The notes below the pieces were generated by a model. It worked only from the letters and a program-made list of their open reading frames with translations, searched no databases and was not told the DNA's origin. A DNA stretch of 64,000 nt from Actinomycetes bacterium (lineage in GTDB: Bacteria; Actinomycetota; Acidimicrobiia; Acidimicrobiales; Ilumatobacteraceae): contig JAIOPC010000002.1 in the NCBI GenBank assembly GCA_021414085.1, positions 1 to 64,000 of the forward strand, given 5' to 3'. A program made the translations under genes and the position numbers. How positions within the stretch are numbered: the first letter of the stretch is position 1; each line of letters begins with the position of its first letter. Below, piece by piece: positions 1 to 64,000 of this stretch.

Positions 1-545
1 TCACCCTCCAACGCCTTGAGGGCGCTGACACGAACCACCGGAGCGGTATCGCCAGGGAACTCGTACTCCGACAACAGTTCACGGACTTCGAGCTCGACCA
101 ACTCGAGGAGCTCTTCGTCTTCCACCATGTCGGACTTGTTGAGCGCGACCACGATGTAGGGCACACCAACCTGGCGAGCCAACAACACATGCTCACGCGT
201 CTGAGGCATCGGACCATCCGTCGCCGCCACCACCAAAATCGCACCGTCGACCTGCGCGGCGCCAGTGATCATGTTCTTGATGTAGTCCGCGTGACCCGGC
301 ATATCGACATGCGCATAGTGACGCTTCGCGGTCTCGTACTCGATGTGCGCGATCGAGATCGTGATACCACGCGCCTTCTCCTCAGGCGCCTTGTCGATCT
401 GATCGAACGGCGTATACGTCGCCAACCCCTTACCCGCCAACGTCTTAGAAATCGCAGCAGTCAACGTCGTCTTGCCATGGTCAATATGACCCATAGTTCC
501 GATATTGACGTGGGGCTTCGTACGCTCAAACTTGGCCTTGCTCAT
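1..545 (-). CDS. tuf: Elongation factor Tu, N-terminal part (runs off the window)
   Basis: EF-Tu delivers aminoacyl-tRNA to the ribosome in the cytoplasm using GTP. The visible 181 residues are the N-terminal part of the G domain: P-loop GHIDHGKTT near residues 19-27, effector region with RGITIS, G3 motif DMPGHADY near residue 80, and G4 motif NKSD near residue 135. The ATG at 543-545 is preceded by GGAG seven bases upstream, which fixes the start. It lies 98 bases downstream of fusA on the same strand, the usual fusA-tuf order. The gene continues past base 1, so the remaining G domain and domains 2 and 3 are not visible. Identification is certain; only the end is missing. Confidence 0.97.
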
Positions 546-577
546 TGCAGTCTCCGATGTCGGGAATCAATTGGGGT

Positions 578-583
578 TGTCAA
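578..583 (-). promoter_or_regulatory. Possible -35 box of a tuf promoter
   Basis: The minus strand reads TTGACA exactly, 33 bases before the tuf start codon and just past a hairpin. This would allow tuf to be transcribed separately from fusA. No convincing -10 box is seen at the standard spacing, so this is a weak call. Confidence 0.25.
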
Positions 584-593
584 AGAACGTTGC

Positions 594-619
594 GAGTGTA
601 GCGGTTAGCGCTAGCACTC
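594..619 (-). terminator. Hairpin between fusA and tuf
   Basis: Arms GAGTGTAGCG (594-603) and CGCTAGCACTC (609-619) pair over ten base pairs with one bulged base and a five-base loop. It sits 25 bases after the fusA stop on the transcribed strand. There is no uridine run after it, so it could be an attenuator, a processing site or a weak terminator rather than a strong stop. Confidence 0.4.
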
Positions 620-643
620 CAACAGGGGCTATTGGTAAACGAC

Positions 644-2743
644 TTACTCGCCGCGAACTCGCTTGATGATGTCGGAGGCGATGTTGGCCGGCACTTCCAT
701 GTACATGGCGAACTGCATCGTGTAAGTGGCGCGGCCCTGGGTGCGGCTGCGCAGGTCGGTCGAGTAACCGAACATTTCGCTCAGCGGAATCTGCGCCTTG
801 ATGGTCTGCGCATTGCCGCGGGCCTCCATGCCCTCGATGCGGCCACGACGGCTGGACAAGTCGCCCATCACGTCGCCCATGTAGTCGTCGGGGGTGACGA
901 CTTCGACCGCCATGATCGGCTCGAGAATGACCGGCTTGGCCAACTCGGCAGCCTTCTTGAACACCATCTGGCCAGCGATCTTGAAGGCCATTTCCGAGGA
1001 GTCGACATCGTGATACTGACCGTCGACCAGGGTGGCCTTCACGTCGACCGTCGGGTAGCCGGCGAGCACGCCCGAATCGAGCGCGCTCTGGATGCCCTGG
1101 TTGGTCGGGTTGATGTACTCGCGCGGGATCTTGCCGCCGCTGATCTTGTCGACGAACTCGTAACCCTTGCCCGGGTTCGGCTCGAGGTTGATCTTGACGA
1201 CAGCGAACTGGCCGGAACCACCGGACTGCTTGATGTGGCGATACTCGACGGTTTCGACCTTCTTGGTGATCGTCTCGCGGTAGGCCACTTGCGGCTTACC
1301 AACGGTGGCGACCACGCCGAACTCGCGCATCATGCGGTCGACAAGGATCTCGAGGTGCAACTCGCCCATGCCGGAGATGACGGTCTGGCCGGTCTCTTCA
1401 TCGCTGCGCACGCGGAACGTCGGGTCTTCGTCGCTGAGTGACTTCAGCGCCTTGCCCAGCTTGTCCTGGTCGTCTTTGGTCTTGGGCTCGATGGCCACGT
1501 GGATCACGGGTTCGGGGAAGACCATGCGCTCGAGGATGATCGGGTTGCTGCGATCGCACAGCGTGTCGCCAGTCGTGGTGTCCTTGAAGCCGAGGCCAGC
1601 GACGATGTCGCCCGCCATCGCAACGTCGAGGTCTTCGCGCTGGTTGGCGTGCATCAGCAGGATGCGGCCGAGGCGCTCTTTGCGCTCCTTGGTCGAGTTG
1701 TAGACCTCTTCACCCTTGTTGATCGAGCCCGAGTAGACACGGAAGTAGGTGAGCTTGCCGAACGGGTCGGCAACGATCTTGAAGGCCAGCGCCGCGAACG
1801 GCTCCGACTCGGAAGGCTTGCGGTAGAGGATCTCTTCCTCGTGGTTCGGCTTGGTGCCCTCGGTCGGCGGAATGTCGAGCGGGCTGGGCAAGAAGTCGAT
1901 CACGGCGTCGAGCATCGGCTGGACGCCCTTGTTCTTGAAGGCCGAGCCGCAGAGGATCGGCACGAAGTCGAATGCGAGCGTGCCCTTACGGATGGCACGC
2001 TTGACCTCGGCCTCGGTGACGGTGTCGCCGGCGAGGTACTTCTCGAGCACTTCGTCGTCGCTGGTCGCGATGGTTTCCATCATGGCCTCGCGGTACTCGG
2101 CGGCCTGCTGCGCCATGTCGGCGGGGATGTCGGTTTCGTCCCACTTGGCGCCGAGTTCTTCGTCGTGCCAAACGAGTGCCTTCATCTTCACCAAGTCGAT
2201 GAGCCCGATGAACGGCTTATTGCTCTCCGGTCCGCCGGAACCAATCGGAAGGTGAAGCACTGCGGGCACGGCCTGCAGGCGGGTCTTCACCATGTCGACC
2301 GTGCGGTAGAAGTCGGCGCCGATGCGATCCATCTTGTTGACGAAGCACATGCGCGGCACTTTGTACTTGTTGGCCTGACGCCACACGGTTTCGGTCTGCG
2401 GCTCGACGCCAGCAACCGAGTCGAAGACAGTGACGGCACCGTCGAGCACGCGCAGCGAACGCTCGACTTCGATCGTGAAGTCGACGTGGCCGGGGGTGTC
2501 GATGATGTTGATGCGGTGGTCGTTCCAGATGCACGTGGTGGCGGCGGAGGTGATGGTGATGCCGCGCTCTTGCTCTTGCGCCATGTGGTCCATGACGGCC
2601 GCGCCGTCGTGCACTTCGCCGATCTTGTAGCTCTTGCCCGTGTAGTAGAGGATGCGCTCGGTCGTCGTCGTCTTGCCCGCGTCGATGTGGGCCATGATGC
2701 CGATGTTGCGGGTGCGCTCGAGGGGAAATTCGCGCTTAGCCAT
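644..2743 (-). CDS. fusA: Elongation factor G
   Basis: EF-G is the GTPase that drives ribosomal translocation and, with RRF, ribosome recycling. The 699-residue protein has the normal family length. Visible motifs: P-loop [15 protein letters not shown] near residues 18-32, G2 [10 protein letters not shown] near 60-69, G3 DTPGHVDF near 82-89, G4 NKMD near 136-139, and the full C-terminal domains including [11 protein letters not shown] and the terminal GRATYTMQF region. The ATG at 2741-2743 follows a purine-rich GAGAGAGA tract. In many bacteria fusA follows rpsL and rpsG; here the upstream neighbour is an unrelated NERD-domain gene, so the str cluster is split on this side while tuf remains downstream. 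Confidence 0.98.
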
Positions 2744-2856
2744 CTGAGTGTCTCTCTCTACGGGGTGTACGTCGCCTGGCCCATTTGGCTGCAGGCACGG
2801 CCTCTAACGCTACCGGGGAGCGGACTCAACGCCGACGGAGGGGTGCCGAGTGTTTC

Positions 2857-4188
2857 TCAGCAGGACTCGGCGGGGGCGGTGACGGGGGTGGGGGTATTCA
2901 CGCTGCGGCTGCCGTCGGTGAGAACGGCGGTCATACGAATGGTGTAGGTCGCATTTGCTGGCTGGCCGTGCAGGGTTGCCGAGGTTTCCTCGGTCGCGTT
3001 CTTCCAGCCGGTCAGGCTGACCCACGAATCGGTGATCAGCATCTCCACGTCGTATTCGGCGAGGCCCTCGATGTCGCCGGGCCACGTTGGCAGCAGTTCC
3101 CATCCGGCCCCCGGCGCCGGGCAGACCGCGGTGTAGGCAACAACCGGAGCCGGCAGTGCGTTCGTTGGCGGTGGCACTGTCGTCGGTGCCGCAGTCTCGG
3201 GGACAGTCGAAGACCCAACGGTCGACGATCCAGCCGAGTCGACGGTGGACGACTCCACCGGCACGGTGGGCGATGTACCGCTGCCTGCTTTGTCGTCGGT
3301 GAACACCAGGCGCACGAGGGACCCGACCGCAATGGCGAGCAGACACAGGCCCGCGATGGCGACGCCAACACCCCAACCCGATCGACGGCGGCCGGACCTC
3401 ACCCGGCGGCGAACGGGCGACAACACGACATCGTCCGCCACTGGCGGCGCCAACGTACGGCCAGATTCAGGCGACAAGGGCTGCGGCGTCGGTAGCCGTC
3501 GTCCGTGATCCGGCCCGGTGGGGACAAGTACCCCGGCCGACCCTTCGGCGCGCTGCACTGTGCCCGACGTGTGCAGCAGCGGCAGGGCTCGTTGCGTGAT
3601 CTCGTGAATCTTGTCTGGGCTCAGCAATGTGTGCGCGCCGCGAGTTATCACGCGCACCACATACTCGTCCGATGTCACCAACACACCGTCAACCACACCG
3701 GGCGTCGCCGCGGGCAGCAGCGTGTCCAGCAATGCGAGCACTGGCACAACTGGCGTGGAGAGTGTCTGCGTCATCAGCTCTGATTCGACACGCGCCCCGT
3801 CGAGAACGCTGCGCATCGAACGATCGCCGGCCCACAACTGGCCGTCGCGATAGTCGATGTGCTCGCCGTAGCGACGGCTGACCACGATGAACGCCCCACC
3901 AGGGCCGATCACAACATGATCGATCGTGCCCTTCGAACCGGGCACATTCAGGTCGTGCAGCACGGTGTAGGCCAGCGGCAAACCGACGAGGATCTCGCGC
4001 ATCTTGCCCTGGTCGGCGGCGATCGTCTCTAGCCAGTTGGCTTCGAGCGTCAAGCGGTCCGCGGTGGCGCGCCGCTGCCCCGCGTGGTGACGCGCGCTGC
4101 CGCCCGGTACTCCGCCTTCAATCACGAGACGAGTATCGACACAAATTGCCTGCGGCTTGACCGAAGCTTGACGGTTCCGGCCCGGCAT
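2857..4188 (-). CDS. NERD-domain membrane protein with Ser/Thr-rich linker
   Basis: The predicted 443-residue protein begins with a region resembling the NERD (nuclease-related) domain, seen as GTIDHVVIGPGGAFIV followed by a basic stretch. A middle region of unclear function is followed by an Arg-rich patch, one transmembrane helix (VGVAIAGLCLLAIAVGSLV), a Ser/Thr/Pro-rich linker and a C-terminal fibronectin-III-like segment. This suggests a cytoplasmic N-terminus and an outer C-terminus. The open frame extends to 4293 but would cross the divergent exporter gene at 4200, so the internal ATG at 4186-4188 is preferred. The NERD link to DNA or RNA processing is family knowledge only; catalytic residues were not confirmed and the true role is unknown. 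Confidence 0.7.
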   Translation of the reverse strand: MPGRNRQASVKPQAICVDTRLVIEGGVPGGSARHHAGQRRATADRLTLEANWLETIAADQGKMREILVGLPLAYTVLHDLNVPGSKGTIDHVVIGPGGAFIVVSRRYGEHIDYRDGQLWAGDRSMRSVLDGARVESELMTQTLSTPVVPVLALLDTLLPAATPGVVDGVLVTSDEYVVRVITRGAHTLLSPDKIHEITQRALPLLHTSGTVQRAEGSAGVLVPTGPDHGRRLPTPQPLSPESGRTLAPPVADDVVLSPVRRRVRSGRRRSGWGVGVAIAGLCLLAIAVGSLVRLVFTDDKAGSGTSPTVPVESSTVDSAGSSTVGSSTVPETAAPTTVPPPTNALPAPVVAYTAVCPAPGAGWELLPTWPGDIEGLAEYDVEMLITDSWVSLTGWKNATEETSATLHGQPANATYTIRMTAVLTDGSRSVNTPTPVTAPAESC

Positions 4189-4199
4189 GATGGCTCCTG

Positions 4200-5936
4200 A
4201 TGTTGGTCCGGCTGCTTCGCACCTACCTGGCGCGGTATCGAAAACTGTTGATCGTGGTCGTCGCGCTCCAAGCGGCGCAGACGGTTGCGGCACTCTTCTT
4301 GCCGACGCTGAACGCCGACATCATCGACCGCGGCGTCGCCACCGGCGATACCGGCTACATCTGGGCACACGGGCTGGTGATGCTGTTGGTCAGCCTGGCG
4401 CAGATCGGTTTCGCTGTCTTCGCCGTCTACTTCGGCTCGAAGGTCGCGATGGCATTTGGCCGCGACGTGCGCAGCGCACTGTTCCACCAGGTCACCGACT
4501 TCTCAGCGCGCGAGGTCACCAAGTTCGGCCCACCGAGTCTGATCACCCGCGTCACCAACGATGTCCAACAGGTGCAGACGCTTGTGCAGATGACGTGCAC
4601 GCTGCTGATCGCGGCGCCCATCACCGCCGCCGGCGGCCTGGTGATGGCACTCCGCGAAGACGCTGGGCTGACGCTGATCTTGGCCGTTGGTGTTCCGCTG
4701 CTGGTCGTCAGCCTCGGCAGCATCATCGCGAGAATGGTGCCGACGTTCCGGCGCATGCAGGAACGCATCGACGATCTAAACCGCGTGCTTCGCGAACAGA
4801 TCTCGGGCATTCGTGTGGTGCGCGCCTTCGTGCGCGAGCCGTTCGAGACGGAACGCTTTGGCGCGAGCAACGGTCAACTCACAACCGTTGCACTGCGCGG
4901 CGGTCGCCTGATGGGGTTGATGTTCCCGACCGTCTTCTTCATCGTCAACTTCTCCAGCGTCGCCGCCATCTACTTCGGTGCCAACCGCGTCAATAGCGGC
5001 GAGCTGAAGATCGGTGCGCTGATCGCGTTTCTCAGCTACCTGTTGCAGATCCTGATGTCGGTGATGCTCGCCACCTACATGGCGGCGCTTGTGCCGCGGG
5101 CCGCTGTCAGCGCCGAGCGCATTCAAGAGGTGCTCGATACTCCTTCCAGCGTCGCCGACTCCGACAACCCGTTGCGCACGTTGCCGGAACCAGCGTCGGT
5201 CGAGTTCCGTGGTGCCGGGTTCCAATACCCGGGCGCCGAGCACCCAGTGCTGGCCAATGTCTCGTTTCGCTGCGTGGCTGGCGAAACAACGGCGATCATC
5301 GGCAGCACCGGCTCGGGCAAGACAACGCTGATCAGCCTGGCCGCTCGCCTGTTCGATGTCACCAGTGGTGCGGTGCTGATCAACGGTGTTGATGTGCGCG
5401 AGCTGGCAACCGACGCGCTGTGGCAGCGCATCGGGCTGATGCCGCAGCGGCCGTACCTCTTCGGCGGCACCGTCGCCAGCAACCTGCGCTACGGCAAGCC
5501 CGACGCCACCGAAGAACAGTTGTGGCAGGCGCTCGAGATCGCGCAGGCGGCCGACTTCGTGCGCGAGATGCCCGATGGGCTGGAGGCACGCATCGCCCAG
5601 GGTGGCAGCAACGTGTCCGGCGGCCAGCGCCAGCGGCTGGCCATTGCTCGCGCGCTGGTGCGCAAGCCGGCCATCTTTCTGTTCGATGACTCATTGTCGG
5701 CGCTCGACATGGCGACCGACGCGCGACTGCGCGCCGCGCTCGTGCCCAACACTCGCGACGCGGCCGTGCTGATCGTCTCCCAGCGGGTTACCAGCATCAA
5801 ACACGCTGATCAGATCTTGGTGCTAGAAGATGGCGAACAGGTTGGGCTCGGCACGCATGCGCAACTGCTGGAGTCGTGCCCTACCTACGTGGAGATCGTG
5901 CACTCACAGCTCACCGACGATGAGGCCGCGGCATGA
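4200..5936 (+). CDS. ABC exporter subunit A with degenerate ATP site
   Basis: Type IV ABC exporter half-transporter of 578 residues: six membrane helices in the first ~310 residues, then a nucleotide-binding domain. Walker A is GSTGSGKTT, the Q-loop is LMPQRP, and the signature NVSGGQRQR is intact. The Walker B ends FLFDD rather than DE, and the switch position is Gln in IVSQRV instead of His. Both are the non-catalytic substitutions seen in heterodimeric exporters such as TM287/288 and BmrCD. The next gene overlaps by 4 bases and supplies the partner. Likely role is export of lipid, drug or another hydrophobic substrate across the cytoplasmic membrane; the substrate cannot be told. The ATG at 4200 lies only 11 bases from the divergent NERD gene. 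Confidence 0.93.
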   Translation: MLVRLLRTYLARYRKLLIVVVALQAAQTVAALFLPTLNADIIDRGVATGDTGYIWAHGLVMLLVSLAQIGFAVFAVYFGSKVAMAFGRDVRSALFHQVTDFSAREVTKFGPPSLITRVTNDVQQVQTLVQMTCTLLIAAPITAAGGLVMALREDAGLTLILAVGVPLLVVSLGSIIARMVPTFRRMQERIDDLNRVLREQISGIRVVRAFVREPFETERFGASNGQLTTVALRGGRLMGLMFPTVFFIVNFSSVAAIYFGANRVNSGELKIGALIAFLSYLLQILMSVMLATYMAALVPRAAVSAERIQEVLDTPSSVADSDNPLRTLPEPASVEFRGAGFQYPGAEHPVLANVSFRCVAGETTAIIGSTGSGKTTLISLAARLFDVTSGAVLINGVDVRELATDALWQRIGLMPQRPYLFGGTVASNLRYGKPDATEEQLWQALEIAQAADFVREMPDGLEARIAQGGSNVSGGQRQRLAIARALVRKPAIFLFDDSLSALDMATDARLRAALVPNTRDAAVLIVSQRVTSIKHADQILVLEDGEQVGLGTHAQLLESCPTYVEIVHSQLTDDEAAA

Positions 5937-7828
5937 ACAAGCCCGCAACACCTGCGCCGTCGGCCAGCGCGAACGAACTGCGCGGCGGACGCATGAACAC
6001 GATCGGCGTGCCCACCGAGAAGTCGAAGGACTTCGCCAACTCCAGTCGGCGCTTGCTGCGCCGCCTCGGTCCCGAACGCCCGAAGGCCTTCTTGGTGTTG
6101 CTGTCGGGCGTGCTCAGTGTTGGCCTGGTGGTTTCGGGGCCGAAGGTGCTTGGCCACGCGACGAATCTGATCTTCGACGGACTTACCCGCCGCAACAAGG
6201 GTGGCGCTGGCATCGACTTCGCCGCACTGCATCGGGTGCTGTGGTTGGCAGCCGGGCTGTACTTCGTCGGCTTCCTTCTGTCCTATCTGCAGGCGTACCT
6301 GCTGGCCGGGGTCGTTCAGCGAACGATGATGCGCCTGCGGGCGGAGGTCGAGGCGAAGCTGCACGCGATGCCGTTGTCGTACCTCGATACGCAGGCCCGC
6401 GGCGACCTGTTGAGCCGTGTCACCAACGACATCGACAACGTTTCGCAGAGCACACAGCAATCGCTCAGCCAGTTGCTCACCGGTGTGTTGACCATCGCGG
6501 GCACGTTGGTGATGATGATCGTGATCTCGTGGCAACTGGCAATCGTCGCCATCGTCACCGTGCCGCTGTCCATCATGGTGATGAAGACAATCGCCGGGCA
6601 TTCCAAGGGCCGCTTCATCGCGCAGTGGAAGCATGTCGGCTCGCTGAACGCACAAGTCGAAGAAACCTTCACCGGTCACCCGATTATGAAGGCGTTCGGT
6701 CGCCAGCGCGAGACGCAAGCCCGCTTCGACGAAACAAACGAAGAGCTGTTCAAGGCAAGCTTCGCCGCGCAGTTCATCAGTGGCTGCGTGCAACCGGCGA
6801 CAGTGTTGATCGGCAACCTCAACTACGTCGCGATCGCAGTGCTTGGTGGCTTGCGCGTCGCCAACGGCACGCTTGGCCTTGGCGATGTGCAGGCGTTCAT
6901 TCAGTACTCGCGGCAGTTCGCGCAACCGCTCACGCAAACGGCGTCGATGGTCAACGTGTTGCAATCCGGCATCGCTTCGGCAGAGCGCGTATTCGAAATC
7001 CTCGACGCACCCGAGCAGAGCGCCGACCCGACCTTCAGCGAGTCGCAGCGTGCGCGCGCCACCGCCACGACGGTAGAGCGCACTGGTCGCATCGCGTTTG
7101 AGGATGTGTCGTTCAGCTACCGGCCCGACGTGCCGTTGATCGAGCACCTGTCGCTGGTGGCCGAGCCGGGCGAGACGGTCGCGATCGTCGGCCCGACGGG
7201 TGCTGGCAAGACCACGCTCGTCAACTTGATCATGCGGTTTTACGAGCTTGATGCGGGCCGCATCACGCTCGATGGTCGCGACATCACCACCTTGCGGCGC
7301 CACGACTTGCGCAGCCAGATCGGCATGGTGCTGCAGGACACGTGGCTATTCGGCGGCACCATCCGCCAGAACATCGCCTACGGAAACGTCACCGCGACCG
7401 ACGAAGAAGTGCGAGCAGCCGCCAAAGCGTGTTACGTCGACCGTTTCGTGCACTCGCTGCCCGCCGGCTACAACACGGTGCTAGACGACGAGGGCAGTTC
7501 GGTGAGCGCCGGCGAGCGTCAGCTGATCACGATTGCCCGCGCGTTCCTCGCCAACCCGTCGATCCTGATCCTCGACGAAGCAACCAGCTCGGTAGATACC
7601 CGCACCGAGGTGCTGATTCAGCGGGCGATGTCGAAGCTGCGCGGCGGCCGTACAAGTTTCGTGATCGCGCACCGGCTGTCGACCATTCGCGATGCCGACA
7701 CGATTTTGGTGATGGATAGCGGGCGTATCGTTGAACAGGGCTCACATCAGGACCTGCTGGCGCGTGGTGGCGCCTACCTGGCGCTCTACAACGCTCAGTT
7801 CAGTGGTGCTGCTGTCGACGTTGTTTAG
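5933..7828 (+). CDS. ABC exporter subunit B with catalytic ATP site
   Basis: Second half-transporter, 631 residues, starting at the ATG of an ATGA overlap with the first subunit, so the two are translationally coupled. A ~60-residue N-terminal extension precedes six membrane helices (a long one near LVMMIVISWQLAIVAIV) and a nucleotide-binding domain. Walker A is GPTGAGKTT, Walker B is LILDEATSSVD with the catalytic Glu, and the switch His is present in VIAHRLSTI. Its signature is SVSAGERQL, i.e. SAGER instead of SGGQ. That altered signature faces the degenerate Walker site of subunit A, so one of the two composite ATP sites is inactive while the other is complete. Exported substrate unknown. 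Confidence 0.94.
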   Translation: MNKPATPAPSASANELRGGRMNTIGVPTEKSKDFANSSRRLLRRLGPERPKAFLVLLSGVLSVGLVVSGPKVLGHATNLIFDGLTRRNKGGAGIDFAALHRVLWLAAGLYFVGFLLSYLQAYLLAGVVQRTMMRLRAEVEAKLHAMPLSYLDTQARGDLLSRVTNDIDNVSQSTQQSLSQLLTGVLTIAGTLVMMIVISWQLAIVAIVTVPLSIMVMKTIAGHSKGRFIAQWKHVGSLNAQVEETFTGHPIMKAFGRQRETQARFDETNEELFKASFAAQFISGCVQPATVLIGNLNYVAIAVLGGLRVANGTLGLGDVQAFIQYSRQFAQPLTQTASMVNVLQSGIASAERVFEILDAPEQSADPTFSESQRARATATTVERTGRIAFEDVSFSYRPDVPLIEHLSLVAEPGETVAIVGPTGAGKTTLVNLIMRFYELDAGRITLDGRDITTLRRHDLRSQIGMVLQDTWLFGGTIRQNIAYGNVTATDEEVRAAAKACYVDRFVHSLPAGYNTVLDDEGSSVSAGERQLITIARAFLANPSILILDEATSSVDTRTEVLIQRAMSKLRGGRTSFVIAHRLSTIRDADTILVMDSGRIVEQGSHQDLLARGGAYLALYNAQFSGAAVDVV

Positions 7829-8296
7829 CGATTGAGGCTGGCGGGAACGACCGTCGCCTTCAACGGCGGTGAGGGTGCTTGGATCATGCGCGGGTCGCTG
7901 TACTTCACCACCAAGGGGGACGTGCGCGTGTGGTGATTGAACCTGCGCACGCAACAGCTGTCGGCGTTCTACGACGCGGCTGTCGTCCCGTCCGCGTCGC
8001 TGGACGCAGTGGACAACCTCATTGGTCACGAGCCCAGTGGCGACTTATTCGTTGCCGAAGATGGCGGCAACCTCGAAATCGGACTGCTCAACACATACGG
8101 CGCTCCGGTTGTCGCACCGTTTCTACGCTTCGTCGGGCACGACAACTCCGAGGTGTCGGGAATCGCGTTCTCGCCTGACAACACACGGCTCTACGTGGCT
8201 TCCCAACGCGGCACCGACGGTGTAACGGGCATGGTTTTCGAAGTCAGCGGGCCGTTCCGTCGTCCGTCGAAACGTTGGAACTTCGCAGTGCTATAG
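7829..8296 (+). pseudogene. Remnant of a PhoX/DUF839-type alkaline phosphatase
   Basis: Immediately after the exporter stop codon the same frame encodes AFNGGEGAW, YFTTKGDVRVW, then a TGA stop at 7934-7936, then without frame change GHEPSGDLFVAEDGGNLEI, FLRFVGHDNSE, GIAFSPDNTRLYVASQRG and EVSGPFR. These are, in order, the C-terminal landmarks of DUF839/PhoX beta-propeller phosphatases. Roughly 155 codons remain of a family usually several hundred residues long, so the 5' part is lost and the remainder carries an in-frame stop. No start codon or ribosome site serves the first half. The second half (7937-8296, 119 codons) is open but has no sensible independent function. It overlaps the converging oxidoreductase stop by 6 bases. 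Confidence 0.82.
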
Positions 8297-10249
8297 AGCT
8301 GACCCTGCAACGGCATCGATGTGTACGAACGTGTCGTTGAAGCAGGCGCCGTTACCCAGCGCATCGCCCGTTGCGGGCGTGAGCGCGTTGACACCAAGCC
8401 CGTCTGGATGATTGCGCAGCCACACGCCCTTGCTCATCACCGCAACCCCGGGCGCGGTGTCGGTGTTGACTTCCAGCGGCACCACGATGCTGCCCTGCGC
8501 GTTGCTCACCCGCACTTGCGCGCCAGCGCGCAATCCGCGTGCTTCAGCATCGATCGGGTGTACCAGCACGGCCGACGACGGGCTCTGGAACTCACCGAAC
8601 ATGGAGTTGACCAGCTTCGACGTCGCTGGCGAGATCAGCAGCAACGAACCCTCAGGTGCGGGCACGGGCACGTAGCGCGGTGCGCCTTGTTCCGTATCGA
8701 CGAGTCGGGCGCGACCATCGAACGGAAACGTGTCGACGAACTGGCGACTGGGAACCGCAACCTCGCGCGGTCCCGGGTCTTCGATCGCCAACGATTTGTC
8801 GGCCGCCGACCACTCGAAACCCATCGCGCGCGCCAGGGCCAACCCCGTGTCGTCGTTCGAGCGACTCTCCCCCACCGGAGCGATGACGGCGCGCACGGGC
8901 ATCACCATCAGCGAGCCGTACCCGGAGTTCACGTCGTCGATCTCGAAGCTGGTGGTCGCTGGCAGGACGACGTCGGCGTAGCGAGTGGTGTCGGTGAGCA
9001 CTTGCTCGTGCACGACGGTGAACACGTCCTCGCGGCCGAACGCCGCCATGACGGCTTGTTGATCGGGGCACATCACCAACGGGTTCGCGCCCTGCACGAA
9101 CAGCACTGCGCACGGATCGCCCGACCCTGGTGCCATCCATTGGCCGACTTGGTGTAGCGGCAGGGTGCGCCGTTGCGGGCCATCGAACGCCGCTTGCGGC
9201 CACCGCCGCCGCGGTTTGGCGGCGCCGGTTGAGGTAGCACCGATCACACCACTTCCGGGCACACCGAACGAACCGATCAGCATCGGCAACGACAGAATCG
9301 CTCGACACGCGGCGCCGCCATTCGCGTTGCGCTCCTGGCCCCAACCGATCCGCAGCATGGCGGGGCTGGTGCCAGCCCACCACTTGGCGAGTGTGACGAT
9401 GTCGGCCGCGGCGAGCCCGGTGACCTCGGCGGCGCGTTCGACCGTCCACTCCGCTGCGGCCGCAAGGAACTCATCCGAGCCGTCAGTGTGCGCGGCGATG
9501 AAGTCGCCGTTGAGCAGGTCGTGCTGTTTCCAGTACTGGGCGATGGCGAGCGCGAGCACCGTGTCGGTACCCGGCCGAATGGCCAGGTGCAGATCGCAGC
9601 GCTTGGCCATTGCCGTGCGGCGTGGGTCGATCACGACGACCTTGGCCCCGTTAGCCACGGCTTGCTGTACGAGCGGCGGAAAGTGCGTGTTGCTGACCGT
9701 CGGGTTCGCGCCCCACACCACTACCAGCTTGCTGTTCACCACATCGAGCGGATTCGCCGACGACATCGCGCCGAACACGCTTTGCCACGACACGCCCATC
9801 GTGTGCGCGCAGATCGTGTGCTCAGCGATGGTTGCACCGATCGCAGCAAAGAATGCTTCGGTGAGGCTCGACCGTTCGAGCGTCGCCGCTGACGAGTTGT
9901 AGGTGAACGCGACAACGGCGTCGGGGCCTTTGCTGTCAATGGCGGCGCGCATGCGATCGGCGATGAGGGTGGTCGCTTCTTGCCATGTCGACTCGCGGAA
10001 CTCGCCACTGCCCTTGGTGCCCGTTCGAATCAGCGGCGTTTGTACGCGCTCTGGCGCATAGACGCGCTGCGCATGGCGCTTGACCTTCGAACAGATCCAC
10101 CCATCGGTGTACGGGTTCTCGGGAGCGGCATCGATGTTGGTGATCCGACCCGCCTGCACCGTCACTGCGAGCGAGCAAGCGTCCGGGCAATCAAGCGTGC
10201 ACATTGTGTGCACGACATGCGCATCGGGCGAGCTATCCACGGCCGTCAT
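8291..10249 (-). CDS. Molybdopterin-dependent oxidoreductase (DMSO reductase superfamily)
   Basis: The 652-residue protein starts with a 4Fe-4S site, Cys17, Cys21, Cys25 and Cys53 (CTLDCPDAC and WICSK), followed by the molybdopterin core with VVWGANPTVSNTHF and VVIDPRRTAMA, and a C-terminal dinucleotide-binding domain with LLLISPATSKLVNS and LVHPIDAEARGLRAG. No twin-arginine signal precedes the cluster, so the enzyme is probably cytoplasmic. The metal-ligand segment ICAHTMGVSWQSVFG does not decide between Ser and Cys ligation, so nitrate, formate and S- or N-oxide activities cannot be separated. It is divergent from the etfA operon, 90 bases apart, and may exchange electrons with that flavoprotein system, but this is inference. 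Confidence 0.88.
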   Translation of the reverse strand: MTAVDSSPDAHVVHTMCTLDCPDACSLAVTVQAGRITNIDAAPENPYTDGWICSKVKRHAQRVYAPERVQTPLIRTGTKGSGEFRESTWQEATTLIADRMRAAIDSKGPDAVVAFTYNSSAATLERSSLTEAFFAAIGATIAEHTICAHTMGVSWQSVFGAMSSANPLDVVNSKLVVVWGANPTVSNTHFPPLVQQAVANGAKVVVIDPRRTAMAKRCDLHLAIRPGTDTVLALAIAQYWKQHDLLNGDFIAAHTDGSDEFLAAAAEWTVERAAEVTGLAAADIVTLAKWWAGTSPAMLRIGWGQERNANGGAACRAILSLPMLIGSFGVPGSGVIGATSTGAAKPRRRWPQAAFDGPQRRTLPLHQVGQWMAPGSGDPCAVLFVQGANPLVMCPDQQAVMAAFGREDVFTVVHEQVLTDTTRYADVVLPATTSFEIDDVNSGYGSLMVMPVRAVIAPVGESRSNDDTGLALARAMGFEWSAADKSLAIEDPGPREVAVPSRQFVDTFPFDGRARLVDTEQGAPRYVPVPAPEGSLLLISPATSKLVNSMFGEFQSPSSAVLVHPIDAEARGLRAGAQVRVSNAQGSIVVPLEVNTDTAPGVAVMSKGVWLRNHPDGLGVNALTPATGDALGNGACFNDTFVHIDAVAGSAL

Positions 10250-10270
10250 GAACCGACTCTACCCCTGCCC

Positions 10271-10313
10271 GTTTGAACGCTGCCGCACGCATACCGTGCG
10301 CCACCGTACAAAC
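10271..10313. repeat. 43-base imperfect palindrome, copy 1
   Basis: The element begins GTTTGAACGCT and ends CGTACAAAC; 16 of the 19 outer positions on each side pair, around a GC-rich centre. A second copy of identical length lies at 53714-53756. It sits in the 90-base divergent spacer between the molybdopterin oxidoreductase and etfA. It may be a REP-like dispersed repeat or an operator; the sequence alone does not tell which. Confidence 0.6.
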
Positions 10314-10339
10314 GCGAGGCCTGTCGCTAGTCTGCGGGC

Positions 10340-11236
10340 ATGATCGCCGTCGTGGTGGTAAGGGACGGGTTGCTTCCCGCTGGCGGCGCCGAAGTTATGG
10401 CCGAATGCGAGGGACGCGGCGTCCTGATCGGTTCGCAGCCGTCAGTTGCGGCAGAAGCACTGCGCGGCGTTGCGACCGACCTCACACTTGTCGAGTGCGA
10501 CTCGTTTCAGCCCGCTGCTTTCGCTGAAGCGCTGGTGCCACTGCTTGCTGACCAGTCGATCGTCGTGCTGCCGGCCTCACCCGATGGACGCGACCTGGCG
10601 CCACGACTCGCGGCTGCGCTGCGCCGACCGCTGCATGCGGGCGCGATCGCCGTCAATGCCCAGCGCGTCGACTTGGTGCGCAACGGCGGACGCGACCTAC
10701 ATCGGGTTGTGCCTGAAGCGGCGTTCATTGCCACGTTGCAACCCGGCGCGCGCGGCGTGGTCGCCGACGAACTGCTCCCTGCGCCGGCGACAAGAAACGT
10801 TGCCTTCCGCGCAACGGCCGTTGTCGATGTCGCGGTGACAGCAGTGCTTCCTCCCGACCCGGCAACGATCGACCTCGCCGAGGCGGCTCGCATCGTTGGT
10901 GGTGGCGCCGGGCTGGACGGGGCCGACCGCATGATGCAGCTCGCCGACATCGGCCGCAAGCTGGGTGCCAGCGTCGGGGCGACGCGGGTCGTCACCGACC
11001 GCGGCTGGGCAGCGCACGAACGCCAGATTGGAACGACCGGCGTTGTCGTGGCGCCGCAGCTCTACATCGCGTTCGGCGTTGCTGGCGCAGTGCAGCACAC
11101 AAGTGGACTCGGCGACCCGGCGCACATCGTTTCGGTGAACACCGACCCGCACTGCCCGATGATGCAACTCGCCGACCTCGCCATCGTCGCCGACGCCAAC
11201 GCGACGCTCGATGCGTTGCAGGAGCTGCTGTCTTGA
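10340..11236 (+). CDS. etfA: Electron transfer flavoprotein alpha subunit, mycofactocin-linked type
   Basis: EtfA of 298 residues binds FAD between the two ETF subunits and passes electrons from dehydrogenases to a quinone reductase. The C-terminal FAD domain is clear: ARIVGGGAGLDG, GASVGATRVVTDRGW, RQIGTTGVVVAPQLYIAFG and GAVQHTSGLGDPAHIVSVNTD. The N-terminal domain is short and divergent. It is the first gene of a six-gene run in which every junction up to mftE is a 4-base overlap. The order alpha, FixC, FixX, beta differs from the common fixABCX order. Neighbouring mftE and mftF tie it to mycofactocin metabolism. ATG at 10340; no strong ribosome site is seen. Confidence 0.93.
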   Translation: MIAVVVVRDGLLPAGGAEVMAECEGRGVLIGSQPSVAAEALRGVATDLTLVECDSFQPAAFAEALVPLLADQSIVVLPASPDGRDLAPRLAAALRRPLHAGAIAVNAQRVDLVRNGGRDLHRVVPEAAFIATLQPGARGVVADELLPAPATRNVAFRATAVVDVAVTAVLPPDPATIDLAEAARIVGGGAGLDGADRMMQLADIGRKLGASVGATRVVTDRGWAAHERQIGTTGVVVAPQLYIAFGVAGAVQHTSGLGDPAHIVSVNTDPHCPMMQLADLAIVADANATLDALQELLS

Positions 11237-12558
11237 ACGAGAACGTGAACGAAAACGTGAACGACTGCGACGTCATTGTCGTTGGTGGTGGACCGGCAGG
11301 TTCGTGCGCCGCCATCGTCGCCGCACGCGCGGGCCTTTCGGTCGTGCTGCTCGAACGCGGCCCGTTCCCGGGCAGCAAGAACATGTACGGCGGAGTCGTC
11401 TACCCACGCATCCTCGATGAACTGATCCCCAACTGGTGGGAGGAAGCACCGATCCAACGTTGGGTCACTCGTCGTTCGACGATGCTGCTCACCGATACGC
11501 AAGCCCTCACGGTCGACTTTCGGACCGAGGCCTGGGGCAAGGCGCCGTACAACGGTGCCACCGCCTATCGCCCCGACTTCGACCACTGGCTGGCCAGCCA
11601 CGCCGAAGCGGCCGGCGCGCAGCTACTGACCAGCACCACCGTCACCGGCCTGCTGCGCGACGACAAGGGCGTAGTCGTAGGTGTCACCACCGACCGGCCC
11701 GATGGCGACCTGCGCGCGCGGGTGGTCATTGCCTGCGACGGCGTGAACAGCTTTCTCGCCAAGCAAGCCGGCCTCTACACACACACGGATGTCAAGCACT
11801 TCACGCTCGGAGTGAAAGAGACGCTGGCGCTACCGAAGGAAGTCATCGACGAGCGCTTCGGCGTACGGGGCCGCGAGGGCGTCGACATCGAGATCATCGG
11901 CTGCACCGGCGGCGTGAACGGCGGCGGCTTCGTCTACACGAACCTCGACACTGTTGCGGTCGGCGTGGTGTTGAAGATCGCCAAGCTCGCCGGCCAAGCG
12001 CTGCGACCCGAGCAGATCATCGCCACCTTGAAGGCCCACCCCGCGATTGCGCCGCTGATCGAAGGCGGCGAGGTGAAGGAGTACTCGGCACACGTGATTC
12101 CTGAGGCCGGCTTGGCGATGATGCCGAAGATGATCAGCGACGGAATGTTGGTTGCAGGCGACGCCGCCGCGCTGTGCCTGGCGGCCGGCATCTGGTTGGA
12201 GGGCGTCAACTTCGCGATGGCCAGCGGAATGTACGCAGGCGAAGCCGCGGTCGAAGCGGTGCGCGCCGGCGATGTCAGCGCGCAAGGGTTACGCGGCTAC
12301 CAACGCCGGCTCAGCGACACTTTCGTGTTGCAAGATCATCGCAAGTTGCGGCGAGCACCGGAACTGGTGCTGAGCGATCGCGTGCAACACCTCTACCCAC
12401 AGATGGTCGCCAACGTTGTCGAGCGCATGTTCCGCATCGACAACCCGCAACCGAAGCCCGGACTGCGTCGCATTCTGAAGCAGGAGCGCAAACGCGCTGG
12501 CATTCGCCGACGCGACCTGATTCGCGACGGGTTGACGGGCTTCAGGAGCTACGGATGA
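11233..12558 (+). CDS. FixC-like flavoprotein (ETF-quinone oxidoreductase family)
   Basis: FAD-dependent oxidoreductase of 441 residues that would take electrons from ETF and deliver them to quinone or ferredoxin. The FAD-binding GGGPAGSCAAIVAARAG lies near residues 18-34, with the geranylgeranyl-reductase/FixC family signature YGGVVYPRIL after it and the second FAD motif GMLVAGDAAALCLA near residue 305. The TTG at 11233 overlaps the etfA stop and has GGAG eight bases upstream, so it is preferred over the in-frame GTGs at 11245 and 11257; the N-terminus is a short repeat NENVNENVN. It has no membrane helix, so it is probably peripheral to the membrane. Translation is coupled to the ferredoxin gene downstream. 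Confidence 0.92.
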   Translation: MNENVNENVNDCDVIVVGGGPAGSCAAIVAARAGLSVVLLERGPFPGSKNMYGGVVYPRILDELIPNWWEEAPIQRWVTRRSTMLLTDTQALTVDFRTEAWGKAPYNGATAYRPDFDHWLASHAEAAGAQLLTSTTVTGLLRDDKGVVVGVTTDRPDGDLRARVVIACDGVNSFLAKQAGLYTHTDVKHFTLGVKETLALPKEVIDERFGVRGREGVDIEIIGCTGGVNGGGFVYTNLDTVAVGVVLKIAKLAGQALRPEQIIATLKAHPAIAPLIEGGEVKEYSAHVIPEAGLAMMPKMISDGMLVAGDAAALCLAAGIWLEGVNFAMASGMYAGEAAVEAVRAGDVSAQGLRGYQRRLSDTFVLQDHRKLRRAPELVLSDRVQHLYPQMVANVVERMFRIDNPQPKPGLRRILKQERKRAGIRRRDLIRDGLTGFRSYG

Positions 12559-12839
12559 CGCTCGGCAACTTCCTGGAAACGATGGAGACCGCCGAGTTCC
12601 GCGTGCACCCTGAAGCGCACATCGTCGTCGACGGCGCGATATGTGCGGACTGCACGACACGCGAGTGCGTCGTCGCCTGCCCGGCGAACCTGTTCGTTCC
12701 GACTTCCGCGGGCGGCATCGTCTTCAACTACGAGCAATGCTTCGAATGCGGCACGTGCTACCTGGTGTGCACTCAAGCGGGAGCGATCACGTGGAACTAT
12801 CCGGCGGGCGGCCACGGCGTGGTGTTCCATCGCACATGA
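12555..12839 (+). CDS. FixX-like ferredoxin
   Basis: Small iron-sulphur protein of 94 residues, the typical FixX length. Cysteines fall in two groups: CADCTTRECVVACP in the first half and QCFECGTCYLVC in the second, followed by the family-typical GAITWNYPAGGHGVVF. It would hold the Fe-S centre that works with the FixC-like flavoprotein in passing ETF electrons to quinone. Start ATG 12555 sits in an ATGA overlap with the FixC gene and has AGGAG nine bases upstream; its own stop overlaps the etfB start. The number of functional clusters (one or two) is not certain. Confidence 0.93.
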   Translation: MTLGNFLETMETAEFRVHPEAHIVVDGAICADCTTRECVVACPANLFVPTSAGGIVFNYEQCFECGTCYLVCTQAGAITWNYPAGGHGVVFHRT

Positions 12840-13642
12840 GTTCCGCGAATCGAACGACCGAAGTCGTTGTTTGTCTCAAGTGGGTGTTTCAGGCTGATGA
12901 GCCAAGTGATGCGCGCTTCGCTGGCATGTCTCCCGCCGATCACGCTGCACTCGAGTTGGCACTGCAATGGGCCACGCACATCGGCGGCCAGGTCACGGCT
13001 ATCACGGTCGGGCCAGCACAAGCCGATGCAGTTCTGCGCGAAGCGCTTGCCTGCGGCGCTACCCGAGCGGTTCGTATCGATACTGCGAACGGCGTCAGCA
13101 GTGCCGATGTTGCCAGCGCGATCGCGTCGGTTGCGCGCCACGCTGCATGGGTGTGGTGCGGCGACTATTCCATCGACAACGGGAGCGGCAGCGTTCCTGG
13201 CTACCTCGCGGCTGCACTTCAGGCAAGCCAAGCGCTCGGCGTGCTCGGGGTGACGTTTGAAAGCGGCAGCATCGTTGCGACACGGCGCGTCGACGGTGGG
13301 CGCCGCGAGGTGCTCGACGTTCAGGCACCAGCGGTGATCAGCGTCGAAGGAGCAACGGCACGCCTTCGTCGGGCGAGCCTGACGGCGATGCGCGCCGCGG
13401 CGAGCGCCCCGATCGAGGTCGTGGCACCGAGCATCGTCATGCGCACGAGCGAGCACATCGCCCATACCTACCGGCCACGAGCGCGAGCGCTCGCCAGTCC
13501 GACTGGGGCTGAGGCGCTTGATCGCGTGCGCAGCTTGACGGCGGCGGGGACTTCGTCGGCGGCACACGAGGTGGAGACGCTGGAACCGGCCGACGCGGCC
13601 GCACGCATCGTGCAGACGCTGCGCGAGTGGGGTTACCTATGA
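12836..13642 (+). CDS. etfB: Electron transfer flavoprotein beta subunit, mycofactocin-linked type
   Basis: EtfB/FixA-type subunit of 268 residues, partner of the alpha subunit encoded three genes upstream. Landmarks: VVVCLKWVFQ at the N-terminus, ALELALQWA, AVLREALACGATRAVRI, the conserved core WVWCGDYSIDNGSGSVPGYLAAAL, and a C-terminal PADAAARIVQTLREWGYL that resembles the usual beta-subunit end. The segment before the end is poorly conserved. ATG at 12836 overlaps the ferredoxin stop (ATGA), and the stop overlaps the mftE start. The split of alpha and beta to opposite ends of the Fix genes is unusual and supports a specialised ETF rather than the housekeeping one. Confidence 0.92.
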   Translation: MSSANRTTEVVVCLKWVFQADEPSDARFAGMSPADHAALELALQWATHIGGQVTAITVGPAQADAVLREALACGATRAVRIDTANGVSSADVASAIASVARHAAWVWCGDYSIDNGSGSVPGYLAAALQASQALGVLGVTFESGSIVATRRVDGGRREVLDVQAPAVISVEGATARLRRASLTAMRAAASAPIEVVAPSIVMRTSEHIAHTYRPRARALASPTGAEALDRVRSLTAAGTSSAAHEVETLEPADAAARIVQTLREWGYL

Positions 13643-14325
13643 CGCGCCGCCTTGGCGAAGGCACGTGGACCGACCACTGGAAACCAACTCGGCGACCATT
13701 GCTGGTGGTACCGGTCGGTTCCTGCGAACAGCACGGCCCACATCTGCCGCTCGACACCGACACCCGCATCGCCTCGGCGCTCGCCAACAGCCTTGTCAAC
13801 AAATACGACAACGGCGAGTTGCTGCTGTGCCCCGCGTTGGCGATCAGCGCAAGCGCGGAACATGCTTCTTTCCCCGGCACTCTCTCGCTCGGCGCCGCTG
13901 TCTTCGAGCAGGTCATCATCGAGTTGGTGCGCAGCGCCGATTGGGCAGCAGGAGTTGTGCTCGTCAACGGGCACGGCGGCAACCGGATTCCGGTTGATCG
14001 CGCCGTGCGCCAACTACACACCGAACAGCGTCGGGTGCTGGCTTGGTGGCCACAAATACCCGACGGCGACGCACATGCCGGACACACCGAGACCTCGATG
14101 ATGTTGGCGATCTCACCCGAACTGGTGCGCATGGACGACGCCGAGGCTGGTTGCATGGACCCACTCTCTGAGCTGATCGACACAATGCGCACCAGCGGCG
14201 TTGGTGCGGTCAGCCCCAACGGAGTGCTGGGTGATCCGCGCATGGCCATCGCTTCGCATGGTCGATCGCTGCTCACCCGTTTGAGCATCGATCTGCTGTC
14301 GGCCGTCGACGAGTGGTGGGACTAG
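13639..14325 (+). CDS. mftE: Mycofactocin precursor peptidase (creatininase family)
   Basis: MftE removes the C-terminal Val-Tyr-derived AGDP intermediate from the modified MftA peptide during mycofactocin synthesis. The 228-residue protein has the creatininase metal site: GSCEQHGPHLPLDTDT (Glu, His and Asp ligands), VLVNGHGGN (His) and DAHAGHTETSMML (Glu). The sequence fits MftE better than creatininase because of its length and because mftF follows directly, as in mycobacteria. The ATG at 13639 overlaps the etfB stop; the upstream ATG at 13627 would lie inside etfB. The peptide gene mftA and the maturation genes mftB, mftC and mftD are absent from this window. Confidence 0.88.
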   Translation: MTRRLGEGTWTDHWKPTRRPLLVVPVGSCEQHGPHLPLDTDTRIASALANSLVNKYDNGELLLCPALAISASAEHASFPGTLSLGAAVFEQVIIELVRSADWAAGVVLVNGHGGNRIPVDRAVRQLHTEQRRVLAWWPQIPDGDAHAGHTETSMMLAISPELVRMDDAEAGCMDPLSELIDTMRTSGVGAVSPNGVLGDPRMAIASHGRSLLTRLSIDLLSAVDEWWD

Positions 14326-14329
14326 CGCA

Positions 14330-15679
14330 TTGCATTACCGGCTCGACTCGTCGTGGCGGCGTCCGAACAGCAACACCGTCATCGCCGGGTCGCCGCTGCG
14401 AGTGTTTCGACTGACCGACACCGGAGCACGAGTGATCTCCGACGCCGAGGCGGAACTGGTCGACCGTACGCCCGCGCAGCAGCAACTGCTCGATCGGTTC
14501 GTTGCCGCGGGAGCGTTGCATCCGCTGCCGACGACTGGACCGTTCACGGTCGCCGACGTCACCATCGTGATACCCGCGTACAACCGACTACCCACGTGGA
14601 GTGCTGCGCGAGCAATCATCGTCGACGACGGTTCTTCACCGCCACTGAAGGGTGCGCAACTCCGACATGCAACCAACCGTGGCCCCGGCGCGGCGCGCAA
14701 CACTGGCTTGGCCCGGGTGACGACGCCGCTGGTTGCATTCGTCGACAGCGACGTTGTCTCATTGGTGAACGACACTTGGCTGGAACCACTGCTCGCCCAC
14801 TTCGCCGACGAACGCGTGGCGCTGGTGGCGCCACGCATCGTCAGCGCACCGGGAGCAACTTGGCTGGCCGCGTACGAGCAACGCAACAGTCCGCTCGACC
14901 TCGGCGACGAGCCTGCGCGCATCGCCCCAGGAACGCGAGTCGCCTATGTTCCCGCCGCCGCGATCGTCTGTCGCGCTGCCGCCGTGCGAGAAATCGGCGG
15001 CTTCGACGAAGGCCTGCGAACCGGTGAGGACGTTGACCTCGTGTGGCGATTGCTCGCCGCCGGACATCGCTGCCGATACGAACCACGTTCGGTGGTGCAG
15101 CACCATCCGCGCAACTCGCTCACCGCGTTGTTGCAACAACGATTCGGTTTCGGTCGCTCGGCCGCGCCCTTGGCCGAGAGGCACCCTGGCGCACTTGCTC
15201 CGGTGCGGCTGAATGTGTGGAGCGCGATCGTCTGGGCGCTGGTACTCCTGCGTCGGCCGCTGCTCGGGCTAGGCGTGCTCGCGGGCGCGGTTGTCGCACT
15301 CGTTCGCAAGCTGCGCTCGATCCCGCCGACCGAGGCGGCGCGGTTGGCCGCGCTGGGCACGCTCGCGGCCGGTCGTCAGCTCGCCGACGCGGCAACGCGC
15401 GTGTGGTTTCCCATCACACTCGTCGCCGCGACCACGGTTCGGCGTAGTCGACTACCGATCGCAGTTGCCCTGATCGCACCGGCCGCCGCGACCGCCATAC
15501 GGCAACGCAGCGCGCAACCGCTGGTGGATGCGCCGGTTCAGCTGCTCGATCGAATGGCGTACGGCGCGGGCGTTTGGGCGGGCGCCGCCGCCACCAGTGA
15601 CTTCTCCGCGCTGCTGCCCCAGATCTCTGCGCACTCGACGCAGACCGACTCTGGGATCAAGTCCCAACGAATCAGCTGA
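14330..15679 (+). CDS. mftF: Mycofactocin glycosyltransferase (MftF-type GT2)
   Basis: Family 2 glycosyltransferase of 449 residues, matching the role of MftF, which adds glucose units to the mycofactocin core. The N-terminus IAGSPLRVFRL and the C-terminal MAYGAGVWAGA are MftF-like. GT2 motifs: VTIVIPAYNR, VDDGSS, NRGPGAARNTGL, the DSD metal motif in FVDSDV and GEDVDLVWRLL. Only about 13 residues separate VIPAYNR from VDDGSS, shorter than usual for this fold. A hydrophobic region near residue 300 may contact the membrane. TTG at 14330 lies four bases after the mftE stop. The 3' end overlaps the converging DUF4395 gene by 142 bases. Confidence 0.85.
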   Translation: MHYRLDSSWRRPNSNTVIAGSPLRVFRLTDTGARVISDAEAELVDRTPAQQQLLDRFVAAGALHPLPTTGPFTVADVTIVIPAYNRLPTWSAARAIIVDDGSSPPLKGAQLRHATNRGPGAARNTGLARVTTPLVAFVDSDVVSLVNDTWLEPLLAHFADERVALVAPRIVSAPGATWLAAYEQRNSPLDLGDEPARIAPGTRVAYVPAAAIVCRAAAVREIGGFDEGLRTGEDVDLVWRLLAAGHRCRYEPRSVVQHHPRNSLTALLQQRFGFGRSAAPLAERHPGALAPVRLNVWSAIVWALVLLRRPLLGLGVLAGAVVALVRKLRSIPPTEAARLAALGTLAAGRQLADAATRVWFPITLVAATTVRRSRLPIAVALIAPAAATAIRQRSAQPLVDAPVQLLDRMAYGAGVWAGAAATSDFSALLPQISAHSTQTDSGIKSQRIS

Positions 15680-16104
15680 TTGAAGACAATGCAGCCGAGG
15701 CAGATCGCGAACACAGACTCCAGTGTCGCTGCACCGATCAGTCCAACAATCAACACGTAACTGAGAACTGGCACGCCCGCGCCCCAGGCGATCAGCGCGC
15801 CGCCGCTAAAGGTGAGGCCCATACCCTGCGCAAACCGCTTCGGCGGACCGGGCACGAATCGGTGCTGCACCCGCAACCGCGGCGTGACGACGCGAGTGAC
15901 GAACTGGCCAAGTGGACTGAGTTTCGGTCCGGTGAGCACGCGCGCCAAGAAACCAAACGTGAGCGGCACCAGCACCCACCACTGGCGAATGACGAGGAAG
16001 GCGATGCCCTGCAGCACAACACCGGCAGCGACGAGGCGGGCGGAGGTCTCGTTGACCGGATTGGGGAACCCGAACAGTCGTGCCGTTCTTCCAGTGGAGC
16101 TCAT
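15538..16104 (-). CDS. DUF4395 family membrane protein
   Basis: Predicted 188-residue integral membrane protein of the DUF4395 family, function unknown. The family N-terminus FPNPVNETSARLVAAG is clear, followed by helices around FLVIRQWWVLVPLTFGFLARVL, GALIAWGAGVPVLSYVLIVGL and ESVFAICLGCIVFNQLI. Several cysteines lie near the C-terminal end (VCVECAEIW), typical of the family. The open frame reaches 16296, but the family start fits the ATG at 16102-16104. Its last 47 codons lie antisense to the end of mftF; the conserved MftF end there argues that both genes are real. The protein's last ~20 residues are Ala/Ser-rich and may be dispensable. Confidence 0.8.
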   Translation of the reverse strand: MSSTGRTARLFGFPNPVNETSARLVAAGVVLQGIAFLVIRQWWVLVPLTFGFLARVLTGPKLSPLGQFVTRVVTPRLRVQHRFVPGPPKRFAQGMGLTFSGGALIAWGAGVPVLSYVLIVGLIGAATLESVFAICLGCIVFNQLIRWDLIPESVCVECAEIWGSSAEKSLVAAAPAQTPAPYAIRSSS

Positions 16105-16195
16105 GCGCTTGATGGTAGACCGATAAATCCGATCAGACAACTCAACAATAGGCGTGACCTCGGGATGCAACCCGAACGACCTACCGTGGCACGGA

Positions 16196-17167
16196 ATGAC
16201 CGTCCGCCTCAGCATCGCCCAGGCTGCGTGGCAGCAACACGTCACCGCCACCGCCGAGGCGTATGGCGCGGCGCTCGTACCCGTCGTCAAGGGCAACGGC
16301 TACGGATTCGGCAGGCCATTGCTGCACAAGCTGGCAGGCGAGCTCATTGGCCCCGTGACCGACGTGTGCGTCGGCAACGTGCACGAGCTCGTCGACGTTC
16401 CTGCCGACGTGCGACCGATTGTGCTCACCCCTACGCTGGTGCCGCCCATCGGCGAGAGCGCCGCAGTGCTGACCGTCGGTAACACCGATCACGTCGAGGC
16501 ACTGCGCGGTGGCAGCGGCGAGGTGATGGTGAAGTTGGCCAGCAGCATGCGCCGCTTCGGTGCCACGATCGACGAACTGCCAACGCTCATGCGCGCGGTC
16601 GAGAACCTAGGGCTCGGCGTTGCTGGCTATGGGCTGCATCTGCCGCTGGCGGGGAGCGACGAGGACCGCGTCGCGGAAATCGCAGCCTGGCTTCCGCACC
16701 TCTCGATTGAAGTTCCGTTGTGGGTCAGCCATCTAGAGCCGGCGACTCTGCGCGCGCTGCAAACGAAGTACTTGCCGCGCCGTTTCAAGGTGCGCGTCGG
16801 CACCGCCCTCTGGCACGGCATACCCAAGCTCGACGATCTGCGGTTGCGCGCCGACGTGTTGCACACGCAGCCGATCGGTGTCGGTGAGATCGCCGGCTAT
16901 CACCACACCCGCGCGCCGTTCGATGGCACGCTCGTCGTGATTGGCGCGGGCAGCGCTCACGGCGTCGCCGCCAATGGCAGCCCGTCGAAACAAGAGCTCA
17001 GCCCCTTCCACTTTGCGCGCAATCGGATGGCGCTTCTTGAGCGACCGCACATGCACACATCGATGGTTGTTGTGGCGGCGGGCTCGCCGACCCCGCAGGT
17101 CGGCGATTGGGTCGACCTGCAACGACCGCTGATTACGACACAGGTGGAGGACCTCGAGTGGACGTAG
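16196..17167 (+). CDS. Alanine racemase-like PLP enzyme
   Basis: Fold-type III PLP protein of 323 residues. The cofactor Lys region is PVVKGNGYGFG near residues 31-41, equivalent to the VKANAYGHG of alanine racemase; later parts include MVKLASSMRRFG, HLPLAG, and the phosphate-binding and hinge region VRVGTALWHG. The C-terminal beta domain is reduced and the catalytic Tyr of bacterial alanine racemases was not found with confidence. It may therefore be a racemase for another amino acid or a divergent enzyme. The ATG at 16196 is preferred over 16154 because it starts a normal N-terminus. It overlaps by 10 bases with a DUF418 membrane protein, so the two are probably co-expressed. Confidence 0.75.
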   Translation: MTVRLSIAQAAWQQHVTATAEAYGAALVPVVKGNGYGFGRPLLHKLAGELIGPVTDVCVGNVHELVDVPADVRPIVLTPTLVPPIGESAAVLTVGNTDHVEALRGGSGEVMVKLASSMRRFGATIDELPTLMRAVENLGLGVAGYGLHLPLAGSDEDRVAEIAAWLPHLSIEVPLWVSHLEPATLRALQTKYLPRRFKVRVGTALWHGIPKLDDLRLRADVLHTQPIGVGEIAGYHHTRAPFDGTLVVIGAGSAHGVAANGSPSKQELSPFHFARNRMALLERPHMHTSMVVVAAGSPTPQVGDWVDLQRPLITTQVEDLEWT

Positions 17168-18237
17168 TGCACACCAACCGCGATCGAATCATCGACCTCG
17201 ACGTCGCCCGCGCAATCGGGCTGATCGGCGTTTGCGTAATGAACTACCACGGCTACCTCATCAACGAAGGGGCCGACTACCCGCCGCGCACGTTCCTCGA
17301 GCGCATCTTCGATCCGTGGCAGGGGCCACTGTCCACTCGGTTCGCGGCAACATTCGTCACCGTCGCCGGCATGGGTATCACCCTGCTGACACGCCGCAGT
17401 CGGGCAAGCGGTGATCGCGCCGCAATCAGCGCCAATCGCTGGAAGCTGGCTCGCCGCGGCCTCCTGCTCTTCGCATTCGGCTACTTCCTCGATTGGGTGT
17501 GGAACGGAACAATCCTGTTCTACTACGGCGCGTTCTTCATGGTCGGCGCGTTGCTGTTCACGCTGCGCAGCAGATACCTAGCCGCAATCGGGGTCGGGGC
17601 CGCCTTGGTTGCCGCAGCTTTACAACGGTGGTCGCTGCATCACGACGCGAACTGGCTGCTGTACGGAAACGCCGGCGAGACACGATCACCCCGCGACCTG
17701 CTGCTGGATGTCTTTGTGCGCAACACTCACCCACTACTGCCCTGGCTGCTGTTTCTTTGCGCCGGCATCATCCTCGGTCGCCTGTTGCCGTTCAGCGCCA
17801 GACTGCGTACGCAGTTGATCGCCGCCGGTGCGGCGTGCGTCGCGATCGGCTACCTCGGCCGCACCTATCTGCCGTGGCGCCCACTGCTGCGTTCAACTGC
17901 GCCGTTCGATCGTGGGTTGCTGTACTCGCTGACGACAATCGGGTCGTCAGTGGTGGCGGTGTGCGTCATCGGATGGCTCGCCGAGCGCACACATGAATCG
18001 ACTGTTACTCGAGCGCTGGCATCGGCCGGACAGATGACGCTGACGCTGTACGTCGGCCACGTATTGGTCTTCAACCTGCTGGTCCACAAACTGGAGTGGG
18101 TGCATGCCGACGGATTGGGCACTGCGTTGACGTTCGCCGCGTGCTACTGGCTGGTGGCGATCGTCGTCGCAGTTGCGTGGCTCAACGTCTTCAAGGTCGG
18201 CCCACTTGAGTGGGTGTACCGCAAATTCAGCGAATAG
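17158..18237 (+). CDS. DUF418-type acyltransferase-like membrane protein
   Basis: Integral membrane protein of 359 residues with about ten hydrophobic helices. The start IDLDVARAIGLIGVCVMNYHG and the end FKVGPLEWVYRKF are the two hallmarks of DUF418 proteins, which are related to heparan-alpha-glucosaminide N-acetyltransferase. Such proteins are thought to acylate cell-surface sugars, but no member with this architecture has a function that can be read from sequence. The GTG at 17158 has GGAGG eight bases upstream and overlaps the racemase-like gene; an earlier ATG at 17107 lies deep inside that gene. The pairing suggests a shared cell-envelope role, which is inference. Confidence 0.82.
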   Translation: MDVVHTNRDRIIDLDVARAIGLIGVCVMNYHGYLINEGADYPPRTFLERIFDPWQGPLSTRFAATFVTVAGMGITLLTRRSRASGDRAAISANRWKLARRGLLLFAFGYFLDWVWNGTILFYYGAFFMVGALLFTLRSRYLAAIGVGAALVAAALQRWSLHHDANWLLYGNAGETRSPRDLLLDVFVRNTHPLLPWLLFLCAGIILGRLLPFSARLRTQLIAAGAACVAIGYLGRTYLPWRPLLRSTAPFDRGLLYSLTTIGSSVVAVCVIGWLAERTHESTVTRALASAGQMTLTLYVGHVLVFNLLVHKLEWVHADGLGTALTFAACYWLVAIVVAVAWLNVFKVGPLEWVYRKFSE

Positions 18238-18256
18238 CCGATTCAGCGACTAGCCG

Positions 18257-19144
18257 TCAGCCGGTGATCTCGTCGAACGTGTTGCACTGCGTTGGATCTT
18301 GCGTGTTGTAACCCTTCAAGAACCACGTGCGCCGCTGCTCGGCTGAACCGTGAGTCCAGCTCTCGGGGTCGACACGACCCTGCGTCTTCTGCTGAATGCG
18401 ATCGTCGCCCACACCTTCGGCAGCCGCGATCGCCTCCTGCAGTTCCGCTTCGTTCTCCAACACATCGCGGGCACCAACCCACGCGCCAGCGAAACAGTCG
18501 GCCTGCAACTCCATCGCGACTGAGTACTGGTTCGCCTTGTCCGGGTCGTTCTGCTGGATCTCTTGCACTTGCGCGTTGGTGCCGAGAATGTTCTGCACGT
18601 GATGCCCGTACTCGTGGGCGAGGATGTACTGCTCGGCAAGGTCGGTGGCGCTACCGATCAGCTGCTCTTCCAGCTGTTGCATGAACTCGAGATCGATGTA
18701 CACCAGGTTGTCGGCAGGGCAATAGAACGGCCCGGTCTCCGAGCTCGCTTGCCCGCAACCTGTGGTGGTGCCACCGGTGAACCACACGGTGTTGGTCTCT
18801 TGATACGGCGTGTTGAAGAACTGCGGCAAGGCGTCGGCCCAATACAACTGCACGTCGTTGGTGACTCCGCAGACGATCTGCTCGAGGTCGGTGACACATG
18901 AGGCCGGATTATTGGCGCTGCCGCTCGTGTCGGCCGCGGTCGAGGTGCCAGTCGCGGCGCCGAGCAACTTGGGCAGGAACAGCGCGGCGAGCATCACGAC
19001 GATGCCCAACAGTCCACCGCCAGCCTTCATCGGAAACGGGAAACTGCCGCCGCCTGGGAACAGCGAGCCGAGGCCGCCACCGGTGTTGCCTTGACCGCGA
19101 CGATCGTCGATGTGCGATCCATCGGTACTGCGAATCTTCGTCAT
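18257..19144 (-). CDS. ypfJ: Neutral zinc metallopeptidase, YpfJ family
   Basis: Membrane-anchored metallopeptidase of 295 residues. A short cytoplasmic Gly-rich N-terminus is followed by one helix (LLGIVVMLAALFLPKLLGA), then an extracellular domain with the zinc motif HEYGHH near residue 180 and the downstream ELQADCFAGAWVG that supplies the third ligand. Pairs of Cys (SCVTDLEQIVCG; GCGQ..FYCPA) suggest disulphides. The family (YpfJ/KPN_02809, related to Pfam Zn_peptidase) is widespread and its substrate is unknown. It stands next to a ROK kinase on the same strand, 11 bases apart. Start and length match the family. Confidence 0.9.
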   Translation of the reverse strand: MTKIRSTDGSHIDDRRGQGNTGGGLGSLFPGGGSFPFPMKAGGGLLGIVVMLAALFLPKLLGAATGTSTAADTSGSANNPASCVTDLEQIVCGVTNDVQLYWADALPQFFNTPYQETNTVWFTGGTTTGCGQASSETGPFYCPADNLVYIDLEFMQQLEEQLIGSATDLAEQYILAHEYGHHVQNILGTNAQVQEIQQNDPDKANQYSVAMELQADCFAGAWVGARDVLENEAELQEAIAAAEGVGDDRIQQKTQGRVDPESWTHGSAEQRRTWFLKGYNTQDPTQCNTFDEITG

Positions 19145-19155
19145 GGCTGCAGAGC

Positions 19156-20133
19156 CTATTGGGTCATTGGTACACGAACGCCTGCTGACCGTCGCCCGCG
19201 GTGAATTCCGCGCACCGCAACAGCTCCGGCGCCGATCAACGGACCCTGATCAGCAAGGCGCACGGGTGTGATGCGTGCGCCGCGGGCAAACGACAGCTTG
19301 GCGTGTTCATCCAGTGCCGCCTGCGCCGAGTTGAAGAACGTCGCCGCGAAGCCGAGAGCGACCGACCCGCCAACGACCACCAGGTCGAGGTCCAGCAAGT
19401 TGCACACGGACGCGGCACCAATACCGACCAGTCGGCCGGTGCGTTGCATGATCTCGTACGTCGGCTCGGTGGGCGAACGACCAGTGATTGCCGCGATCGC
19501 CAATCCCGATGCTTCCGCTTCTAGGCATCCCTGCGAGCCACACTCGCAGCGACGACCGTTCGGCTCGACGATGATGTGACCCACATGGCCAGCGTTGCCA
19601 GTCGCGCCATCGAGCAGCTGGCCATTCAGCACCACACCACCACCGATCCCGGTGCTGACCACCATCGCCAGAAAGTTTTGCTTGCCCACTGCCGCGCCTA
19701 GCCAGCCCTCGGCCAACGCCAGCGCCTTCGCGTCGAGCTCGCCGTACACAGGCAACGAGGTGGTGGCCGCCAGCCGCTGACGCAAGGGAAACTCGCGCCA
19801 CGCGAAGATGTTGAGCGGCGAAACCGTTTCCGCACCGATCGAAATCGGACCCGCACAGCCGACGCCAACCGCAATCGGGCTCATGCGGTGATGCTGACGT
19901 GCCCGCGTGATCTGCTGGTCGACCGCCTCCGCGAGAACGACGAACAACTCTTCAGACTTCAACCCGTGGTCGACGGGAACCTGGGCGCGATCGATCAGCT
20001 CGCCCTGCATCGTCATCAGCCCGACGGCCATCTTGGTGCCGCCGATATCGACGGCAACCACAACGTCGCCGCCAACTACTCGTGGCTTGGCCGCTCCGTC
20101 AACGGCTTGTGGGTCGACCTCGTCAGCTGACAC
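19156..20133 (-). CDS. ROK family sugar kinase, probably glucokinase
   Basis: Cytoplasmic sugar kinase of about 325 residues. The ATP phosphate motif is VAVDIGGTKMAVG near the N-terminus; the catalytic Asp lies in YGELDAKALALAE; the zinc site is CECGSQGCLE, the ROK CxCGxxGCxE signature, with GHVGHIIV supplying the sugar-contact His. No helix-turn-helix precedes the kinase domain, so it is an enzyme, not a NagC-type repressor. Glucose is the likeliest substrate in actinobacteria, though N-acetylmannosamine or other hexoses cannot be excluded. GTG at 20131-20133 was chosen; the open frame reaches a TTG at 20151. Confidence 0.88.
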   Translation of the reverse strand: MSADEVDPQAVDGAAKPRVVGGDVVVAVDIGGTKMAVGLMTMQGELIDRAQVPVDHGLKSEELFVVLAEAVDQQITRARQHHRMSPIAVGVGCAGPISIGAETVSPLNIFAWREFPLRQRLAATTSLPVYGELDAKALALAEGWLGAAVGKQNFLAMVVSTGIGGGVVLNGQLLDGATGNAGHVGHIIVEPNGRRCECGSQGCLEAEASGLAIAAITGRSPTEPTYEIMQRTGRLVGIGAASVCNLLDLDLVVVGGSVALGFAATFFNSAQAALDEHAKLSFARGARITPVRLADQGPLIGAGAVAVRGIHRGRRSAGVRVPMTQ

Positions 20134-20332
20134 GCCGCGCTGTCTCGACAAGGAACTTCTCGGTCACGGCTACACCGTATCGGTCTTGCCACGCGGTGTC
20201 GGAAGCGGTGTCCCTCGGACAAGATCCAAGAAGTGTCCAAATCTGGCCACGATTTTGGAAAGTTCTGCCAAACGATCCAAACCTGTTGCACAGTTCCGGC
20301 GTGTCCTCTCTGTGGAAACGTGGTCCATCGCA

Positions 20333-20860
20333 ATGAGCGAGGGAGTCAGCATCGATGACGCTCAGGTAATCGTCGTTCGTGACAGCCTCGATTCGCTCTT
20401 TCGGGCGAACTATGCCCGACTTGTGCGCGCCCTCGCGGTGGTCTGTGGTCAGCAGGAGGCTGCCGCCGATGCCGTGCAAGAGGCATTCGTCAAGGCCCAT
20501 CTGCACTGGCGGCGCATCGAGAACTACGACGACCCGGTGGGATGGATTAGAAGAGTGGCAATCAACCAACTTCGTGACGAACACCGCCGGGTTGGCCGCA
20601 AACAACGGGCGGTAGAGCGGTTGCAAAATGAGGAACGTCCGGCAACCGTTGACTGGTCCGACGGTTCCGACGTAGCCGCGCTGCTCGCTGCGCTACCCCG
20701 CCAGCAGCGACTCACGCTCGCGTTGTTCTATGTGGAGGGGCTGAGCGTCGCCGAGGTTGCTCAAACGCTGCGCATCAGCGAGGGTGCCGTCAAATTCCAC
20801 CTTCATCAAGGTCGCGACCGGCTGCGCCTATCGCACGCAACAGAACAGGCAACACGCTGA
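20333..20860 (+). CDS. ECF-type RNA polymerase sigma factor
   Basis: Sigma-70 family ECF factor of 175 residues with region 2 (DSLFRANYARLVRALAVVCG, then AADAVQEAFVKAHLHWRRI) and region 4 (ALLAALPRQQRLTLALFYVEGLSVAEVAQTLRISEGAVKFHL). There is no region 3 or C-terminal extension. The frame is open from 19907, but the protein starts at the ATG at 20333, where the sigma fold begins. Its stop overlaps the start of a one-helix membrane protein by one base (TGATG), the common sigma/anti-sigma arrangement. The 180-base leader upstream likely carries the promoter; no clear GGAAC-type self-recognition pair was found. Confidence 0.92.
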   Translation: MSEGVSIDDAQVIVVRDSLDSLFRANYARLVRALAVVCGQQEAAADAVQEAFVKAHLHWRRIENYDDPVGWIRRVAINQLRDEHRRVGRKQRAVERLQNEERPATVDWSDGSDVAALLAALPRQQRLTLALFYVEGLSVAEVAQTLRISEGAVKFHLHQGRDRLRLSHATEQATR

Positions 20861-21540
20861 TGAGCGACTTCAAGGATCCCGAACTGGAGCAGCTGCTTGG
20901 ACGAGCGGCCGGCAACTACCCCGACGTGAACGTTGGGTATGAACGGTTGCAGGGACGAGTGCGGCAAGCTCGGCGCCGGCGCGCCGTCGTCTGGAGCGGC
21001 GCGGCGTGCAGCCTGCTCTTCGCAACTGCGCTGATCGCAGCTCAGCGAAACGGCGACTCGGCACCCACGCAGCTTGGCGATCGCGAGACCCTGGACGCCA
21101 CATTCCCCGACGAAACCACCAACGACACCACACACGACACGACCGACGACACGTCACCCGACACGGCACACGACACGACCCACGACAGCTCCGTCCCCGA
21201 AACCGACCGCACCGGCAATTCGCCCCGCAACACGTCGGCTACTACGACTCCCGGCAACGGCAACGGCAGCAACCCAACGAGTTCGGCACCAACCACCACC
21301 GTTGCTCCAGCAAGCACTTCCGTGTTCAGCGGTGAAGGCGGGTCGATCACAGTGCGACTACAGGGCGGCGCCCTGACGTTGATCTCGCAGAGCGCGATCG
21401 ATGGTTTCTCAATCGACGTTCAGCACTCCGCCGGTGACCGCGTCGAGGTTCGCTTTGAGTCGTCGAACCACCGCACGCGAATCCGCATCGATCTCAAGGA
21501 CGGTGCGGTAGTCCCATCAATTGAAGAGAACGCAACCTGA
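20860..21540 (+). CDS. One-helix membrane protein with Thr/Asp repeat, putative anti-sigma factor
   Basis: Predicted 226-residue protein: cytoplasmic N-terminus of ~45 residues (PELEQLLGRAAGNYPDVN), one helix (VVWSGAACSLLFATALIAA), then a long outer linker made almost only of Thr, Asp, Ser and His (around residues 85-110), a second Asn/Gly/Ser/Thr linker, and a compact C-terminal beta domain (GSITVRLQGGALTLISQSA). The repeat is visible in DNA as CACGACAC units near 21120-21190. Overlap with the ECF sigma gene makes an anti-sigma role likely, but no zinc-binding HxxxCxxC motif is present. The outer domain could sense an envelope signal; this is inference. Confidence 0.6.
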   Translation: MSDFKDPELEQLLGRAAGNYPDVNVGYERLQGRVRQARRRRAVVWSGAACSLLFATALIAAQRNGDSAPTQLGDRETLDATFPDETTNDTTHDTTDDTSPDTAHDTTHDSSVPETDRTGNSPRNTSATTTPGNGNGSNPTSSAPTTTVAPASTSVFSGEGGSITVRLQGGALTLISQSAIDGFSIDVQHSAGDRVEVRFESSNHRTRIRIDLKDGAVVPSIEENAT

Positions 21541-21603
21541 CAACTTCCTAGACGCCACGACCAACGACGATGCTGAGGTCGGCAGTCCGTCCATACTGGG
21601 TAA

Positions 21604-22266
21604 GTGGCGACGGATTGGAATCCGATGCTCCGCGGCGAGTTCGCCAAGGAGTACTGGAAGCAATTGCAGCGGTTTGTAGCGGGCCAACGGGCCAGCTACA
21701 CCGTCTTTCCACCCGAGCCGCAGGTGTTCGAAGCGCTGCACCTCACGTCGTACGCCGATACTCGCGTCGTCATCCTTGGCCAAGACCCATACCACGGGCC
21801 ACGGCAAGCGCACGGCCTGTGCTTCTCGGTGCAACGCGGCGTTGCGATTCCACCCTCGCTTGTGAACATCTACAAGGAGCTGCAGTCGGATCTCGGGATT
21901 GCGGCGCCAGCGCACGGCAATCTCGAGTCGTGGGCGCGCCAAGGCGTGCTGTTACTGAACACCACGCTCACCGTGCGTGCGGGCCAGGCCGCGTCGCATC
22001 ATGGGCACGGATGGGAAACGTTCACCGACGAGGTGCTGCGCAGCGTTAACTCCAAGCCACAACGCGTCGTGTTCCTGTTGTGGGGCAGTAACGCCCGCAA
22101 GAAGAAATCGCTCATCGACCTCTCGCGCCACGTCGTCATCGAATCCGCGCACCCTTCACCGCTGAGCGCGCACAACGGATTCTTCGGCAGCCGCCCCTTC
22201 AGCCGCACCAACGCGGCACTGATCGAAGCCGGTCTCACGCCCATCGACTGGGCAATCCCGGACTAG
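21604..22266 (+). CDS. ung: Uracil-DNA glycosylase
   Basis: Family 1 uracil-DNA glycosylase of 220 residues that removes uracil from DNA at the start of base-excision repair. All motifs are present: the water-activating loop GQDPYHGP near residues 59-66, the GLCFSV segment, the uracil-binding LLLNTTLTV, and the DNA-intercalating loop HPSPLS with SAHNGFFGSRPFS. The GTG at 21604 gives the normal family N-terminus. It stands alone on the plus strand between a sigma-factor pair and the converging liv operon, with only eight bases to the end of the latter. Confidence 0.97.
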   Translation: MATDWNPMLRGEFAKEYWKQLQRFVAGQRASYTVFPPEPQVFEALHLTSYADTRVVILGQDPYHGPRQAHGLCFSVQRGVAIPPSLVNIYKELQSDLGIAAPAHGNLESWARQGVLLLNTTLTVRAGQAASHHGHGWETFTDEVLRSVNSKPQRVVFLLWGSNARKKKSLIDLSRHVVIESAHPSPLSAHNGFFGSRPFSRTNAALIEAGLTPIDWAIPD

Positions 22267-22274
22267 CGCTCGCT

Positions 22275-24023
22275 TCAGCCGGCCGGGCTTGGGTAGTCGC
22301 CGCGCTCCTCGCCTGGCGGTGCGGTTTCGTACAGCGCTACAGCACCATCGATGACGAACAACTTCTCTGCTGTCGGCCATTCGCCGGGCAAGAAACGCTT
22401 GCCGCCGTCGACGTACTGGTACATACCGGTGCCTTCCCGACGAATCTCGTCGAGACCAGTCGCCGTCGCGTCCCACCAGAACACGGTCGCGTCGTCGACA
22501 CCCTGGTAGTCGGCCACGCCGCCCCAGTAGCCCTTGTCGCCGTAGGTGAGGAACGGGGCGCTGATCGCCGGAATCGTTCCTGCCGAAGCGAAAAGCGCTT
22601 CGCGGAAGGTCTCAGCCGTCAGGTTCGGTCCGGTGTATTGCAGCACCGCAAAGAACAGCGCGGGGTAAACCGCGAAGATCGCGATCGTGTCGTCGGCCGG
22701 CGGCTCGACACCCGTGAACCACACATAGTTCGCGAAGTAGCCGGCATTGACCGGGTTGATACGCGCAGCAAGTTGCGTGACTCCGAACGCGTGCTGCCAC
22801 TGCTCTTGGTCGTAGGTGCGAGCGAACGCGGTGACGTCGACGAGTGTGCTCGCGGCAACGATCCATTCCGGGAAGTACTCCTGCGCGGTGGCTTCCGTGG
22901 TGAAGTCGCGCGGGGCGACCGGGTCGCCTTCGAACACGATCGTCGTTACGCCCGCCGCTTTCATGCGGCTGATCACCAAGGCTGCGGTCTGCTGAAGAGT
23001 GAACGGATCCAGTTCGTACGCAATCGTTTCGGCGAACGGCGCGCCCATCGCTTCCATCCCTGCGCTCATGTTGGCGGCGAGATCGGCGGAGGCCGCACTG
23101 CTCTCCAGATACACGTAACCGAACACGCGTGGCTTGTCCTTGACCGCGTCGCCGCCGTGCTCGGCGTTCTTGCCGATGATCTGCTTCTCCAGGAATTCGA
23201 GCACGTGTGTTTGCTTCTGGATCGAGCTGCCGTCGAGACCGAAGATGTAGGGGTCGCGATCCGAATAGAACTCGGGCGGCTGTCCAGGCGTGCAACCGAT
23301 GCACAGAATCTCGCGTGCCGCCAATTCGTCGGCGAACGCGCTGGTGAAGTCGGGGCCGTTCAACACGGCGAACGGGTGAAACTGCTCGGCTATTGCGGCG
23401 GCATCAGCGCGAGCGGAAACATCGTCGGTGGACTCGCCGGTGGCCTCATAGGTCACAAAATTGATCGCGCGGCCATACAGCTCGTAATACGTCTCGTAGT
23501 AGCGCACGATCTCGGCCATCGTCGCAAACTGATCGGCGTTGGTGTCGTCGACCGCGATCGCAGAGGTGATGTAGTTGGTGACGAGATCGTCCTCTTGCGC
23601 TTCGTAGTAGACGATCGTGATCTCATCGGCGGTCACGCCGGGTGCGGTCGCTCCGCCATTGTCGCCTTCGAACGGTGCGTAGCACTCCGGCCGGAAGTAG
23701 TCGGGCGTTGCGATACGACCCGTCGATGTGTCGCAGCGCTCGCCCCAATCGATCGTGTCTTCGAGCCCCTGCTCGACGGCTTGCGAATAGCTCATCGGGT
23801 AAGTGACAACACCTGGAGTGGTGTCGGCCGTGGTCGAGTCGGTGGCACCCGTGTCGGCGACAGCGGTCGTGCTGGCGGCGGTGTCGGCAGAGTCTTTGTC
23901 GGAGTCCTGCGTGGCGACTAGCACGCCACCGCCAATTGCAACGACCGCGACAACACCGACGATTGGCCCCCACCGCTTCATCTGGCGGTTACCGGTCGTT
24001 CCAGAACTGCTTGCAGGCTCCAC
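22275..24023 (-). CDS. Solute-binding protein of the liv-type ABC transporter
   Basis: Extracellular binding protein of about 582 residues with the type 1 periplasmic fold used by branched-chain amino acid (LivK/HAAT family) systems. The N-terminus has one helix (GPIVGVVAVVAIGGGVLVA) followed by a Ser/Thr/Asp-rich linker, so it is probably tethered to the membrane. Features include GVTADEITIVYYEAQEDDL, AVLNGPDFTSAFADELAAREILCIG and TTIVFEGDPVAPRDF. A Cys pair (ILCIGC) is unusual. It is longer than LivK, suggesting extra domains or a larger solute. It is the last gene of a three-gene operon with the fused permease and fused ATPase genes. GTG at 24021-24023; an ATG 14 codons in is possible. Confidence 0.85.
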   Translation of the reverse strand: MEPASSSGTTGNRQMKRWGPIVGVVAVVAIGGGVLVATQDSDKDSADTAASTTAVADTGATDSTTADTTPGVVTYPMSYSQAVEQGLEDTIDWGERCDTSTGRIATPDYFRPECYAPFEGDNGGATAPGVTADEITIVYYEAQEDDLVTNYITSAIAVDDTNADQFATMAEIVRYYETYYELYGRAINFVTYEATGESTDDVSARADAAAIAEQFHPFAVLNGPDFTSAFADELAAREILCIGCTPGQPPEFYSDRDPYIFGLDGSSIQKQTHVLEFLEKQIIGKNAEHGGDAVKDKPRVFGYVYLESSAASADLAANMSAGMEAMGAPFAETIAYELDPFTLQQTAALVISRMKAAGVTTIVFEGDPVAPRDFTTEATAQEYFPEWIVAASTLVDVTAFARTYDQEQWQHAFGVTQLAARINPVNAGYFANYVWFTGVEPPADDTIAIFAVYPALFFAVLQYTGPNLTAETFREALFASAGTIPAISAPFLTYGDKGYWGGVADYQGVDDATVFWWDATATGLDEIRREGTGMYQYVDGGKRFLPGEWPTAEKLFVIDGAVALYETAPPGEERGDYPSPAG

Positions 24024-24040
24024 GTGAATCCCCCTGTCGT

Positions 24041-26992
24041 TCAGTGAGGAGAGCCGCTGCGCTGACGCGCGGCGACGTTGTTCCCCAGGTAGCTCTCTAT
24101 CACGTCGGGATGGGCCAAAACGTCAGCTGGCAACCCGGACGTCAGAACGGCGCCCTGATCGAGGGCGATCAACCGATCGCTGACCGAGGAAACCAGCGGT
24201 ATGTCGTGCTCAATGACCAGCAGGCTGGCACCCATTTCGTCGCGCAGGCTGCGCAGTACCGGCGCCAGTGCCTCGACCTCGCGTTGCGCGATCCCGCTCG
24301 ATGGCTCGTCGAGCAGAACCAGTACTGGTCGGTGGGCAGCGATGCAGGCGAGGTCGACAACGCGACGGGTACCGGTGCTGAGCTCGCGCACGAATGTGTT
24401 GCGGTACTCGCCAAGGTGCATCAGCTCGATGAGCTCGCCGACCCGCAACGCAGTCCGTTCTTCATCGTCGAACACGGCCGGCAGACGCAGTGCCGCGGCC
24501 ATTGCGCTGCGACTCGCGACCCAGCGTTCGAGCGCAACGGCCAGCGTGTCAGTCACCGTCATGTCGGGGAACAGCCGCGCATCCTGAAAACTGCGGCCCA
24601 GCCCACGCGCGGCACGCCTGCTTGCGCTGAGCGCAGTGATGTCGTTGCCTTCGAACTCGATGCGCCCGGAATCAAGCGGAACGAAGCCACTGATCAGATC
24701 GAAGATCGTGGTTTTGCCGGCACCGTTGGGGCCGATCATGCCAACGATCTCGCGCGGGCCGACGTCGAACGACGCACCATTGACCGCGCGATTGCCGCCG
24801 AACGCGCGAGCGATCTCGATAACGCGCAACACCGGCGTCGCATCGGACTGGGCGGCGCGTGCCGCAACCTTCACCGGCTTGGCGCTCGCTGACTTGCTGC
24901 TCGTTGCGCCGTCAGAGAGAAACACGGAGCGCAACAAGTCGGTGCGTCCGAGCAGCTCCGCCGTTGGGCCACTGAAGCGAATCGTCCCGCGCTCCATGAA
25001 GTACGCGCGCTCGGCCACCGTGAGCGCGACATTGACGCTCTGCTCAACGAGAATCACGGCGGTGCCCTCAGCGGCGATCCGCTGCACGAGGGGCAGGATC
25101 TGACCGATCACCACCGGCGCAAGCCCGAGCGACAATTCGTCGATCAACAGCACCCGCGGCTTGGCGACAAATGCCATGCCCAGCGCGAGCATCTGCTGCT
25201 GGCCACCACTCAGGTCGCCCGCCGATCGCTGCAGGCGATCGCGCAGAACAGGAAACATTTCGAGCACGTCGTCGATCGCTTGATCGCGCGCTGTCGGCTC
25301 GTGCCGTCGGGTCCAGCCAGCGAGCTGCAAGTTCTCGCGCACTGTCAGACCGCCGAACACACCGTGCCCACCTGGCATCTGGCTAATGCCGAGCACTGCG
25401 ATCTCGTTCGGTGGAGCATGTGTGATGTCGCGACCATCGAGCACGATCGCTCCACTATCGGCCTCGACCACTCCGCTGATCGCCTTCAGCATCGTGCTCT
25501 TGCCAGCACCATTCGTTCCGAGCAACGCAACGACCTCGCCCTCCTTGAGATCGAAGTCGACGTCGAAAAGCACTTGCCGGCCTTCGTAACCGGCGTTGAC
25601 GCCGCGCAGCAGCAGCAAGTCGGCCTCACCCCGCCGACGTTGCAACAGCGCCTCGCTGCGCGCCGCCGACGACTTCCAAACCTGCGCAATGTCGCCGTTA
25701 ATCGTGTTTTGCGCCGAACCAAGAATCAGGCTGCCAATGATGAACAGCGGCACCAGCGTGAGCATGCCCCAGCGAATTCCGATGTGGCTGCTGATCCAAC
25801 CAATCAAGGGCAGCACGAGCAATCCGGGGATCACCCACAGCGATGCGACCGAGAAGCCGGTGGCGCGGGCGCGGGCCGGGATTGCAAGCGAGAGCGCAAC
25901 GAGAATGCCCGGGCCGACAATCGCCAGCGTCGCGGAGATCACGCAGTTGAAGATGACAGCAACGACGATGTTGGGGGCAACCGCAAAGCCAATCGCGACG
26001 ATCGATGTGAGCATGGCAATGCGGGCGACGAAACGAACGAGCGCGGCCATGTCGCTCATGAACCGCTTCGTGATGTACCGCGTCCCCACGACGAGACCGA
26101 CCAACTGGAATGGCTCGGCGATAGCAGACGCGATGCCGCGGCCGCGTTCGTCGAGGTTGAACTTCTCCTCGTAGAGCAACGACGCCAGCACCACAAAGCC
26201 GATCAACGCCGTCGCCAGGAAGGGCAAACTCCACCACAGCCGCTGCAGCGTCGGGATCTTCTGCACCGTGCGCCAACTCTCGGCAAACGATGGCACGACT
26301 TCTTCGGTGTTGGCGACATCGTCGCTGGCGCCCATCGCCGCCCGCTCCCACTTACCACGCACCGGCTCGCGTAGTCGCAGCGCCATGACGGCGAAGATCA
26401 CTGTCGGGAAGACGAACACGATGAACGGAACTCGCCAGTCGAAGCTGTAGGCCAGCAGGCCAGCGACCAGCGGACCAACAAACGCGCCAATCGCGTTGGC
26501 GGCGCGATGGGTGCTGAAGACTTTGCTGCGCGTCTCGATCGGGTAGTAGTCGGCGAGCAACGAGTTGTGGGTCGGGTCGATGACCGCTTTGCCGATGCTG
26601 CTCCCGCTGCGCGCGATCGTCAGCAGCACGACACCTGTCGCCAGCCCGGTCATGCCGCTGAACAGCGCCCACACCAACGCGCCTGCGATTGCCAACGGCA
26701 CCCGCTTGGTGCGGTCGGCGTACTGTGCGATTGGAACCTGCAGCGCCAAAGCTGCCACCGATGCCAAAGCGACGAGGCTGAGCACTTTCGTGTTGTTGAG
26801 GTTGAACTCGTCGCGAATGTTGGGCAGCAAGATGGCGAAGGCCGTTCGATCTAACTCATCAACCGCGTTGAGCCCGAACAGCACCACCAGCGGAAACGCC
26901 GACTCTCCGCCACAGACGTCGCGCAGCCAGTTCATCGGGTGCGCGACATGCCGCATGAATCGCTGAGCAAGCTTTGGTTGCACGCCGCTCAT
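24041..26992 (-). CDS. Triple fusion: MFS transporter, LivF-type ATPase, LivG-type ATPase
   Basis: One uninterrupted 983-codon frame. Residues ~30-430 are a 12-helix major facilitator with the loop motif YADRTKRVPL (91-100) and DPTHNSLLADYYP. Residues ~460-700 are a LivF-like ATPase: Walker A GTNGAGKS (492-499), LSGGQ (594-598), Walker B LLIDE (615-619). Residues ~720-975 are a LivG-like ATPase: Walker A GPNGAGKT (754-761), signature LSTGT (871-875), Walker B LLDE (893-896), HD switch (929-930). It overlaps the fused permease gene by four bases and precedes the binding protein, so both ATPases of one liv-type importer are joined to a secondary transporter. The LivG signature departs from LSGGQ. 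No frameshift or internal start was seen that would separate the parts. Confidence 0.88.
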   Translation of the reverse strand: MSGVQPKLAQRFMRHVAHPMNWLRDVCGGESAFPLVVLFGLNAVDELDRTAFAILLPNIRDEFNLNNTKVLSLVALASVAALALQVPIAQYADRTKRVPLAIAGALVWALFSGMTGLATGVVLLTIARSGSSIGKAVIDPTHNSLLADYYPIETRSKVFSTHRAANAIGAFVGPLVAGLLAYSFDWRVPFIVFVFPTVIFAVMALRLREPVRGKWERAAMGASDDVANTEEVVPSFAESWRTVQKIPTLQRLWWSLPFLATALIGFVVLASLLYEEKFNLDERGRGIASAIAEPFQLVGLVVGTRYITKRFMSDMAALVRFVARIAMLTSIVAIGFAVAPNIVVAVIFNCVISATLAIVGPGILVALSLAIPARARATGFSVASLWVIPGLLVLPLIGWISSHIGIRWGMLTLVPLFIIGSLILGSAQNTINGDIAQVWKSSAARSEALLQRRRGEADLLLLRGVNAGYEGRQVLFDVDFDLKEGEVVALLGTNGAGKSTMLKAISGVVEADSGAIVLDGRDITHAPPNEIAVLGISQMPGGHGVFGGLTVRENLQLAGWTRRHEPTARDQAIDDVLEMFPVLRDRLQRSAGDLSGGQQQMLALGMAFVAKPRVLLIDELSLGLAPVVIGQILPLVQRIAAEGTAVILVEQSVNVALTVAERAYFMERGTIRFSGPTAELLGRTDLLRSVFLSDGATSSKSASAKPVKVAARAAQSDATPVLRVIEIARAFGGNRAVNGASFDVGPREIVGMIGPNGAGKTTIFDLISGFVPLDSGRIEFEGNDITALSASRRAARGLGRSFQDARLFPDMTVTDTLAVALERWVASRSAMAAALRLPAVFDDEERTALRVGELIELMHLGEYRNTFVRELSTGTRRVVDLACIAAHRPVLVLLDEPSSGIAQREVEALAPVLRSLRDEMGASLLVIEHDIPLVSSVSDRLIALDQGAVLTSGLPADVLAHPDVIESYLGNNVAARQRSGSPH

Positions 26993-29064
26993 GCTGAGTC
27001 CTGCTCTTCCGCTTCGAGTTTCGTCGCATGCGCCTCATCGATACGCGTGCCCGTGAGCAGTCTCACCACGACGTCGCGCAGCTTGACCCACAAACTGCCG
27101 AGTCCGCCGGGCAGCACCAACAGCACCAGCAAGACCCCGGCACCTGTCGAGAGCAATTGCCACGTCGAGTCGTTGATGAACCAACGCGTGCCTCGCAAGT
27201 AGAGCGCACCCAGCAACGCGCCGCCTAACGAGCCCAGGCCACCAATGACCGCCGTGATGAACACGGTGAAACCTTCACCCGTGCTGTAGCTGCTGACGCT
27301 GAAGGCTTGGTTGAGGTGCGCATACAGCGCGCCGCCGACACCAGCGACGAAGCCGGAGACGACGAAGGCGGTCAGCTTCGCGCGCACCACATCGACCGAG
27401 AAGCTCTGCGCGGCACGCTCGTTCTCGCGAACGGCAATGATGACTCGGCCCGCGCGCGAGCGGCGGATGCCGCGCAAGCCCAGAAAGATCAGCGCACCCA
27501 CCACAACCGAATAGGCGTAGTAGCGAGTGGGCGTGTCGATGCTGAAGCGACCGAACAGCGGCGGTCGTTCGAAGCGTTGCTCGGCCGCAGGGAACCAACC
27601 GAAGAAGCGGGAGTTGAGCAGCCACGAATCTGTCGCCAGCGCGAACGCGAACGTGGTGACTGCGAGGTACAACCCGCGCAAGCGCAACGCTGGCACGCCG
27701 ACCGCAAACGCGGCGACCGCACCAGCGACACCCCCGATCAGCAGACCGAGCGTGAGGTCCACGTTCCATCGCGAGGTGACGGTGGCGCTGACTGCCGCAC
27801 CGATGCCAACGATTGCCATCTGTCCAAACGAGACCTGCCCCGCCCACCCGGTGAGCACGACAAGCGACATTCCGATGATGGCGAACGCGATCACGGCTGA
27901 TGCCTTGATGACGTAGTCGACGCGCAGGACCATCGGGAGCAGCACGACCACCGCCGCACAGAGCACCAACAGCGCGTATCGAACCGCCTTGACGGATCTG
28001 TGCGCGGCTAGGCGCCGCGGTAGCGGCCGCACTTCCTCCGCTCCGCGCCAACTGCTGGTGGCGTCGATATCGCGACGGCTGAAGCTGCCGCGCTGCGCAA
28101 GCAGGGCGACGAACATCGCGGCGGCCATGATCGGGTACGCGAGCAACGGCGTGTCCGAGTTGCTTTGCACGCCGAACTCGAGCAGGCGCAGCACCGTCGC
28201 CGCGACCGCAATGACGACCAAGTTCTCCATGCGTCCGATCACCAGCGCGGCCAGTGCAATCAGGAATGTCGGCAGCCCCTCCGCATATCCGATCGGCACA
28301 CCGGTGATGCCGCTGCGCAGAAACAACGCAATGAACGAGAGAACTGCGGCCAACATCCACACAACCGTGTTCAAGCGGCTGACCGGAATACCCAACATCG
28401 CTGCCCGGTCGCTTCGTTCAGCCGATGCTCGAATGGCAGTACCCAAACGACTGCGATTCAAGAACCAGCCAACGAACAACAGCGCGAGCGGGGCGACAAT
28501 CATTGCAATGATGTCGTTGCCCCCGAGAATGAACTTGCTTGAATCGGGTCGCCACGGGGGCCAACTCGTCGACAGCGTCAGCTTCCAGTCGACTGGCGAA
28601 GTGATTCGCTGGCTGGCGAGGTTTCGCCCCCACCAGCGCGGTACCAGGATGCCCAGCACCAACAACAGCTGTGAGATACCAATCGTCGCGACCATCATGA
28701 CCATGCGCGGCGAATTCCGGAAACGACGCACGATCGCCATCTCGACCACCAGGCCGAGCACTAGTGCAAGCAGCAACCCGACGCCGAGGCCGACGAGGTA
28801 CGGCCAACCCCAGAACAGCATCAACGCTGCCGCGAAACCGACGGGCACCGAACCCATGTCGGCCTGTGCGAAGTTGACGACTCGGTTGGCGCGATAGATC
28901 AGCGCCATTCCGATCGCGAGCATCGCCGCCAGCAGCCCGAGTATCAGTCCTCGGGTCCACAGGCCAAGCGGCATGCCGAAGAAGAACAGTTGAATCGCCA
29001 GCAACGCCGCAATCGTGGGCGCGGCAACAACGAGTGTGTCGTTGCGCTTCCCCAAGCTCCCCAC
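26989..29064 (-). CDS. Fused LivH-LivM permease of the liv-type ABC transporter
   Basis: Single 691-residue membrane protein that joins the two permeases of branched-chain amino acid type importers. Residues ~1-330 match LivH (LLAAMLAIGMALIYRANRVV, NFAQADMGSVP, AERSDRAAMLGIPVSRLN, with the GITGVPIGY region). After a charged linker (residues ~345-375, SFSRRDIDATSSWRGAEEV), residues ~380-690 match LivM (AIIGMSLVVLTGWAGQVSFGQ, LRLRGLYLAVTTFAFA, AVRENERAAQSF, VFITAVIGGLGSLGGALLGA). GTG at 29062-29064. The gene ends in a 4-base overlap with the MFS-ATPase fusion, so permease and ATPases are made together. Substrate is most likely amino acids, amides or urea; undetermined. Confidence 0.9.
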   Translation of the reverse strand: MGSLGKRNDTLVVAAPTIAALLAIQLFFFGMPLGLWTRGLILGLLAAMLAIGMALIYRANRVVNFAQADMGSVPVGFAAALMLFWGWPYLVGLGVGLLLALVLGLVVEMAIVRRFRNSPRMVMMVATIGISQLLLVLGILVPRWWGRNLASQRITSPVDWKLTLSTSWPPWRPDSSKFILGGNDIIAMIVAPLALLFVGWFLNRSRLGTAIRASAERSDRAAMLGIPVSRLNTVVWMLAAVLSFIALFLRSGITGVPIGYAEGLPTFLIALAALVIGRMENLVVIAVAATVLRLLEFGVQSNSDTPLLAYPIMAAAMFVALLAQRGSFSRRDIDATSSWRGAEEVRPLPRRLAAHRSVKAVRYALLVLCAAVVVLLPMVLRVDYVIKASAVIAFAIIGMSLVVLTGWAGQVSFGQMAIVGIGAAVSATVTSRWNVDLTLGLLIGGVAGAVAAFAVGVPALRLRGLYLAVTTFAFALATDSWLLNSRFFGWFPAAEQRFERPPLFGRFSIDTPTRYYAYSVVVGALIFLGLRGIRRSRAGRVIIAVRENERAAQSFSVDVVRAKLTAFVVSGFVAGVGGALYAHLNQAFSVSSYSTGEGFTVFITAVIGGLGSLGGALLGALYLRGTRWFINDSTWQLLSTGAGVLLVLLVLPGGLGSLWVKLRDVVVRLLTGTRIDEAHATKLEAEEQDSA

Positions 29065-29100
29065 AAGGCCCGACCGTACAACGTCGGTTGCGGCCTACCC

Positions 29101-29835
29101 CTACGCGAGGCCGGGATGGAGCGCGGCGAGGGTCGCCGGCAGCGCGACCGCGTCGGTGGTGAACAGCAGATCGTGATCGGTGATGACGAACTGTTGGGCT
29201 AGCAACCACGCGGCCAGCGGATGCATCTCAGGCACGTACAGCTTCACATTGGTGCCAGCCTCAAAGGCACGTAACAGCTGCTGGCATTCGTCGATTGCGT
29301 TCACAGCATCCAGGCGCAGCACCTCCACTCCTGTTGCTCCAATCAGCACGACCGCGTTCGGAGTAATCACCGCGCCGCGCCCGACGAAGTAGCCGACGAG
29401 TTCGTCGCGACCGTGTATCCACCCGCCTGGCACCAACTTCGGTCCGCCACCGATGGCGGAGCCCGACAGGTAGAGCATGCGACAGCGCGGCGCCATGCCC
29501 GCCCGTCGATACGCCGACTGCGCGGCGGGATGCTGAGCGCTAAACGTCATCGACTGCGTTCGACCGGCCAACAACTCGGCCAGCAGTCGACCACCGACAC
29601 CCTGACCCCGCGCGGCTTGAGCCACGAATAGATCGGTCACCATCGCTATGTCAGCGACGGGAACCATCCCGGCGAAAGCCACGGCGGTCTCGTCAACGGT
29701 CGCGCAGAGCAACTGCCCGGTCGCCCTGATGAACGACAGGTACACCGAATCGCAGTTGTCGAAGTCGCCCTCCGCCGCGATCTGAATCACACGCTCGTCG
29801 TCGCTCGGCAATGCGGGTCGGATGGTGAACTCCAC
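29101..29835 (-). CDS. GNAT-family N-acetyltransferase
   Basis: GCN5-related acetyltransferase of about 244 residues. The acetyl-CoA loop is AQAARGQGVGGRLLAELL near residues 90-107, after a beta strand IAMVTDLFV; the N-terminal EFTIRPALPSDDE is a normal GNAT start. The second half (FVGRGAVITPNAVVLIG, VLRLDAVNAIDECQQLLRAF) looks like a second degenerate GNAT domain, as in tandem GNAT proteins. The open frame begins at a GTG at 29895, directly abutting the plus-strand gene at 29896; the GTG at 29833-29835, which starts at the GNAT fold, is more likely. Substrate unknown. Confidence 0.8.
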   Translation of the reverse strand: MEFTIRPALPSDDERVIQIAAEGDFDNCDSVYLSFIRATGQLLCATVDETAVAFAGMVPVADIAMVTDLFVAQAARGQGVGGRLLAELLAGRTQSMTFSAQHPAAQSAYRRAGMAPRCRMLYLSGSAIGGGPKLVPGGWIHGRDELVGYFVGRGAVITPNAVVLIGATGVEVLRLDAVNAIDECQQLLRAFEAGTNVKLYVPEMHPLAAWLLAQQFVITDHDLLFTTDAVALPATLAALHPGLA

Positions 29836-29895
29836 CTCACCAGCTTGGCAGGATGACAAGTCTGCGGCCTGCGCAACTGGCAGGCTATTGCGCAC

Positions 29896-30480
29896 ATGAT
29901 TCGTAATCGCCTGCTTGTGAGCGCGCTGTCGTTTTGCGTCGCGTTCGGCGCGGCGTGCTCAAGCAATGGCGCCGGCGGTGGCCCGCTGTTCACCACACGC
30001 CAGTCGACGATCGCGCCGACCAGCATCGAGCTGCCCACCACCTCGTCGGAGCCAACGACCACGATAGAGACGACGACCACCACGACGCTGCCGCAAACTG
30101 TCACCACCCTGCCGCTTGAGCTCGCCGGCGGCGTCGTCAAGGTCGCGAACGCAACCGAGGTCGAGGAGGCCGCGCAGCAACTGACCAACGAGCTTGCCGG
30201 GGTGGGGTTCGCAGTTGCGGAGGCGACCAACTCGGCCGGCAAGGACGAGGAACTCTCGACCAGCAAGATCTACGTAAAGGCTGGCAGCGAAGCCGTTGCT
30301 CAATCGGTCGCCTACTTGATGGGCGGCATCGAGGTCTTGCGCATGCCAACTCCGGCGTGGATCTTCGGCGGCACGGCGGCGCTCGGCGACACCACTGTGC
30401 TGGTGATGTTGGGCAGCGATCTCGCGGGCAGTCCGTTGCTGGTGATGCGCTTCGAGCCTGGCCGGCAAGGACCCGATTGA
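29896..30480 (+). CDS. Lipoprotein with LytR_C-like domain
   Basis: Secreted lipoprotein of 194 residues: signal peptide LLVSALSFCVAFGAAC with the lipobox Cys near residue 21, a Thr/Ser/Pro linker of about 45 residues (EPTTTIETTTTTTLPQTV), and a C-terminal domain resembling LytR_C (VVKVANATEVEEAAQQLTNELAGVGF, ending VLVMLGSDLAG). In actinobacteria this domain is found on cell-wall proteins of the LytR-CpsA-Psr type and alone. It has no catalytic module, so it may be a wall-anchored binding domain. The stop overlaps the start of the YihY gene by one base. Confidence 0.72.
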   Translation: MIRNRLLVSALSFCVAFGAACSSNGAGGGPLFTTRQSTIAPTSIELPTTSSEPTTTIETTTTTTLPQTVTTLPLELAGGVVKVANATEVEEAAQQLTNELAGVGFAVAEATNSAGKDEELSTSKIYVKAGSEAVAQSVAYLMGGIEVLRMPTPAWIFGGTAALGDTTVLVMLGSDLAGSPLLVMRFEPGRQGPD

Positions 30481-31325
30481 TGGCGGCTCCCGATTGGAGC
30501 ACGCACCCGCGGGTGATGAAGCTGCGTCGACGTTCGAAAGCTGGCAACACCTTGGTTGTCACCATTCAGAACTTCCGCTCGCATCGCACTGGTCGCCACG
30601 CCGCGCTCGTCGCGCACTACGGCTTCCTGTCCGTGTTCCCACTGCTGCTGGTTTTCACGACGATCCTCGGCTTCGTATTGCAGAACCGCCCGCGACTTCG
30701 CGACCAGATCATCGACTCCGCGTTCAATCGCATTCCGATCATCGGCGAGACGCTCAGAAAGAACCCCCAGGAATTGAAGGGCAGCACTCTGGTGCTGATC
30801 CTCGGCTTAGTCGCCGCGCTGTGGGCTGGTATGCGTGCGTTCAACGTCTTGCAAAGCGCACTTGATGACGTTGCCGAGATTCCGATGAACAAGCGGCGGA
30901 GTCTGCTGCGAACACGCGCTCGCTCTTTGCTCGGCATCGCTGTCGTCGGCGGGGCGCAGATCGCGACCGCTGTCCTGACGTCGCTCGTCGCGGTCAGCGG
31001 AGTGCGAGTGCTGCACAGAGTGCTACTCGTCGCCGGCGCCGTCTTGGTGAACACCTTCGTGATCGCCGCCGCCTACCGCTGGTTGTGCGTACGCCGCTTT
31101 TCATGGCGACAGGTCGCGCCGGGCGCGATCGCGGCTGGTGTCGTGTTTGCTGCGCTCCAGATTGTGGGCACCGTTGTGGTCGGCCGCGCCATCGCAAACG
31201 CGGACGCGGTGTACGGCACGTTTGCATCCGTCATCGCGCTCTTAACGTGGCTCAGCCTGCACGCTCTTATCGCGCTCGTCGGCGCCGAACTGAATCATGC
31301 CTTGCCAGCCCGCCGCTACGCGTAG
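30480..31325 (+). CDS. YihY/UPF0761 family inner membrane protein
   Basis: Integral membrane protein of 281 residues with about six helices. Family landmarks are HAALVAHYGFLSVFPLLLVF, AALWAGMRAFNVLQSALDDV, VIAAAYRWLC, RFSWRQVAPGAIAAGVVFA and YGTFASVIALLTWLSLHALIALVGAELN. The family was once called ribonuclease BN (Rbn) by mistake; its true function is unknown, with proposals of lipid or solute transport. The ATG at 30480 overlaps the stop of the upstream lipoprotein gene, suggesting co-translation. The frame is open further upstream to 30357, but that lies inside the lipoprotein gene. Confidence 0.85.
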   Translation: MAAPDWSTHPRVMKLRRRSKAGNTLVVTIQNFRSHRTGRHAALVAHYGFLSVFPLLLVFTTILGFVLQNRPRLRDQIIDSAFNRIPIIGETLRKNPQELKGSTLVLILGLVAALWAGMRAFNVLQSALDDVAEIPMNKRRSLLRTRARSLLGIAVVGGAQIATAVLTSLVAVSGVRVLHRVLLVAGAVLVNTFVIAAAYRWLCVRRFSWRQVAPGAIAAGVVFAALQIVGTVVVGRAIANADAVYGTFASVIALLTWLSLHALIALVGAELNHALPARRYA

Positions 31326-31329
31326 CTCG

Positions 31330-31800
31330 TCACTTCTCGACGTGACCCTCAACGACTGCTGCGATGCGCTCGAGCGTCTTCGTCATCGAGTCGACTGTCT
31401 TGCTGCGCATCGGGCGCACGGCGAACGGGAACGCCTCCTTGCGAATGTCCCAGCTCTCGCGCACCAACGTGCCGCCGTCTTGCGGCGTCAGTTCGTAGCG
31501 CCAGATGCGCCCACCCACGAGCAAACGCATCGGCGCAATCGTGGGGCGCGTCTGCCACGCAATCAGCCGGTTCTCCTCGAACTCAACCACGGTGCTCGCC
31601 ATCGAATAGGAGAGGCCCATGTGCATCGACATGCCGAACTTCGACCCCAGCGCCAAGCGCTGCGAACCACCCGGGGTACCACGCACCGTGCCGGACCCAT
31701 CGATTTCTTGATGCCGATCGGGATCTGCGAGCAGGTTGAAGATTTGGTCGGGGGGTGCCGCAATGAACCGTTCAACGGTTGCGACGTCGTGTTGTGTCAT
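31330..31800 (-). CDS. SRPBCC-fold protein (polyketide cyclase/START-like)
   Basis: A 156-residue helix-grip protein with a hydrophobic cavity, matching the polyketide cyclase 2 type: VERFIAAPPDQIFNLLADPDRHQEIDGSG at the start, EENRLIAWQTRP in the middle and a long C-terminal helix DSMTKTLERIAAVVEG. Such proteins bind small hydrophobic ligands; catalysis is not evident. The ATG at 31798-31800 begins the fold and is preferred over the further upstream start at 31884. It converges with the YihY gene, 4 bases apart, and is transcribed away from the M15 peptidase gene. Confidence 0.82.
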   Translation of the reverse strand: MTQHDVATVERFIAAPPDQIFNLLADPDRHQEIDGSGTVRGTPGGSQRLALGSKFGMSMHMGLSYSMASTVVEFEENRLIAWQTRPTIAPMRLLVGGRIWRYELTPQDGGTLVRESWDIRKEAFPFAVRPMRSKTVDSMTKTLERIAAVVEGHVEK

Positions 31801-31943
31801 GCGCAGGTCAACCGCGACCGGACTTTTTCCATTCCCCGGACTAGAAAACTCCCCAAACCAAGTCCGCTGCTGGCCCCAGGTCACACGTGACAGGCGGCTG
31901 GCAGGTCAAGTCGATCAGTTCACAACCGATACTTGAGGTAATG

Positions 31944-33995
31944 ATGCATCGAGGTAACCGCCACCTCCGTGCGCTGGGTTTCACACTTGTCGCTTTGACA
32001 GTTGCTGCGGCCGGCGTCGCGGTTACAACCGCGCCCGTAGCGACCGTCTCCGCGGCCGACGCGCCGTGGACGCTGCCCACCGTTCCGCCGCGATGCAGTA
32101 GCGAGCAGGCCAACAGTGGCGACGTCGCCGGTTGCATCCTGTCCGCCGACTCTGGGCTTCCCGAAAATCGCGGGTGGCCAACTCCACCGTTTCCCGGCGA
32201 GGCCGGTGGCGGCTTTCCCGGCACCGGTTGGCGCTACAACGGGTCGAGTTACAACGGGTCCCCGGCGCTCGCTGAGTGGGAAGCAACGTTCGTCAGCAAC
32301 CCGACGCAAATCGGATCGGTGCGGCCTGGCCAGTTCAGCACGCAACCCGACGCGCTGCCGCTGTACATCGGTTTCCTCACCGAGATTCAAGCCCGCGGCT
32401 ACGTCATTCATAACGGCACCGGTGCGTACTCCTTTCGATGCACTGCGAGCACTCGCAAGGATTGCCGTGGGCTGACGCGCAACTCACTCTCGAATCACGC
32501 GTACGGTCTCGCGGCCGACATCAACGTGTCGCAGAACCCGATGCAAACGCAGACTGGCATCAACGGCGCGAGTTCGTGCCAGACGCCGATCAAGACCGAC
32601 ATGCCGCAATGGGTGATCCAGACCGCCGAGAAGTGGGGGCTGTACTGGGGCGGTTACGGCTGGAGCGGCGGCTGTTCCAGCCCGGACGAATTCAAGACAT
32701 CATCGAGTCGCGATCCGATGCACTTCGAGTTCAACGGCACCGTCGAGCAGGCCGGCGCAATCCTTTGCCACAACCTCGGCTATCCCTCCAAGTTCGAAGT
32801 CGTTACGGCTGGCGGCAAGATCGAGAAGCGTTGCTTTGGCAACACCGTTCCACCGGCTGGCACACGCATGGTGATTCACACCAACGCACCCGCTGGCGCA
32901 ACTGCGGCACTCGTCAACGTGACCGGACTCAGTTCCAGCGAACAGGGCTACTTCACAGCCGAGCCGTGCTACTTCAGCACCGGCTACACACTGAGTGCGT
33001 GGTCGAACGGAAACGTCCGACCTGGCCGCGCCACCGCTGGCACCACGGTGGTCGCACTTGATGAGCAGAAACGGTTCTGCGTGTACCAATCGACCGCGAT
33101 GCACTCAATCGTCGACGTGCTTGGGTTCTTTGCACCCTCGGCGTCGGCGCCGGACGGCTCGCTCTACACGCCCGTTACGCCGGTGCGCACAACCGACAGT
33201 CGCAACTGGCCCTACTGCACGCCGGAGAACAACTGCTCGACCCTTGGGCCGATCGCCGCGAACACTGAGGTCAGCAACACCGCTGTCTCACCAGTCGATG
33301 CCGTAGCCACAGTTGCCAACATCACTGTCGTGTCGCCAACGACGGCTGGGTTCTTAACTGCCGACGACTGCACGTCGTTGCCAGCGGGTTCGCCCCATAG
33401 CAACGTCAACTTCGCGCCGGGCGACGTTGTTGCCAACCTGACGTTGTCGCCGTCGGAAAGCACCGCAAACGGCGAACAGCTCTGTACGTACTCGCAATCT
33501 TCCACTCACGAGCTCATCGATGTGCAGGGGTTCTTCGCTCCCGCGGCACTGGGCGGGCTCGGGTACAACTCGCTACAGCCGTCTCGCTTGGTCGATACCC
33601 GCCAGTGCTGGACCGATCAGGTCACGTTGGTGTCGCGCTGCGAACAACTCAACGGCGCTGGCGAGATCATCCACATGAAAGCTCCGGCGGGGGCGAAGGC
33701 TGTGGTGCTCAACATCACGACCGTCAGCGCCGCGCTGACCGGATCGTTTGTCAGCGCCGGGCCGTGCTCCGTGATCACCGCCGGACTGCCGCCGTTCTCC
33801 AACGTCAACCCCGTTGTCGGCACAGCAGTCGCGAACGCGGCGATTGTGCCAGTCGATCCCGACGGCACCTTCTGTGTTTACACCTCGCACACCATGCACG
33901 TGCTCGTCGACCTGATGGGCACGTTCAACACGACCGGGTCGCGTTTCATCGCCGTCACTCCGCTCCGTGTGCACGACTCACGTGCGATTGGCTGA
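31944..33995 (+). CDS. Secreted M15 peptidase (D-Ala-D-Ala carboxypeptidase type) with three repeated modules
   Basis: Secreted protein of about 683 residues. A signal peptide (LGFTLVALTVAAAGVAV) precedes a peptidase domain with zinc ligands in SNHAYGLAADINVS (His, Asp) and DPMHFEF (His), the VanY/M15 pattern for peptidoglycan cross-link or stem peptide cleavage. The C-terminal ~380 residues are three related beta modules, each with an Ala/Val-Asn-(I/V)-T strand (ALVNVTGLSS, TVANITVVSP, VVLNITTVSA), a Cys pair, and an ending like VDVLGFFAP, IDVQGFFAP or VDLMGTF followed by TPVRTTDSR, VDTR or LRVHDSR. GAGG at 31935-31938 favours the ATG at 31944 over 31941. The gene end overlaps the converging GH3 gene by 41 bases. 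Confidence 0.87.
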   Translation: MHRGNRHLRALGFTLVALTVAAAGVAVTTAPVATVSAADAPWTLPTVPPRCSSEQANSGDVAGCILSADSGLPENRGWPTPPFPGEAGGGFPGTGWRYNGSSYNGSPALAEWEATFVSNPTQIGSVRPGQFSTQPDALPLYIGFLTEIQARGYVIHNGTGAYSFRCTASTRKDCRGLTRNSLSNHAYGLAADINVSQNPMQTQTGINGASSCQTPIKTDMPQWVIQTAEKWGLYWGGYGWSGGCSSPDEFKTSSSRDPMHFEFNGTVEQAGAILCHNLGYPSKFEVVTAGGKIEKRCFGNTVPPAGTRMVIHTNAPAGATAALVNVTGLSSSEQGYFTAEPCYFSTGYTLSAWSNGNVRPGRATAGTTVVALDEQKRFCVYQSTAMHSIVDVLGFFAPSASAPDGSLYTPVTPVRTTDSRNWPYCTPENNCSTLGPIAANTEVSNTAVSPVDAVATVANITVVSPTTAGFLTADDCTSLPAGSPHSNVNFAPGDVVANLTLSPSESTANGEQLCTYSQSSTHELIDVQGFFAPAALGGLGYNSLQPSRLVDTRQCWTDQVTLVSRCEQLNGAGEIIHMKAPAGAKAVVLNITTVSAALTGSFVSAGPCSVITAGLPPFSNVNPVVGTAVANAAIVPVDPDGTFCVYTSHTMHVLVDLMGTFNTTGSRFIAVTPLRVHDSRAIG

Positions 33996-36351
33996 GTTCC
34001 GCCGCTGACCACCCAAGCATGATCGCGAAGTCGTCGGCCGCGACTACCCAGGCGTGCTGCGCGACGTCCCAGCGACTGAACGATCGCTTGTCGAGGTCGA
34101 TGACAGCTTCCACCACTTCCCCTGGCGTGGCCGTGACCTTCGCAAAGCCTTGCAGTGTGCGCAGCGGTCGGCCGGGCGTCGTTGTTGTTGGTTCGATGAA
34201 GCACTGCACGACGGTGCTACCTGCGCGATCGCCGGTGTTGCGTACGGGCACGCGCACACGGATGCCCGATTCGATTTCGCCGACGACGGACGCCGCACCC
34301 ATCTCCCATGTTGTGTAGCCCAGGCCGTGCCCGAAGCAGAACGCTGGTGCAATTCCGTGCGCGTCGTACCAACGGTGTCCGATGAGCAGACCTTCGCCGT
34401 ACACGGCTCGACCGTCGCGACCTGGGTGATGGGCGAACGCGGGTGTGTCGGCAAGTTGTCGCGGGATTGTGATTGGTAGTCGCCCACCCGGCTCAGCGAC
34501 GCCAAGCAGCACGTCGGCCAACGCTTCGCCGAACTCCTCACCCGGAAACCACACCTGCAGCACGGCCGCGACATCGTTCAACCACGGCATTGATACCGGG
34601 GATCCGGCGTTGATCACCACGACCGTGCGCGGGTTCACCGCTGCAACGCGTCGAATCAGTTCGTCCTGATCGCCGGGAAGCGACATCGTCGCGCGGTCTT
34701 CGCCCTCGGTCTCCCAATCGGCGTTCGTGCCAACGACGACGACAGCCGCGCCGGTTGTCTCGCTCGCCACTGCAACGGCACGCGCGATGGGGTCGTCGAC
34801 GACGGGCGCTCGCGCGCCGACCAACAGCCCACGTAACTGCGCGCGCTCCTCGAACGCCACCGTGACCTGCACATGCCGCGGTACTCCGGCCTCACACGCG
34901 AGGGTTGCCACGATCTCTTGGCTGCCGAGCCCGAAGAACGCACCGCCGGTCTGTGGGGTCGAGAGGTCGACGATCATCTCGCCGTCGATGCGCAGCGTTG
35001 CGGAGCCCACCGCAGTGAGCGCGACCAACCAGTCGCCGGTGACGTCTGGCGTGAAGCTGCCTTCGATGCTGACGCCGAACGCTGAGTGCTCAATGTTCGG
35101 GGCTGGCTTCTCGAGCCAGATGAAGTCCAGTCGCTCGCTGGTGGCGTCGGCCGTTTCACCATCAACACCGTGATAGCGCACGTTGAAGTCTCCGCGCATC
35201 GCGCGCAGCCGCTTGTCGATGTTGCACCCGGGTTCGTGGACGACCACGACGTCGCGCTCAAGCAGCGCGGCGAGTGGCATCGACGGGCGGTTCGTGCGCA
35301 CGCGCGCACTACCGCCGCCCTGCACCTGACCTCGCGCAGCGTTAGGGCCAAGCAGGGCAATGTTCGACCGCGCGGGCAGCGGCAAGATGTCGCCCTCGTT
35401 GCGCAGCAACACCATGCTGGCGATCGACGCGCGGCGAATGAGAGCGCGCGTCGCGGCGGAATCGTCGGTTACCTCCGCAGTGGCTGGCGCTTCATCGAGG
35501 CCGAGCCACTCGAACAGTGCCAGCAGGCGGCGCACCGATTCGTCGACGCGAGCTTCACTCACTGCGCCAGCATGCACCGCGGCGAGCAGCGCACTCCCCC
35601 GCTCGCGCGGTGGGCCGGGCATCTCCAGGTCGAGGCCAGCTTCCAAGGATTGCGCGGCAGAGTGGGTGCCGTACCAATCGCTGATCACCACGCCGTCGAA
35701 GCCGAGCTCGTCGCGCAGCACGCCGCGCAGCAGTTCAATGTGTTCGCTGGCATAGGTGCCGTTGATGCGGTTGTATGCGCTCATCACCGCCCGCACCCCC
35801 GCACCGCCTTCGTCCACCGGTTGCACGGCGGCTTCGAACGGCGCCAGGTACAGCTCGCGCAGCGTCACCTCGTCGACCTCGCTGGAAATCGTGTGGCGTT
35901 CGAACTCAGTGTCGTTGGCAACAAAGTGTTTGATGCAACAGGCGACTCTCTGTCCTTTAGCGACCGGTTGCTGAACGCCGCGCACGTAGGCGGTCGCGAT
36001 GCGGGTGGTGAGCAGCGGGTCTTCGCTGAAGCACTCGAAGTTGCGGCCACCGATCGGCGTGCGATGCAGGTTTACAGTCGGCGCCAACAGCACGTGGGCG
36101 CCCTTGGATCGCGCTTCCACCGCCAACGCCTCACCGACAGCGCGCACCAACTCCGGGTCGAACGTCGCACCGAGCGCAGTTCCGCACGGGAAGGACGCTG
36201 AGGCAGGCCCGGTCCACGATGTGCCGCGCACGCCGGCGGGGCCATCGCTGCAACGCATCGCCGGCACACCTGGCAATTGCTCGGTGTGCCAATTGTCGTG
36301 GCCCGCGAGCAGCGCGACTTTCTGTTGCAGTGTCAGCGAGGCAGGATTCAC
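33955..36351 (-). CDS. Glycoside hydrolase family 3 beta-glucosidase with PA14 insert
   Basis: Predicted 798-residue retaining glycosidase. The N-terminal barrel includes GRNFECFSEDPLLT, CIKHFVANDTEFERH and the nucleophile Asp in GVVISDWYGTHSA. The middle domain contains VLLRNEGDILPLP and a PA14-type insert near residues 390-520 (SFTPDVTGDWLVALTAVG, DGEMIVDL). The C-terminal fibronectin-III-like domain ends near LDKRSFSRWD. No signal peptide is seen, so it probably acts in the cytoplasm on imported oligosaccharides. It begins at GTG 36349-36351 within a 4-base overlap with the histidine kinase gene, making it the third gene of a response regulator-kinase-hydrolase operon. Exact sugar specificity is unknown. 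Confidence 0.92.
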   Translation of the reverse strand: MNPASLTLQQKVALLAGHDNWHTEQLPGVPAMRCSDGPAGVRGTSWTGPASASFPCGTALGATFDPELVRAVGEALAVEARSKGAHVLLAPTVNLHRTPIGGRNFECFSEDPLLTTRIATAYVRGVQQPVAKGQRVACCIKHFVANDTEFERHTISSEVDEVTLRELYLAPFEAAVQPVDEGGAGVRAVMSAYNRINGTYASEHIELLRGVLRDELGFDGVVISDWYGTHSAAQSLEAGLDLEMPGPPRERGSALLAAVHAGAVSEARVDESVRRLLALFEWLGLDEAPATAEVTDDSAATRALIRRASIASMVLLRNEGDILPLPARSNIALLGPNAARGQVQGGGSARVRTNRPSMPLAALLERDVVVVHEPGCNIDKRLRAMRGDFNVRYHGVDGETADATSERLDFIWLEKPAPNIEHSAFGVSIEGSFTPDVTGDWLVALTAVGSATLRIDGEMIVDLSTPQTGGAFFGLGSQEIVATLACEAGVPRHVQVTVAFEERAQLRGLLVGARAPVVDDPIARAVAVASETTGAAVVVVGTNADWETEGEDRATMSLPGDQDELIRRVAAVNPRTVVVINAGSPVSMPWLNDVAAVLQVWFPGEEFGEALADVLLGVAEPGGRLPITIPRQLADTPAFAHHPGRDGRAVYGEGLLIGHRWYDAHGIAPAFCFGHGLGYTTWEMGAASVVGEIESGIRVRVPVRNTGDRAGSTVVQCFIEPTTTTPGRPLRTLQGFAKVTATPGEVVEAVIDLDKRSFSRWDVAQHAWVVAADDFAIMLGWSAAELSQSHVSRAHGAE

Positions 36352-37670
36352 GCGGAGCGGTTTAGCTGGATTCCGAGCTCCGCGCCACCACCGTCGGCGT
36401 TACGCGCGAAGACGGAGCCTCCGTGAGCCTCCGCAACCGACTTAACAATCGCGAGTCCAAGCCCGGAACCGGGCATGCCACGCATCTGTACCGATCGATA
36501 GAAGCGATCGAACAGGTGTGGGATGTCGGCTTCCACCAAGCCAGGTCCGTGGTCGCGCACTGTCACTGCGCTGTTCAGGACGGTGACTTCGATCGGTCCG
36601 ATCGGCGCGAACTTGCACGCGTTGTCGATCAGGTTCTGCACGGCACGTTCCAGCGCACCCGGTCGGCCGTCGATCAGTGAGGCATCGGCGCGAACTTCGA
36701 CGTCGCGACTGAACCGTCGGCGGGCTCGTTCGGCGGCGCGATCGACAACATCGACAAGCCTCACCGGCTGCATTGGTTCGTCGTCGCGGGCCTCAGTGGC
36801 CAGCTCGACCAGCTCGTTGACAAGGTCCGTCAACTCGCGGGTTTCGCTATCGAGGTCGGCAAGAAGTTGCGCGCGTGCTTCCGGCGGTAGCCGCTCGAAG
36901 CCGCGCTGCAACACGGCCACATTGGTACGCAAGCTGGTGAGCGGGGTGCGCAGCTCGTGACTTGCGTCTTGCACCAGCTGATGCTGCTCGCGCTTGCTGC
37001 GTTGCAGCGATTGCAACATGCCCGCGAACGCTCGTCCCAACTTGCCCGACTCGTCGGCGCCATCGACGGGCACCTCCACATCTAGCCGACCCGAGCTTGC
37101 TACCAGGCCAGCCGCGAGTGTGAGGCGCGTCAGCCGGCGCGTGACTTGGCGAGCAATCAGCCAACCGACGAACGCAGAGACGATGGCGACGACCGAAACC
37201 GCCCACAGCGTGCTGTGCAGAATGCTGTCGAGCGAGCGCTGGACCTCATCCAACGAGCGCGCCAACATCAACGCCCCGCCGCCGTTGCCCGCGCGAACTG
37301 TCAGCACGCGGAAGAGTTCGCCATCGATTTCAACGTTGTGACGACTCTTTGCGTCCGGGTCGGAGGAGCTCGCGACTTCCAAGTCGGCGGCCGTCACAGG
37401 CAGCTCGCCTGACTCGGGTGCTTCGGCGATGCTGCCATCTGGTGTCAGCCGCTGCACCAATATCTGCTCAAACGTGCCAGGGCGGTTTGGCCGACCAGGC
37501 ACCTGCGGGGTGTTTGGGCCATCAAGCCGACGCGAAGCGCTGTCCAGCGAACGATCGACTGTCTGCTCTAACTCGTGACGAGTCGTGGTGTACGAAGCAA
37601 CACCGATCGCCAACGTGGCGCCGACCGCGAGAACGATTAGCGACAACATCAGTTTTAGGCGCAGGCTCAC
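36348..37670 (-). CDS. Sensor histidine kinase, MprB-like
   Basis: Transmembrane histidine kinase of 440 residues: helix 1 near residues 5-28 (LMLSLIVLAVGATLAIGVA), a short extracellular domain of ~120 residues, helix 2 (LWAVSVVAIVSAFVGWLIA), HAMP, the phosphorylated His in QDASHELRTPLTSLRTN, then N box NLIDNACKFA, G1 DHGPGLV, F box LFDRFYRS and G2 GSGLGLAIVKS. It sits between its response regulator and a GH3 glycosidase, with 4-base overlaps on both sides. Signal unknown; linkage to the glycosidase suggests carbohydrate or envelope sensing (inference). Confidence 0.95.
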   Translation of the reverse strand: MSLRLKLMLSLIVLAVGATLAIGVASYTTTRHELEQTVDRSLDSASRRLDGPNTPQVPGRPNRPGTFEQILVQRLTPDGSIAEAPESGELPVTAADLEVASSSDPDAKSRHNVEIDGELFRVLTVRAGNGGGALMLARSLDEVQRSLDSILHSTLWAVSVVAIVSAFVGWLIARQVTRRLTRLTLAAGLVASSGRLDVEVPVDGADESGKLGRAFAGMLQSLQRSKREQHQLVQDASHELRTPLTSLRTNVAVLQRGFERLPPEARAQLLADLDSETRELTDLVNELVELATEARDDEPMQPVRLVDVVDRAAERARRRFSRDVEVRADASLIDGRPGALERAVQNLIDNACKFAPIGPIEVTVLNSAVTVRDHGPGLVEADIPHLFDRFYRSVQMRGMPGSGLGLAIVKSVAEAHGGSVFARNADGGGAELGIQLNRSA

Positions 37671-38353
37671 CCGGCACGCACCGTGTAACCCACTCCGCGC
37701 ACGGTGTGGATCAGCTTGCTGTCGCCCTCGCCTTCAAGCTTGCGACGCAGGTACGAGATGTAGACAGCCAGGTTCTTCGAGTCGGGGCCGAAGTCGTAAC
37801 CCCAGATGCGGTCGTAGATCGTGCTGTGTTCCAACACGATGCCTTGATTGCGCACGAGCAGCTCTAGCAGCTCGAACTCGGTCTTGGACAATTCCACTTC
37901 GCGGCCAGCGCGCCACACCCGCCGTGCGGTTGGGTCGAGGCGTAGGTCGCCGAGCTGCACCGGATCGCCGCCCTCAGGTTCATCGCTGCGCACTCGGCGT
38001 AGCAGCGCGCGGATACGCGCGAGAAGTTCCTCAAGCTCGAACGGCTTGGCGAGGTAGTCGTCGGCGCCGGCGTCGAGCCCGGCGACGCGATCCAAGGTTT
38101 CGGTGCGAGCGGTCAACATCAACACCGGCACGCGATTGCGTTCGGCGCGCAACACTCGACAAACGGTCAAGCCGTCGACGTTGGGCATCATCACATCGAG
38201 CACCGCCACGTCGGGTTTGTGCTGTTCGATCGCGGCGAGCGCCAGCGCACCGTCGGGTGCTTGCACGACGTCGTAGCCCTCAATCGTCAGCGCTCGCGTC
38301 AACGCCTCGCGAATCGCTCGGTCGTCGTCTGCAATCAGAATGCGTGCGCTCAT
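37667..38353 (-). CDS. OmpR-family response regulator, MprA-like
   Basis: Response regulator of 228 residues. The receiver domain has the acidic pocket IADDD near residues 7-11, the phospho-acceptor Asp in VLDVMMPNVDG, the Thr in MLTART and the Lys in AKPFELEELLARI. The C-terminal winged helix is of OmpR/PhoB type (LSKTEFELLELLVRNQG, IWGYDFGPDSKNLAVYISYLRRKL, IHTVRGVGYTVR). The ATG at 38351-38353 has GGGAGAGAAG just upstream. Its stop overlaps the kinase start by four bases. The upstream spacer holds a large hairpin that insulates it from the secreted-protein gene. Confidence 0.96.
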   Translation of the reverse strand: MSARILIADDDRAIREALTRALTIEGYDVVQAPDGALALAAIEQHKPDVAVLDVMMPNVDGLTVCRVLRAERNRVPVLMLTARTETLDRVAGLDAGADDYLAKPFELEELLARIRALLRRVRSDEPEGGDPVQLGDLRLDPTARRVWRAGREVELSKTEFELLELLVRNQGIVLEHSTIYDRIWGYDFGPDSKNLAVYISYLRRKLEGEGDSKLIHTVRGVGYTVRAG

Positions 38354-38383
38354 CGCTTCTCTCCCTTCACTGACACAGCGCGA

Positions 38384-38427
38384 ACGATCGGCCGAGGTGT
38401 GCGGGGGGACACACCTCGACCGATCGT
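38384..38427 (-). terminator. 18-base-pair hairpin between secreted-protein gene and response regulator gene
   Basis: Arms 38384-38401 and 38410-38427 pair over 18 bases with a single mismatch around an 8-base loop rich in G. Nothing else in the window has such a long stem. It is 38 bases after the 225-residue protein's stop, so it probably ends that transcript, although no T-run follows on the minus strand. It could also be an operator in front of the response regulator gene. Confidence 0.65.
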
Positions 38428-38464
38428 ACGTTGTTGTTGCAATTACTGGAACTGCCGTGGTGGC

Positions 38465-39142
38465 TCAGGAACCGTCGGCGGGTGCATCGGCCGGAGCGTC
38501 AACACCACCAGCAGGTCCACCCTGGCGACCAGGTCCACCAGGTCCACCCTTGGGCGGCTTGGTGTTGTTCACGAACTCGGTGACACGAGTTTCGGCTTCT
38601 GCCAACTTGGCATCGGCTTCCTCTTGCGTCAGGTCGCCAGCGGCAACCTTCTCGTCCATGTGGCTCTTGATGTCTGCGAGGATCGCATCCACCAGCTCGG
38701 CAGCCGATGAGCCCTTGGCCTCAGCCAACTGCGCCAGCGTCTGACCATTCGAGATGGCGTCGCGAACCTCGGCCTCGGTGAGGCCGAGAGTCTCGGCGAC
38801 CACCGCGAAGCCCGGGCCACGACCCTGACGGCCGGGACCACCGTGACCACCCTCGCCGCCCTGCGGACCAGCAGCCTGGAGGGCTTCGATCACCGCATCG
38901 GCCTGGGCCTGGGTGATCGTGCCGTCGTCGACGAGTGGCTTCAGGACTTCCTGAAGACGCTCGGTCGGGTCGGGACGATCCGCATCGGCCGGGGTGGTGG
39001 CGTCGTCATCGGCGCCGGGAACGGCGGCAGCGGCGGACTGGCTGGAAGCACCGGCGGAACCGGACATCTCCAGGATCAGGCCGGCGCCAGCGCCAGCAAT
39101 CAGGCCGGCGGTAAGTCCGACGGCTGTCAGTTTCTTGTTCAT
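38465..39142 (-). CDS. Secreted or membrane-tethered helical protein with Gly-rich linkers
   Basis: Predicted 225-residue protein of unknown function. An N-terminal hydrophobic segment (LTAVGLTAGLIAGAGAGLIL) is followed by an acidic stretch, a helix pair (LQEVLKPLVDDGTITQAQADAVIEAL), a Gly-rich linker (GGEGGHGGPGRQGRG), a second helical part (LGLTEAEVRDAISNGQTLAQL and DLTQEEADAKLAEAETRV) and a second Gly/Pro-rich tail. The helices contain the pattern D-G-x-I-T/L-T-x-x-x-A-D found in short repeats of surface proteins. It is transcribed towards the regulator-kinase-GH3 operon and could be a target of that system. The ATG at 39140-39142 has AAAGGA upstream. Confidence 0.65.
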   Translation of the reverse strand: MNKKLTAVGLTAGLIAGAGAGLILEMSGSAGASSQSAAAAVPGADDDATTPADADRPDPTERLQEVLKPLVDDGTITQAQADAVIEALQAAGPQGGEGGHGGPGRQGRGPGFAVVAETLGLTEAEVRDAISNGQTLAQLAEAKGSSAAELVDAILADIKSHMDEKVAAGDLTQEEADAKLAEAETRVTEFVNNTKPPKGGPGGPGRQGGPAGGVDAPADAPADGS

Positions 39143-39246
39143 TCGGGTTTCCTTTCACTGTGTCGTTCACTCGGGGGGAGTGAGCACATAGTGCGCCTCG
39201 TAGGTAAGGCCACAACCGTTTGAAGTTAAGAGGTGGGTGAGAGTCG

Positions 39247-40629
39247 TCAGGCCCCGTCGAAGGCGGCGATCAGCTTCAGCAGCGCGTTCTCCACCAGCTC
39301 GGGGAGAGCGGGGTGAATCCACACTTGGCCAGTTGCCATGTCGTCGGCAGTGGTGCCGAGGTGAATGCCTTGCACCAGCAACTGCACGAGTGCGGATGCT
39401 TGGTAGCCGATGATGTGCGCGCCGATCACTTTGCGTGTGCGCGGGTCGCCGATCAACTTGCAGAAACCGGTCGTGTCTTCCATCGCCCATCCGTATGCGA
39501 TGTCGCTGTAGTTGTGCGTGATGGCGACAAACGGTTCGCCGCTCGCGAGAGCGTCGCGCTCGGTAACACCGACGGCGCCGATCTGCGGGTTACCGAACAC
39601 CGCGTGCGGCGCGGGTCGCTTGTCGTATTCGCGCAGCGCGTCGGGATGCATCACGTTGTGGCGCACGACCTTCGCTTCGCCATTCGCCATGTGCTTCAGC
39701 TGATAGCGACCGTTGATGTCGCCGAGCGCCCACACGCCCGGTGCGCTGGTGCGACCGAACTCGTCGACCTTTACGAACCCGTACCTGTCGACGGCGATAC
39801 CGCCAGCCTCGACGCGCAGTTGGTCGCTGTTGGGAGTGCGGCCGGCAGCGACAAGTAGCACGTCGCCCTCGATGGTGCGCGGACCGCTGCTGCATTCGAG
39901 TTCAACGGCGATTCCATTGGCTGACTTCGAGATGTGCTTCACCGTGGAGCCGAGCGCAAGGTCGAAACGGTCGGCCATCATCTCCGTGAAGCGCAGCGAG
40001 ATGTCGTCGTCCTCCGCGCGCAGCAGCTCGAGGCCGCGGTTGATGATCGTCACCTTCGAGCCCAACGCTTGGAAGACGTGGCCAAGCTCGGACGCGATGA
40101 AACCGCCGCCGAGCACAATCAAGTGCTCGGGAAGTTGCGGGATGCGCATGATGTCGTCGCTGGTGTGGAAGGGAACGCTGTCGATGCCGGGGAAGTCGGG
40201 AACGTACGAGCGGCAACCGGCCGCGATCACAATCTGCTTGCCGCTGATGACCTTGCCGTCGACTTCGATCTGGCGATCGCCGACGAAGAGCGCCTCGCCG
40301 TCGTACACGTCGATGTTGGGCAGCCCCACCCGATAGTTGTGACCGCTGACTGCAATCGGATCGATGCGCCCGAACACGCGCTGCACGATGCTGGGCCAAT
40401 CGGCGCCATGGAACTCGGTGCGTATTCCGAGGTGTGCACCGTGCTTGGCATGGTCGGCCATATCCGCCGGAAAGATCAGCATCTTCGACGGGATGCATCC
40501 GCGGTTCACGCACGTGCCGCCGAAGACATCGCGCTCGACGATCGCGATGCGCATGTCGTCCATCTCGGGTCCGATGATCGAGTTACCCGACCCAGTACCA
40601 ATCACAATCAAGTCATAGTCAGTGTCCAC
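39247..40629 (-). CDS. mtr: Mycothione reductase
   Basis: NADPH-dependent flavoenzyme that reduces mycothiol disulphide, a redox system restricted to actinobacteria. The 460-residue protein shows the FAD motif IVIGTGSGN, the redox disulphide GGTCVNRGCIPSKML (Cys-x4-Cys), the NADPH motif LGGGFIASELG, the second FAD motif SAPGVWALGDINGRYQL and the C-terminal HPALPEL with the His-Glu couple. The frame is open to 40713, but GTG at 40627-40629 gives the normal length and N-terminus. GTGSGN instead of GGGSGG is typical of Mtr rather than glutathione reductase. It is a strong marker of the host lineage. Confidence 0.93.
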   Translation of the reverse strand: MDTDYDLIVIGTGSGNSIIGPEMDDMRIAIVERDVFGGTCVNRGCIPSKMLIFPADMADHAKHGAHLGIRTEFHGADWPSIVQRVFGRIDPIAVSGHNYRVGLPNIDVYDGEALFVGDRQIEVDGKVISGKQIVIAAGCRSYVPDFPGIDSVPFHTSDDIMRIPQLPEHLIVLGGGFIASELGHVFQALGSKVTIINRGLELLRAEDDDISLRFTEMMADRFDLALGSTVKHISKSANGIAVELECSSGPRTIEGDVLLVAAGRTPNSDQLRVEAGGIAVDRYGFVKVDEFGRTSAPGVWALGDINGRYQLKHMANGEAKVVRHNVMHPDALREYDKRPAPHAVFGNPQIGAVGVTERDALASGEPFVAITHNYSDIAYGWAMEDTTGFCKLIGDPRTRKVIGAHIIGYQASALVQLLVQGIHLGTTADDMATGQVWIHPALPELVENALLKLIAAFDGA

Positions 40630-40704
40630 GGCAACAGTTTGCCGCGGGGCGCCCGTGTCATCGCCCTTAGTTGGGCGCGATTCACTGCCAACAATGACCG
40701 ATAC

Positions 40705-40761
40705 CGCGCCCACGGGCGCGAAAGAGTGACAGCGCGGCCCGGTTTCGCGCCCGTGGGCGCG
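40705..40761. repeat. Paired palindrome element, copy A (REPIN-like)
   Basis: Two 16-base palindromes, CGCGCCCACGGGCGCG (40705-40720) and CGCGCCCGTGGGCGCG (40746-40761), are mirror images separated by 25 bases, so the whole 57-base unit is an inverted repeat. It lies 14 bases beyond the AbiEi-like gene stop. Copy B at 41788-41844 has the same dimensions. Confidence 0.75.
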
Positions 40762-40775
40762 AAACCCGCGTCGAA

Positions 40776-41705
40776 CTAGGCCGCCGCCATCCTTTGACGA
40801 AGGACAACTGCGACGTCGCTGATCGCCTCAGCCAGCTCGCCCTGAACATCAATCTTCGACACTCGCGCGACCGACCACCCCACGGCGGTTGCCTTGCGAT
40901 CGCGCCTCGCATCTCGATGTCGCTCTTCAGTTCCTTCGTGCCAGGCGGGATCGTCAACCTCAAGACCAACTCGCCACTGCGGCCAACCGAAGTCGACGTG
41001 AATAACGCGCCCGTCAGTCAGCACGATTGGGCATTGAGGTTCGACCTTCGGAAGGCGTTGGCGTTCGATCTCTTCGAGCACTCGCAGTTCCAGGTCTGAG
41101 TGAAGTGCTTGGCGCCACTGCGGGCGCGATGCGATGACCTCGCCCAAAGTGCGACTGCCGGGCCGGTTCGGATGGGCAAGTCGGAGGTAGGTATCGAGAA
41201 TCGTGCCGATCGTGCAGCGCCGCTCGTGCAGCAGTTGTTCCATCGCGGATCGAGTGGCTGACACTCCAAGCATGTCCGCGCTATCGAACAAGCTGCGCGG
41301 TGGGCTCGTCAGTCGGATGCCATCGTCACGCTCAACGATGTCGATCGGATCGATTCGACGACAGCGATGAACCACAACACCATCGAGCTCAGGCGAGGCG
41401 CCATGCGGAACCAACACATGAATTCGACGATCCTCGACTCGCCGGATCCCCCACAGTCGCGCGGCGGTGGTAAACCCGATTACGGCCAGCGGATTGCGAG
41501 CACAAGCCGCGGCCAACTGTTGGTCATGCCCCCGTGGCCATTGGCGACTGACGAACACGCCTGGTTGAACCGCCATCAATTCGTCACGCTCAACCATTCG
41601 CCGCGCTGTGCGTGGCGGGCAACCGAGCCCATGCAGCTGAGCGGCATTGATCACACCGTGGTGCGTGCGAAACCAAGCATCGAGATCCGACTGCCATGCG
41701 GGCAT
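40776..41705 (-). CDS. AbiEi-like winged-helix protein fused to a PD-(D/E)XK nuclease-like domain
   Basis: Predicted 309-residue protein. The N-terminal half has a winged-helix region like the AbiEi antitoxin family (GVINAAQLHGLGCPPRTARRMV, then AVQPGVFVS, AAARLWGIR and LTSPPRSLFD). The C-terminal ~110 residues look like the DUF559/Vsr-like PD-(D/E)XK fold: DLELRVLEEIERQRLP, then IHVDFGWPQWRVGLEVDD with the D-x9-E-x-D arrangement, and HRDARRDRKATAVGW. Such fusions are common in actinobacteria and are usually annotated as a type IV toxin-antitoxin protein; no AbiEii toxin gene lies next to it. ATG at 41703-41705. The gene is bracketed by inverted repeat pairs, which suggests a mobile or selfish history. 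Confidence 0.72.
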   Translation of the reverse strand: MPAWQSDLDAWFRTHHGVINAAQLHGLGCPPRTARRMVERDELMAVQPGVFVSRQWPRGHDQQLAAACARNPLAVIGFTTAARLWGIRRVEDRRIHVLVPHGASPELDGVVVHRCRRIDPIDIVERDDGIRLTSPPRSLFDSADMLGVSATRSAMEQLLHERRCTIGTILDTYLRLAHPNRPGSRTLGEVIASRPQWRQALHSDLELRVLEEIERQRLPKVEPQCPIVLTDGRVIHVDFGWPQWRVGLEVDDPAWHEGTEERHRDARRDRKATAVGWSVARVSKIDVQGELAEAISDVAVVLRQRMAAA

Positions 41706-41787
41706 GGCTACCTCCTAGGGACTGACTACACAGGAGGAAGCCTCCGCACCATACCGAAAACGTTTGCTGATAATCGCTCGCCGTTTC

Positions 41788-41844
41788 CGCGCCCACGGGC
41801 GCGATAGCGGGCGTGTGTGTCACCATTCCGCGCCCGTGGGCGCG
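41788..41844. repeat. Paired palindrome element, copy B (REPIN-like)
   Basis: Same plan as copy A: CGCGCCCACGGGCGCG (41788-41803), 25 bases, CGCGCCCGTGGGCGCG (41829-41844). When copy B is reverse-complemented, its spacer matches that of copy A at 16 of 25 positions, including GTGACA and GCCCG, so the two copies are inverted relative to each other around the AbiEi-like gene. Confidence 0.75.
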
Positions 41845-41901
41845 AAAGCGGACGCTCGTGGCACGAAACCGCGCCCAACACCGCGCCGTTACGCTCAGGA
41901 T

Positions 41902-42549
41902 GTGAACGACTACGTCGAGGTGGCCGATGGCGAGACGCTTTGGCGGTTTGAGCGCGGGTTTCTGGAATCGAACTGGACTTGCCTGTGGGGGCGTGGGTGC
42001 AAGGGCATCCTCGATCACCCAGCCGAGGAGTTGCAGCAGGGTTGTTGCAGCGTCGGCGCGGAGATGGCCGACGCAGAAGAAGCGATGACAACTTCGGCGC
42101 TTGCCGCGACGCTGCCCGTGCACCTCTGGCAACACCACGCCGCTCGCGACGCGAACGACGTGTTCAGCAGCGGCGAACGCAGCAACACCAAGGTGGTCGA
42201 CGGCGCATGCATCTTTCTCAATCGGCCCGGCTTCGCGGGCGGTGCGGGATGCGTACTGCACCTTGCCGCCGAGGCCGCTGGCGAATCGCCGACCGACTGG
42301 AAACCGTCGGTGTGTTGGCAGCTACCGATTCGTGTGGATTGGCAGATGCATGGCGAGGTCGAGCACGCCACCGTTCGCCGCTGGTCGCGCGCCGACTGGG
42401 GCGAAGAAGGCACGACGATGGCGTGGTGTTGCACGGAAGGCAGCGATGCGTACGTCGGCGAGCAACAGGTGGTGGATTCGCTGGCAACCGAGTTGACCGG
42501 CATCGCCGGCCAGTCGGTCTACGTGCAGCTACGCGCCCGACTCAGGTAG
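41902..42549 (+). CDS. Cys-rich protein of unknown function
   Basis: Predicted 215-residue soluble protein with 9 Cys. Clusters occur at NWTCLWGRGCKG, LQQGCCSVGAEM, and then GACIFLNRP, GAGCVLHLAAE and VCWQLPI, ending with AWCCTEG. The order C...GCCS.GA, C-F-L, GC-LH and C-W resembles metal- or Fe-S-chelating CxxCxxCC-type families such as YkgJ/DUF3109, but the match is by pattern only. It has no signal or membrane helix. The frame is open from 41764 across repeat copy B; GTG at 41902 is taken because the conserved part begins there. Confidence 0.6.
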   Translation: MNDYVEVADGETLWRFERGFLESNWTCLWGRGCKGILDHPAEELQQGCCSVGAEMADAEEAMTTSALAATLPVHLWQHHAARDANDVFSSGERSNTKVVDGACIFLNRPGFAGGAGCVLHLAAEAAGESPTDWKPSVCWQLPIRVDWQMHGEVEHATVRRWSRADWGEEGTTMAWCCTEGSDAYVGEQQVVDSLATELTGIAGQSVYVQLRARLR

Positions 42550-42554
42550 CGCCG

Positions 42555-43121
42555 TTACCGAAGGGCGGCGGAAGGGAACGAAACCTCGGCCTCCGCGAGA
42601 CGGCGACACGCGCTCTGTTCACGTCGAATCGGCCACCAGTCGTAGAGCAGGATCTCCAACGGCTTCCACATCGAGACCCAGCCCAACACAGCGAGCCCTT
42701 CGTGAATCACTTCGATCACTTGGTTGTCGCTGGTGCCGATGACGCGTGACGCCGCATTGAATCCGGCAAGGGCAGCGATGCCGATCAGCAAACTCAAGCG
42801 ACCCTGGCGCAGCAACTTGCGCAACTCGCGGCCAGCTTGCCATTCGCGATACTCGAAGTGGTTGTGCAACCCATCGACGATGGCGTGCTCGCGCCCGGCG
42901 AAACGTCCGTCGGCGACGTGAATCTCGACGGTGATGGGATCGTCCTTGTCGAGATCCTCTGCCCACTCCTCGATCCAGTCGGCAACTTCCTGATTGAGCG
43001 AACGCTCTTCGAGCGGAGTCGGGTCCATCGGATTGAAGATGTGTTCGACGGTGGCGACGCGCACCTGTATCGGCTTGTCGTTCAGTTCGTCGCGTGTGCG
43101 CGGCCAGTTGCGTTGTTCCAT
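42555..43121 (-). CDS. Conserved membrane-associated protein of unknown function
   Basis: Predicted 188-residue protein. The N-terminal ~100 residues are charged and soluble (DWIEEWAEDLDKDDPITVEIHV, HAIVDGLHNHFEYREW), followed by two helices (LSLLIGIAALAGFNAASRVI and VIHEGLAVLGWVSMWKPLEILLY) and a short basic tail. Nothing catalytic was recognised. ATG at 43119-43121. It converges with the Cys-rich gene (5-base gap) and follows the acyl-CoA dehydrogenase? It is read in the same direction as that gene but 19 bases downstream of its stop, so the pair may be co-transcribed. Confidence 0.6.
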   Translation of the reverse strand: MEQRNWPRTRDELNDKPIQVRVATVEHIFNPMDPTPLEERSLNQEVADWIEEWAEDLDKDDPITVEIHVADGRFAGREHAIVDGLHNHFEYREWQAGRELRKLLRQGRLSLLIGIAALAGFNAASRVIGTSDNQVIEVIHEGLAVLGWVSMWKPLEILLYDWWPIRREQSACRRLAEAEVSFPSAALR

Positions 43122-43140
43122 GGCTCAGCCGATCAGCCGA

Positions 43141-44433
43141 TCATCCGTTTTTCGGAAGTTCCGCCCACGTCTTCACGCGGTCGTCGTTGGGTTCCTTGGG
43201 AAGACCCAGCGCTCGCTCGCCGAGAATGTTGCGTTGCACCTGATCGGTGCCGCCGTAGATCGGAGGCGCCTGCGCGAACAGTGCCATCTCGGTGACGTAG
43301 GCAAGCCGTGGCTCGCCGCTGGCCTTGTCGAGCTTGACGCGCTCCTTGCCGTTGTACGCATGCAACATGCCGCCGGCGCCAGTGATACGCAGACCGAGGT
43401 CGCGGCTCTGGCGCATGATCTCGCTCATCGACAACTTCGCGATGTTCGGCGCGCCAGCAATGTCGCGACCCGCCGCCTTTTCCGCTTTCAGGCGCAGCGA
43501 CAACATGCGGCCGACTTCGTTGAGCGTGTGCAGCCGCATCAGGTCTTGGCGAATGGACGGATCCTTGATCGCACCGTTCTCGGTGGCGAGTTGGATGAAC
43601 AGCGCGCCTGCGCCCGCCGCCATCGCGCCACCGCCGCCGCTGCCACCGGATGGGCCGGTCGGCCGCACGAAGTCGCCGACGCGCTTGGGTAGATCGCCCG
43701 CAACGGTTCCCGGGCTCGCTATCGAGACCGCGTTATGCCCACCAGCGCCCAAGCTCGATCGTTCGAACATCAGCGTGGTGTTGGCGACTGCCCAACCGTT
43801 GTTGGTGCCACCGATGATCGCATCGTCGGGCACGTGCACATCGCTGAGGAACACCTCGCTAAACAGCGCACGACCTGTCATCTCGCGCAACGGCCGCACC
43901 TCAACACCGGGTTGACGCATTCCGCAGGCGAACCACGTGATGCCCTGGTGCTTGGGCACGTTCGGATCTGTACGCGCGATCAACATCCCCATGTCGGCGA
44001 TTTGGCCGGCACTGGTCCACACCTTCTGACCGTTGACCACCCACTCGTCGCCGTCCTTCACGGCCTTGCAACCAAGCCCGGCGAGATCGCTGCCCGCGCC
44101 CGGCTCGCTGAACAACTGGCACCACGCTTGCTGGCCGGTGACGATCGGCAACACGAAACGCTCGATGTGTTCGGGCGTACCATGCGCGGCGATTGTCGGT
44201 GCCGCGAGCATCATGCCCAGCCCGCCCGGTGCCGCAACCGCGCCACGCTTGACGATGCGCTGGCCGACGGCGATGGCTTCGCTGCGCGACAGGCCTTTGC
44301 CGTACGCGTTCACCGGCAGCGCTGGCGCCGCCCAACCGGCGGAACCCAAGCGTTGCCACCACTCCGCAACGGTGAGGTCCGCATCCCAGTTGCCGTCGAG
44401 CCACGCATCAAGTTCGGCCAGGGTGTCGGTCAT
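43141..44433 (-). CDS. Acyl-CoA dehydrogenase
   Basis: FAD-dependent dehydrogenase of 430 residues. The N-terminal helical domain is followed by the FAD strand motif AWCQLFSEPGAGSDLAGL, then GDEWVVNGQKVWTSAGQIAD, FLSDVHVPDDAIIG, and the C-terminal helical domain ending PPIYGGTDQVQRNILGERAL. A Gly/Ser-rich loop (GPSGGSGGGGAM) lies mid-protein. The acyl chain class is not clear; similar proteins act on long-chain, sterol side-chain or alicyclic acyl-CoAs. The ORF is open to 44808, but the ATG at 44431-44433 gives the family N-terminus. Its electrons would normally go to ETF. It is 22 bases from the divergent unknown gene. Confidence 0.9.
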   Translation of the reverse strand: MTDTLAELDAWLDGNWDADLTVAEWWQRLGSAGWAAPALPVNAYGKGLSRSEAIAVGQRIVKRGAVAAPGGLGMMLAAPTIAAHGTPEHIERFVLPIVTGQQAWCQLFSEPGAGSDLAGLGCKAVKDGDEWVVNGQKVWTSAGQIADMGMLIARTDPNVPKHQGITWFACGMRQPGVEVRPLREMTGRALFSEVFLSDVHVPDDAIIGGTNNGWAVANTTLMFERSSLGAGGHNAVSIASPGTVAGDLPKRVGDFVRPTGPSGGSGGGGAMAAGAGALFIQLATENGAIKDPSIRQDLMRLHTLNEVGRMLSLRLKAEKAAGRDIAGAPNIAKLSMSEIMRQSRDLGLRITGAGGMLHAYNGKERVKLDKASGEPRLAYVTEMALFAQAPPIYGGTDQVQRNILGERALGLPKEPNDDRVKTWAELPKNG

Positions 44434-44455
44434 GCGGCAACAGTAACGTCGCGGC

Positions 44456-45001
44456 ATGGCCAGCGAGATGTTGGGGAAGGCAATTGCTCGGGCGAAGCAA
44501 CTCGCCGAGCCCGCTTTGGTGAAGGCACGCGCCACCGAGTTCGCAAAGAAGCTGAAGTCGGAGTACGAAGCGGGCAAGCGCGGTGACCCCGAGCCCGACC
44601 CCGACACAGACCCCGAAACCGGGGCGAACCCTGGCACAGCCGACAAGTCGGACGAGGCGGACGCCGAACAAGTCGCCGAGGCAATGCGTGGTGTCGACTG
44701 GGCGAAGGTGCGCGCGGCGACGAGCGAGCGCGGCGCCGATGCGGCGGCCGCGATGCGAACGATGGCGAAGGAAGTCGATTGGGCCAAGGTGCAACCGGTC
44801 GCAGCCAAAGTGTCGACCGCGTTGATGGCGGCGGTGGCATCGGGTCAACTCGGCATCGGCGGCCGACTTGGAAGCACGGTCGCGCGGGCGATCATTAACG
44901 ATCGCAATCTCGCGCAACGAGTCAGCACCGAACTGGTGAGGCAGGAGCAGCCGCTGCCACCCGACTTCCGAAACGTGATCGACGCCACCGCTACGGAGTA
45001 G
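44456..45001 (+). CDS. Ala/Asp-rich protein of unknown function
   Basis: Predicted 181-residue soluble protein. N-terminal helix (AIARAKQLAEPALVKARATEF) then an acidic Asp/Glu/Pro linker (DPEPDPDTDPETGANPG), a middle of repeated motifs (GVDWAKVRAATSERG and KEVDWAKVQPVAAKVS), and a C-terminal helix. The repeat V-D-W-A-K-V occurs twice. It is divergent from the acyl-CoA dehydrogenase and convergent with glgC. No family recognised. Confidence 0.55.
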   Translation: MASEMLGKAIARAKQLAEPALVKARATEFAKKLKSEYEAGKRGDPEPDPDTDPETGANPGTADKSDEADAEQVAEAMRGVDWAKVRAATSERGADAAAAMRTMAKEVDWAKVQPVAAKVSTALMAAVASGQLGIGGRLGSTVARAIINDRNLAQRVSTELVRQEQPLPPDFRNVIDATATE

Positions 45002-45018
45002 CTAGCGGCAAGGGCCAG

Positions 45019-46245
45019 CTACCAGGCAGAAAAATCTTTCTCGATCACGACGACACCGTTTTCGCTGATGGTGAACCGCTCCGCATCGGCCGCGTGATCG
45101 ACGCCGACCTGCGCGCCGGGCGGTACCTGCACGTTCTTGTCGATGATGCACCGGTTGACGACGGCACCGGCCCCGATCCGAACACCAGGGAACAAGATGC
45201 TGTCGGTGATATGCGAATCGTGATGTACGCGCACACCCGGCGACGCGATCGATCGTTCGATGTGACCGCCCGACACAATCGAACCGGCACACAACAAGCT
45301 GCCTTCAACAAACGACGGCTCACCGTTCTCGCCACGCGAGACCTTTGCCGGCGGCAACGGTGGCTGATTGGTGAACACCGGCCAATGGCTGTTGTAGAGG
45401 TCGAAGACGGGCAGCGGCGAGAGCAAATCCATGTTTGCATCGAAGTACGAGTCGATGGTGCCGACGTCGCGCCAGTAGCCCTTCTCGCGATCATGCTGGC
45501 CAGGAATCACATTCGTCGAGAAGTCGTACACGTGCGCGTCGCCGCTGGCGGTGAGCGCGGGAATGATGTGCGCGCCCAAGTCGGTGTATGCGTCGTCTTG
45601 ACCTGCGGGTGTCACGATGTCGATCAGCGTCTTGGTGCTGAACACGTAGTTGCCCATGCTCGCAAGGCAGCGCGTCGGATCGCCGACCATCGCCGGCGGA
45701 TTCGGCGACTTCTCGTGGAACGCTTTGATGAGGCTGCCGTCGGAGCTTTCGATCACACCGAACGACTTGGCGTCTGCGACGTTGACAGGAATCGCAGCGA
45801 CGGTCACGCCCGCACCAGTCTCGAGGTGATGCTCGACCATCTGACGCACATCCATGCGATAGATGTGATCGGCGCCGAACACGCACACCACGTCGGGCTC
45901 CTCGTCGCCAATCAGGTTGAGGTTCTGGTAGATCGCGTCGGCGGAACCGGCGAACCAATGTGGTCCACGGCGCATCTGCGCAGGCACCGGCGTCACATAG
46001 TTGCCAAGCAAACTGCTGAAGCGCCACGTCGCGCTGATGTGTCGGTCGAGACTGTGGCTCTTGTACTGCGTGAGCACGACGATCTTCAAGTAGCGCGAGT
46101 TCGCGAAATTGGAGAGTGCAAAGTCGATGATTCGATAGTTGCCACCAAACGGGACGGCTGGCTTGGCGCGATCCTCGGTGAGCGGCAGCATGCGCTTGCC
46201 CTCGCCGCCAGCTAGCACGATGGCCAACACCTTCGGTTCAACCAT
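45019..46245 (-). CDS. glgC: Glucose-1-phosphate adenylyltransferase
   Basis: ADP-glucose pyrophosphorylase of 408 residues, which makes ADP-glucose from glucose-1-phosphate and ATP, the first committed step of bacterial glycogen synthesis. Visible: VLAGGEGKRMLPLTEDRAKPAVPFGG (nucleotide loop, beginning), YRIIDFALSNFANS, GDEEPDVVCVFGADHIYRMD (metal-binding Asp), and the left-handed beta-helix C-terminus with GVRIGAGAVVNRCIIDKNVQVPPGAQVG. It is divergent from glgA with 24 bases between the start codons, so both share a short regulatory spacer. Confidence 0.96.
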   Translation of the reverse strand: MVEPKVLAIVLAGGEGKRMLPLTEDRAKPAVPFGGNYRIIDFALSNFANSRYLKIVVLTQYKSHSLDRHISATWRFSSLLGNYVTPVPAQMRRGPHWFAGSADAIYQNLNLIGDEEPDVVCVFGADHIYRMDVRQMVEHHLETGAGVTVAAIPVNVADAKSFGVIESSDGSLIKAFHEKSPNPPAMVGDPTRCLASMGNYVFSTKTLIDIVTPAGQDDAYTDLGAHIIPALTASGDAHVYDFSTNVIPGQHDREKGYWRDVGTIDSYFDANMDLLSPLPVFDLYNSHWPVFTNQPPLPPAKVSRGENGEPSFVEGSLLCAGSIVSGGHIERSIASPGVRVHHDSHITDSILFPGVRIGAGAVVNRCIIDKNVQVPPGAQVGVDHAADAERFTISENGVVVIEKDFSAW

Positions 46246-46269
46246 GAACGGAATGTACCCTCAAAGTCA

Positions 46270-47712
46270 GTGAACGTGTTGTTCGTTACCTCCGAGTGCT
46301 ATCCGCTCGTCAAAACGGGAGGGCTTGCGGACGTCACGGGCGCTCTCCCTTTGGCGTTGGCAGCGCTCGCTGTTGATGCGCGTGTACTACTGCCGGCGTA
46401 CCCGGGCGTCCGCGAGCAGCTCGCTTCCAGCAAGAACGGGGCCACCATCGCCGACCTTTTCGGCGGTGAAGCCACGCTGGTCGACGGCACAACCGCCACC
46501 GGTTTGAAGGTGACGTTGATCGACGCGCCACACCTCTACGACCGGACCGGCGGCGGCATCTATGCCGGACCGAACGGGCACGACTGGCCCGATAACCACC
46601 TGCGCTTCGCCGCGCTGTCATGGGTTGCGGCCGAGATCGCTGGCGGACGACTGGGCAAGTGGCGGCCCGACGTCGTGCACGTGCACGACTGGCACGCCGC
46701 GCTCACGGCGGCCTACATCCAATTCGACACACACAAGAAGCGGCTGCGCGCAACGCGTGCAGCCACACTGCTGACGATCCACAACCTCGCATTCCAAGGT
46801 CTGTTTCCAGAGTCGACATTGGCCGAGCTGCGACTACCCGACGAAGCACTGGAGCAGGGCGGCATCGCGTATTGGGGCAAGCTCAGCTTCTTGAAGGCTG
46901 GCGTGCGGTGGTGCGACGCAGTGAGCACGGTCAGCCCGACCTACGCGCGAGAGATCGTGACGCCGGAACACGGCATGGGTTTCGACAGCGCGCTGAAGGA
47001 TCGGGCCGAGCCGATCGTCGGCATCGCCAACGGCATCGATCTCGCTGTGTGGAACCCCGCCACCGATTCGAACATCGTTGCCACCTATTCGAAACCGACC
47101 TCCGCTGCGAAGGCACCGAACAAGGTCGCGCTACAGGCCGAACTTGGTCTCGAACCGGATGCGAACGCGCCGTTGTTCTGTGTCGTCAGTCGACTGACCG
47201 AGCAGAAGGGTCTCGACCTACTGCTGGCCGCTCTCCCCCATCTACTTGCGCGCGGCGCTCAGTTGGCCGTGTTGGGCACCGGCGATCGCAAGCTGGAGAA
47301 GGGCTTCCGGCGCGCGGCCAAGAAGCACCCCGGCCGTGTTGCAGCGGTGATCGACTACAACGAAGCGATGTCGCATCGCATGCAAGCCGGTGCCGACGCC
47401 ATCATCGTGCCGTCGCGTTTCGAGCCGTGTGGGCTGACGCAGCTGTACGGGTTGCGCTACGGCACGTTGCCCGTCGTGGCGAAGGTCGGCGGGCTCGCCG
47501 ACACAGTGGACGATGGCCTGACCGGCTTCCAGTTCGAACCCGTCGATCAAGATCAACTGACGGCCGCGATCGACACGGCATGCGACGCGTTCGCGACGCC
47601 CGTTGTGTGGCAACGCATGATGCGGGCCGCGATGAAGCAGGACGTCGGCTGGGGTAGCGCCGCCCGCGAGTACCGCGCGCTCTACGAACGACTGCTGCAG
47701 GCGCGCCGGTAG
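46270..47712 (+). CDS. glgA: Glycogen synthase (ADP-glucose)
   Basis: GT5 glycogen synthase of 480 residues, which transfers glucose from ADP-glucose to the growing alpha-1,4-glucan. Features: N-terminal VTSECYPLVKTGGLADV (Lys-x-Gly-Gly loop binding ADP-glucose), HVHDWHAAL, HNLAFQGLFP, VSRLTEQKGLDLLL and the C-terminal IIVPSRFEPCGLTQLYGLRYGTLPVV with the catalytic Glu. GTG at 46270, with divergent glgC next to it. No branching enzyme or glgP is near, so the rest of the pathway lies elsewhere. Confidence 0.96.
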   Translation: MNVLFVTSECYPLVKTGGLADVTGALPLALAALAVDARVLLPAYPGVREQLASSKNGATIADLFGGEATLVDGTTATGLKVTLIDAPHLYDRTGGGIYAGPNGHDWPDNHLRFAALSWVAAEIAGGRLGKWRPDVVHVHDWHAALTAAYIQFDTHKKRLRATRAATLLTIHNLAFQGLFPESTLAELRLPDEALEQGGIAYWGKLSFLKAGVRWCDAVSTVSPTYAREIVTPEHGMGFDSALKDRAEPIVGIANGIDLAVWNPATDSNIVATYSKPTSAAKAPNKVALQAELGLEPDANAPLFCVVSRLTEQKGLDLLLAALPHLLARGAQLAVLGTGDRKLEKGFRRAAKKHPGRVAAVIDYNEAMSHRMQAGADAIIVPSRFEPCGLTQLYGLRYGTLPVVAKVGGLADTVDDGLTGFQFEPVDQDQLTAAIDTACDAFATPVVWQRMMRAAMKQDVGWGSAAREYRALYERLLQARR

Positions 47713-47722
47713 CGTGCGACGC

Positions 47723-48106
47723 ATGCTTGAACCTGAAATTCGCGACCTTGCCCGCGGCAAGAACTTCGCCGCCCTCACCGTTATCCCCAAGTCTGGCCAT
47801 CCGATGACACACATGATGTGGGTCGACGCCGACGACAACCACGTGCTCATCAACACCGAGCTTGGTCGCGCGAAGGCGACCGCCATGGACAACGACGCAC
47901 GCGTCACCGTCGCCATCTTCGATGCCGCGAACCCGTACCACTACTCCGAGGTGCGCGGTCGCGTGGTGAGCACCGCCGTTGGCCAGGAAGCCGCCGATCA
48001 CATCGACGCGCTCTCCAACAAGTACACCGGCGCGAACTATGGCTTCGGCCCCACCGACAAGCGCATCATCTATCGCATCGAGCCGCTGCGCCAACGCACT
48101 ATGTAG
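47723..48106 (+). CDS. PPOX-class flavin/F420-binding protein
   Basis: Small split-barrel protein of 127 residues of the pyridoxamine 5'-phosphate oxidase-like superfamily, which in actinobacteria contains many F420- or FMN-dependent enzymes. Motifs: FAALTVIPKSGHPMTHMMWVD, VLINTELGRAKATAMDNDARVTVAIFD, YHYSEVRGRVV and DALSNKYTG. Family assignment to the F420-dependent group is plausible from the actinobacterial context but not proved. The ATG at 47723 is used instead of GTG at 47714. It follows glgA by 10 bases and could be in the same transcript. Confidence 0.82.
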   Translation: MLEPEIRDLARGKNFAALTVIPKSGHPMTHMMWVDADDNHVLINTELGRAKATAMDNDARVTVAIFDAANPYHYSEVRGRVVSTAVGQEAADHIDALSNKYTGANYGFGPTDKRIIYRIEPLRQRTM

Positions 48107-48118
48107 TCAAGGGAACGA

Positions 48119-49450
48119 CTAGGTGCGATCGAGCGGGGCCGCCAGCAGGTGCACGACCAAGCGGGCGCCGCCTAGTGGCGAAGTCTCAATGCCGATTGTT
48201 CCGCCGTGGCGATCGACGATGTCGTGCGCAATCGCGAGCCCAAGCCCGGTGCCACCAGCGCCGGTTGTACGGGCTTCATCCATGCGAGCGAACCGCTCGA
48301 ACATCCGCACGCGCTCGTGCTGCGGAATGCCCGGGCCGTCGTCGTCGATCGTCAGCCGCACGACGTCGCCCATGCCCACGCACGCAACGGCCACCTCTGA
48401 AGTCGCGTGACGAATTGCGTTGTCGAGCAGGTTGCGCACCAGACGCGCGAGCTGGGTGGCGTCACCCAGAACCGACAGGTCGCCAAGGCTGGTACTGACC
48501 CGAACGCGATCCTGCGCAAGCCGCGCGACCTCGTGCTCGATCAGCGGAGCTAGTTCGACCACGTTGTCGAACTCAACGCTGGCCACATCGGCGCGGGCGA
48601 GGTGCAACAGGTCGTCGACCAACTGCTGCAGATGACCGACCTCTTCCAGCACACTGCGATGAGTCGCGGCGGCATCGGCCGTCGCCGGATGATCGAGGTC
48701 GACTTCCAACTCGGTGCGCACACGCGTCAGCGGGCTGCGCAGTTCGTGCGAAGCATCGGCAACGAACCGTTGCTGGCGCTCGACCGACGACTGCACACGT
48801 TCGAGCATCTCGTTCATCGTGCTCGCCAGTCGCGCGATCTCGTCGCTGGTGGCCGGGACAGGCACTCGTCGATCCAAGTTGCTTCCGGAAATCTCCGCCA
48901 CCTGTGCGCGAATCGTTTCAACCGGCCGCAACGTGCGACCAACCAACCACCAGATCAGCAAGCCCAGCAGCATCGTGACGGCGGGGATCGCATAGGCGAG
49001 GCCGGCGCGCAACGCATCGGATGCTTCCTCGATGTCGTCGATGAGGGTGCCGGTGTGGATCACCACATCGCCGACGCGGCGCGACAGAAGTCGGTAACGA
49101 CTTTCGTCGATCGGTATCACCTCCGTGCGGCGTTGCACATCACCACCGGGAGGAGCGAGCGCACGCTGGCCGACCATGTTCGCCGTACTCGCGAGCACGG
49201 TGGTGTCGGCGTAAACGACCTGGGCGATCGTGTCCTCGGAACCCTGCTGATCCAGCACTTGCGGCAGCGAGGCCTGGCTGATCTGCTCTTCGATGTTCTC
49301 GCTTTGCGTTTGCAGGATCTCGTCGAGGTTGTCGGTCATGATCCGCTGCTGAACGACTACCAACAGCAGACCGGCACACAGCAGCACGACCGCAACCGTG
49401 AGCGTCGCGAACGCGGTGATCCGCAACCGGATTCCGCGAAAGGCAGTCAC
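48119..49450 (-). CDS. Sensor histidine kinase
   Basis: Transmembrane kinase of 443 residues: helix 1 (ITAFATLTVAVVLLCAGLLLV), an extracellular domain of ~120 residues with EQISQASLPQVLDQ, helix 2 (AIPAVTMLLGLLIWWLVG), HAMP, then ADASHELRSPLTRVRTEL with the phosphorylated His, NLLDNAIRHA, DDDGPGIP, FERFARMDEA and GTGLGLAIAHD. It overlaps its response regulator by four bases. It resembles CutS/TcrY-type actinobacterial kinases. The signal is unknown. Confidence 0.95.
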   Translation of the reverse strand: MTAFRGIRLRITAFATLTVAVVLLCAGLLLVVVQQRIMTDNLDEILQTQSENIEEQISQASLPQVLDQQGSEDTIAQVVYADTTVLASTANMVGQRALAPPGGDVQRRTEVIPIDESRYRLLSRRVGDVVIHTGTLIDDIEEASDALRAGLAYAIPAVTMLLGLLIWWLVGRTLRPVETIRAQVAEISGSNLDRRVPVPATSDEIARLASTMNEMLERVQSSVERQQRFVADASHELRSPLTRVRTELEVDLDHPATADAAATHRSVLEEVGHLQQLVDDLLHLARADVASVEFDNVVELAPLIEHEVARLAQDRVRVSTSLGDLSVLGDATQLARLVRNLLDNAIRHATSEVAVACVGMGDVVRLTIDDDGPGIPQHERVRMFERFARMDEARTTGAGGTGLGLAIAHDIVDRHGGTIGIETSPLGGARLVVHLLAAPLDRT

Positions 49451-50118
49451 GGTGCCTCGATGCGATAGCCAGCACCGCGAACCGTCGTGATCAGGTGGCC
49501 GCCATACGGTTCGTCGATCTTGCGTCGCAACCGAAGGATGTACACCTCAACCACGTTCGGATCACCGTCAAAGTCGTCACTCCACACGCCGGCCAGTATC
49601 TCGCCTTTGGAGAGCACCTGCCCAGCGCGTCTGACCAAGAACTCCAACACATCGAACTCGCGGGCGGTCAGCGACAACTCGTCGACACCGAACCATGCGC
49701 GATGGCTGCCGCGATCAAGACGCAACTCCCCGACCCCGACGGGTGCCGGGTCGCGGCCACCGGCACGGCGCAGCAACGCGCGCACGCGCGCGACCAGCAC
49801 CGCAAAGGAGAACGGCTTGCGCAGGTAGTCGTCGGCGCCGGTATCGAGTGCCTCCGATTCGTCGAACTCGCCGTCTTTGGCGGTCAACATCAAGATTGGC
49901 GTCCAGTTGCCCGCCTCGCGCAGGTCGCCACAGACCCGATAGCCGTTGCGGCCGGGCAGCATGATGTCGAGAATGATGAGGTCGTAGGCGCTTTCTGTCG
50001 CGCGCCAGAAACCATCGTCGCCGTCGAAGGAGACCTCCACGCTGAACCCCTCGGCCTCCAGGCCGCGCTTCAGCGCCGTCGCCACTTTCTTGTCGTCCTC
50101 GACGATCAACAGCTTCAC
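49447..50118 (-). CDS. OmpR-family response regulator
   Basis: Response regulator of 223 residues beginning VKLLIVEDDKKVATALKRGL at the GTG at 50116-50118; the longer frame up to 50334 would cross the divergent lipoprotein gene and adds no conserved sequence. Receiver motifs: EDDKK, LIILDIMLPGRNG (phospho-Asp), MLTAKD and RKPFSFAVLVARVRALL. The winged helix has LTAREFDVLEFLVRRAG, VWSDDFDGDPNVVEVYILRLRRKI and TTVRGAGYRI. Its upstream spacer carries four phased GCTGAA sites, so autoregulation is likely. Confidence 0.96.
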   Translation of the reverse strand: MKLLIVEDDKKVATALKRGLEAEGFSVEVSFDGDDGFWRATESAYDLIILDIMLPGRNGYRVCGDLREAGNWTPILMLTAKDGEFDESEALDTGADDYLRKPFSFAVLVARVRALLRRAGGRDPAPVGVGELRLDRGSHRAWFGVDELSLTAREFDVLEFLVRRAGQVLSKGEILAGVWSDDFDGDPNVVEVYILRLRRKIDEPYGGHLITTVRGAGYRIEAP

Positions 50119-50139
50119 TGCGACAGTCTGGCGGACGCT

Positions 50140-50188
50140 GCTGAACGCTGGCTGAAAGCGGTTCAGCCGACGGTCTGCGGCGTTCAGC
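50140..50188. promoter_or_regulatory. Phased GCTGAA/TTCAGC sites between a response regulator and a lipoprotein gene
   Basis: GCTGAA occurs at 50140-50145 and 50151-50156, and its complement TTCAGC at 50162-50167 and 50183-50188. Starts are 11, 11 and 21 bases apart, which puts all sites on one DNA face. Two of them form an inverted repeat, GCTGAA-AGCGG-TTCAGC. OmpR-type regulators bind such arrays. Placement between the divergent starts would allow control of both genes. Confidence 0.55.
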
Positions 50189-50221
50189 AATCCGTCAGTT
50201 CTGCGGGCGCACGATCGCGCC

Positions 50222-51019
50222 ATGACCAACACAACAACGAAACGAACCGTCCGTACCCGCCTCGTGCTCGGCCTCGCGACCGTGGCACTACTCGCCAGCT
50301 GCGGCGACTCCGGTAACTCCGGCAACTCCGGCAACTCCGCAAGCGATACATCAACACCGCCGGTGATCGATTTGGGCAGCGGCGCCGACTACAAGCCGAC
50401 ACTCGACCCAGCGCACTTCGTCGATGCGATCGACAATCCCTACCTGCCGCTGGCCGTTGGAGCCGAATGGAAGTACGAAGGCTCCAGCGACGAAGGCGTC
50501 GAGACGATCACGGTGGTCGTGACCGGCGATCGCAAGACGATCATGGGGATCTCTGCCTATGTCGTGCGCGACACAGTGAAACTCAACGGCGAGGTCGTCG
50601 AAGACACCTACGACTGGTTCGCGCAGGACGATGAGGGCAACGTGTGGTACCTGGGCGAGGACGTGAAGGACATCGAGAACGGTGTCGTCGTCAGTACCGC
50701 TGGCTCGTGGGAAGCAGGCGTAGATGGTGCCCTGCCCGGAATCGCGATGCCCGCCCAACCAGCACTCGGCGACGCTTATCGCCTGGAGTACCTGGCCGGG
50801 GAAGCGGAAGACATGTTCGAGATCATCGGCGCCGACCGCACGCTGACCGTGCCGTTTGGCACCTTCGACCGGGCCATCACCACCAAGGACTGGACGCCGC
50901 TCAGCCCCGACGTCATCGAGGAGAAGTGGCATGCATACGGAGTCGGCCTGATCTACGAGACCCACATCGCGGGCGGCAGTGGCGGCGTGGAACTGGTGTC
51001 GTTCACCCCCGGTGGGTAG
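50222..51019 (+). CDS. Secreted lipoprotein of unknown function
   Basis: Predicted 265-residue lipoprotein. Signal peptide LVLGLATVALLASCG with the lipobox Cys near residue 27, then a repeat GNSGNSGNSAS, then a globular domain with YLPLAVGAEWKYEGSS, GEVVEDTYDWFAQDDEGNVWYLGED, and ISPDVIEEKWHAYGVGLIYE-like closing strands. The beta-rich pattern resembles unknown lipoproteins that begin with NPYLPLAxGxxWxYE. It is divergent from a response regulator across the GCTGAA array, so it may be a target of that system. Confidence 0.75.
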   Translation: MTNTTTKRTVRTRLVLGLATVALLASCGDSGNSGNSGNSASDTSTPPVIDLGSGADYKPTLDPAHFVDAIDNPYLPLAVGAEWKYEGSSDEGVETITVVVTGDRKTIMGISAYVVRDTVKLNGEVVEDTYDWFAQDDEGNVWYLGEDVKDIENGVVVSTAGSWEAGVDGALPGIAMPAQPALGDAYRLEYLAGEAEDMFEIIGADRTLTVPFGTFDRAITTKDWTPLSPDVIEEKWHAYGVGLIYETHIAGGSGGVELVSFTPGG

Positions 51020-51041
51020 CCGCAGCCGGTAGAATCCTCCA

Positions 51042-51431
51042 ATGACCGCAACCGCCTCGACGCCCGCACCGAAGACCGCAAAAGCCGTGAAATCAACGGC
51101 CAAAGCGGTCGACAAGCCGGTGGCAAAGGCAGCCGCGAAGCCGACTACCCGTCGGCCGAGCAGCGCCCGAGCCGCCGGCAAGCGGGGCGCCAAGCCACAG
51201 GCAACGCTTCCCGACAACCACACGCCCAGCGAGGCGGTGGCCTTCGACATCCGCATGGATCGCAACGATCTGGCCCCGTCGGTGACCCGCATTCTCAGCG
51301 CCGGGCTCAACGAGCCGGGCACGTTCCATGCGATCACCCTGTTCCAGAACTCGCTGACCTCGCCCGGCGACCCGAACCGCGACCCGTCGGTGGCGATCGA
51401 AGCCGGCCGCCTGGTCGATTCACGCAGCTAG
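51042..51431 (+). CDS. Protein with histone H1-like Lys/Ala N-terminus
   Basis: Predicted 129-residue protein. The first ~55 residues are Ala, Lys, Pro, Ser and Thr only, in KAVKSTAKAVDKPVAKAAAK type repeats, as in histone H1-like tails. The second half is a compact domain (TPSEAVAFDIRMDRNDLAPSVTRILSAGL, then TFHAITLFQNSLTSPGDP). The tail may bind DNA or RNA; the C-terminal family was not recognised. It lies 22 bases after the lipoprotein gene and before a hairpin. Confidence 0.6.
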   Translation: MTATASTPAPKTAKAVKSTAKAVDKPVAKAAAKPTTRRPSSARAAGKRGAKPQATLPDNHTPSEAVAFDIRMDRNDLAPSVTRILSAGLNEPGTFHAITLFQNSLTSPGDPNRDPSVAIEAGRLVDSRS

Positions 51432-51436
51432 TTCGT

Positions 51437-51456
51437 TAACGACTGGCGAGTCGTTA
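51437..51456. terminator. Bidirectional hairpin terminator
   Basis: TAACGACT (51437-51444) and AGTCGTTA (51449-51456) pair perfectly over eight bases around a GGCG loop. It lies exactly between the stop codons of the converging genes ending at 51431 and 51457, where a shared terminator is expected. There is no strong T-run on either side. Confidence 0.6.
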
Positions 51457-52497
51457 CTACAGCGTCGTTACTACCGACACGCCCGGCTGCGGAAACGTCG
51501 CCATCGCGGGCAACGCGGTCGGAATGTCGTCAAGCGTCAAGCGCCTCGTGATCATCGCTACCGGATCGAACCGGCCGTCGCTGATCAGCGCGAACACTTC
51601 GTGAAAGCGCGACGCCGACAGGCCGTGCACGCCGAGTATCTCGAGCTCGTTGCGGATCACATACGAGATCGGTAGCTCCGCAGTCGCGGTCGGGAACAGA
51701 CCGATCTGCACGTGACGGCCAAGCGGTCGCAGACTGCGTATCGAGTCGCTGGCGACAGCCGCGTTGCCGAGGCAGTCGACCGACACGTGTGCGCCGCCGA
51801 ACGTTTCGTGAATGGCCCCCGGCAGGTCGACGATGTCGCTTGCGTTCAGCACGATGTCGGCGCCCATCGCCTGCGCTAGCCCTAGCGCTGCTGGGGAGCG
51901 ATCGATGGCTACCACCTTCGCGCCAAGCGCACGACCGAAACCGACTGCCGCCAAGCCGACGCCACCACAGCCGTAGACGCACAGCACTTCGTCGGCAGCG
52001 ATGCGACCGCGCTCGACAACGCCGCGGTAGGCGGTCGACACGCGACAACCCACCAACGCCGCGGCCTCGTCGCTGAGCGCGTCGGGCACCAGCACCGCAT
52101 TGACTGCCGCGTACGGCACGGTGCAGTGCTGCGCAAACGCACCCCAGCGGGTGAAGCCCGGTTGCTGTGCGATGGCGCACGCCTGATGCTCGCCGTTGCG
52201 ACACGTCGCGCATTCGCCACAGCCGCACGTGAATGGCGCGACGACACGCTGATCGACCTTGAACTCGGTGATGCCCGAGCCGACGGCGACGATGCGACCA
52301 ACGAATTCGTGCCCACCTACGTGCGGGCAGACGATGTCGGGGTCGGTGCCGTGCCAGCCGTGATAGTCCGACCGGCACAGGCCGACGGCCAACACTTCGA
52401 CAACAAGTTCGCCGGGCGCCGCAACCGGTCGTTCGACTTCGGCGACGGTGATCGCGCCACCGAACGACTCGTAGACAGCGGCGCGCATGTCAGGCAC
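51457..52497 (-). CDS. Zinc-dependent alcohol dehydrogenase
   Basis: MDR-family dehydrogenase of 346 residues. GroES-like domain with the catalytic zinc Cys in GLCRSDYHGWHG, GGHEFVGRIVAVG (His-Glu pair), and the structural zinc lobe CGCGECATCRNGEHQAC; Rossmann domain VYGCGGVGLAAVGFGRALGA with a following acid (IDRS). The pattern fits medium-chain zinc alcohol dehydrogenases; the exact substrate is unknown. The start MPDMRAAVYE overlaps the amidohydrolase stop by 8 bases, so they form an operon. In mycofactocin hosts such dehydrogenases can use that cofactor, but nothing here proves it. Confidence 0.9.
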   Translation of the reverse strand: MPDMRAAVYESFGGAITVAEVERPVAAPGELVVEVLAVGLCRSDYHGWHGTDPDIVCPHVGGHEFVGRIVAVGSGITEFKVDQRVVAPFTCGCGECATCRNGEHQACAIAQQPGFTRWGAFAQHCTVPYAAVNAVLVPDALSDEAAALVGCRVSTAYRGVVERGRIAADEVLCVYGCGGVGLAAVGFGRALGAKVVAIDRSPAALGLAQAMGADIVLNASDIVDLPGAIHETFGGAHVSVDCLGNAAVASDSIRSLRPLGRHVQIGLFPTATAELPISYVIRNELEILGVHGLSASRFHEVFALISDGRFDPVAMITRRLTLDDIPTALPAMATFPQPGVSVVTTL

Positions 52498-53692
52498 GAT
52501 CGTCGCGTACGACGTCGCCGGCCTTGATCACCATCGTCGGCCGGGCGAGCTCGTCGATGTCGTCGAGCGGGTTGGCGCGCAAGGCGACGATGTCGGCGTG
52601 CTTGCCGACATCGATGCTGCCCAGGTGATCGCTCTGGCGCAGCAGGCGCGCCGCGTTCACCGTTGCGCTGCGAATGCTCTCGGCAGGCGTCATTCCCGCC
52701 TTCCGCGCAAGGATCACGCACTCCTGCACGTTGAGGCCGTGGTGATTGCCAGGAGTGCCGGCGTCGGTGCCCATCGCGATCGTCACGCCCAACTCGTGTG
52801 CGCGCCGAATCGTCGCAAGGTGAACATCGTTGAACTCGGCCATGCGAACGCGGAGGAACTCGGGCATCGAGGCGACGGCCGCCGGATCGCGGAACAACAT
52901 CTCGCCAGCACACAGCGTCGGCACCAGCGCAGTGCCGGCGGCGACCATCTTGCGCAGCGCCTCGTCGTCAGCGAACGTGCAGTGCTCGATGCTGTCGACG
53001 CCGGCATCGATCGCGTTGTGAATCCCGCGCAACGCGTGGCAGTGCGCCGCGACGTGCTTGTGGTTGTCGCGGGCGATCTCGACGGCGGCCTTCAACTCTT
53101 CGAGCGTGAACTGGATCGCGCGCGAATCCTCGGTCTCCGACGACAACATCGCACCGGTCGCCATCACCTTGATCAGGTCGGCACCGTGGCCAAGTTGCCG
53201 ACGGGCAGCGGCGCGAACCGCGTCGGCACCATCGGCCACCTCGTACATGCCGGGGTAGTAGTCGGCCGTCGAGGTCGTGATCGACAGCAGTCGACCGGCG
53301 AGGAACATTCGGGGACCGCGGATCGTGCCCGCCTGTATCGCCGAGCGCACCGCCATCTCGACGTAGTTCCAGCCGCCCACGTCGCGGATGGTCGTGACGC
53401 CGGCAAGCAACGTGCGCTCGGCTGCCGCCGCGGCGAACAACGCCACTTCGGCGTCGGTGCGCGATGCCGCGGCGCGCGGGTCGCCATCGTCGGTCGGTTG
53501 TGTGATGTGCACATGGCAATCGATTAGACCTGGGATCAGCCACAGTCCGCTGGCATCGACCGTCTCGTCGCCAGGGGCACGCTTGGCGCCTCTGTCAACC
53601 GCCGCAATGCGTCCGTTCTCAATGGCAACGTCGGCCGCCCGAAACGAACCCTTGTCGACGTCGTAGACCTGACCACCCATCAACCAGCGCAT
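52490..53692 (-). CDS. Amidohydrolase family protein (imidazolonepropionase-like)
   Basis: Metal-dependent hydrolase of 400 residues with a TIM-barrel core. Motifs: GLIDCHVHIT (first metal His pair), ADLIKVMATGA (carbamylated Lys site), HVAAHCHALRGI and DSIEHCTF (metal His), and MGTDAGTPGNH (catalytic Asp). This layout fits the imidazolonepropionase/prolidase-like branch. The frame is open further to 53953, but ATG at 53690-53692 begins the normal beta-sandwich N-terminus MRWLMGGQVYDV. Downstream it overlaps the alcohol dehydrogenase gene. A 43-base palindrome lies just upstream. Substrate unknown. Confidence 0.88.
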   Translation of the reverse strand: MRWLMGGQVYDVDKGSFRAADVAIENGRIAAVDRGAKRAPGDETVDASGLWLIPGLIDCHVHITQPTDDGDPRAAASRTDAEVALFAAAAAERTLLAGVTTIRDVGGWNYVEMAVRSAIQAGTIRGPRMFLAGRLLSITTSTADYYPGMYEVADGADAVRAAARRQLGHGADLIKVMATGAMLSSETEDSRAIQFTLEELKAAVEIARDNHKHVAAHCHALRGIHNAIDAGVDSIEHCTFADDEALRKMVAAGTALVPTLCAGEMLFRDPAAVASMPEFLRVRMAEFNDVHLATIRRAHELGVTIAMGTDAGTPGNHHGLNVQECVILARKAGMTPAESIRSATVNAARLLRQSDHLGSIDVGKHADIVALRANPLDDIDELARPTMVIKAGDVVRDDRA

Positions 53693-53713
53693 GGTCGCGA
53701 GGGTAACCACACC

Positions 53714-53756
53714 GTTTGAACGCTCGCGCACGCCAGGCGTGCGGCAGCGTACAAAC
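53714..53756. repeat. 43-base imperfect palindrome, copy 2
   Basis: Same length and ends as copy 1 at 10271-10313 (GTTTGAACGCT at the left, CGTACAAAC at the right), lying between the amidohydrolase start and the LysR gene end on the minus strand. Two copies 43 kb apart, both in gene spacers, suggest a dispersed repeat family. Confidence 0.6.
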
Positions 53757-53763
53757 GCAGCCG

Positions 53764-54696
53764 TTACGCGAGGGCTGGCACCGGCACCGTGCGGTCGACG
53801 AACTCGGCTGAGATCTCGAGGGCGAGTTCCAGGAAGCGCTCGGCGACGGGCGACAGTGTGCGCCCCGGCCGCCACGCGATGTAGATGCTGCGATCGGGAA
53901 TCGGCGGATCGAGAGGGTGCAGCGAGATGCGCGGGTCGTCGGGTTCCACGCACAGCAACGGCATCACCGCAACACCCATGCCGGCACGCACCATCGCCGC
54001 GGTTGCGACGTTGTCGTTGGTGCGGAATACGTACTTCGGGTCCAGCCCATGTGCGCGCAGGCCGGTTTCGTTCATGATCTGGCAGGAATTGTGATGCTGG
54101 CCGATCATCGGCTCGCGGCTGATGTCGACAAGCGACACCGGCCCCGGCGCGAACTGGTCGGGGCGAGCAACCAGCACGAACGGATCGTCGAAGAGGTGCC
54201 GCGATTCGAAGCGACCGGCCATCTCGCCGACGACGAACGACATGTCGAGCTCGCCGCGCGTCATCGCCACTTCCAGTTGATCGTCGAGGTCGTTCTCGAA
54301 CACGCGAATCTCGACATCGGGATGGGTGTCGCGCATACGACCGAGTACCAGCGGCAACAGCGTCGCCGACACGCTTTGAAACGTGCCGATCGTCAGCCGA
54401 CCGACGGTGCCTGTGCGAAAGCGATTGAGATCCTCGGCCATGCAGTCGACGCGCTTCAACATGTCGCGCGATGCAACCAACAGTTGCTCACCAAAGGGCG
54501 TGAGCGTCACCGGGCGTGGGCCGCCGGGCCGATCGAACACTTTCGCGTCGACCACCTTCTCGAGGGAGGCGATCTGCTGGCTGATGGCCGACTGGGTGTA
54601 GCCCAGTTTGTCGGCGGCGCGGGCGAAGGTGCCCTCGCTGGCGACGGCATCCAGGGCCGTCAAATGGCGGATTTCGAGGTCACGCAGGTTCGACAT
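53764..54696 (-). CDS. LysR-family transcriptional regulator
   Basis: LysR-type regulator of about 310 residues. The N-terminal helix-turn-helix is LTALDAVASEGTFARAADKLGYTQSAISQQIASLEK, with the linker helix after it, and the C-terminal effector domain has VGRLTIGTFQSVSATLLPLVL and DMSFVVGEMAG. Four Met codons compete at the start; the MSNLRD one at 54694-54696 fits the fold best. It is transcribed towards the amidohydrolase-alcohol dehydrogenase operon and may control it, though LysR genes are more often divergent from targets. Confidence 0.92.
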   Translation of the reverse strand: MSNLRDLEIRHLTALDAVASEGTFARAADKLGYTQSAISQQIASLEKVVDAKVFDRPGGPRPVTLTPFGEQLLVASRDMLKRVDCMAEDLNRFRTGTVGRLTIGTFQSVSATLLPLVLGRMRDTHPDVEIRVFENDLDDQLEVAMTRGELDMSFVVGEMAGRFESRHLFDDPFVLVARPDQFAPGPVSLVDISREPMIGQHHNSCQIMNETGLRAHGLDPKYVFRTNDNVATAAMVRAGMGVAVMPLLCVEPDDPRISLHPLDPPIPDRSIYIAWRPGRTLSPVAERFLELALEISAEFVDRTVPVPALA

Positions 54697-54773
54697 AAGC
54701 ATCAGCATAGACGATCATCAGTAGCAGGAACAATCGCTAGTGATTATGACAAGCCCGGCGTATCGTAATATGC

Positions 54774-55034
54774 ATGGACACCCCCTTCATTCCCACCACA
54801 CAGCGTCTGGACCAGGTCGCCTGGACCATTGACCAGCGTGGAATCAACGCGATTCCCGCCGCTGCACTCCGTGAACTGGGCTTCTTGGCCCGTTCCGCCG
54901 GTGGCAGCCAGATCCTCAGCGACGTGCTCGTCGACACCACCGCCCCGACCGTCGCCCGCCAGCGTGCCTACGGGCGCATCGCCACCCTGCTCGCCGAACC
55001 GACGAAGCCGAACTGCACCCCACGCGCCGCCTAA
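54774..55034 (+). CDS. Small protein of unknown function upstream of hipBA
   Basis: Predicted 86-residue protein, no signal or membrane helix. A likely helix is INAIPAAALRELGFLARS, followed by SQILSDVLVDTTAPTVARQRAYGRIATLL. No family recognised. It is 76 bases upstream of the HipB gene on the same strand, separated by the left arm of the hip operator. It has an ATG start and normal codon use, so it is probably real. Confidence 0.5.
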   Translation: MDTPFIPTTQRLDQVAWTIDQRGINAIPAAALRELGFLARSAGGSQILSDVLVDTTAPTVARQRAYGRIATLLAEPTKPNCTPRAA

Positions 55035-55057
55035 CCTGCAGGCACCTTACGCCACAT

Positions 55058-55119
55058 AATCATCATTATTCTGTTGGTTGCAGCGCTTTCCGAAGCTAAC
55101 CTACAGAATTATGATGATT
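55058..55119. promoter_or_regulatory. Inverted-repeat operator of hipBA
   Basis: AT-rich arms 55058-55074 (AATCATCATTATTCTGT) and 55103-55119 (ACAGAATTATGATGATT) are complementary at 16 of 17 positions, with 28 bases between. The right arm covers the HipB start codons, so binding of HipB there would block its own synthesis. The low GC is in sharp contrast to the surroundings. Confidence 0.7.
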
Positions 55120-55422
55120 GAGCGGAACAATCTTACGATCGACGAGTGGGAAGCCGAAATCGGCCAGCAGGTGCGCGCCGCCCGTATCGCCCGCAACCTC
55201 GACCAAGCCCGCCTCGCCGCCGCCGCCGACGTATCGATTGGGGCGCTCGCCAACCTTGAACGCGGCAACGGTTCCTCGCTGAAGACGGTCATCGCGGTAG
55301 CTCGGGCCTTGGGCCGCACCGATTGGCTGCAAGCGCTGGCCCCGCCGGTGACGGTGTCGCCGCTGCAACTGCTGCGCGCCAAGAAGTCGCCACGCCAGCG
55401 TGTGCGCGTGCGGTCGCACTGA
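55111..55422 (+). CDS. hipB: HipB-type antitoxin, Xre-family DNA-binding protein
   Basis: Helix-turn-helix protein of 103 residues: IGQQVRAARIARNLDQARLAAAADVSIGALANLERGNGSSLKTVIAVARALGR. The HTH start (ARLAAAADVSIGALANLERG) is typical of HipB. It is expected to bind the operator around its own start and to neutralise HipA. Two tandem ATGs at 55111 and 55114 exist; both lie in the right operator arm. The stop overlaps the hipA start by one base. A basic C-terminal tail (KKSPRQRVRVRSH) extends past the HTH. Confidence 0.85.
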   Translation: MMIERNNLTIDEWEAEIGQQVRAARIARNLDQARLAAAADVSIGALANLERGNGSSLKTVIAVARALGRTDWLQALAPPVTVSPLQLLRAKKSPRQRVRVRSH

Positions 55423-56726
55423 TGCCGTACCAACCCGTCAACGTCGTCGAGGTGCGCTGTTGGGGCACCCGGGTCGGCGCCGTCGCGCTCGACGATCGAA
55501 CTGGGTTCTATGTATTCGAGTACGAGCCCGCGTGGGCCGACCGCCACATTGAGCTGGCGCCGTCAACGATGCCGACGCGCGGCTCGGCACGCACGTTCGT
55601 GTTCCCGACGCTGCCCGCCAACACGTTCTACCGTTTGCCTGCGCTACTGGCCGACTCGCTGCCCGACGATTTCGGCAATGCGCTCACCAACGCGTACCTC
55701 GCCAACCAGGGTGTCCGACCCGGCGACATCACCCCACTGGATCGACTGGCGTATCTCGGTGAGCGCGGGCTGGGTGCGCTTGAGTTCCGCCCCAGTCGCG
55801 GTCCGCTCACGCGCCGGGCGACAGCAATCGAGCTCGGCGAACTCGTCGTCGCCGCCCGCGGCACGATTGCAGGCAGCATCACTTCCGAACCCGAAATCAC
55901 CGATGCGCTCTCTCACTTGATCGCAGTCGGCACCTCTGCCGGTGGTGCACGCGCCAAGGCCGTCGTCGCGCTGAACCCCGCGACTGGTGAACTTCGTTCC
56001 GGGCAGCTGCCGGTCGACGCGGGCTTCGAGCACTGGCTGTTGAAGCTCGATGGTGTCGGAGCCGACCTCGATCTGGGCGCCTCTGCCGACTATGGCCGAA
56101 TCGAATTCGCCTACTCAGAGATGGCAAAGAGCGCGGGCATCGAGATGACTGATTGTCGACTCCTCCAAGAGGGCGGTCGCGCGCACTTCATGACCCGCCG
56201 CTTCGATCGACCTGCCGATGGCAGCAAGGTGCATGTGCAGACGTTGTGCGCACTGGCGCAACTCGATTTCCGCCTGAAGAGCACTCACGATTACGCGCAA
56301 CTGTTCCTGCAAATCGAACAGCTCGGGATGGGTCCCGCCGAGCGAGCGCAGGCATTCACGCGCATGGTCTTCAACGTCGCCGCCGCCAACTGCGACGACC
56401 ACACGAAGAACTTCTCATTCACGCTGCCTCCCGCTGGCGACTGGCAGTTGGCACCCGCTTACGACATCACGCACGCACATGCGACAACGAGCGAGTGGAC
56501 GCACCAGCACCTAATGGCCGTCAACGGACACCACGCGGGAATCACAGGCGCCGACGTTGCTGAGGTTGGCGATCGGTTCGCGGTCCCGGGCGCATCCACC
56601 ATCGTGGAGCAGGTGTTGAACGCCGTCGGCAAATGGCCACAGCTCGCGGCCGACGCCGGCGTGTCGCAGACGAACACTGAACAAGTCGCCCGCGACATTG
56701 AGAAGTGGTCGGCGCCGCTGCGCTAG
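55422..56726 (+). CDS. hipA: HipA-type toxin kinase
   Basis: Serine/threonine kinase-like toxin of 434 residues, close to the usual 440. The ATP-binding part includes GTSAGGARAKAVVAL, GFEHWLLKLDG (Lys) and EFAYSEMAKSAGI; the catalytic loop is NVAAANCDDHTKNFSF and the metal motif is APAYDITHAH. E. coli HipA phosphorylates glutamyl-tRNA synthetase and gives dormancy; the target here is unknown. The ATG at 55422 overlaps the hipB stop by one base. The later part of the N-terminal subdomain (PANTFYRLPALLADSLPDDFGN) matches HipA well. Confidence 0.93.
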   Translation: MPYQPVNVVEVRCWGTRVGAVALDDRTGFYVFEYEPAWADRHIELAPSTMPTRGSARTFVFPTLPANTFYRLPALLADSLPDDFGNALTNAYLANQGVRPGDITPLDRLAYLGERGLGALEFRPSRGPLTRRATAIELGELVVAARGTIAGSITSEPEITDALSHLIAVGTSAGGARAKAVVALNPATGELRSGQLPVDAGFEHWLLKLDGVGADLDLGASADYGRIEFAYSEMAKSAGIEMTDCRLLQEGGRAHFMTRRFDRPADGSKVHVQTLCALAQLDFRLKSTHDYAQLFLQIEQLGMGPAERAQAFTRMVFNVAAANCDDHTKNFSFTLPPAGDWQLAPAYDITHAHATTSEWTHQHLMAVNGHHAGITGADVAEVGDRFAVPGASTIVEQVLNAVGKWPQLAADAGVSQTNTEQVARDIEKWSAPLR

Positions 56727-56731
56727 GACGG

Positions 56732-59374
56732 CTACTCGGAGCGGAGGTCGGGGCCAGGCGAACGCCGAGTCGCTGGCCATCCGAGCGTGAGCGCAGCGGC
56801 GCTTACGACCGCGAACGAACCAACCACGACGAACGCGAGTGTTTGCCACGGAGTTACCGAAACCGGCAGCACCGCCAGGTCGCGGGCGTACTCCAGCCAT
56901 GCCCACCGGCCAACCGCAAGTCCGATCGGTAGGGCAATCAGGAACACCACCACAAGCGTGGCTATCGCCTGCGCCGCGACCGAGCGACGAATGCCGCTGG
57001 TGGATAGTCCGAGCGCTCGCATCACCGCGAACTCAAAGCGACGACTTCTGATCGAGAAGAACAACAGGTAGCACGCGAGGGCCATGAATGCGACGGCGAC
57101 CAAAATGGCAAGCGCCACGGGCACTCGATCATTGCGATCGACGTTCAGCCCAACGATCAACGACAACACCTCGCTCGACGTGGGGGCAACCACCTCGGGC
57201 ATACCTGGCACCTCCAGCAAGGCGGCGACCGATTCACGCTGGTCGCCAACGAAGCGCAGGAACACAGTGCGATTGTCGATGTCGTTGTTCGCCAGGAATG
57301 CGTCGGCCCCCTGTAACAACTCGGTCGGAAGGTCATCCGGTAGCCACGCGTGCGCGGCGGCGATCTCGTCGGCTGTCGGTTCAACCAGGTTCGCGTAGCC
57401 ATCAAACGTGAACGCCACTTGCGCTTGGCCGGCTGATGGGTCGAGGGGCAGCACGGTCACTCCCGTGATCTCGAACTCCCCGTCGACCGGCGGGCCATCA
57501 GGGACCGGCGGCAGCACCAATTCGAGCCCGAGGTCGTCAGTCGCTTGCGAAAGCTCGCTGGCAAGCGAGTCAATCAACGTCGCGCGCGCCAGCACGACAA
57601 CGTCTCCAATCCCCAGGCCTGTCTGCTCTGCGAACAGCGCATCAATCACAACTTCGTCGGGCCCTTCCGGTGCGCGCCCGCTAATCATCGTTGGGGTAAT
57701 CGCATCCGGGCCGGTGGCAAACGACCACGGCCACACGCCGACGTCGGTGTCGGGAACAAAGAGGAACCACGGCGGATACAAGGTGCCGCCAGTGACCTCG
57801 TCAACTTCATCCAGCGCGCCAATCGCGTTGATCAACTCGGGCACACTCTGCGGATCGATCTCGTCGAAGTCGAAGCTGATCGCGGCATCCCAGTTCCATC
57901 CAAGTACTGATGGCGTTCGCTCTAGGTGACGTAGGCCAGAGAGGTAGGTCATGCTGGCGACTCCAACGGCGGCGGCGACAACCATCGAGACGAGGCTCGG
58001 CCACGGGCTGACTTGCCGCGGCCCAACCGGGTTGCCGACCGCGGCCAACACACCCGTGCGCGTTGCCGGCCGTAGGCCGAGTCGACCGACAATCCCACCA
58101 CCACGATCCGACAATTGCTGGCTGCCTGATCGAGCGGCGACACCAAGCCGCCAAGCTGGCACCAGACCGATGGTCACGACGACGATCAGCAGGATTGCGA
58201 TCCCGAGCATGGTGAGCCAACCGTCGACGCGAAATTCGCGCTGCGACTGAAGTGCTTCGGCCAGTCCGCGTGGCATGAACGCACCGATCGGGACTGCAAC
58301 GAGTGCGGCGAGTACCGCGCCAACCACGGCCAACGAACAAGTGTGGGCGACTGCTTCTTCGGTGATCATTGGTCGCTGCGCGCCCAATGCCGCCAATGTC
58401 TCGATGTTCGGACCGGTGTCGCGCAGGTTTCTGCCAATCACCGGCGTAAGGATCAGCAGCCCTCCGATAGCTCCGATGCCCGCGAGCAACCACAGCAGAT
58501 CTGCGTCGTTGGCGAGCGCTTCGTCGAATACCGACGCGCGCGCACGAAAGTCGATGATGACCTGGTACGAGTCGAGGAGAGCGGCGATCTCAGCTTCCGA
58601 TGCCGTCGACTTCAGCCACACCATCGCGTTTGATTGCGGCTTGGCCCCGATCGCGACCAGCGCTTCGAAGGCGGCCGGGTCGACGAACGCTGGCTCCAGT
58701 GTGAGTTCGATACCGGTGGGTTCGACATCCAGTGGACCAATCGAGATACCGACCAACTCCAATTCGATCGGCGCGTCTAACTCGACTGGAGTGCCATCAC
58801 CGCTACACCAGCCGGCAAGGTGCAAGTAGTCACCGATGTGTAGGCCTTCACGTTCAGCAGTCGCGCGTGCGAGCACGATCGAGCCACTACCGCGCTCGGG
58901 CAGTTCGCCCTCCAGCCGAAATGGCAGTACTTGATCGTTTGCTCCTCCGGATGAAGTCGCGACTAGCTGCACCGACCGGTCACCGTCGAAACACCCGAAT
59001 TCGTCATCGACAGTCCCGAGCAGCGACGCCCCGTTCTCGTCAATGAAGTACGGCAGCAGCGGTTCAACGAGGCGCGACTTCTCGACGGCCGCGCTCTCGC
59101 GCAAACCCGCAATCAACTCCTCACCACTCGGGCCTGTTCCTGGACCTTCGCACGTGATGCCCGGCACCGGGCCACAATCAAAATAGGGAATCACCGCAAC
59201 ATCGGGCGCTTCAATCTCGCGGACATACGTCTGGTACGCGCTTTCCACGCGTCGGGCGGCGGTAGCCGACGCGAGCACGAACCCACCGACGCCGCCGATC
59301 AGCACTGCGACAGCCAACGAGGGCCCCAACGCTCGTCGCCAACGCACCCGCAGCAGCAGCCACAGCACAGCCAT
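56732..59374 (-). CDS. Large FtsX-like ABC permease without adjacent ATPase
   Basis: Predicted 880-residue membrane protein: an N-terminal helix (ALGPSLAVAVLIGGVGGFVLA), a long extracellular domain of ~220 residues with Cys pairs, a four-helix FtsX core (residues ~300-430, ending RNLRDTGPNIETLAALGAQR), a second extracellular domain, and a final four-helix FtsX core (SRRFEFAVMRALGLSTSGIRRSV...). The duplicated core is the MacB/LolC-like 'long' FtsX permease. Its ATP-binding partner is not next to it. ATG at 59372-59374 was chosen over the upstream start at 59404. It is convergent with hipA, five bases apart. Confidence 0.85.
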   Translation of the reverse strand: MAVLWLLLRVRWRRALGPSLAVAVLIGGVGGFVLASATAARRVESAYQTYVREIEAPDVAVIPYFDCGPVPGITCEGPGTGPSGEELIAGLRESAAVEKSRLVEPLLPYFIDENGASLLGTVDDEFGCFDGDRSVQLVATSSGGANDQVLPFRLEGELPERGSGSIVLARATAEREGLHIGDYLHLAGWCSGDGTPVELDAPIELELVGISIGPLDVEPTGIELTLEPAFVDPAAFEALVAIGAKPQSNAMVWLKSTASEAEIAALLDSYQVIIDFRARASVFDEALANDADLLWLLAGIGAIGGLLILTPVIGRNLRDTGPNIETLAALGAQRPMITEEAVAHTCSLAVVGAVLAALVAVPIGAFMPRGLAEALQSQREFRVDGWLTMLGIAILLIVVVTIGLVPAWRLGVAARSGSQQLSDRGGGIVGRLGLRPATRTGVLAAVGNPVGPRQVSPWPSLVSMVVAAAVGVASMTYLSGLRHLERTPSVLGWNWDAAISFDFDEIDPQSVPELINAIGALDEVDEVTGGTLYPPWFLFVPDTDVGVWPWSFATGPDAITPTMISGRAPEGPDEVVIDALFAEQTGLGIGDVVVLARATLIDSLASELSQATDDLGLELVLPPVPDGPPVDGEFEITGVTVLPLDPSAGQAQVAFTFDGYANLVEPTADEIAAAHAWLPDDLPTELLQGADAFLANNDIDNRTVFLRFVGDQRESVAALLEVPGMPEVVAPTSSEVLSLIVGLNVDRNDRVPVALAILVAVAFMALACYLLFFSIRSRRFEFAVMRALGLSTSGIRRSVAAQAIATLVVVFLIALPIGLAVGRWAWLEYARDLAVLPVSVTPWQTLAFVVVGSFAVVSAAALTLGWPATRRSPGPDLRSE

Positions 59375-59473
59375 CGCTAGATCATCGCGGCAATCGTTCG
59401 GCACCGCCGGTGTGCAGACTTGCTTTCGCTTGGCGTGTTAGCACCACCGGCCACGCCAGTCGGCGCCGCTGCG

Positions 59474-59842
59474 CTAGCTGCCCAACACCGTGCGTGTGTA
59501 TTCGACGACGGCGGCGATTTCTTCCGGGCTCAGCCTGGTCGCGAACGACGGCATTCCACGACGACCGTCTCTGACCACCGCGATCTGCGCCGCTGGGTCG
59601 GGGAATCTGGTGACGACCTTGCCTGCGAGGCGCGGGCCGATGCCGCCGGAACCGTCGCCGCCATGGCAGCCTGCGCAACGGTTGCCGTAGATCGCACCGC
59701 CGTCGATACCGCCCGCAGCCTCGACCGCCGCCGCAGGTGTGGCCGGCGGCGCGGTCGGGTCGTTGAGAAACAACATGCCGATGAATACGGCAACCGCGAG
59801 CAGCGCCGCAATCTCGAACCAGGAAACGAATTTGCGCAGCAT
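59474..59842 (-). CDS. Membrane-anchored cytochrome c
   Basis: Class I c-type cytochrome of 122 residues with an N-terminal anchor helix (IAALLAVAVFIGMLFL), a Pro/Ala linker, the haem site CAGCHG near residues 56-61, and the axial Met in GMPSF. The fold matches small electron carriers outside the cytoplasmic membrane. It follows the DUF6529-like membrane gene by 4 bases, so they probably act together. Haem binding and position of the Met are seen directly; partner and donor are not known. Confidence 0.92.
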   Translation of the reverse strand: MLRKFVSWFEIAALLAVAVFIGMLFLNDPTAPPATPAAAVEAAGGIDGGAIYGNRCAGCHGGDGSGGIGPRLAGKVVTRFPDPAAQIAVVRDGRRGMPSFATRLSPEEIAAVVEYTRTVLGS

Positions 59843-59846
59843 CGCT

Positions 59847-60431
59847 CTACACCACGATCCCGAATTGGCGGAAGAACCACAGCGAGCTTGTCAGCCACAG
59901 CGCAATCAGCGTGGTGAACAACACGCCACCAACGATGGGCAGCGCCCACGAGGGCATTCGTTTGGATCGCACGACCAGCACCTTGGTGACGAACGCTCCG
60001 TAGAACACGCAACCGAACAATGAGTGCCACAACCGGCGACTGCCGCTGGGCTCGGGGTTGAAGCCCAACGACCAGAGACAGTGGTACGCCACCGGCAGTG
60101 AGATCACCAACGCCAACGTGCCCGAGAAGCGATGCAGCGGGCCGACCCAATCGGGCGCGCTACCGAGCGGGAGCTTGCCGTACATCCACAGCGCGCCGAG
60201 CAGCTGCAGAATCACCAGCAACAAGATCGCAGTGGTCGCCCACGCCTTGAAGTGCAGCGTGGTGGTGAAGAACAGCTTGATCGTGGTTTCCGAAGCCGGA
60301 TCGTGCGCTCGCCCGTACACGCCAGCCAGCACCGCCACCAATGCGCCGACCAGCACCGCGCCGGCGAACACCATGTTGGTACTGCGCCCGGCTGTGCCCG
60401 CGTCGGCGGTAGCCGTGTTTGTGTCTGTCAT
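59847..60431 (-). CDS. Four-to-five-helix membrane protein, DUF6529-like
   Basis: Predicted 194-residue integral membrane protein with helices at MVFAGAVLVGALVAVLAGVYG, AWATTAILLLVILQLLGALWM, FSGTLALVISLPVAYHCLW, SLFGCVFYGAFVTKVLVV and ALPIVGGVLFTTLIALWLT. It contains His residues in two helices (LHRF, YHCLW and LWHSL) that could bind haem, as in cytochrome b561-type proteins; this is inference. The ATG at 60429-60431 is preferred over the upstream GTG-containing frame to 60473. It is upstream of the cytochrome c gene with 4 bases between. Confidence 0.7.
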   Translation of the reverse strand: MTDTNTATADAGTAGRSTNMVFAGAVLVGALVAVLAGVYGRAHDPASETTIKLFFTTTLHFKAWATTAILLLVILQLLGALWMYGKLPLGSAPDWVGPLHRFSGTLALVISLPVAYHCLWSLGFNPEPSGSRRLWHSLFGCVFYGAFVTKVLVVRSKRMPSWALPIVGGVLFTTLIALWLTSSLWFFRQFGIVV

Positions 60432-60526
60432 TGCGGACCCTCCCCACGAGTCGTGCCCGTCAGTATCGCACACGAAAAAGTGACCCTGAACGTTTGGTAG
60501 GCGCCGGGCCGGGGTACTAACTCAGC

Positions 60527-60616
60527 ATGCTTGCAACACTTGCCTCATCCATTGTCATCCCCGGGGGAATTGGTCTCATCCTCCTCATCATCATCATCGT
60601 CCTCATCCTGCGCTGA
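60527..60616 (+). CDS. 29-residue single-helix membrane peptide
   Basis: Short frame: MLATLASSIVIPGGIGLILL followed by IIIIVLILR and stop at 60614-60616. It is one hydrophobic helix with a positive C-terminus. It stands 10 bases before the EncFtn start and could be co-transcribed. Its codons are largely ATC/CTC, so chance origin is possible, but the clean hydrophobic helix, ATG and final Arg argue for a real peptide. Confidence 0.45.
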   Translation: MLATLASSIVIPGGIGLILLIIIIVLILR

Positions 60617-60626
60617 TCGGCTCCCC

Positions 60627-60923
60627 ATGTCTGCCGAAGGACTGCACGTCCCGCGCGAGAAGCTGAACGACGAGACCTACGCCGCTCACCAGGCGATCGC
60701 GTCGTTGATGGAGGAGCTGGAAGCAATCGATTGGTACGCACAACGTGCCGTCGATTGCGCCGACGCCGAGCTCAAGAGGGTTCTCACGCACAACATGAAC
60801 GACGAGATGGAACACGCCGCGATGCTCATCGAGTGGCTGCGTAGAAACATCACCGAGTTCGCCGTTCAGCTCAAGAAGTTCTCCAACGCCACCGGAACTA
60901 CGGAACCCATCGCCAAGAAGTGA
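60627..60923 (+). CDS. Encapsulated-ferritin-like protein (EncFtn family), orphan
   Basis: A 98-residue helical protein matching the ferritin-like cargo of encapsulins (EncFtn, Rru_A0973 type). It forms a ferroxidase site between subunits in known members. The metal ligands are conserved: Glu30 in MEELEAIDWY, Glu60 and His63 in NDEMEHAAM; the ending EWLRRN is also typical. The known cargo-loading tail is missing: the protein stops at EPIAKK, and no encapsulin shell gene is adjacent. The neighbours are an unrelated kinase and a 29-residue membrane peptide. It may be a free iron oxidase or use a shell encoded elsewhere. Confidence 0.82.
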   Translation: MSAEGLHVPREKLNDETYAAHQAIASLMEELEAIDWYAQRAVDCADAELKRVLTHNMNDEMEHAAMLIEWLRRNITEFAVQLKKFSNATGTTEPIAKK

Positions 60924-60944
60924 CACAGAACGCCAACGGCGCGG

Positions 60945-62288
60945 TCACCGACGGATCGGTACGCGCACTTGGAACGATGCGCCGCCGAGCGTGGCCTGGC
61001 CGAGCGTGATGGTGCCGCCGTGGTCGGCAACGATCCCCGCGACGATCGCCAAGCCCAAACCGGTACCACCGGTGTCGCGACTGCGCGAACTGTCCAAGCG
61101 CGTGAAGCGTTGGAACACGGCGTCGCGATCCTCGGGGCGGATGCCGGGGCCGTCGTCGTCGACGATCAGCAGCCAGTTGCCGTCGTCGACCATGAAGGAA
61201 ACAGCGATCGTGCCGTTGCAATACGTCGCCGCGTTGTCGAGCAGGTTGCGCACGACCCTCGCGATTCCGTCGCGGTACACCTTGCTCTGCACAGGCTCGA
61301 TGCGATTGCGCAGCACCGTTACGTTTGGCCGACGCAGCGACAGCTCGCGCGCCTCGTTGCGCAGGATGTCGTCGATGTCGCTGACTTGGAATGGTGGTGC
61401 GATGCCGGCGTCGCGGCGAGCGAGGTTCAGCAAGTCGTCGATCAGCGAGCCGACGCGATCGACCTGCGTGATCGAGTCGCGGATCGCTTGCGGAGCCCGA
61501 GCGGCATCGCTGTCGGCGAGTTCCAGCGTCGCCCGGATCCCGGCCAGCGGACTGCGCAGCTCGTGCGCCGAGTCGGAGACGAATCGGCGTTGCGCTGTCA
61601 CGGCCGCGTCCAGCCGCTCGATCGCGTTGTTCATGCTGACGGCCAGGCCCGCCAACTCGTCGCCGGTACCCGGCACTTCGATGCGCCGCGGCGCGTTCGT
61701 CTCGGTGATCGTGGCCAGCTCGTTGCGCATTCGTTCGACGGGCCGCAGCGCGCCGCCGACCAACCGCCGCGACCCAAACCACACCACCACCGCCACCGCG
61801 CCGCACACCAACAGCAGCCAGGCCAGCCGCGCTTGCACATAGCTCGACCAGTTCTCCGCACGCCGGCCGTACACAACGCCATCACACGCATCGGTAGGGC
61901 AGGTCTCGATCGCCGTCTTCCATGTGCTGCTCGCGTCGTACTCATCAATCAAGATCGACGTGTCGTCGATGCCGATCAGCTCCAGCACGTCGTCGATGTA
62001 CAGCTGCAGGTCGGCAGCATCGACACTCGGCGAGGAGTAAATGATCAGGCCATCGGCGTCGAACGTTGCGACGAACTCGTCGCTGGAGAGTTCGAGTGCC
62101 TCGACCCCGCTCAGGGAGCGCTCGACACGCTCGAGCTCCAAGTCGACGTTCGACAACCGCTCGGCGTTCGATCGCTTCCAGCCTTCGGTGAGCGCCAGCC
62201 CGGTGCCACCGATCGCGAGCAGCACGGCGAACAGCGTTGCCGCGCCCGCCAAACGCGAGCGGGTTGATCGGACACCGCCGGACTTCAT
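60945..62288 (-). CDS. Sensor histidine kinase
   Basis: Membrane kinase of 447 residues: helix 1 (LAGAATLFAVLLAIGGTGLAL), an extracellular domain of ~130 residues with a Cys pair (TCPTDACD), helix 2 (LAWLLLVCGAVAVVVWFG), HAMP, then SDSAHELRSPLAGIRATL with the phosphorylated His, NLLDNAATY, DDDGPGIRP, FQRFTRLDSS and GTGLGLAIVAG. The short extracellular domain may form a disulphide. It overlaps its response regulator by four bases and lies 21 bases from the converging EncFtn gene. Confidence 0.95.
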   Translation of the reverse strand: MKSGGVRSTRSRLAGAATLFAVLLAIGGTGLALTEGWKRSNAERLSNVDLELERVERSLSGVEALELSSDEFVATFDADGLIIYSSPSVDAADLQLYIDDVLELIGIDDTSILIDEYDASSTWKTAIETCPTDACDGVVYGRRAENWSSYVQARLAWLLLVCGAVAVVVWFGSRRLVGGALRPVERMRNELATITETNAPRRIEVPGTGDELAGLAVSMNNAIERLDAAVTAQRRFVSDSAHELRSPLAGIRATLELADSDAARAPQAIRDSITQVDRVGSLIDDLLNLARRDAGIAPPFQVSDIDDILRNEARELSLRRPNVTVLRNRIEPVQSKVYRDGIARVVRNLLDNAATYCNGTIAVSFMVDDGNWLLIVDDDGPGIRPEDRDAVFQRFTRLDSSRSRDTGGTGLGLAIVAGIVADHGGTITLGQATLGGASFQVRVPIRR

Positions 62289-62959
62289 CGTGGCGCCGCG
62301 TCGATGCGATAGCCAATGCCCCGGATCGTTTCGATCGTGTCGGTGCCGAACGGTTCGTCGATCTTGCGCCGCAAGTAGCCGATGTAGACCTGCAGCACGT
62401 TCGCTTCCAGATCGTCGTCGCCCCACACCTGCTCGATCAGTTCGCGCTTACGCACTGGGCGACCGGCCTGGTGCATCAGATATTGCAGCAGCGCGAACTC
62501 GCGCGGTGTCAGCTCGATCGCTTCACCGTTGCGGGTGACAGTGCGCCGCGCCGGATCCAGACGTAGCGAACCCACCTCCAGCACCGCCGGGCGATCGGCT
62601 GGGCCGCGTCGAATCAACGCACGCAGCCGAGCGTTCAGCACCACCAATGAGAACGGCTTGGTGAGATAGTCGTCGGCGCCGGTATCGAGCCCTTCGGCCT
62701 GATCGAACTCGCCAGCCTTGGCACTGATCATCATGATCGGGGTGACGATGCCGCGCTCGCGCAGTTGCTGGCAGACGACGAAGCCGTTGATGCCCGGCAG
62801 CATGATGTCGAGCAGGATCGCGTCGTAGGTCTGCTCGGTCGCCATCCACAAACCGTTTGTGCCATCGACGGCACGATCGACGGCGTAACCCTCGGCCGTT
62901 AGCGAGTCGTGTATCGACTGCGCGATCAGCTCTTCGTCTTCGACGACCAGTATTCGCAT
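62285..62959 (-). CDS. OmpR-family response regulator
   Basis: Response regulator of 224 residues with receiver motifs VVEDEELIAQ, AILLDIMLPGING (phospho-Asp), MISAKA and TKPFSLVVLNARL and an OmpR-type winged helix (LTPREFALLQYLMHQAG, VWGDDDLEANVLQVYIGYLRRKI, ETIRGIGYRID). Upstream lies a terminator hairpin and the trypsin gene. Overlaps the kinase start by four bases. Confidence 0.96.
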   Translation of the reverse strand: MRILVVEDEELIAQSIHDSLTAEGYAVDRAVDGTNGLWMATEQTYDAILLDIMLPGINGFVVCQQLRERGIVTPIMMISAKAGEFDQAEGLDTGADDYLTKPFSLVVLNARLRALIRRGPADRPAVLEVGSLRLDPARRTVTRNGEAIELTPREFALLQYLMHQAGRPVRKRELIEQVWGDDDLEANVLQVYIGYLRRKIDEPFGTDTIETIRGIGYRIDAAPR

Positions 62960-62978
62960 GGCTTACTCCCACCCCCGC

Positions 62979-63014
62979 GAACGAAGGGCCCAGCCTAGGC
63001 CGGGCCCTTCGTTC
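62979..63014 (-). terminator. Hairpin terminator after the trypsin-like gene
   Basis: GAACGAAGGGCCC (62979-62991) and GGGCCCTTCGTTC (63002-63014) pair perfectly over 13 bases with a 10-base loop. It is 13 bases beyond the protease stop codon and in front of the response regulator gene. The T-rich flank (TTTGTTTGG) is on the opposite side, so it could also act against plus-strand transcription. Confidence 0.75.
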
Positions 63015-63026
63015 AGTTTGTTTGGT

Positions 63027-64000
63027 TCACTCGCCGAACAGGTACTCGTCTTCAAGCATGTACTCGTCGTCCCACTCGTCGACATATTCCTCGTCGACGT
63101 ACTCGTCATCGACATACTCATCGTCGACATACTCGTCGAGGACATACTCGTCGTCGATGTACTCGTCATCGACGTACTCGTCGTCTTCCTCCCACGACCA
63201 GTCGTCGCGGCACTCTGCGTTGATGTCGTCCCAGCCGTACTCGTCGTCGGACTCGCCATCGCCCGTATCAACTGGGCGATCCTCGCTCGGTGTGTCGGGC
63301 GTAATCGACGTGATCCACGTGGTCAGCCCCGGCACATCGCTGTACACGCCCGGCGCAGCACCGCCGCACTCGACACCCCAGCTGACCACACCAACCAGGC
63401 GTGGCGTTCCGTCGGCGGCGACCACGACCAGCGGTCCCCCGCTGTCGCCGTAGCACGAGTCGGCACCGGTACCGCCGGCGCAGGTCTCGGTCGCCGGGTC
63501 GAAGCCTTCATCCTCAGCGTCAAGAGCGATCGCGCAGGTGCCGTCGTCGACCAGAGGCACCTCGGCCGCCAACAGTTGGTCGGAGGTTGGTGCTTCCTCG
63601 TTGTCGCTGGTCGTGCCCCACCCGGTGGTGATTCCCGTCGTCGCGCCGGCGACATCGTCGGCGTTGCCAAGCGCGATCGCTTGCACGGTGGCATCGAAGG
63701 TCAACGGCGCGGAAAGCACGAGCACCGAAGCGTCGGAAGTTCCGGTGGCGAAGTATGCGCCGTTCTCGAAGATCTTCGTGACCGACCGCACCTGCCCACC
63801 GCCATCGTTCAGGTTGCCGACACCGGCGTGCACGGTGATCTCGCCCGGCGCCGTGCCTTCGGTGCAGTGCGCCGCGGTCAGAATCAACGACGGCCCGATG
63901 ACAGAGCCGCCGCAGAAGTGGCCGCTGCTGTCTTGCAGCGACACTTGCCACGGCACGGCGGTGATGTCGATCGGCTCGCCGCCGACAATCGCCGATGCCG
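63027..64000 (-). CDS. Trypsin-family serine protease with acidic DEY-repeat tail (5' end beyond the window)
   Basis: Chymotrypsin-fold (S1) protease. The mature N-terminus IVGGEPIDITAVPWQVSLQ is encoded from 63989 downwards; the signal and propeptide lie outside. Catalytic His is in LTAAHC, Asp in TSDASVLVL, and Ser in CYGDSGGPL; SWGVECGGAAPGVYSDV is the substrate pocket region. After the domain comes a ~70-residue tail with about ten (D/E)EY units, mostly DDEYV. The tail is strongly acidic, Tyr-rich and of low complexity, and could bind metal, protein or wall polymers. Codons in the tail repeat the same GACGAGTAC pattern. The stop is at 63027-63029, followed by a hairpin. Confidence 0.9.
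   Translation of the reverse strand, partial: ASAIVGGEPIDITAVPWQVSLQDSSGHFCGGSVIGPSLILTAAHCTEGTAPGEITVHAGVGNLNDGGGQVRSVTKIFENGAYFATGTSDASVLVLSAPLTFDATVQAIALGNADDVAGATTGITTGWGTTSDNEEAPTSDQLLAAEVPLVDDGTCAIALDAEDEGFDPATETCAGGTGADSCYGDSGGPLVVVAADGTPRLVGVVSWGVECGGAAPGVYSDVPGLTTWITSITPDTPSEDRPVDTGDGESDDEYGWDDINAECRDDWSWEEDDEYVDDEYIDDEYVLDEYVDDEYVDDEYVDEEYVDEWDDEYMLEDEYLFGE

Follow-up and report, generated by a model that had tools for sequence, protein, structure and literature searches.

Can an MFS carrier and the two ATPases of a Liv-type ABC importer be one genuine protein, and if so, what would the carrier do for the importer? The question is raised by an operon in the window, by which we mean the whole stretch of 64,000 nucleotides that was analysed, taken from a genome of 3.2 Mb in 18 contigs; the host group consists of largely uncultured actinobacteria. 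The original prediction read the central gene of this operon as a single frame encoding an MFS transporter and two ATPases. This was confirmed by the frame listing and translation, which give an uninterrupted frame of 983 aa on the minus strand, running from an ATG start at 26992 down to 24041 with zero internal stops and encoding a 12-helix MFS and two Pfam ABC_tran domains. The operon order is fused LivHM, then the fusion gene (MFS-F-G, after its MFS, LivF-like and LivG-like parts), then the substrate-binding protein (SBP), with the following features:

26989..29064, minus strand: fused LivH-LivM permease P0002, 691 aa, upstream of the fusion gene and overlapping it by 4 bases
24041..26992, minus strand: MFS-LivF-LivG fusion protein P0001, 983 aa, from Pfam and an AlphaFold model
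25673..26911, minus strand: MFS carrier domain, residues 28-440, Spns-like, with 12 long helices in the model, motif A residues D93/R94/R97, relay partner D148, and K135 replacing the Spns proton-switch Glu
25622..25672, minus strand: MFS-to-LivF linker, residues 441-457, modelled up to residue 453 as part of a helix (431-453), with the first NBD strand at 460
24908..25621, minus strand: LivF-like NBD, residues 458-695, with Walker A at 492-500, LSGGQ, E619, and Q651 at the switch-His position
24848..24907, minus strand: F-G linker, residues 696-715, of low model confidence and variable length in the family
24077..24847, minus strand: LivG-like NBD, residues 716-972, with Walker A at 754-762, an LSTGxRR signature, E896, H929, and BCA_ABC_TP_C at 949-971
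22275..24023, minus strand: substrate-binding protein P0003, 582 aa, downstream, 17 bases from the fusion gene when its earliest possible start is taken, with a type I periplasmic-binding-protein fold and a hydrophobic N-terminal helix

The predicted positions of motif A (91-100) and of the two Walker A motifs (492-499 and 754-761) were close to those found here, about 89-98 (D93, R94, R97), 492-500 and 754-762. Pfam assigns MFS_1 to residues 39-385 of P0001 (E-value 1.6e-35, 123 bits against a cut-off of 33.4) and ABC_tran twice, while the Liv-specific C-terminal piece BCA_ABC_TP_C at 949-971 barely passed, with 25.7 bits against a cut-off of 25.5. AlphaFold was run on the single MFS-F-G chain with an alignment of 116 sequences and returned a model with a mean pLDDT of 92.7 and a pTM of 0.86, in which 12 long helices counted by DSSP precede two NBDs. 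TM12 (406-429) is followed by a helix at 431-453 modelled with a pLDDT of 90-96 and by the first NBD strand from 460, and the linker between the NBDs is uncertain, residues 692-708 falling below 50 pLDDT. A chance MFS match was rejected on the Pfam score, the 12-helix model and the match of the MFS profile to solved structures given below. In Foldseek the two NBDs matched proteins that likewise carry two NBDs on one chain, among them DppD from the DppABCD complex in its ATP-bound state (8wdb_D, E-value 3.1e-25). The NCBIfam equivalog cut-offs, whose definition is narrow, were missed for both LivF (249 of 441 bits) and LivG (280 of 362 bits), so that "LivF-like" and "LivG-like" are the safe wording. 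The UrtE (307 bits) and LptB (292 bits) models scored above their own cut-offs, in two stretches each; both identities were rejected, as the whole-protein score adds two NBDs and is probably inflated, and a relative with one NBD has a UrtE score of 197. The switch-His position of the LivF-like NBD (Q651) is occupied by Gln in 116 of 116 aligned rows.

The original prediction had considered that the fusion might be a frameshift or assembly error at the MFS-LivF junction, or might be absent from close relatives. We found no sign of the former, and the domain order proved to be widespread. In a first sample of 61 genomes (the window's own and 60 relatives) a match at 1e-30 was obtained in all, many of them via the NBDs only. 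Scanning named genomes with the MFS domain alone yielded 200 relatives, and among the best 80, which were kept, MFS-F-G stood in a single frame in 72 loci (67 whole and 5 touching a contig end); the remaining 8 were cut by a contig end, and a whole MFS without NBDs occurred in 0 of the 80. The 80 loci include those of Ilumatobacter nonamiensis YM16-303 (L150), of Candidatus Microthrix (L147, L149, L165) and of the complete genome CP011489.1 (L160). On the strength of the 80 named loci, the fixed linker and this complete genome, an assembly error or a frameshift was rejected. At the level of the class, a match at 1e-90 was obtained in 117 of 395 genomes, NBD-only relatives counted in, and a match spanning the MFS into NBD-F in at least 86; at the level of the phylum the figure at 1e-70 is 23 of 396, and four of these genomes, which belong to other classes, carry fused forms (L181-L188). 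In another lineage a second architecture was found, in which one protein carries MFS-F and the following one LivH-LivM-G. One operon of this kind (L271) is carried by the window's own genome, and another by a replicon of Embleya sp. NBC_00888, Streptomycetaceae (L280). Both architectures have one MFS per one LivF, and MFS-less forms were also seen, either as LivHM-F-G single chains or as operons of LivHM and F-G.

The junction between the MFS and the LivF-like domain is far more constrained in length than that between the two NBDs. Of 142 distinct fused proteins, 136 have an MFS-F linker of 17 aa (129 proteins) or 18 aa (7 proteins), the other six having 8, 8, 8, 13, 19 and 33 aa, whereas the F-G linker of the same proteins ranges from 9 to 92 aa (sd 16.9). 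In the second architecture the MFS-F linker is 15-19 aa long in 18 of 18 proteins; of the MFS-F proteins found later, L274 has 17 aa, L280 has 19 aa and L271, the exception, 44 aa. A link of fixed length beside one that varies freely is what a held orientation would give, which is not proof of mechanical coupling.

The partners encoded on either side resemble those of an importer. P0002 carries the BPD_transp_2 permease domain in two stretches (Pfam E-value 5.2e-48). P0003 has no Pfam match at a threshold of 0.001; its model (pLDDT 91.0, pTM 0.86) has a type I fold matching 4xfk, 4n03 and 4f8j with a TMt of 0.63-0.67. Among its structural matches are proteins that bind branched-chain amino acids, fatty acids or aromatic acids, with a sequence identity of about 10-14%. 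The flanking genes of the window scanned by Pfam, encoding a sigma factor, a GNAT acetyltransferase, a YihY-type protein and two proteins without a Pfam match, give no pathway signal. Likewise, no dominant pathway appears in the top 25 Pfam families listed near 23 fused loci chosen to be divergent (116 of 154 called neighbours), near 13 second-architecture loci (75 of 97 neighbours, plus one binding-protein frame) or near stand-alone MFS loci (47 of 73 listed neighbours, and 7 from L266, L273 and L176). The second copy in the window's genome, L271, is surrounded by genes for an amidohydrolase, a metallo-beta-lactamase-fold protein, a mandelate-racemase-like enzyme and a TPP enzyme, a neighbourhood that hints at organic or aromatic acids. 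An organic acid is a plausible candidate substrate.

Is the MFS domain still a working carrier? The best solved-structure relative of its profile is 6e8j (sisters 6e9c and 6eba, E-value 4.5e-43), entitled "Major facilitator family transporter" in the PDB, which we take to be the bacterial Spns MFS HnSpns; the D-galactonate carrier comes next. For HnSpns, PMC9440201 names residues D41, R42, D60, D87, R91, W102, T106, R122, E129, D142 and R289, and these residue numbers fit the 6e8j sequence; E129 is the main protonation switch. In 143 fused MFS domains the motif-A relay D93/R97/D148, corresponding to D87-R91-D142 of Spns, is kept in 143, 143 and 142 cases, and the Spns positions D41, R42 and R122 are kept in 136, 115 and 138 (D41 and R122 being D48 and R128 in the fusion). 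At the position of E129, which is K135 in the protein of the window, 112 of 143 have Lys (76) or Arg (36). His is found at H142, which is Ala in 6e8j, in 129 of 143. The periplasmic salt bridge D60-R289 of Spns is not kept (D in 14 and R in 19 of 143), the alignment near R289 being possibly off by one residue. Judged by these residues, the MFS has retained its gating machinery and has an altered proton switch; with the motif-A relay retained and both E129 and the D60-R289 pair not, proton coupling, if any, must work differently. A degenerate, dead MFS was rejected on the conserved gating residues. For the MFS tree we chose to include HnSpns in the outgroup; its branch is long, and the branch parting it from the family has a support of 35, so that it is not placed by this tree.

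The trees suggest that the MFS has been lost, and split off, several times, some groupings in both the NBD and the MFS tree resting on long branches. In the NBD tree, MFS-less F-G systems lie inside fused clades, L083 with L055 (support 99), L085 and L086 with L060 (99) and L084 with L222 (89), which by our reading suggests that MFS-less systems are nested among fused ones at least three times. In the MFS tree, the stand-alone MFS L266, L267 and L080 (with L176) lie inside fused clades, and a further group of stand-alone MFS is found with L271 close to the root. Members of the second architecture do not form a single clade in this tree: L271 groups with a stand-alone MFS at a support of 86. 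Two of nine stand-alone MFS (L266 and L270) lie within 4 kb of a Liv-type operon, and L080 lies at a contig end. At L266 the MFS gene is divergent to an operon encoding SBP and LivHM-F-G, with one gene of 442 aa between, and the NBDs of this operon cluster with those of MFS-less chains instead of with the fused systems that are closest to the L266 MFS. As systems lacking the MFS lie among fused ones, the ABC core seems to run without it, and on this ground the MFS was rejected as an obligate part of the core; together with the nested stand-alone MFS this suggests that either half can occur on its own. An SBP of the same family accompanies 11 of the 12 MFS-less systems examined. It is to be noted that one clade of fused systems is mostly without a nearby SBP. 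It was also observed that the SBPs of the MFS-less L085 and L086 compare with that of their closest fused relative at 0.34 and 0.38, fused pairs of similar NBD identity having a 5-95% range of 0.45-0.80; the permeases of these two systems (n=2) are also further apart, 0.51 against a median of 0.71, and L086 reaches 0.49 with a second relative, so that no argument was built on this difference.

To which part of the importer is the MFS related in its evolution? We compared the pairwise identities of five parts (MFS, NBDF, NBDG, HM and SBP) between operons. From 146 fused operons with full domains and LivHM, 129 distinct ones were obtained, of which 105 have an SBP (a match of >400 positions within 6 kb) and 89 were left after dropping those at least 90% identical in the MFS. 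The 24 operons without a qualifying SBP comprise 9 cut by a contig end, 2 with the SBP in two frames, 1 with a shorter match and 12 with none nearby. Over the 89 operons MFS-SBP is the top pair, with a Spearman coefficient of 0.877, followed by HM-SBP (0.713), MFS-HM (0.689), NBDG-HM (0.664), NBDF-NBDG (0.641), NBDF-HM (0.605), NBDF-SBP (0.578), MFS-NBDF (0.552), NBDG-SBP (0.540) and MFS-NBDG (0.524), so that the two MFS-NBD pairs are among the lowest. MFS-SBP came top in 500 of 500 half-samples, and in 499 of 500 in a close group of 77 operons. With 200 columns per domain and 105 operons it reached 0.839, against a maximum of 0.632 for the other pairs; corrected for noise it was 0.921, the next being NBDF-NBDG (0.835) and NBDG-HM (0.815), while the two halves of the SBP correlate at 0.882. 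The Mantel test, the sole null used for these correlations, gave p 0.001. Among the 12 most distant operons the Pearson coefficient of HM-SBP (0.794) exceeds those of MFS-HM (0.695) and MFS-SBP (0.683), which are about equal, and among the 67 closest MFS-HM (0.891) is slightly above MFS-SBP (0.879) by Pearson, MFS-SBP being higher by Spearman (0.784 against 0.733). Over the whole set two groups are seen, the MFS with the SBP and the NBDs with the permease. The MFS shares its chain with the NBDs, and in the DNA of window-type operons the LivG segment separates it from the SBP, yet it is the SBP that it tracks.

The MFS was further divided into regions, which we assigned from the DSSP string of the model. 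Its membrane columns track the SBP at 0.815, the periplasmic ones at 0.772 and the cytosolic ones at 0.719; NBD-F is tracked at 0.619 by the cytosolic and at 0.467 by the membrane columns. In 19 operons of the second architecture, a rough comparison in which some SBP frames are over-long or lie between two operons, the SBP fits the MFS best (0.552 against 0.365-0.379), and the best partner of the MFS is NBDG (0.860), not the SBP. This co-divergence suggests a shared ligand as its simplest reading and, more boldly, a direct contact between SBP and MFS.

We put at about an even chance that the locus encodes a composite uptake system, an ABC importer with a tethered and apparently intact carrier for the same ligand. 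LivHM, the two NBDs and the SBP would form a normal HAAT-type ABC importer, and the Spns-like MFS would be a fifth, ligand-specific module, a functioning alternating-access carrier for the ligand that the SBP binds, tethered next to the importer through the short and mostly helical connection between TM12 and LivF. Such a complex would combine an ATP-driven and a gradient-driven route 1:1. From sequences and predicted structures we infer that the parts assemble, that the MFS transports, in the direction of uptake and the same ligand, and that NBD state and MFS gating may influence each other. The original prediction had offered either a fixed complex or a coupling of two transport modes. The fixed complex is favoured by the short, length-fixed linker, by the second architecture, which again ties one MFS to one core, and by the location of both LivHM ATPases on the MFS chain, because of which a working ABC core of this type would bring the MFS along. 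As to the coupling, a functional link is backed by the MFS-SBP co-divergence, while energy coupling between MFS and ABC importer is a hypothesis.

Other readings of the same data have to be weighed against a composite uptake system. A purely passive scaffold, or an artefact of annotation or assembly, could be proposed from the occurrence of each half alone; it is very improbable, since the 80 named loci, a complete genome and a non-metagenome genome among them, fit a real fusion and since the gating residues are conserved and the linker fixed. The MFS could instead be a sensor, a transporter-like receptor that reads the ligand and sets the activity of the ABC importer without moving the ligand itself. 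A 1:1 tether to a motor subunit, a dispensable module and an altered proton switch would all suit such a receptor, but the motif-A gating relay is practically invariant, as for a cycling carrier, and stand-alone MFS copies exist, and we consider this role rather unlikely.

ArsA energises the secondary carrier ArsB, a precedent for an ATP-gated carrier, and the NBD cycle might similarly be passed on through the TM12-LivF helix, the MFS itself being ATP-driven or ATP-gated. The length-fixed, largely helical link, the Lys or Arg in place of the Spns proton switch in 112 of the 143 domains and the closer tracking of NBD-F by cytosolic than by membrane columns of the MFS are consistent with this; however, MFS-NBD co-divergence is low overall, the MFS is detached or lost in several lineages and the NBDs already have LivHM to drive, which makes ATP gating fairly improbable. 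Finally, the SBP might dock on the MFS and hand its ligand over, with or without LivHM. That the SBP tracks the MFS at 0.877 against 0.713 for LivHM, that periplasmic MFS columns track it at 0.772 and that the second architecture agrees in direction would favour a binding-protein-fed MFS. Nevertheless, the SBP is tracked best by membrane and not periplasmic columns, a shared ligand fits equally well, MFS-less systems keep a same-family SBP in 11 of 12 cases and one fused clade mostly lacks a nearby SBP; we regard such feeding as unlikely.

The original prediction stated that no mechanism of this kind had been described, and among the open-licence PMC papers searched we indeed found no published account of an MFS-ABC fusion, although automatic annotation databases may list the architecture. 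Within this literature the hybrid, a Liv-type importer with an added MFS carrier, is thus unreported. Primary (ATP) and secondary (gradient) transport are usually treated as separate classes, whereas here one carrier of each stands in one chain with a shared motor. This is seen in at least two architectures, and the apparent natural losses and splits serve as controls. Whether an ABC ATPase can drive or gate an MFS carrier, or an SBP can feed one, could therefore be tested directly on a handful of proteins. The boldest reading, of which a binding protein that works with a secondary carrier forms part, would to our knowledge amount to a class of transport without a described precedent; we consider it unlikely.

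Compared with known systems, the locus resembles the HAAT-type ABC importers (LivFGHMJ/K, UrtABCDE) in its LivH/LivM permease, its two different NBDs and its type I binding protein, and differs from them in that LivH and LivM are joined, the NBDs are joined and a 12-helix MFS stands in front of LivF. The fused MFS resembles the Spns carriers in mostly keeping D41, R42, R122 and the motif-A relay; unlike them it has mostly Lys or Arg for E129, rarely keeps D60, has the additional, mostly conserved D45, E46 and H142, and carries ABC NBDs. ArsAB, whose secondary carrier is able to work alone or with its ATPase partner, is likewise a secondary carrier partnered by an ATPase, but its proteins are unrelated and unfused and it is an exporter. 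TRAP transporters join a binding protein to a secondary carrier (PMC8276074) and differ in a membrane domain of the ion-transporter superfamily and in having no ABC motor. The nearest functional case found comes from Rhodococcus jostii RHA1, in which the ABC importer CamABCD and the MFS carrier CamM serve related metabolites (PMC8399759). There the importer and the carrier are named as separate genes, each with different metabolites, and in the window the MFS and the two NBDs share one chain.

In the MFS-LivF-LivG fusion protein P0001, the signature of the LivG-like ATPase domain reads LSTGxRR (residues 870-877), as it does in nearly all of the 116 aligned rows, and the switch-histidine position of the LivF-like domain is occupied by glutamine (residue 651), which is found in every one of these rows. 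Because of this signature and this glutamine, the domain pair would be expected from sequence to form two unlike ATP sites, one of them degenerate and the other normal.

Besides the operon, the window carries the following genes:
4200-5936, + strand, frame of 578 aa with an ATPase domain (NBD) match at its C-terminus
5933-7828, + strand, frame of 631 aa with an NBD match at its C-terminus
19907-20860, + strand, sigma-70-type factor near the operon
29101-29895, - strand, GNAT acetyltransferase on the strand of the fused LivHM permease and 36 bases upstream of it
30357-31325, + strand, YihY/BrkB-type membrane protein near the operon

Since the first two frames overlap and each ends in an NBD match, they look like a heterodimeric ABC exporter pair.

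The source genome harbors a second operon (L271, C17), of the MFS-LivF/LivHM-LivG type, in which a 137-aa frame separates the two genes, the MFS-LivF linker measures 44 residues, and amidohydrolase and metallo-hydrolase genes follow.

In the fetched stretches of twelve divergent fused systems (L061, L063-L065, L067-L071, L073, L187 and L188), a match to the substrate-binding protein was absent or limited to a weak distant piece. In the MFS tree, all twelve sit within a single clade of 14, whose remaining members, L186 and L279, both have a binding protein; the twelve possibly represent a form devoid of its own. Loci L129, L130 and L146 are probably mislabelled metagenome bins, as their records are titled Bifidobacterium breve or Acidobacteria whereas their operon is of the Acidimicrobiia type.

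Related systems also occur without MFS. An F-G protein (L081:7648-9867) has in the MFS place an N-terminal extension of ~200 aa with, as judged by eye, several hydrophobic stretches. At L072, L082, L087, L088, L089 and L266, the full Liv importer core, LivH-LivM-LivF-LivG, is a single chain of 1232-1327 aa.
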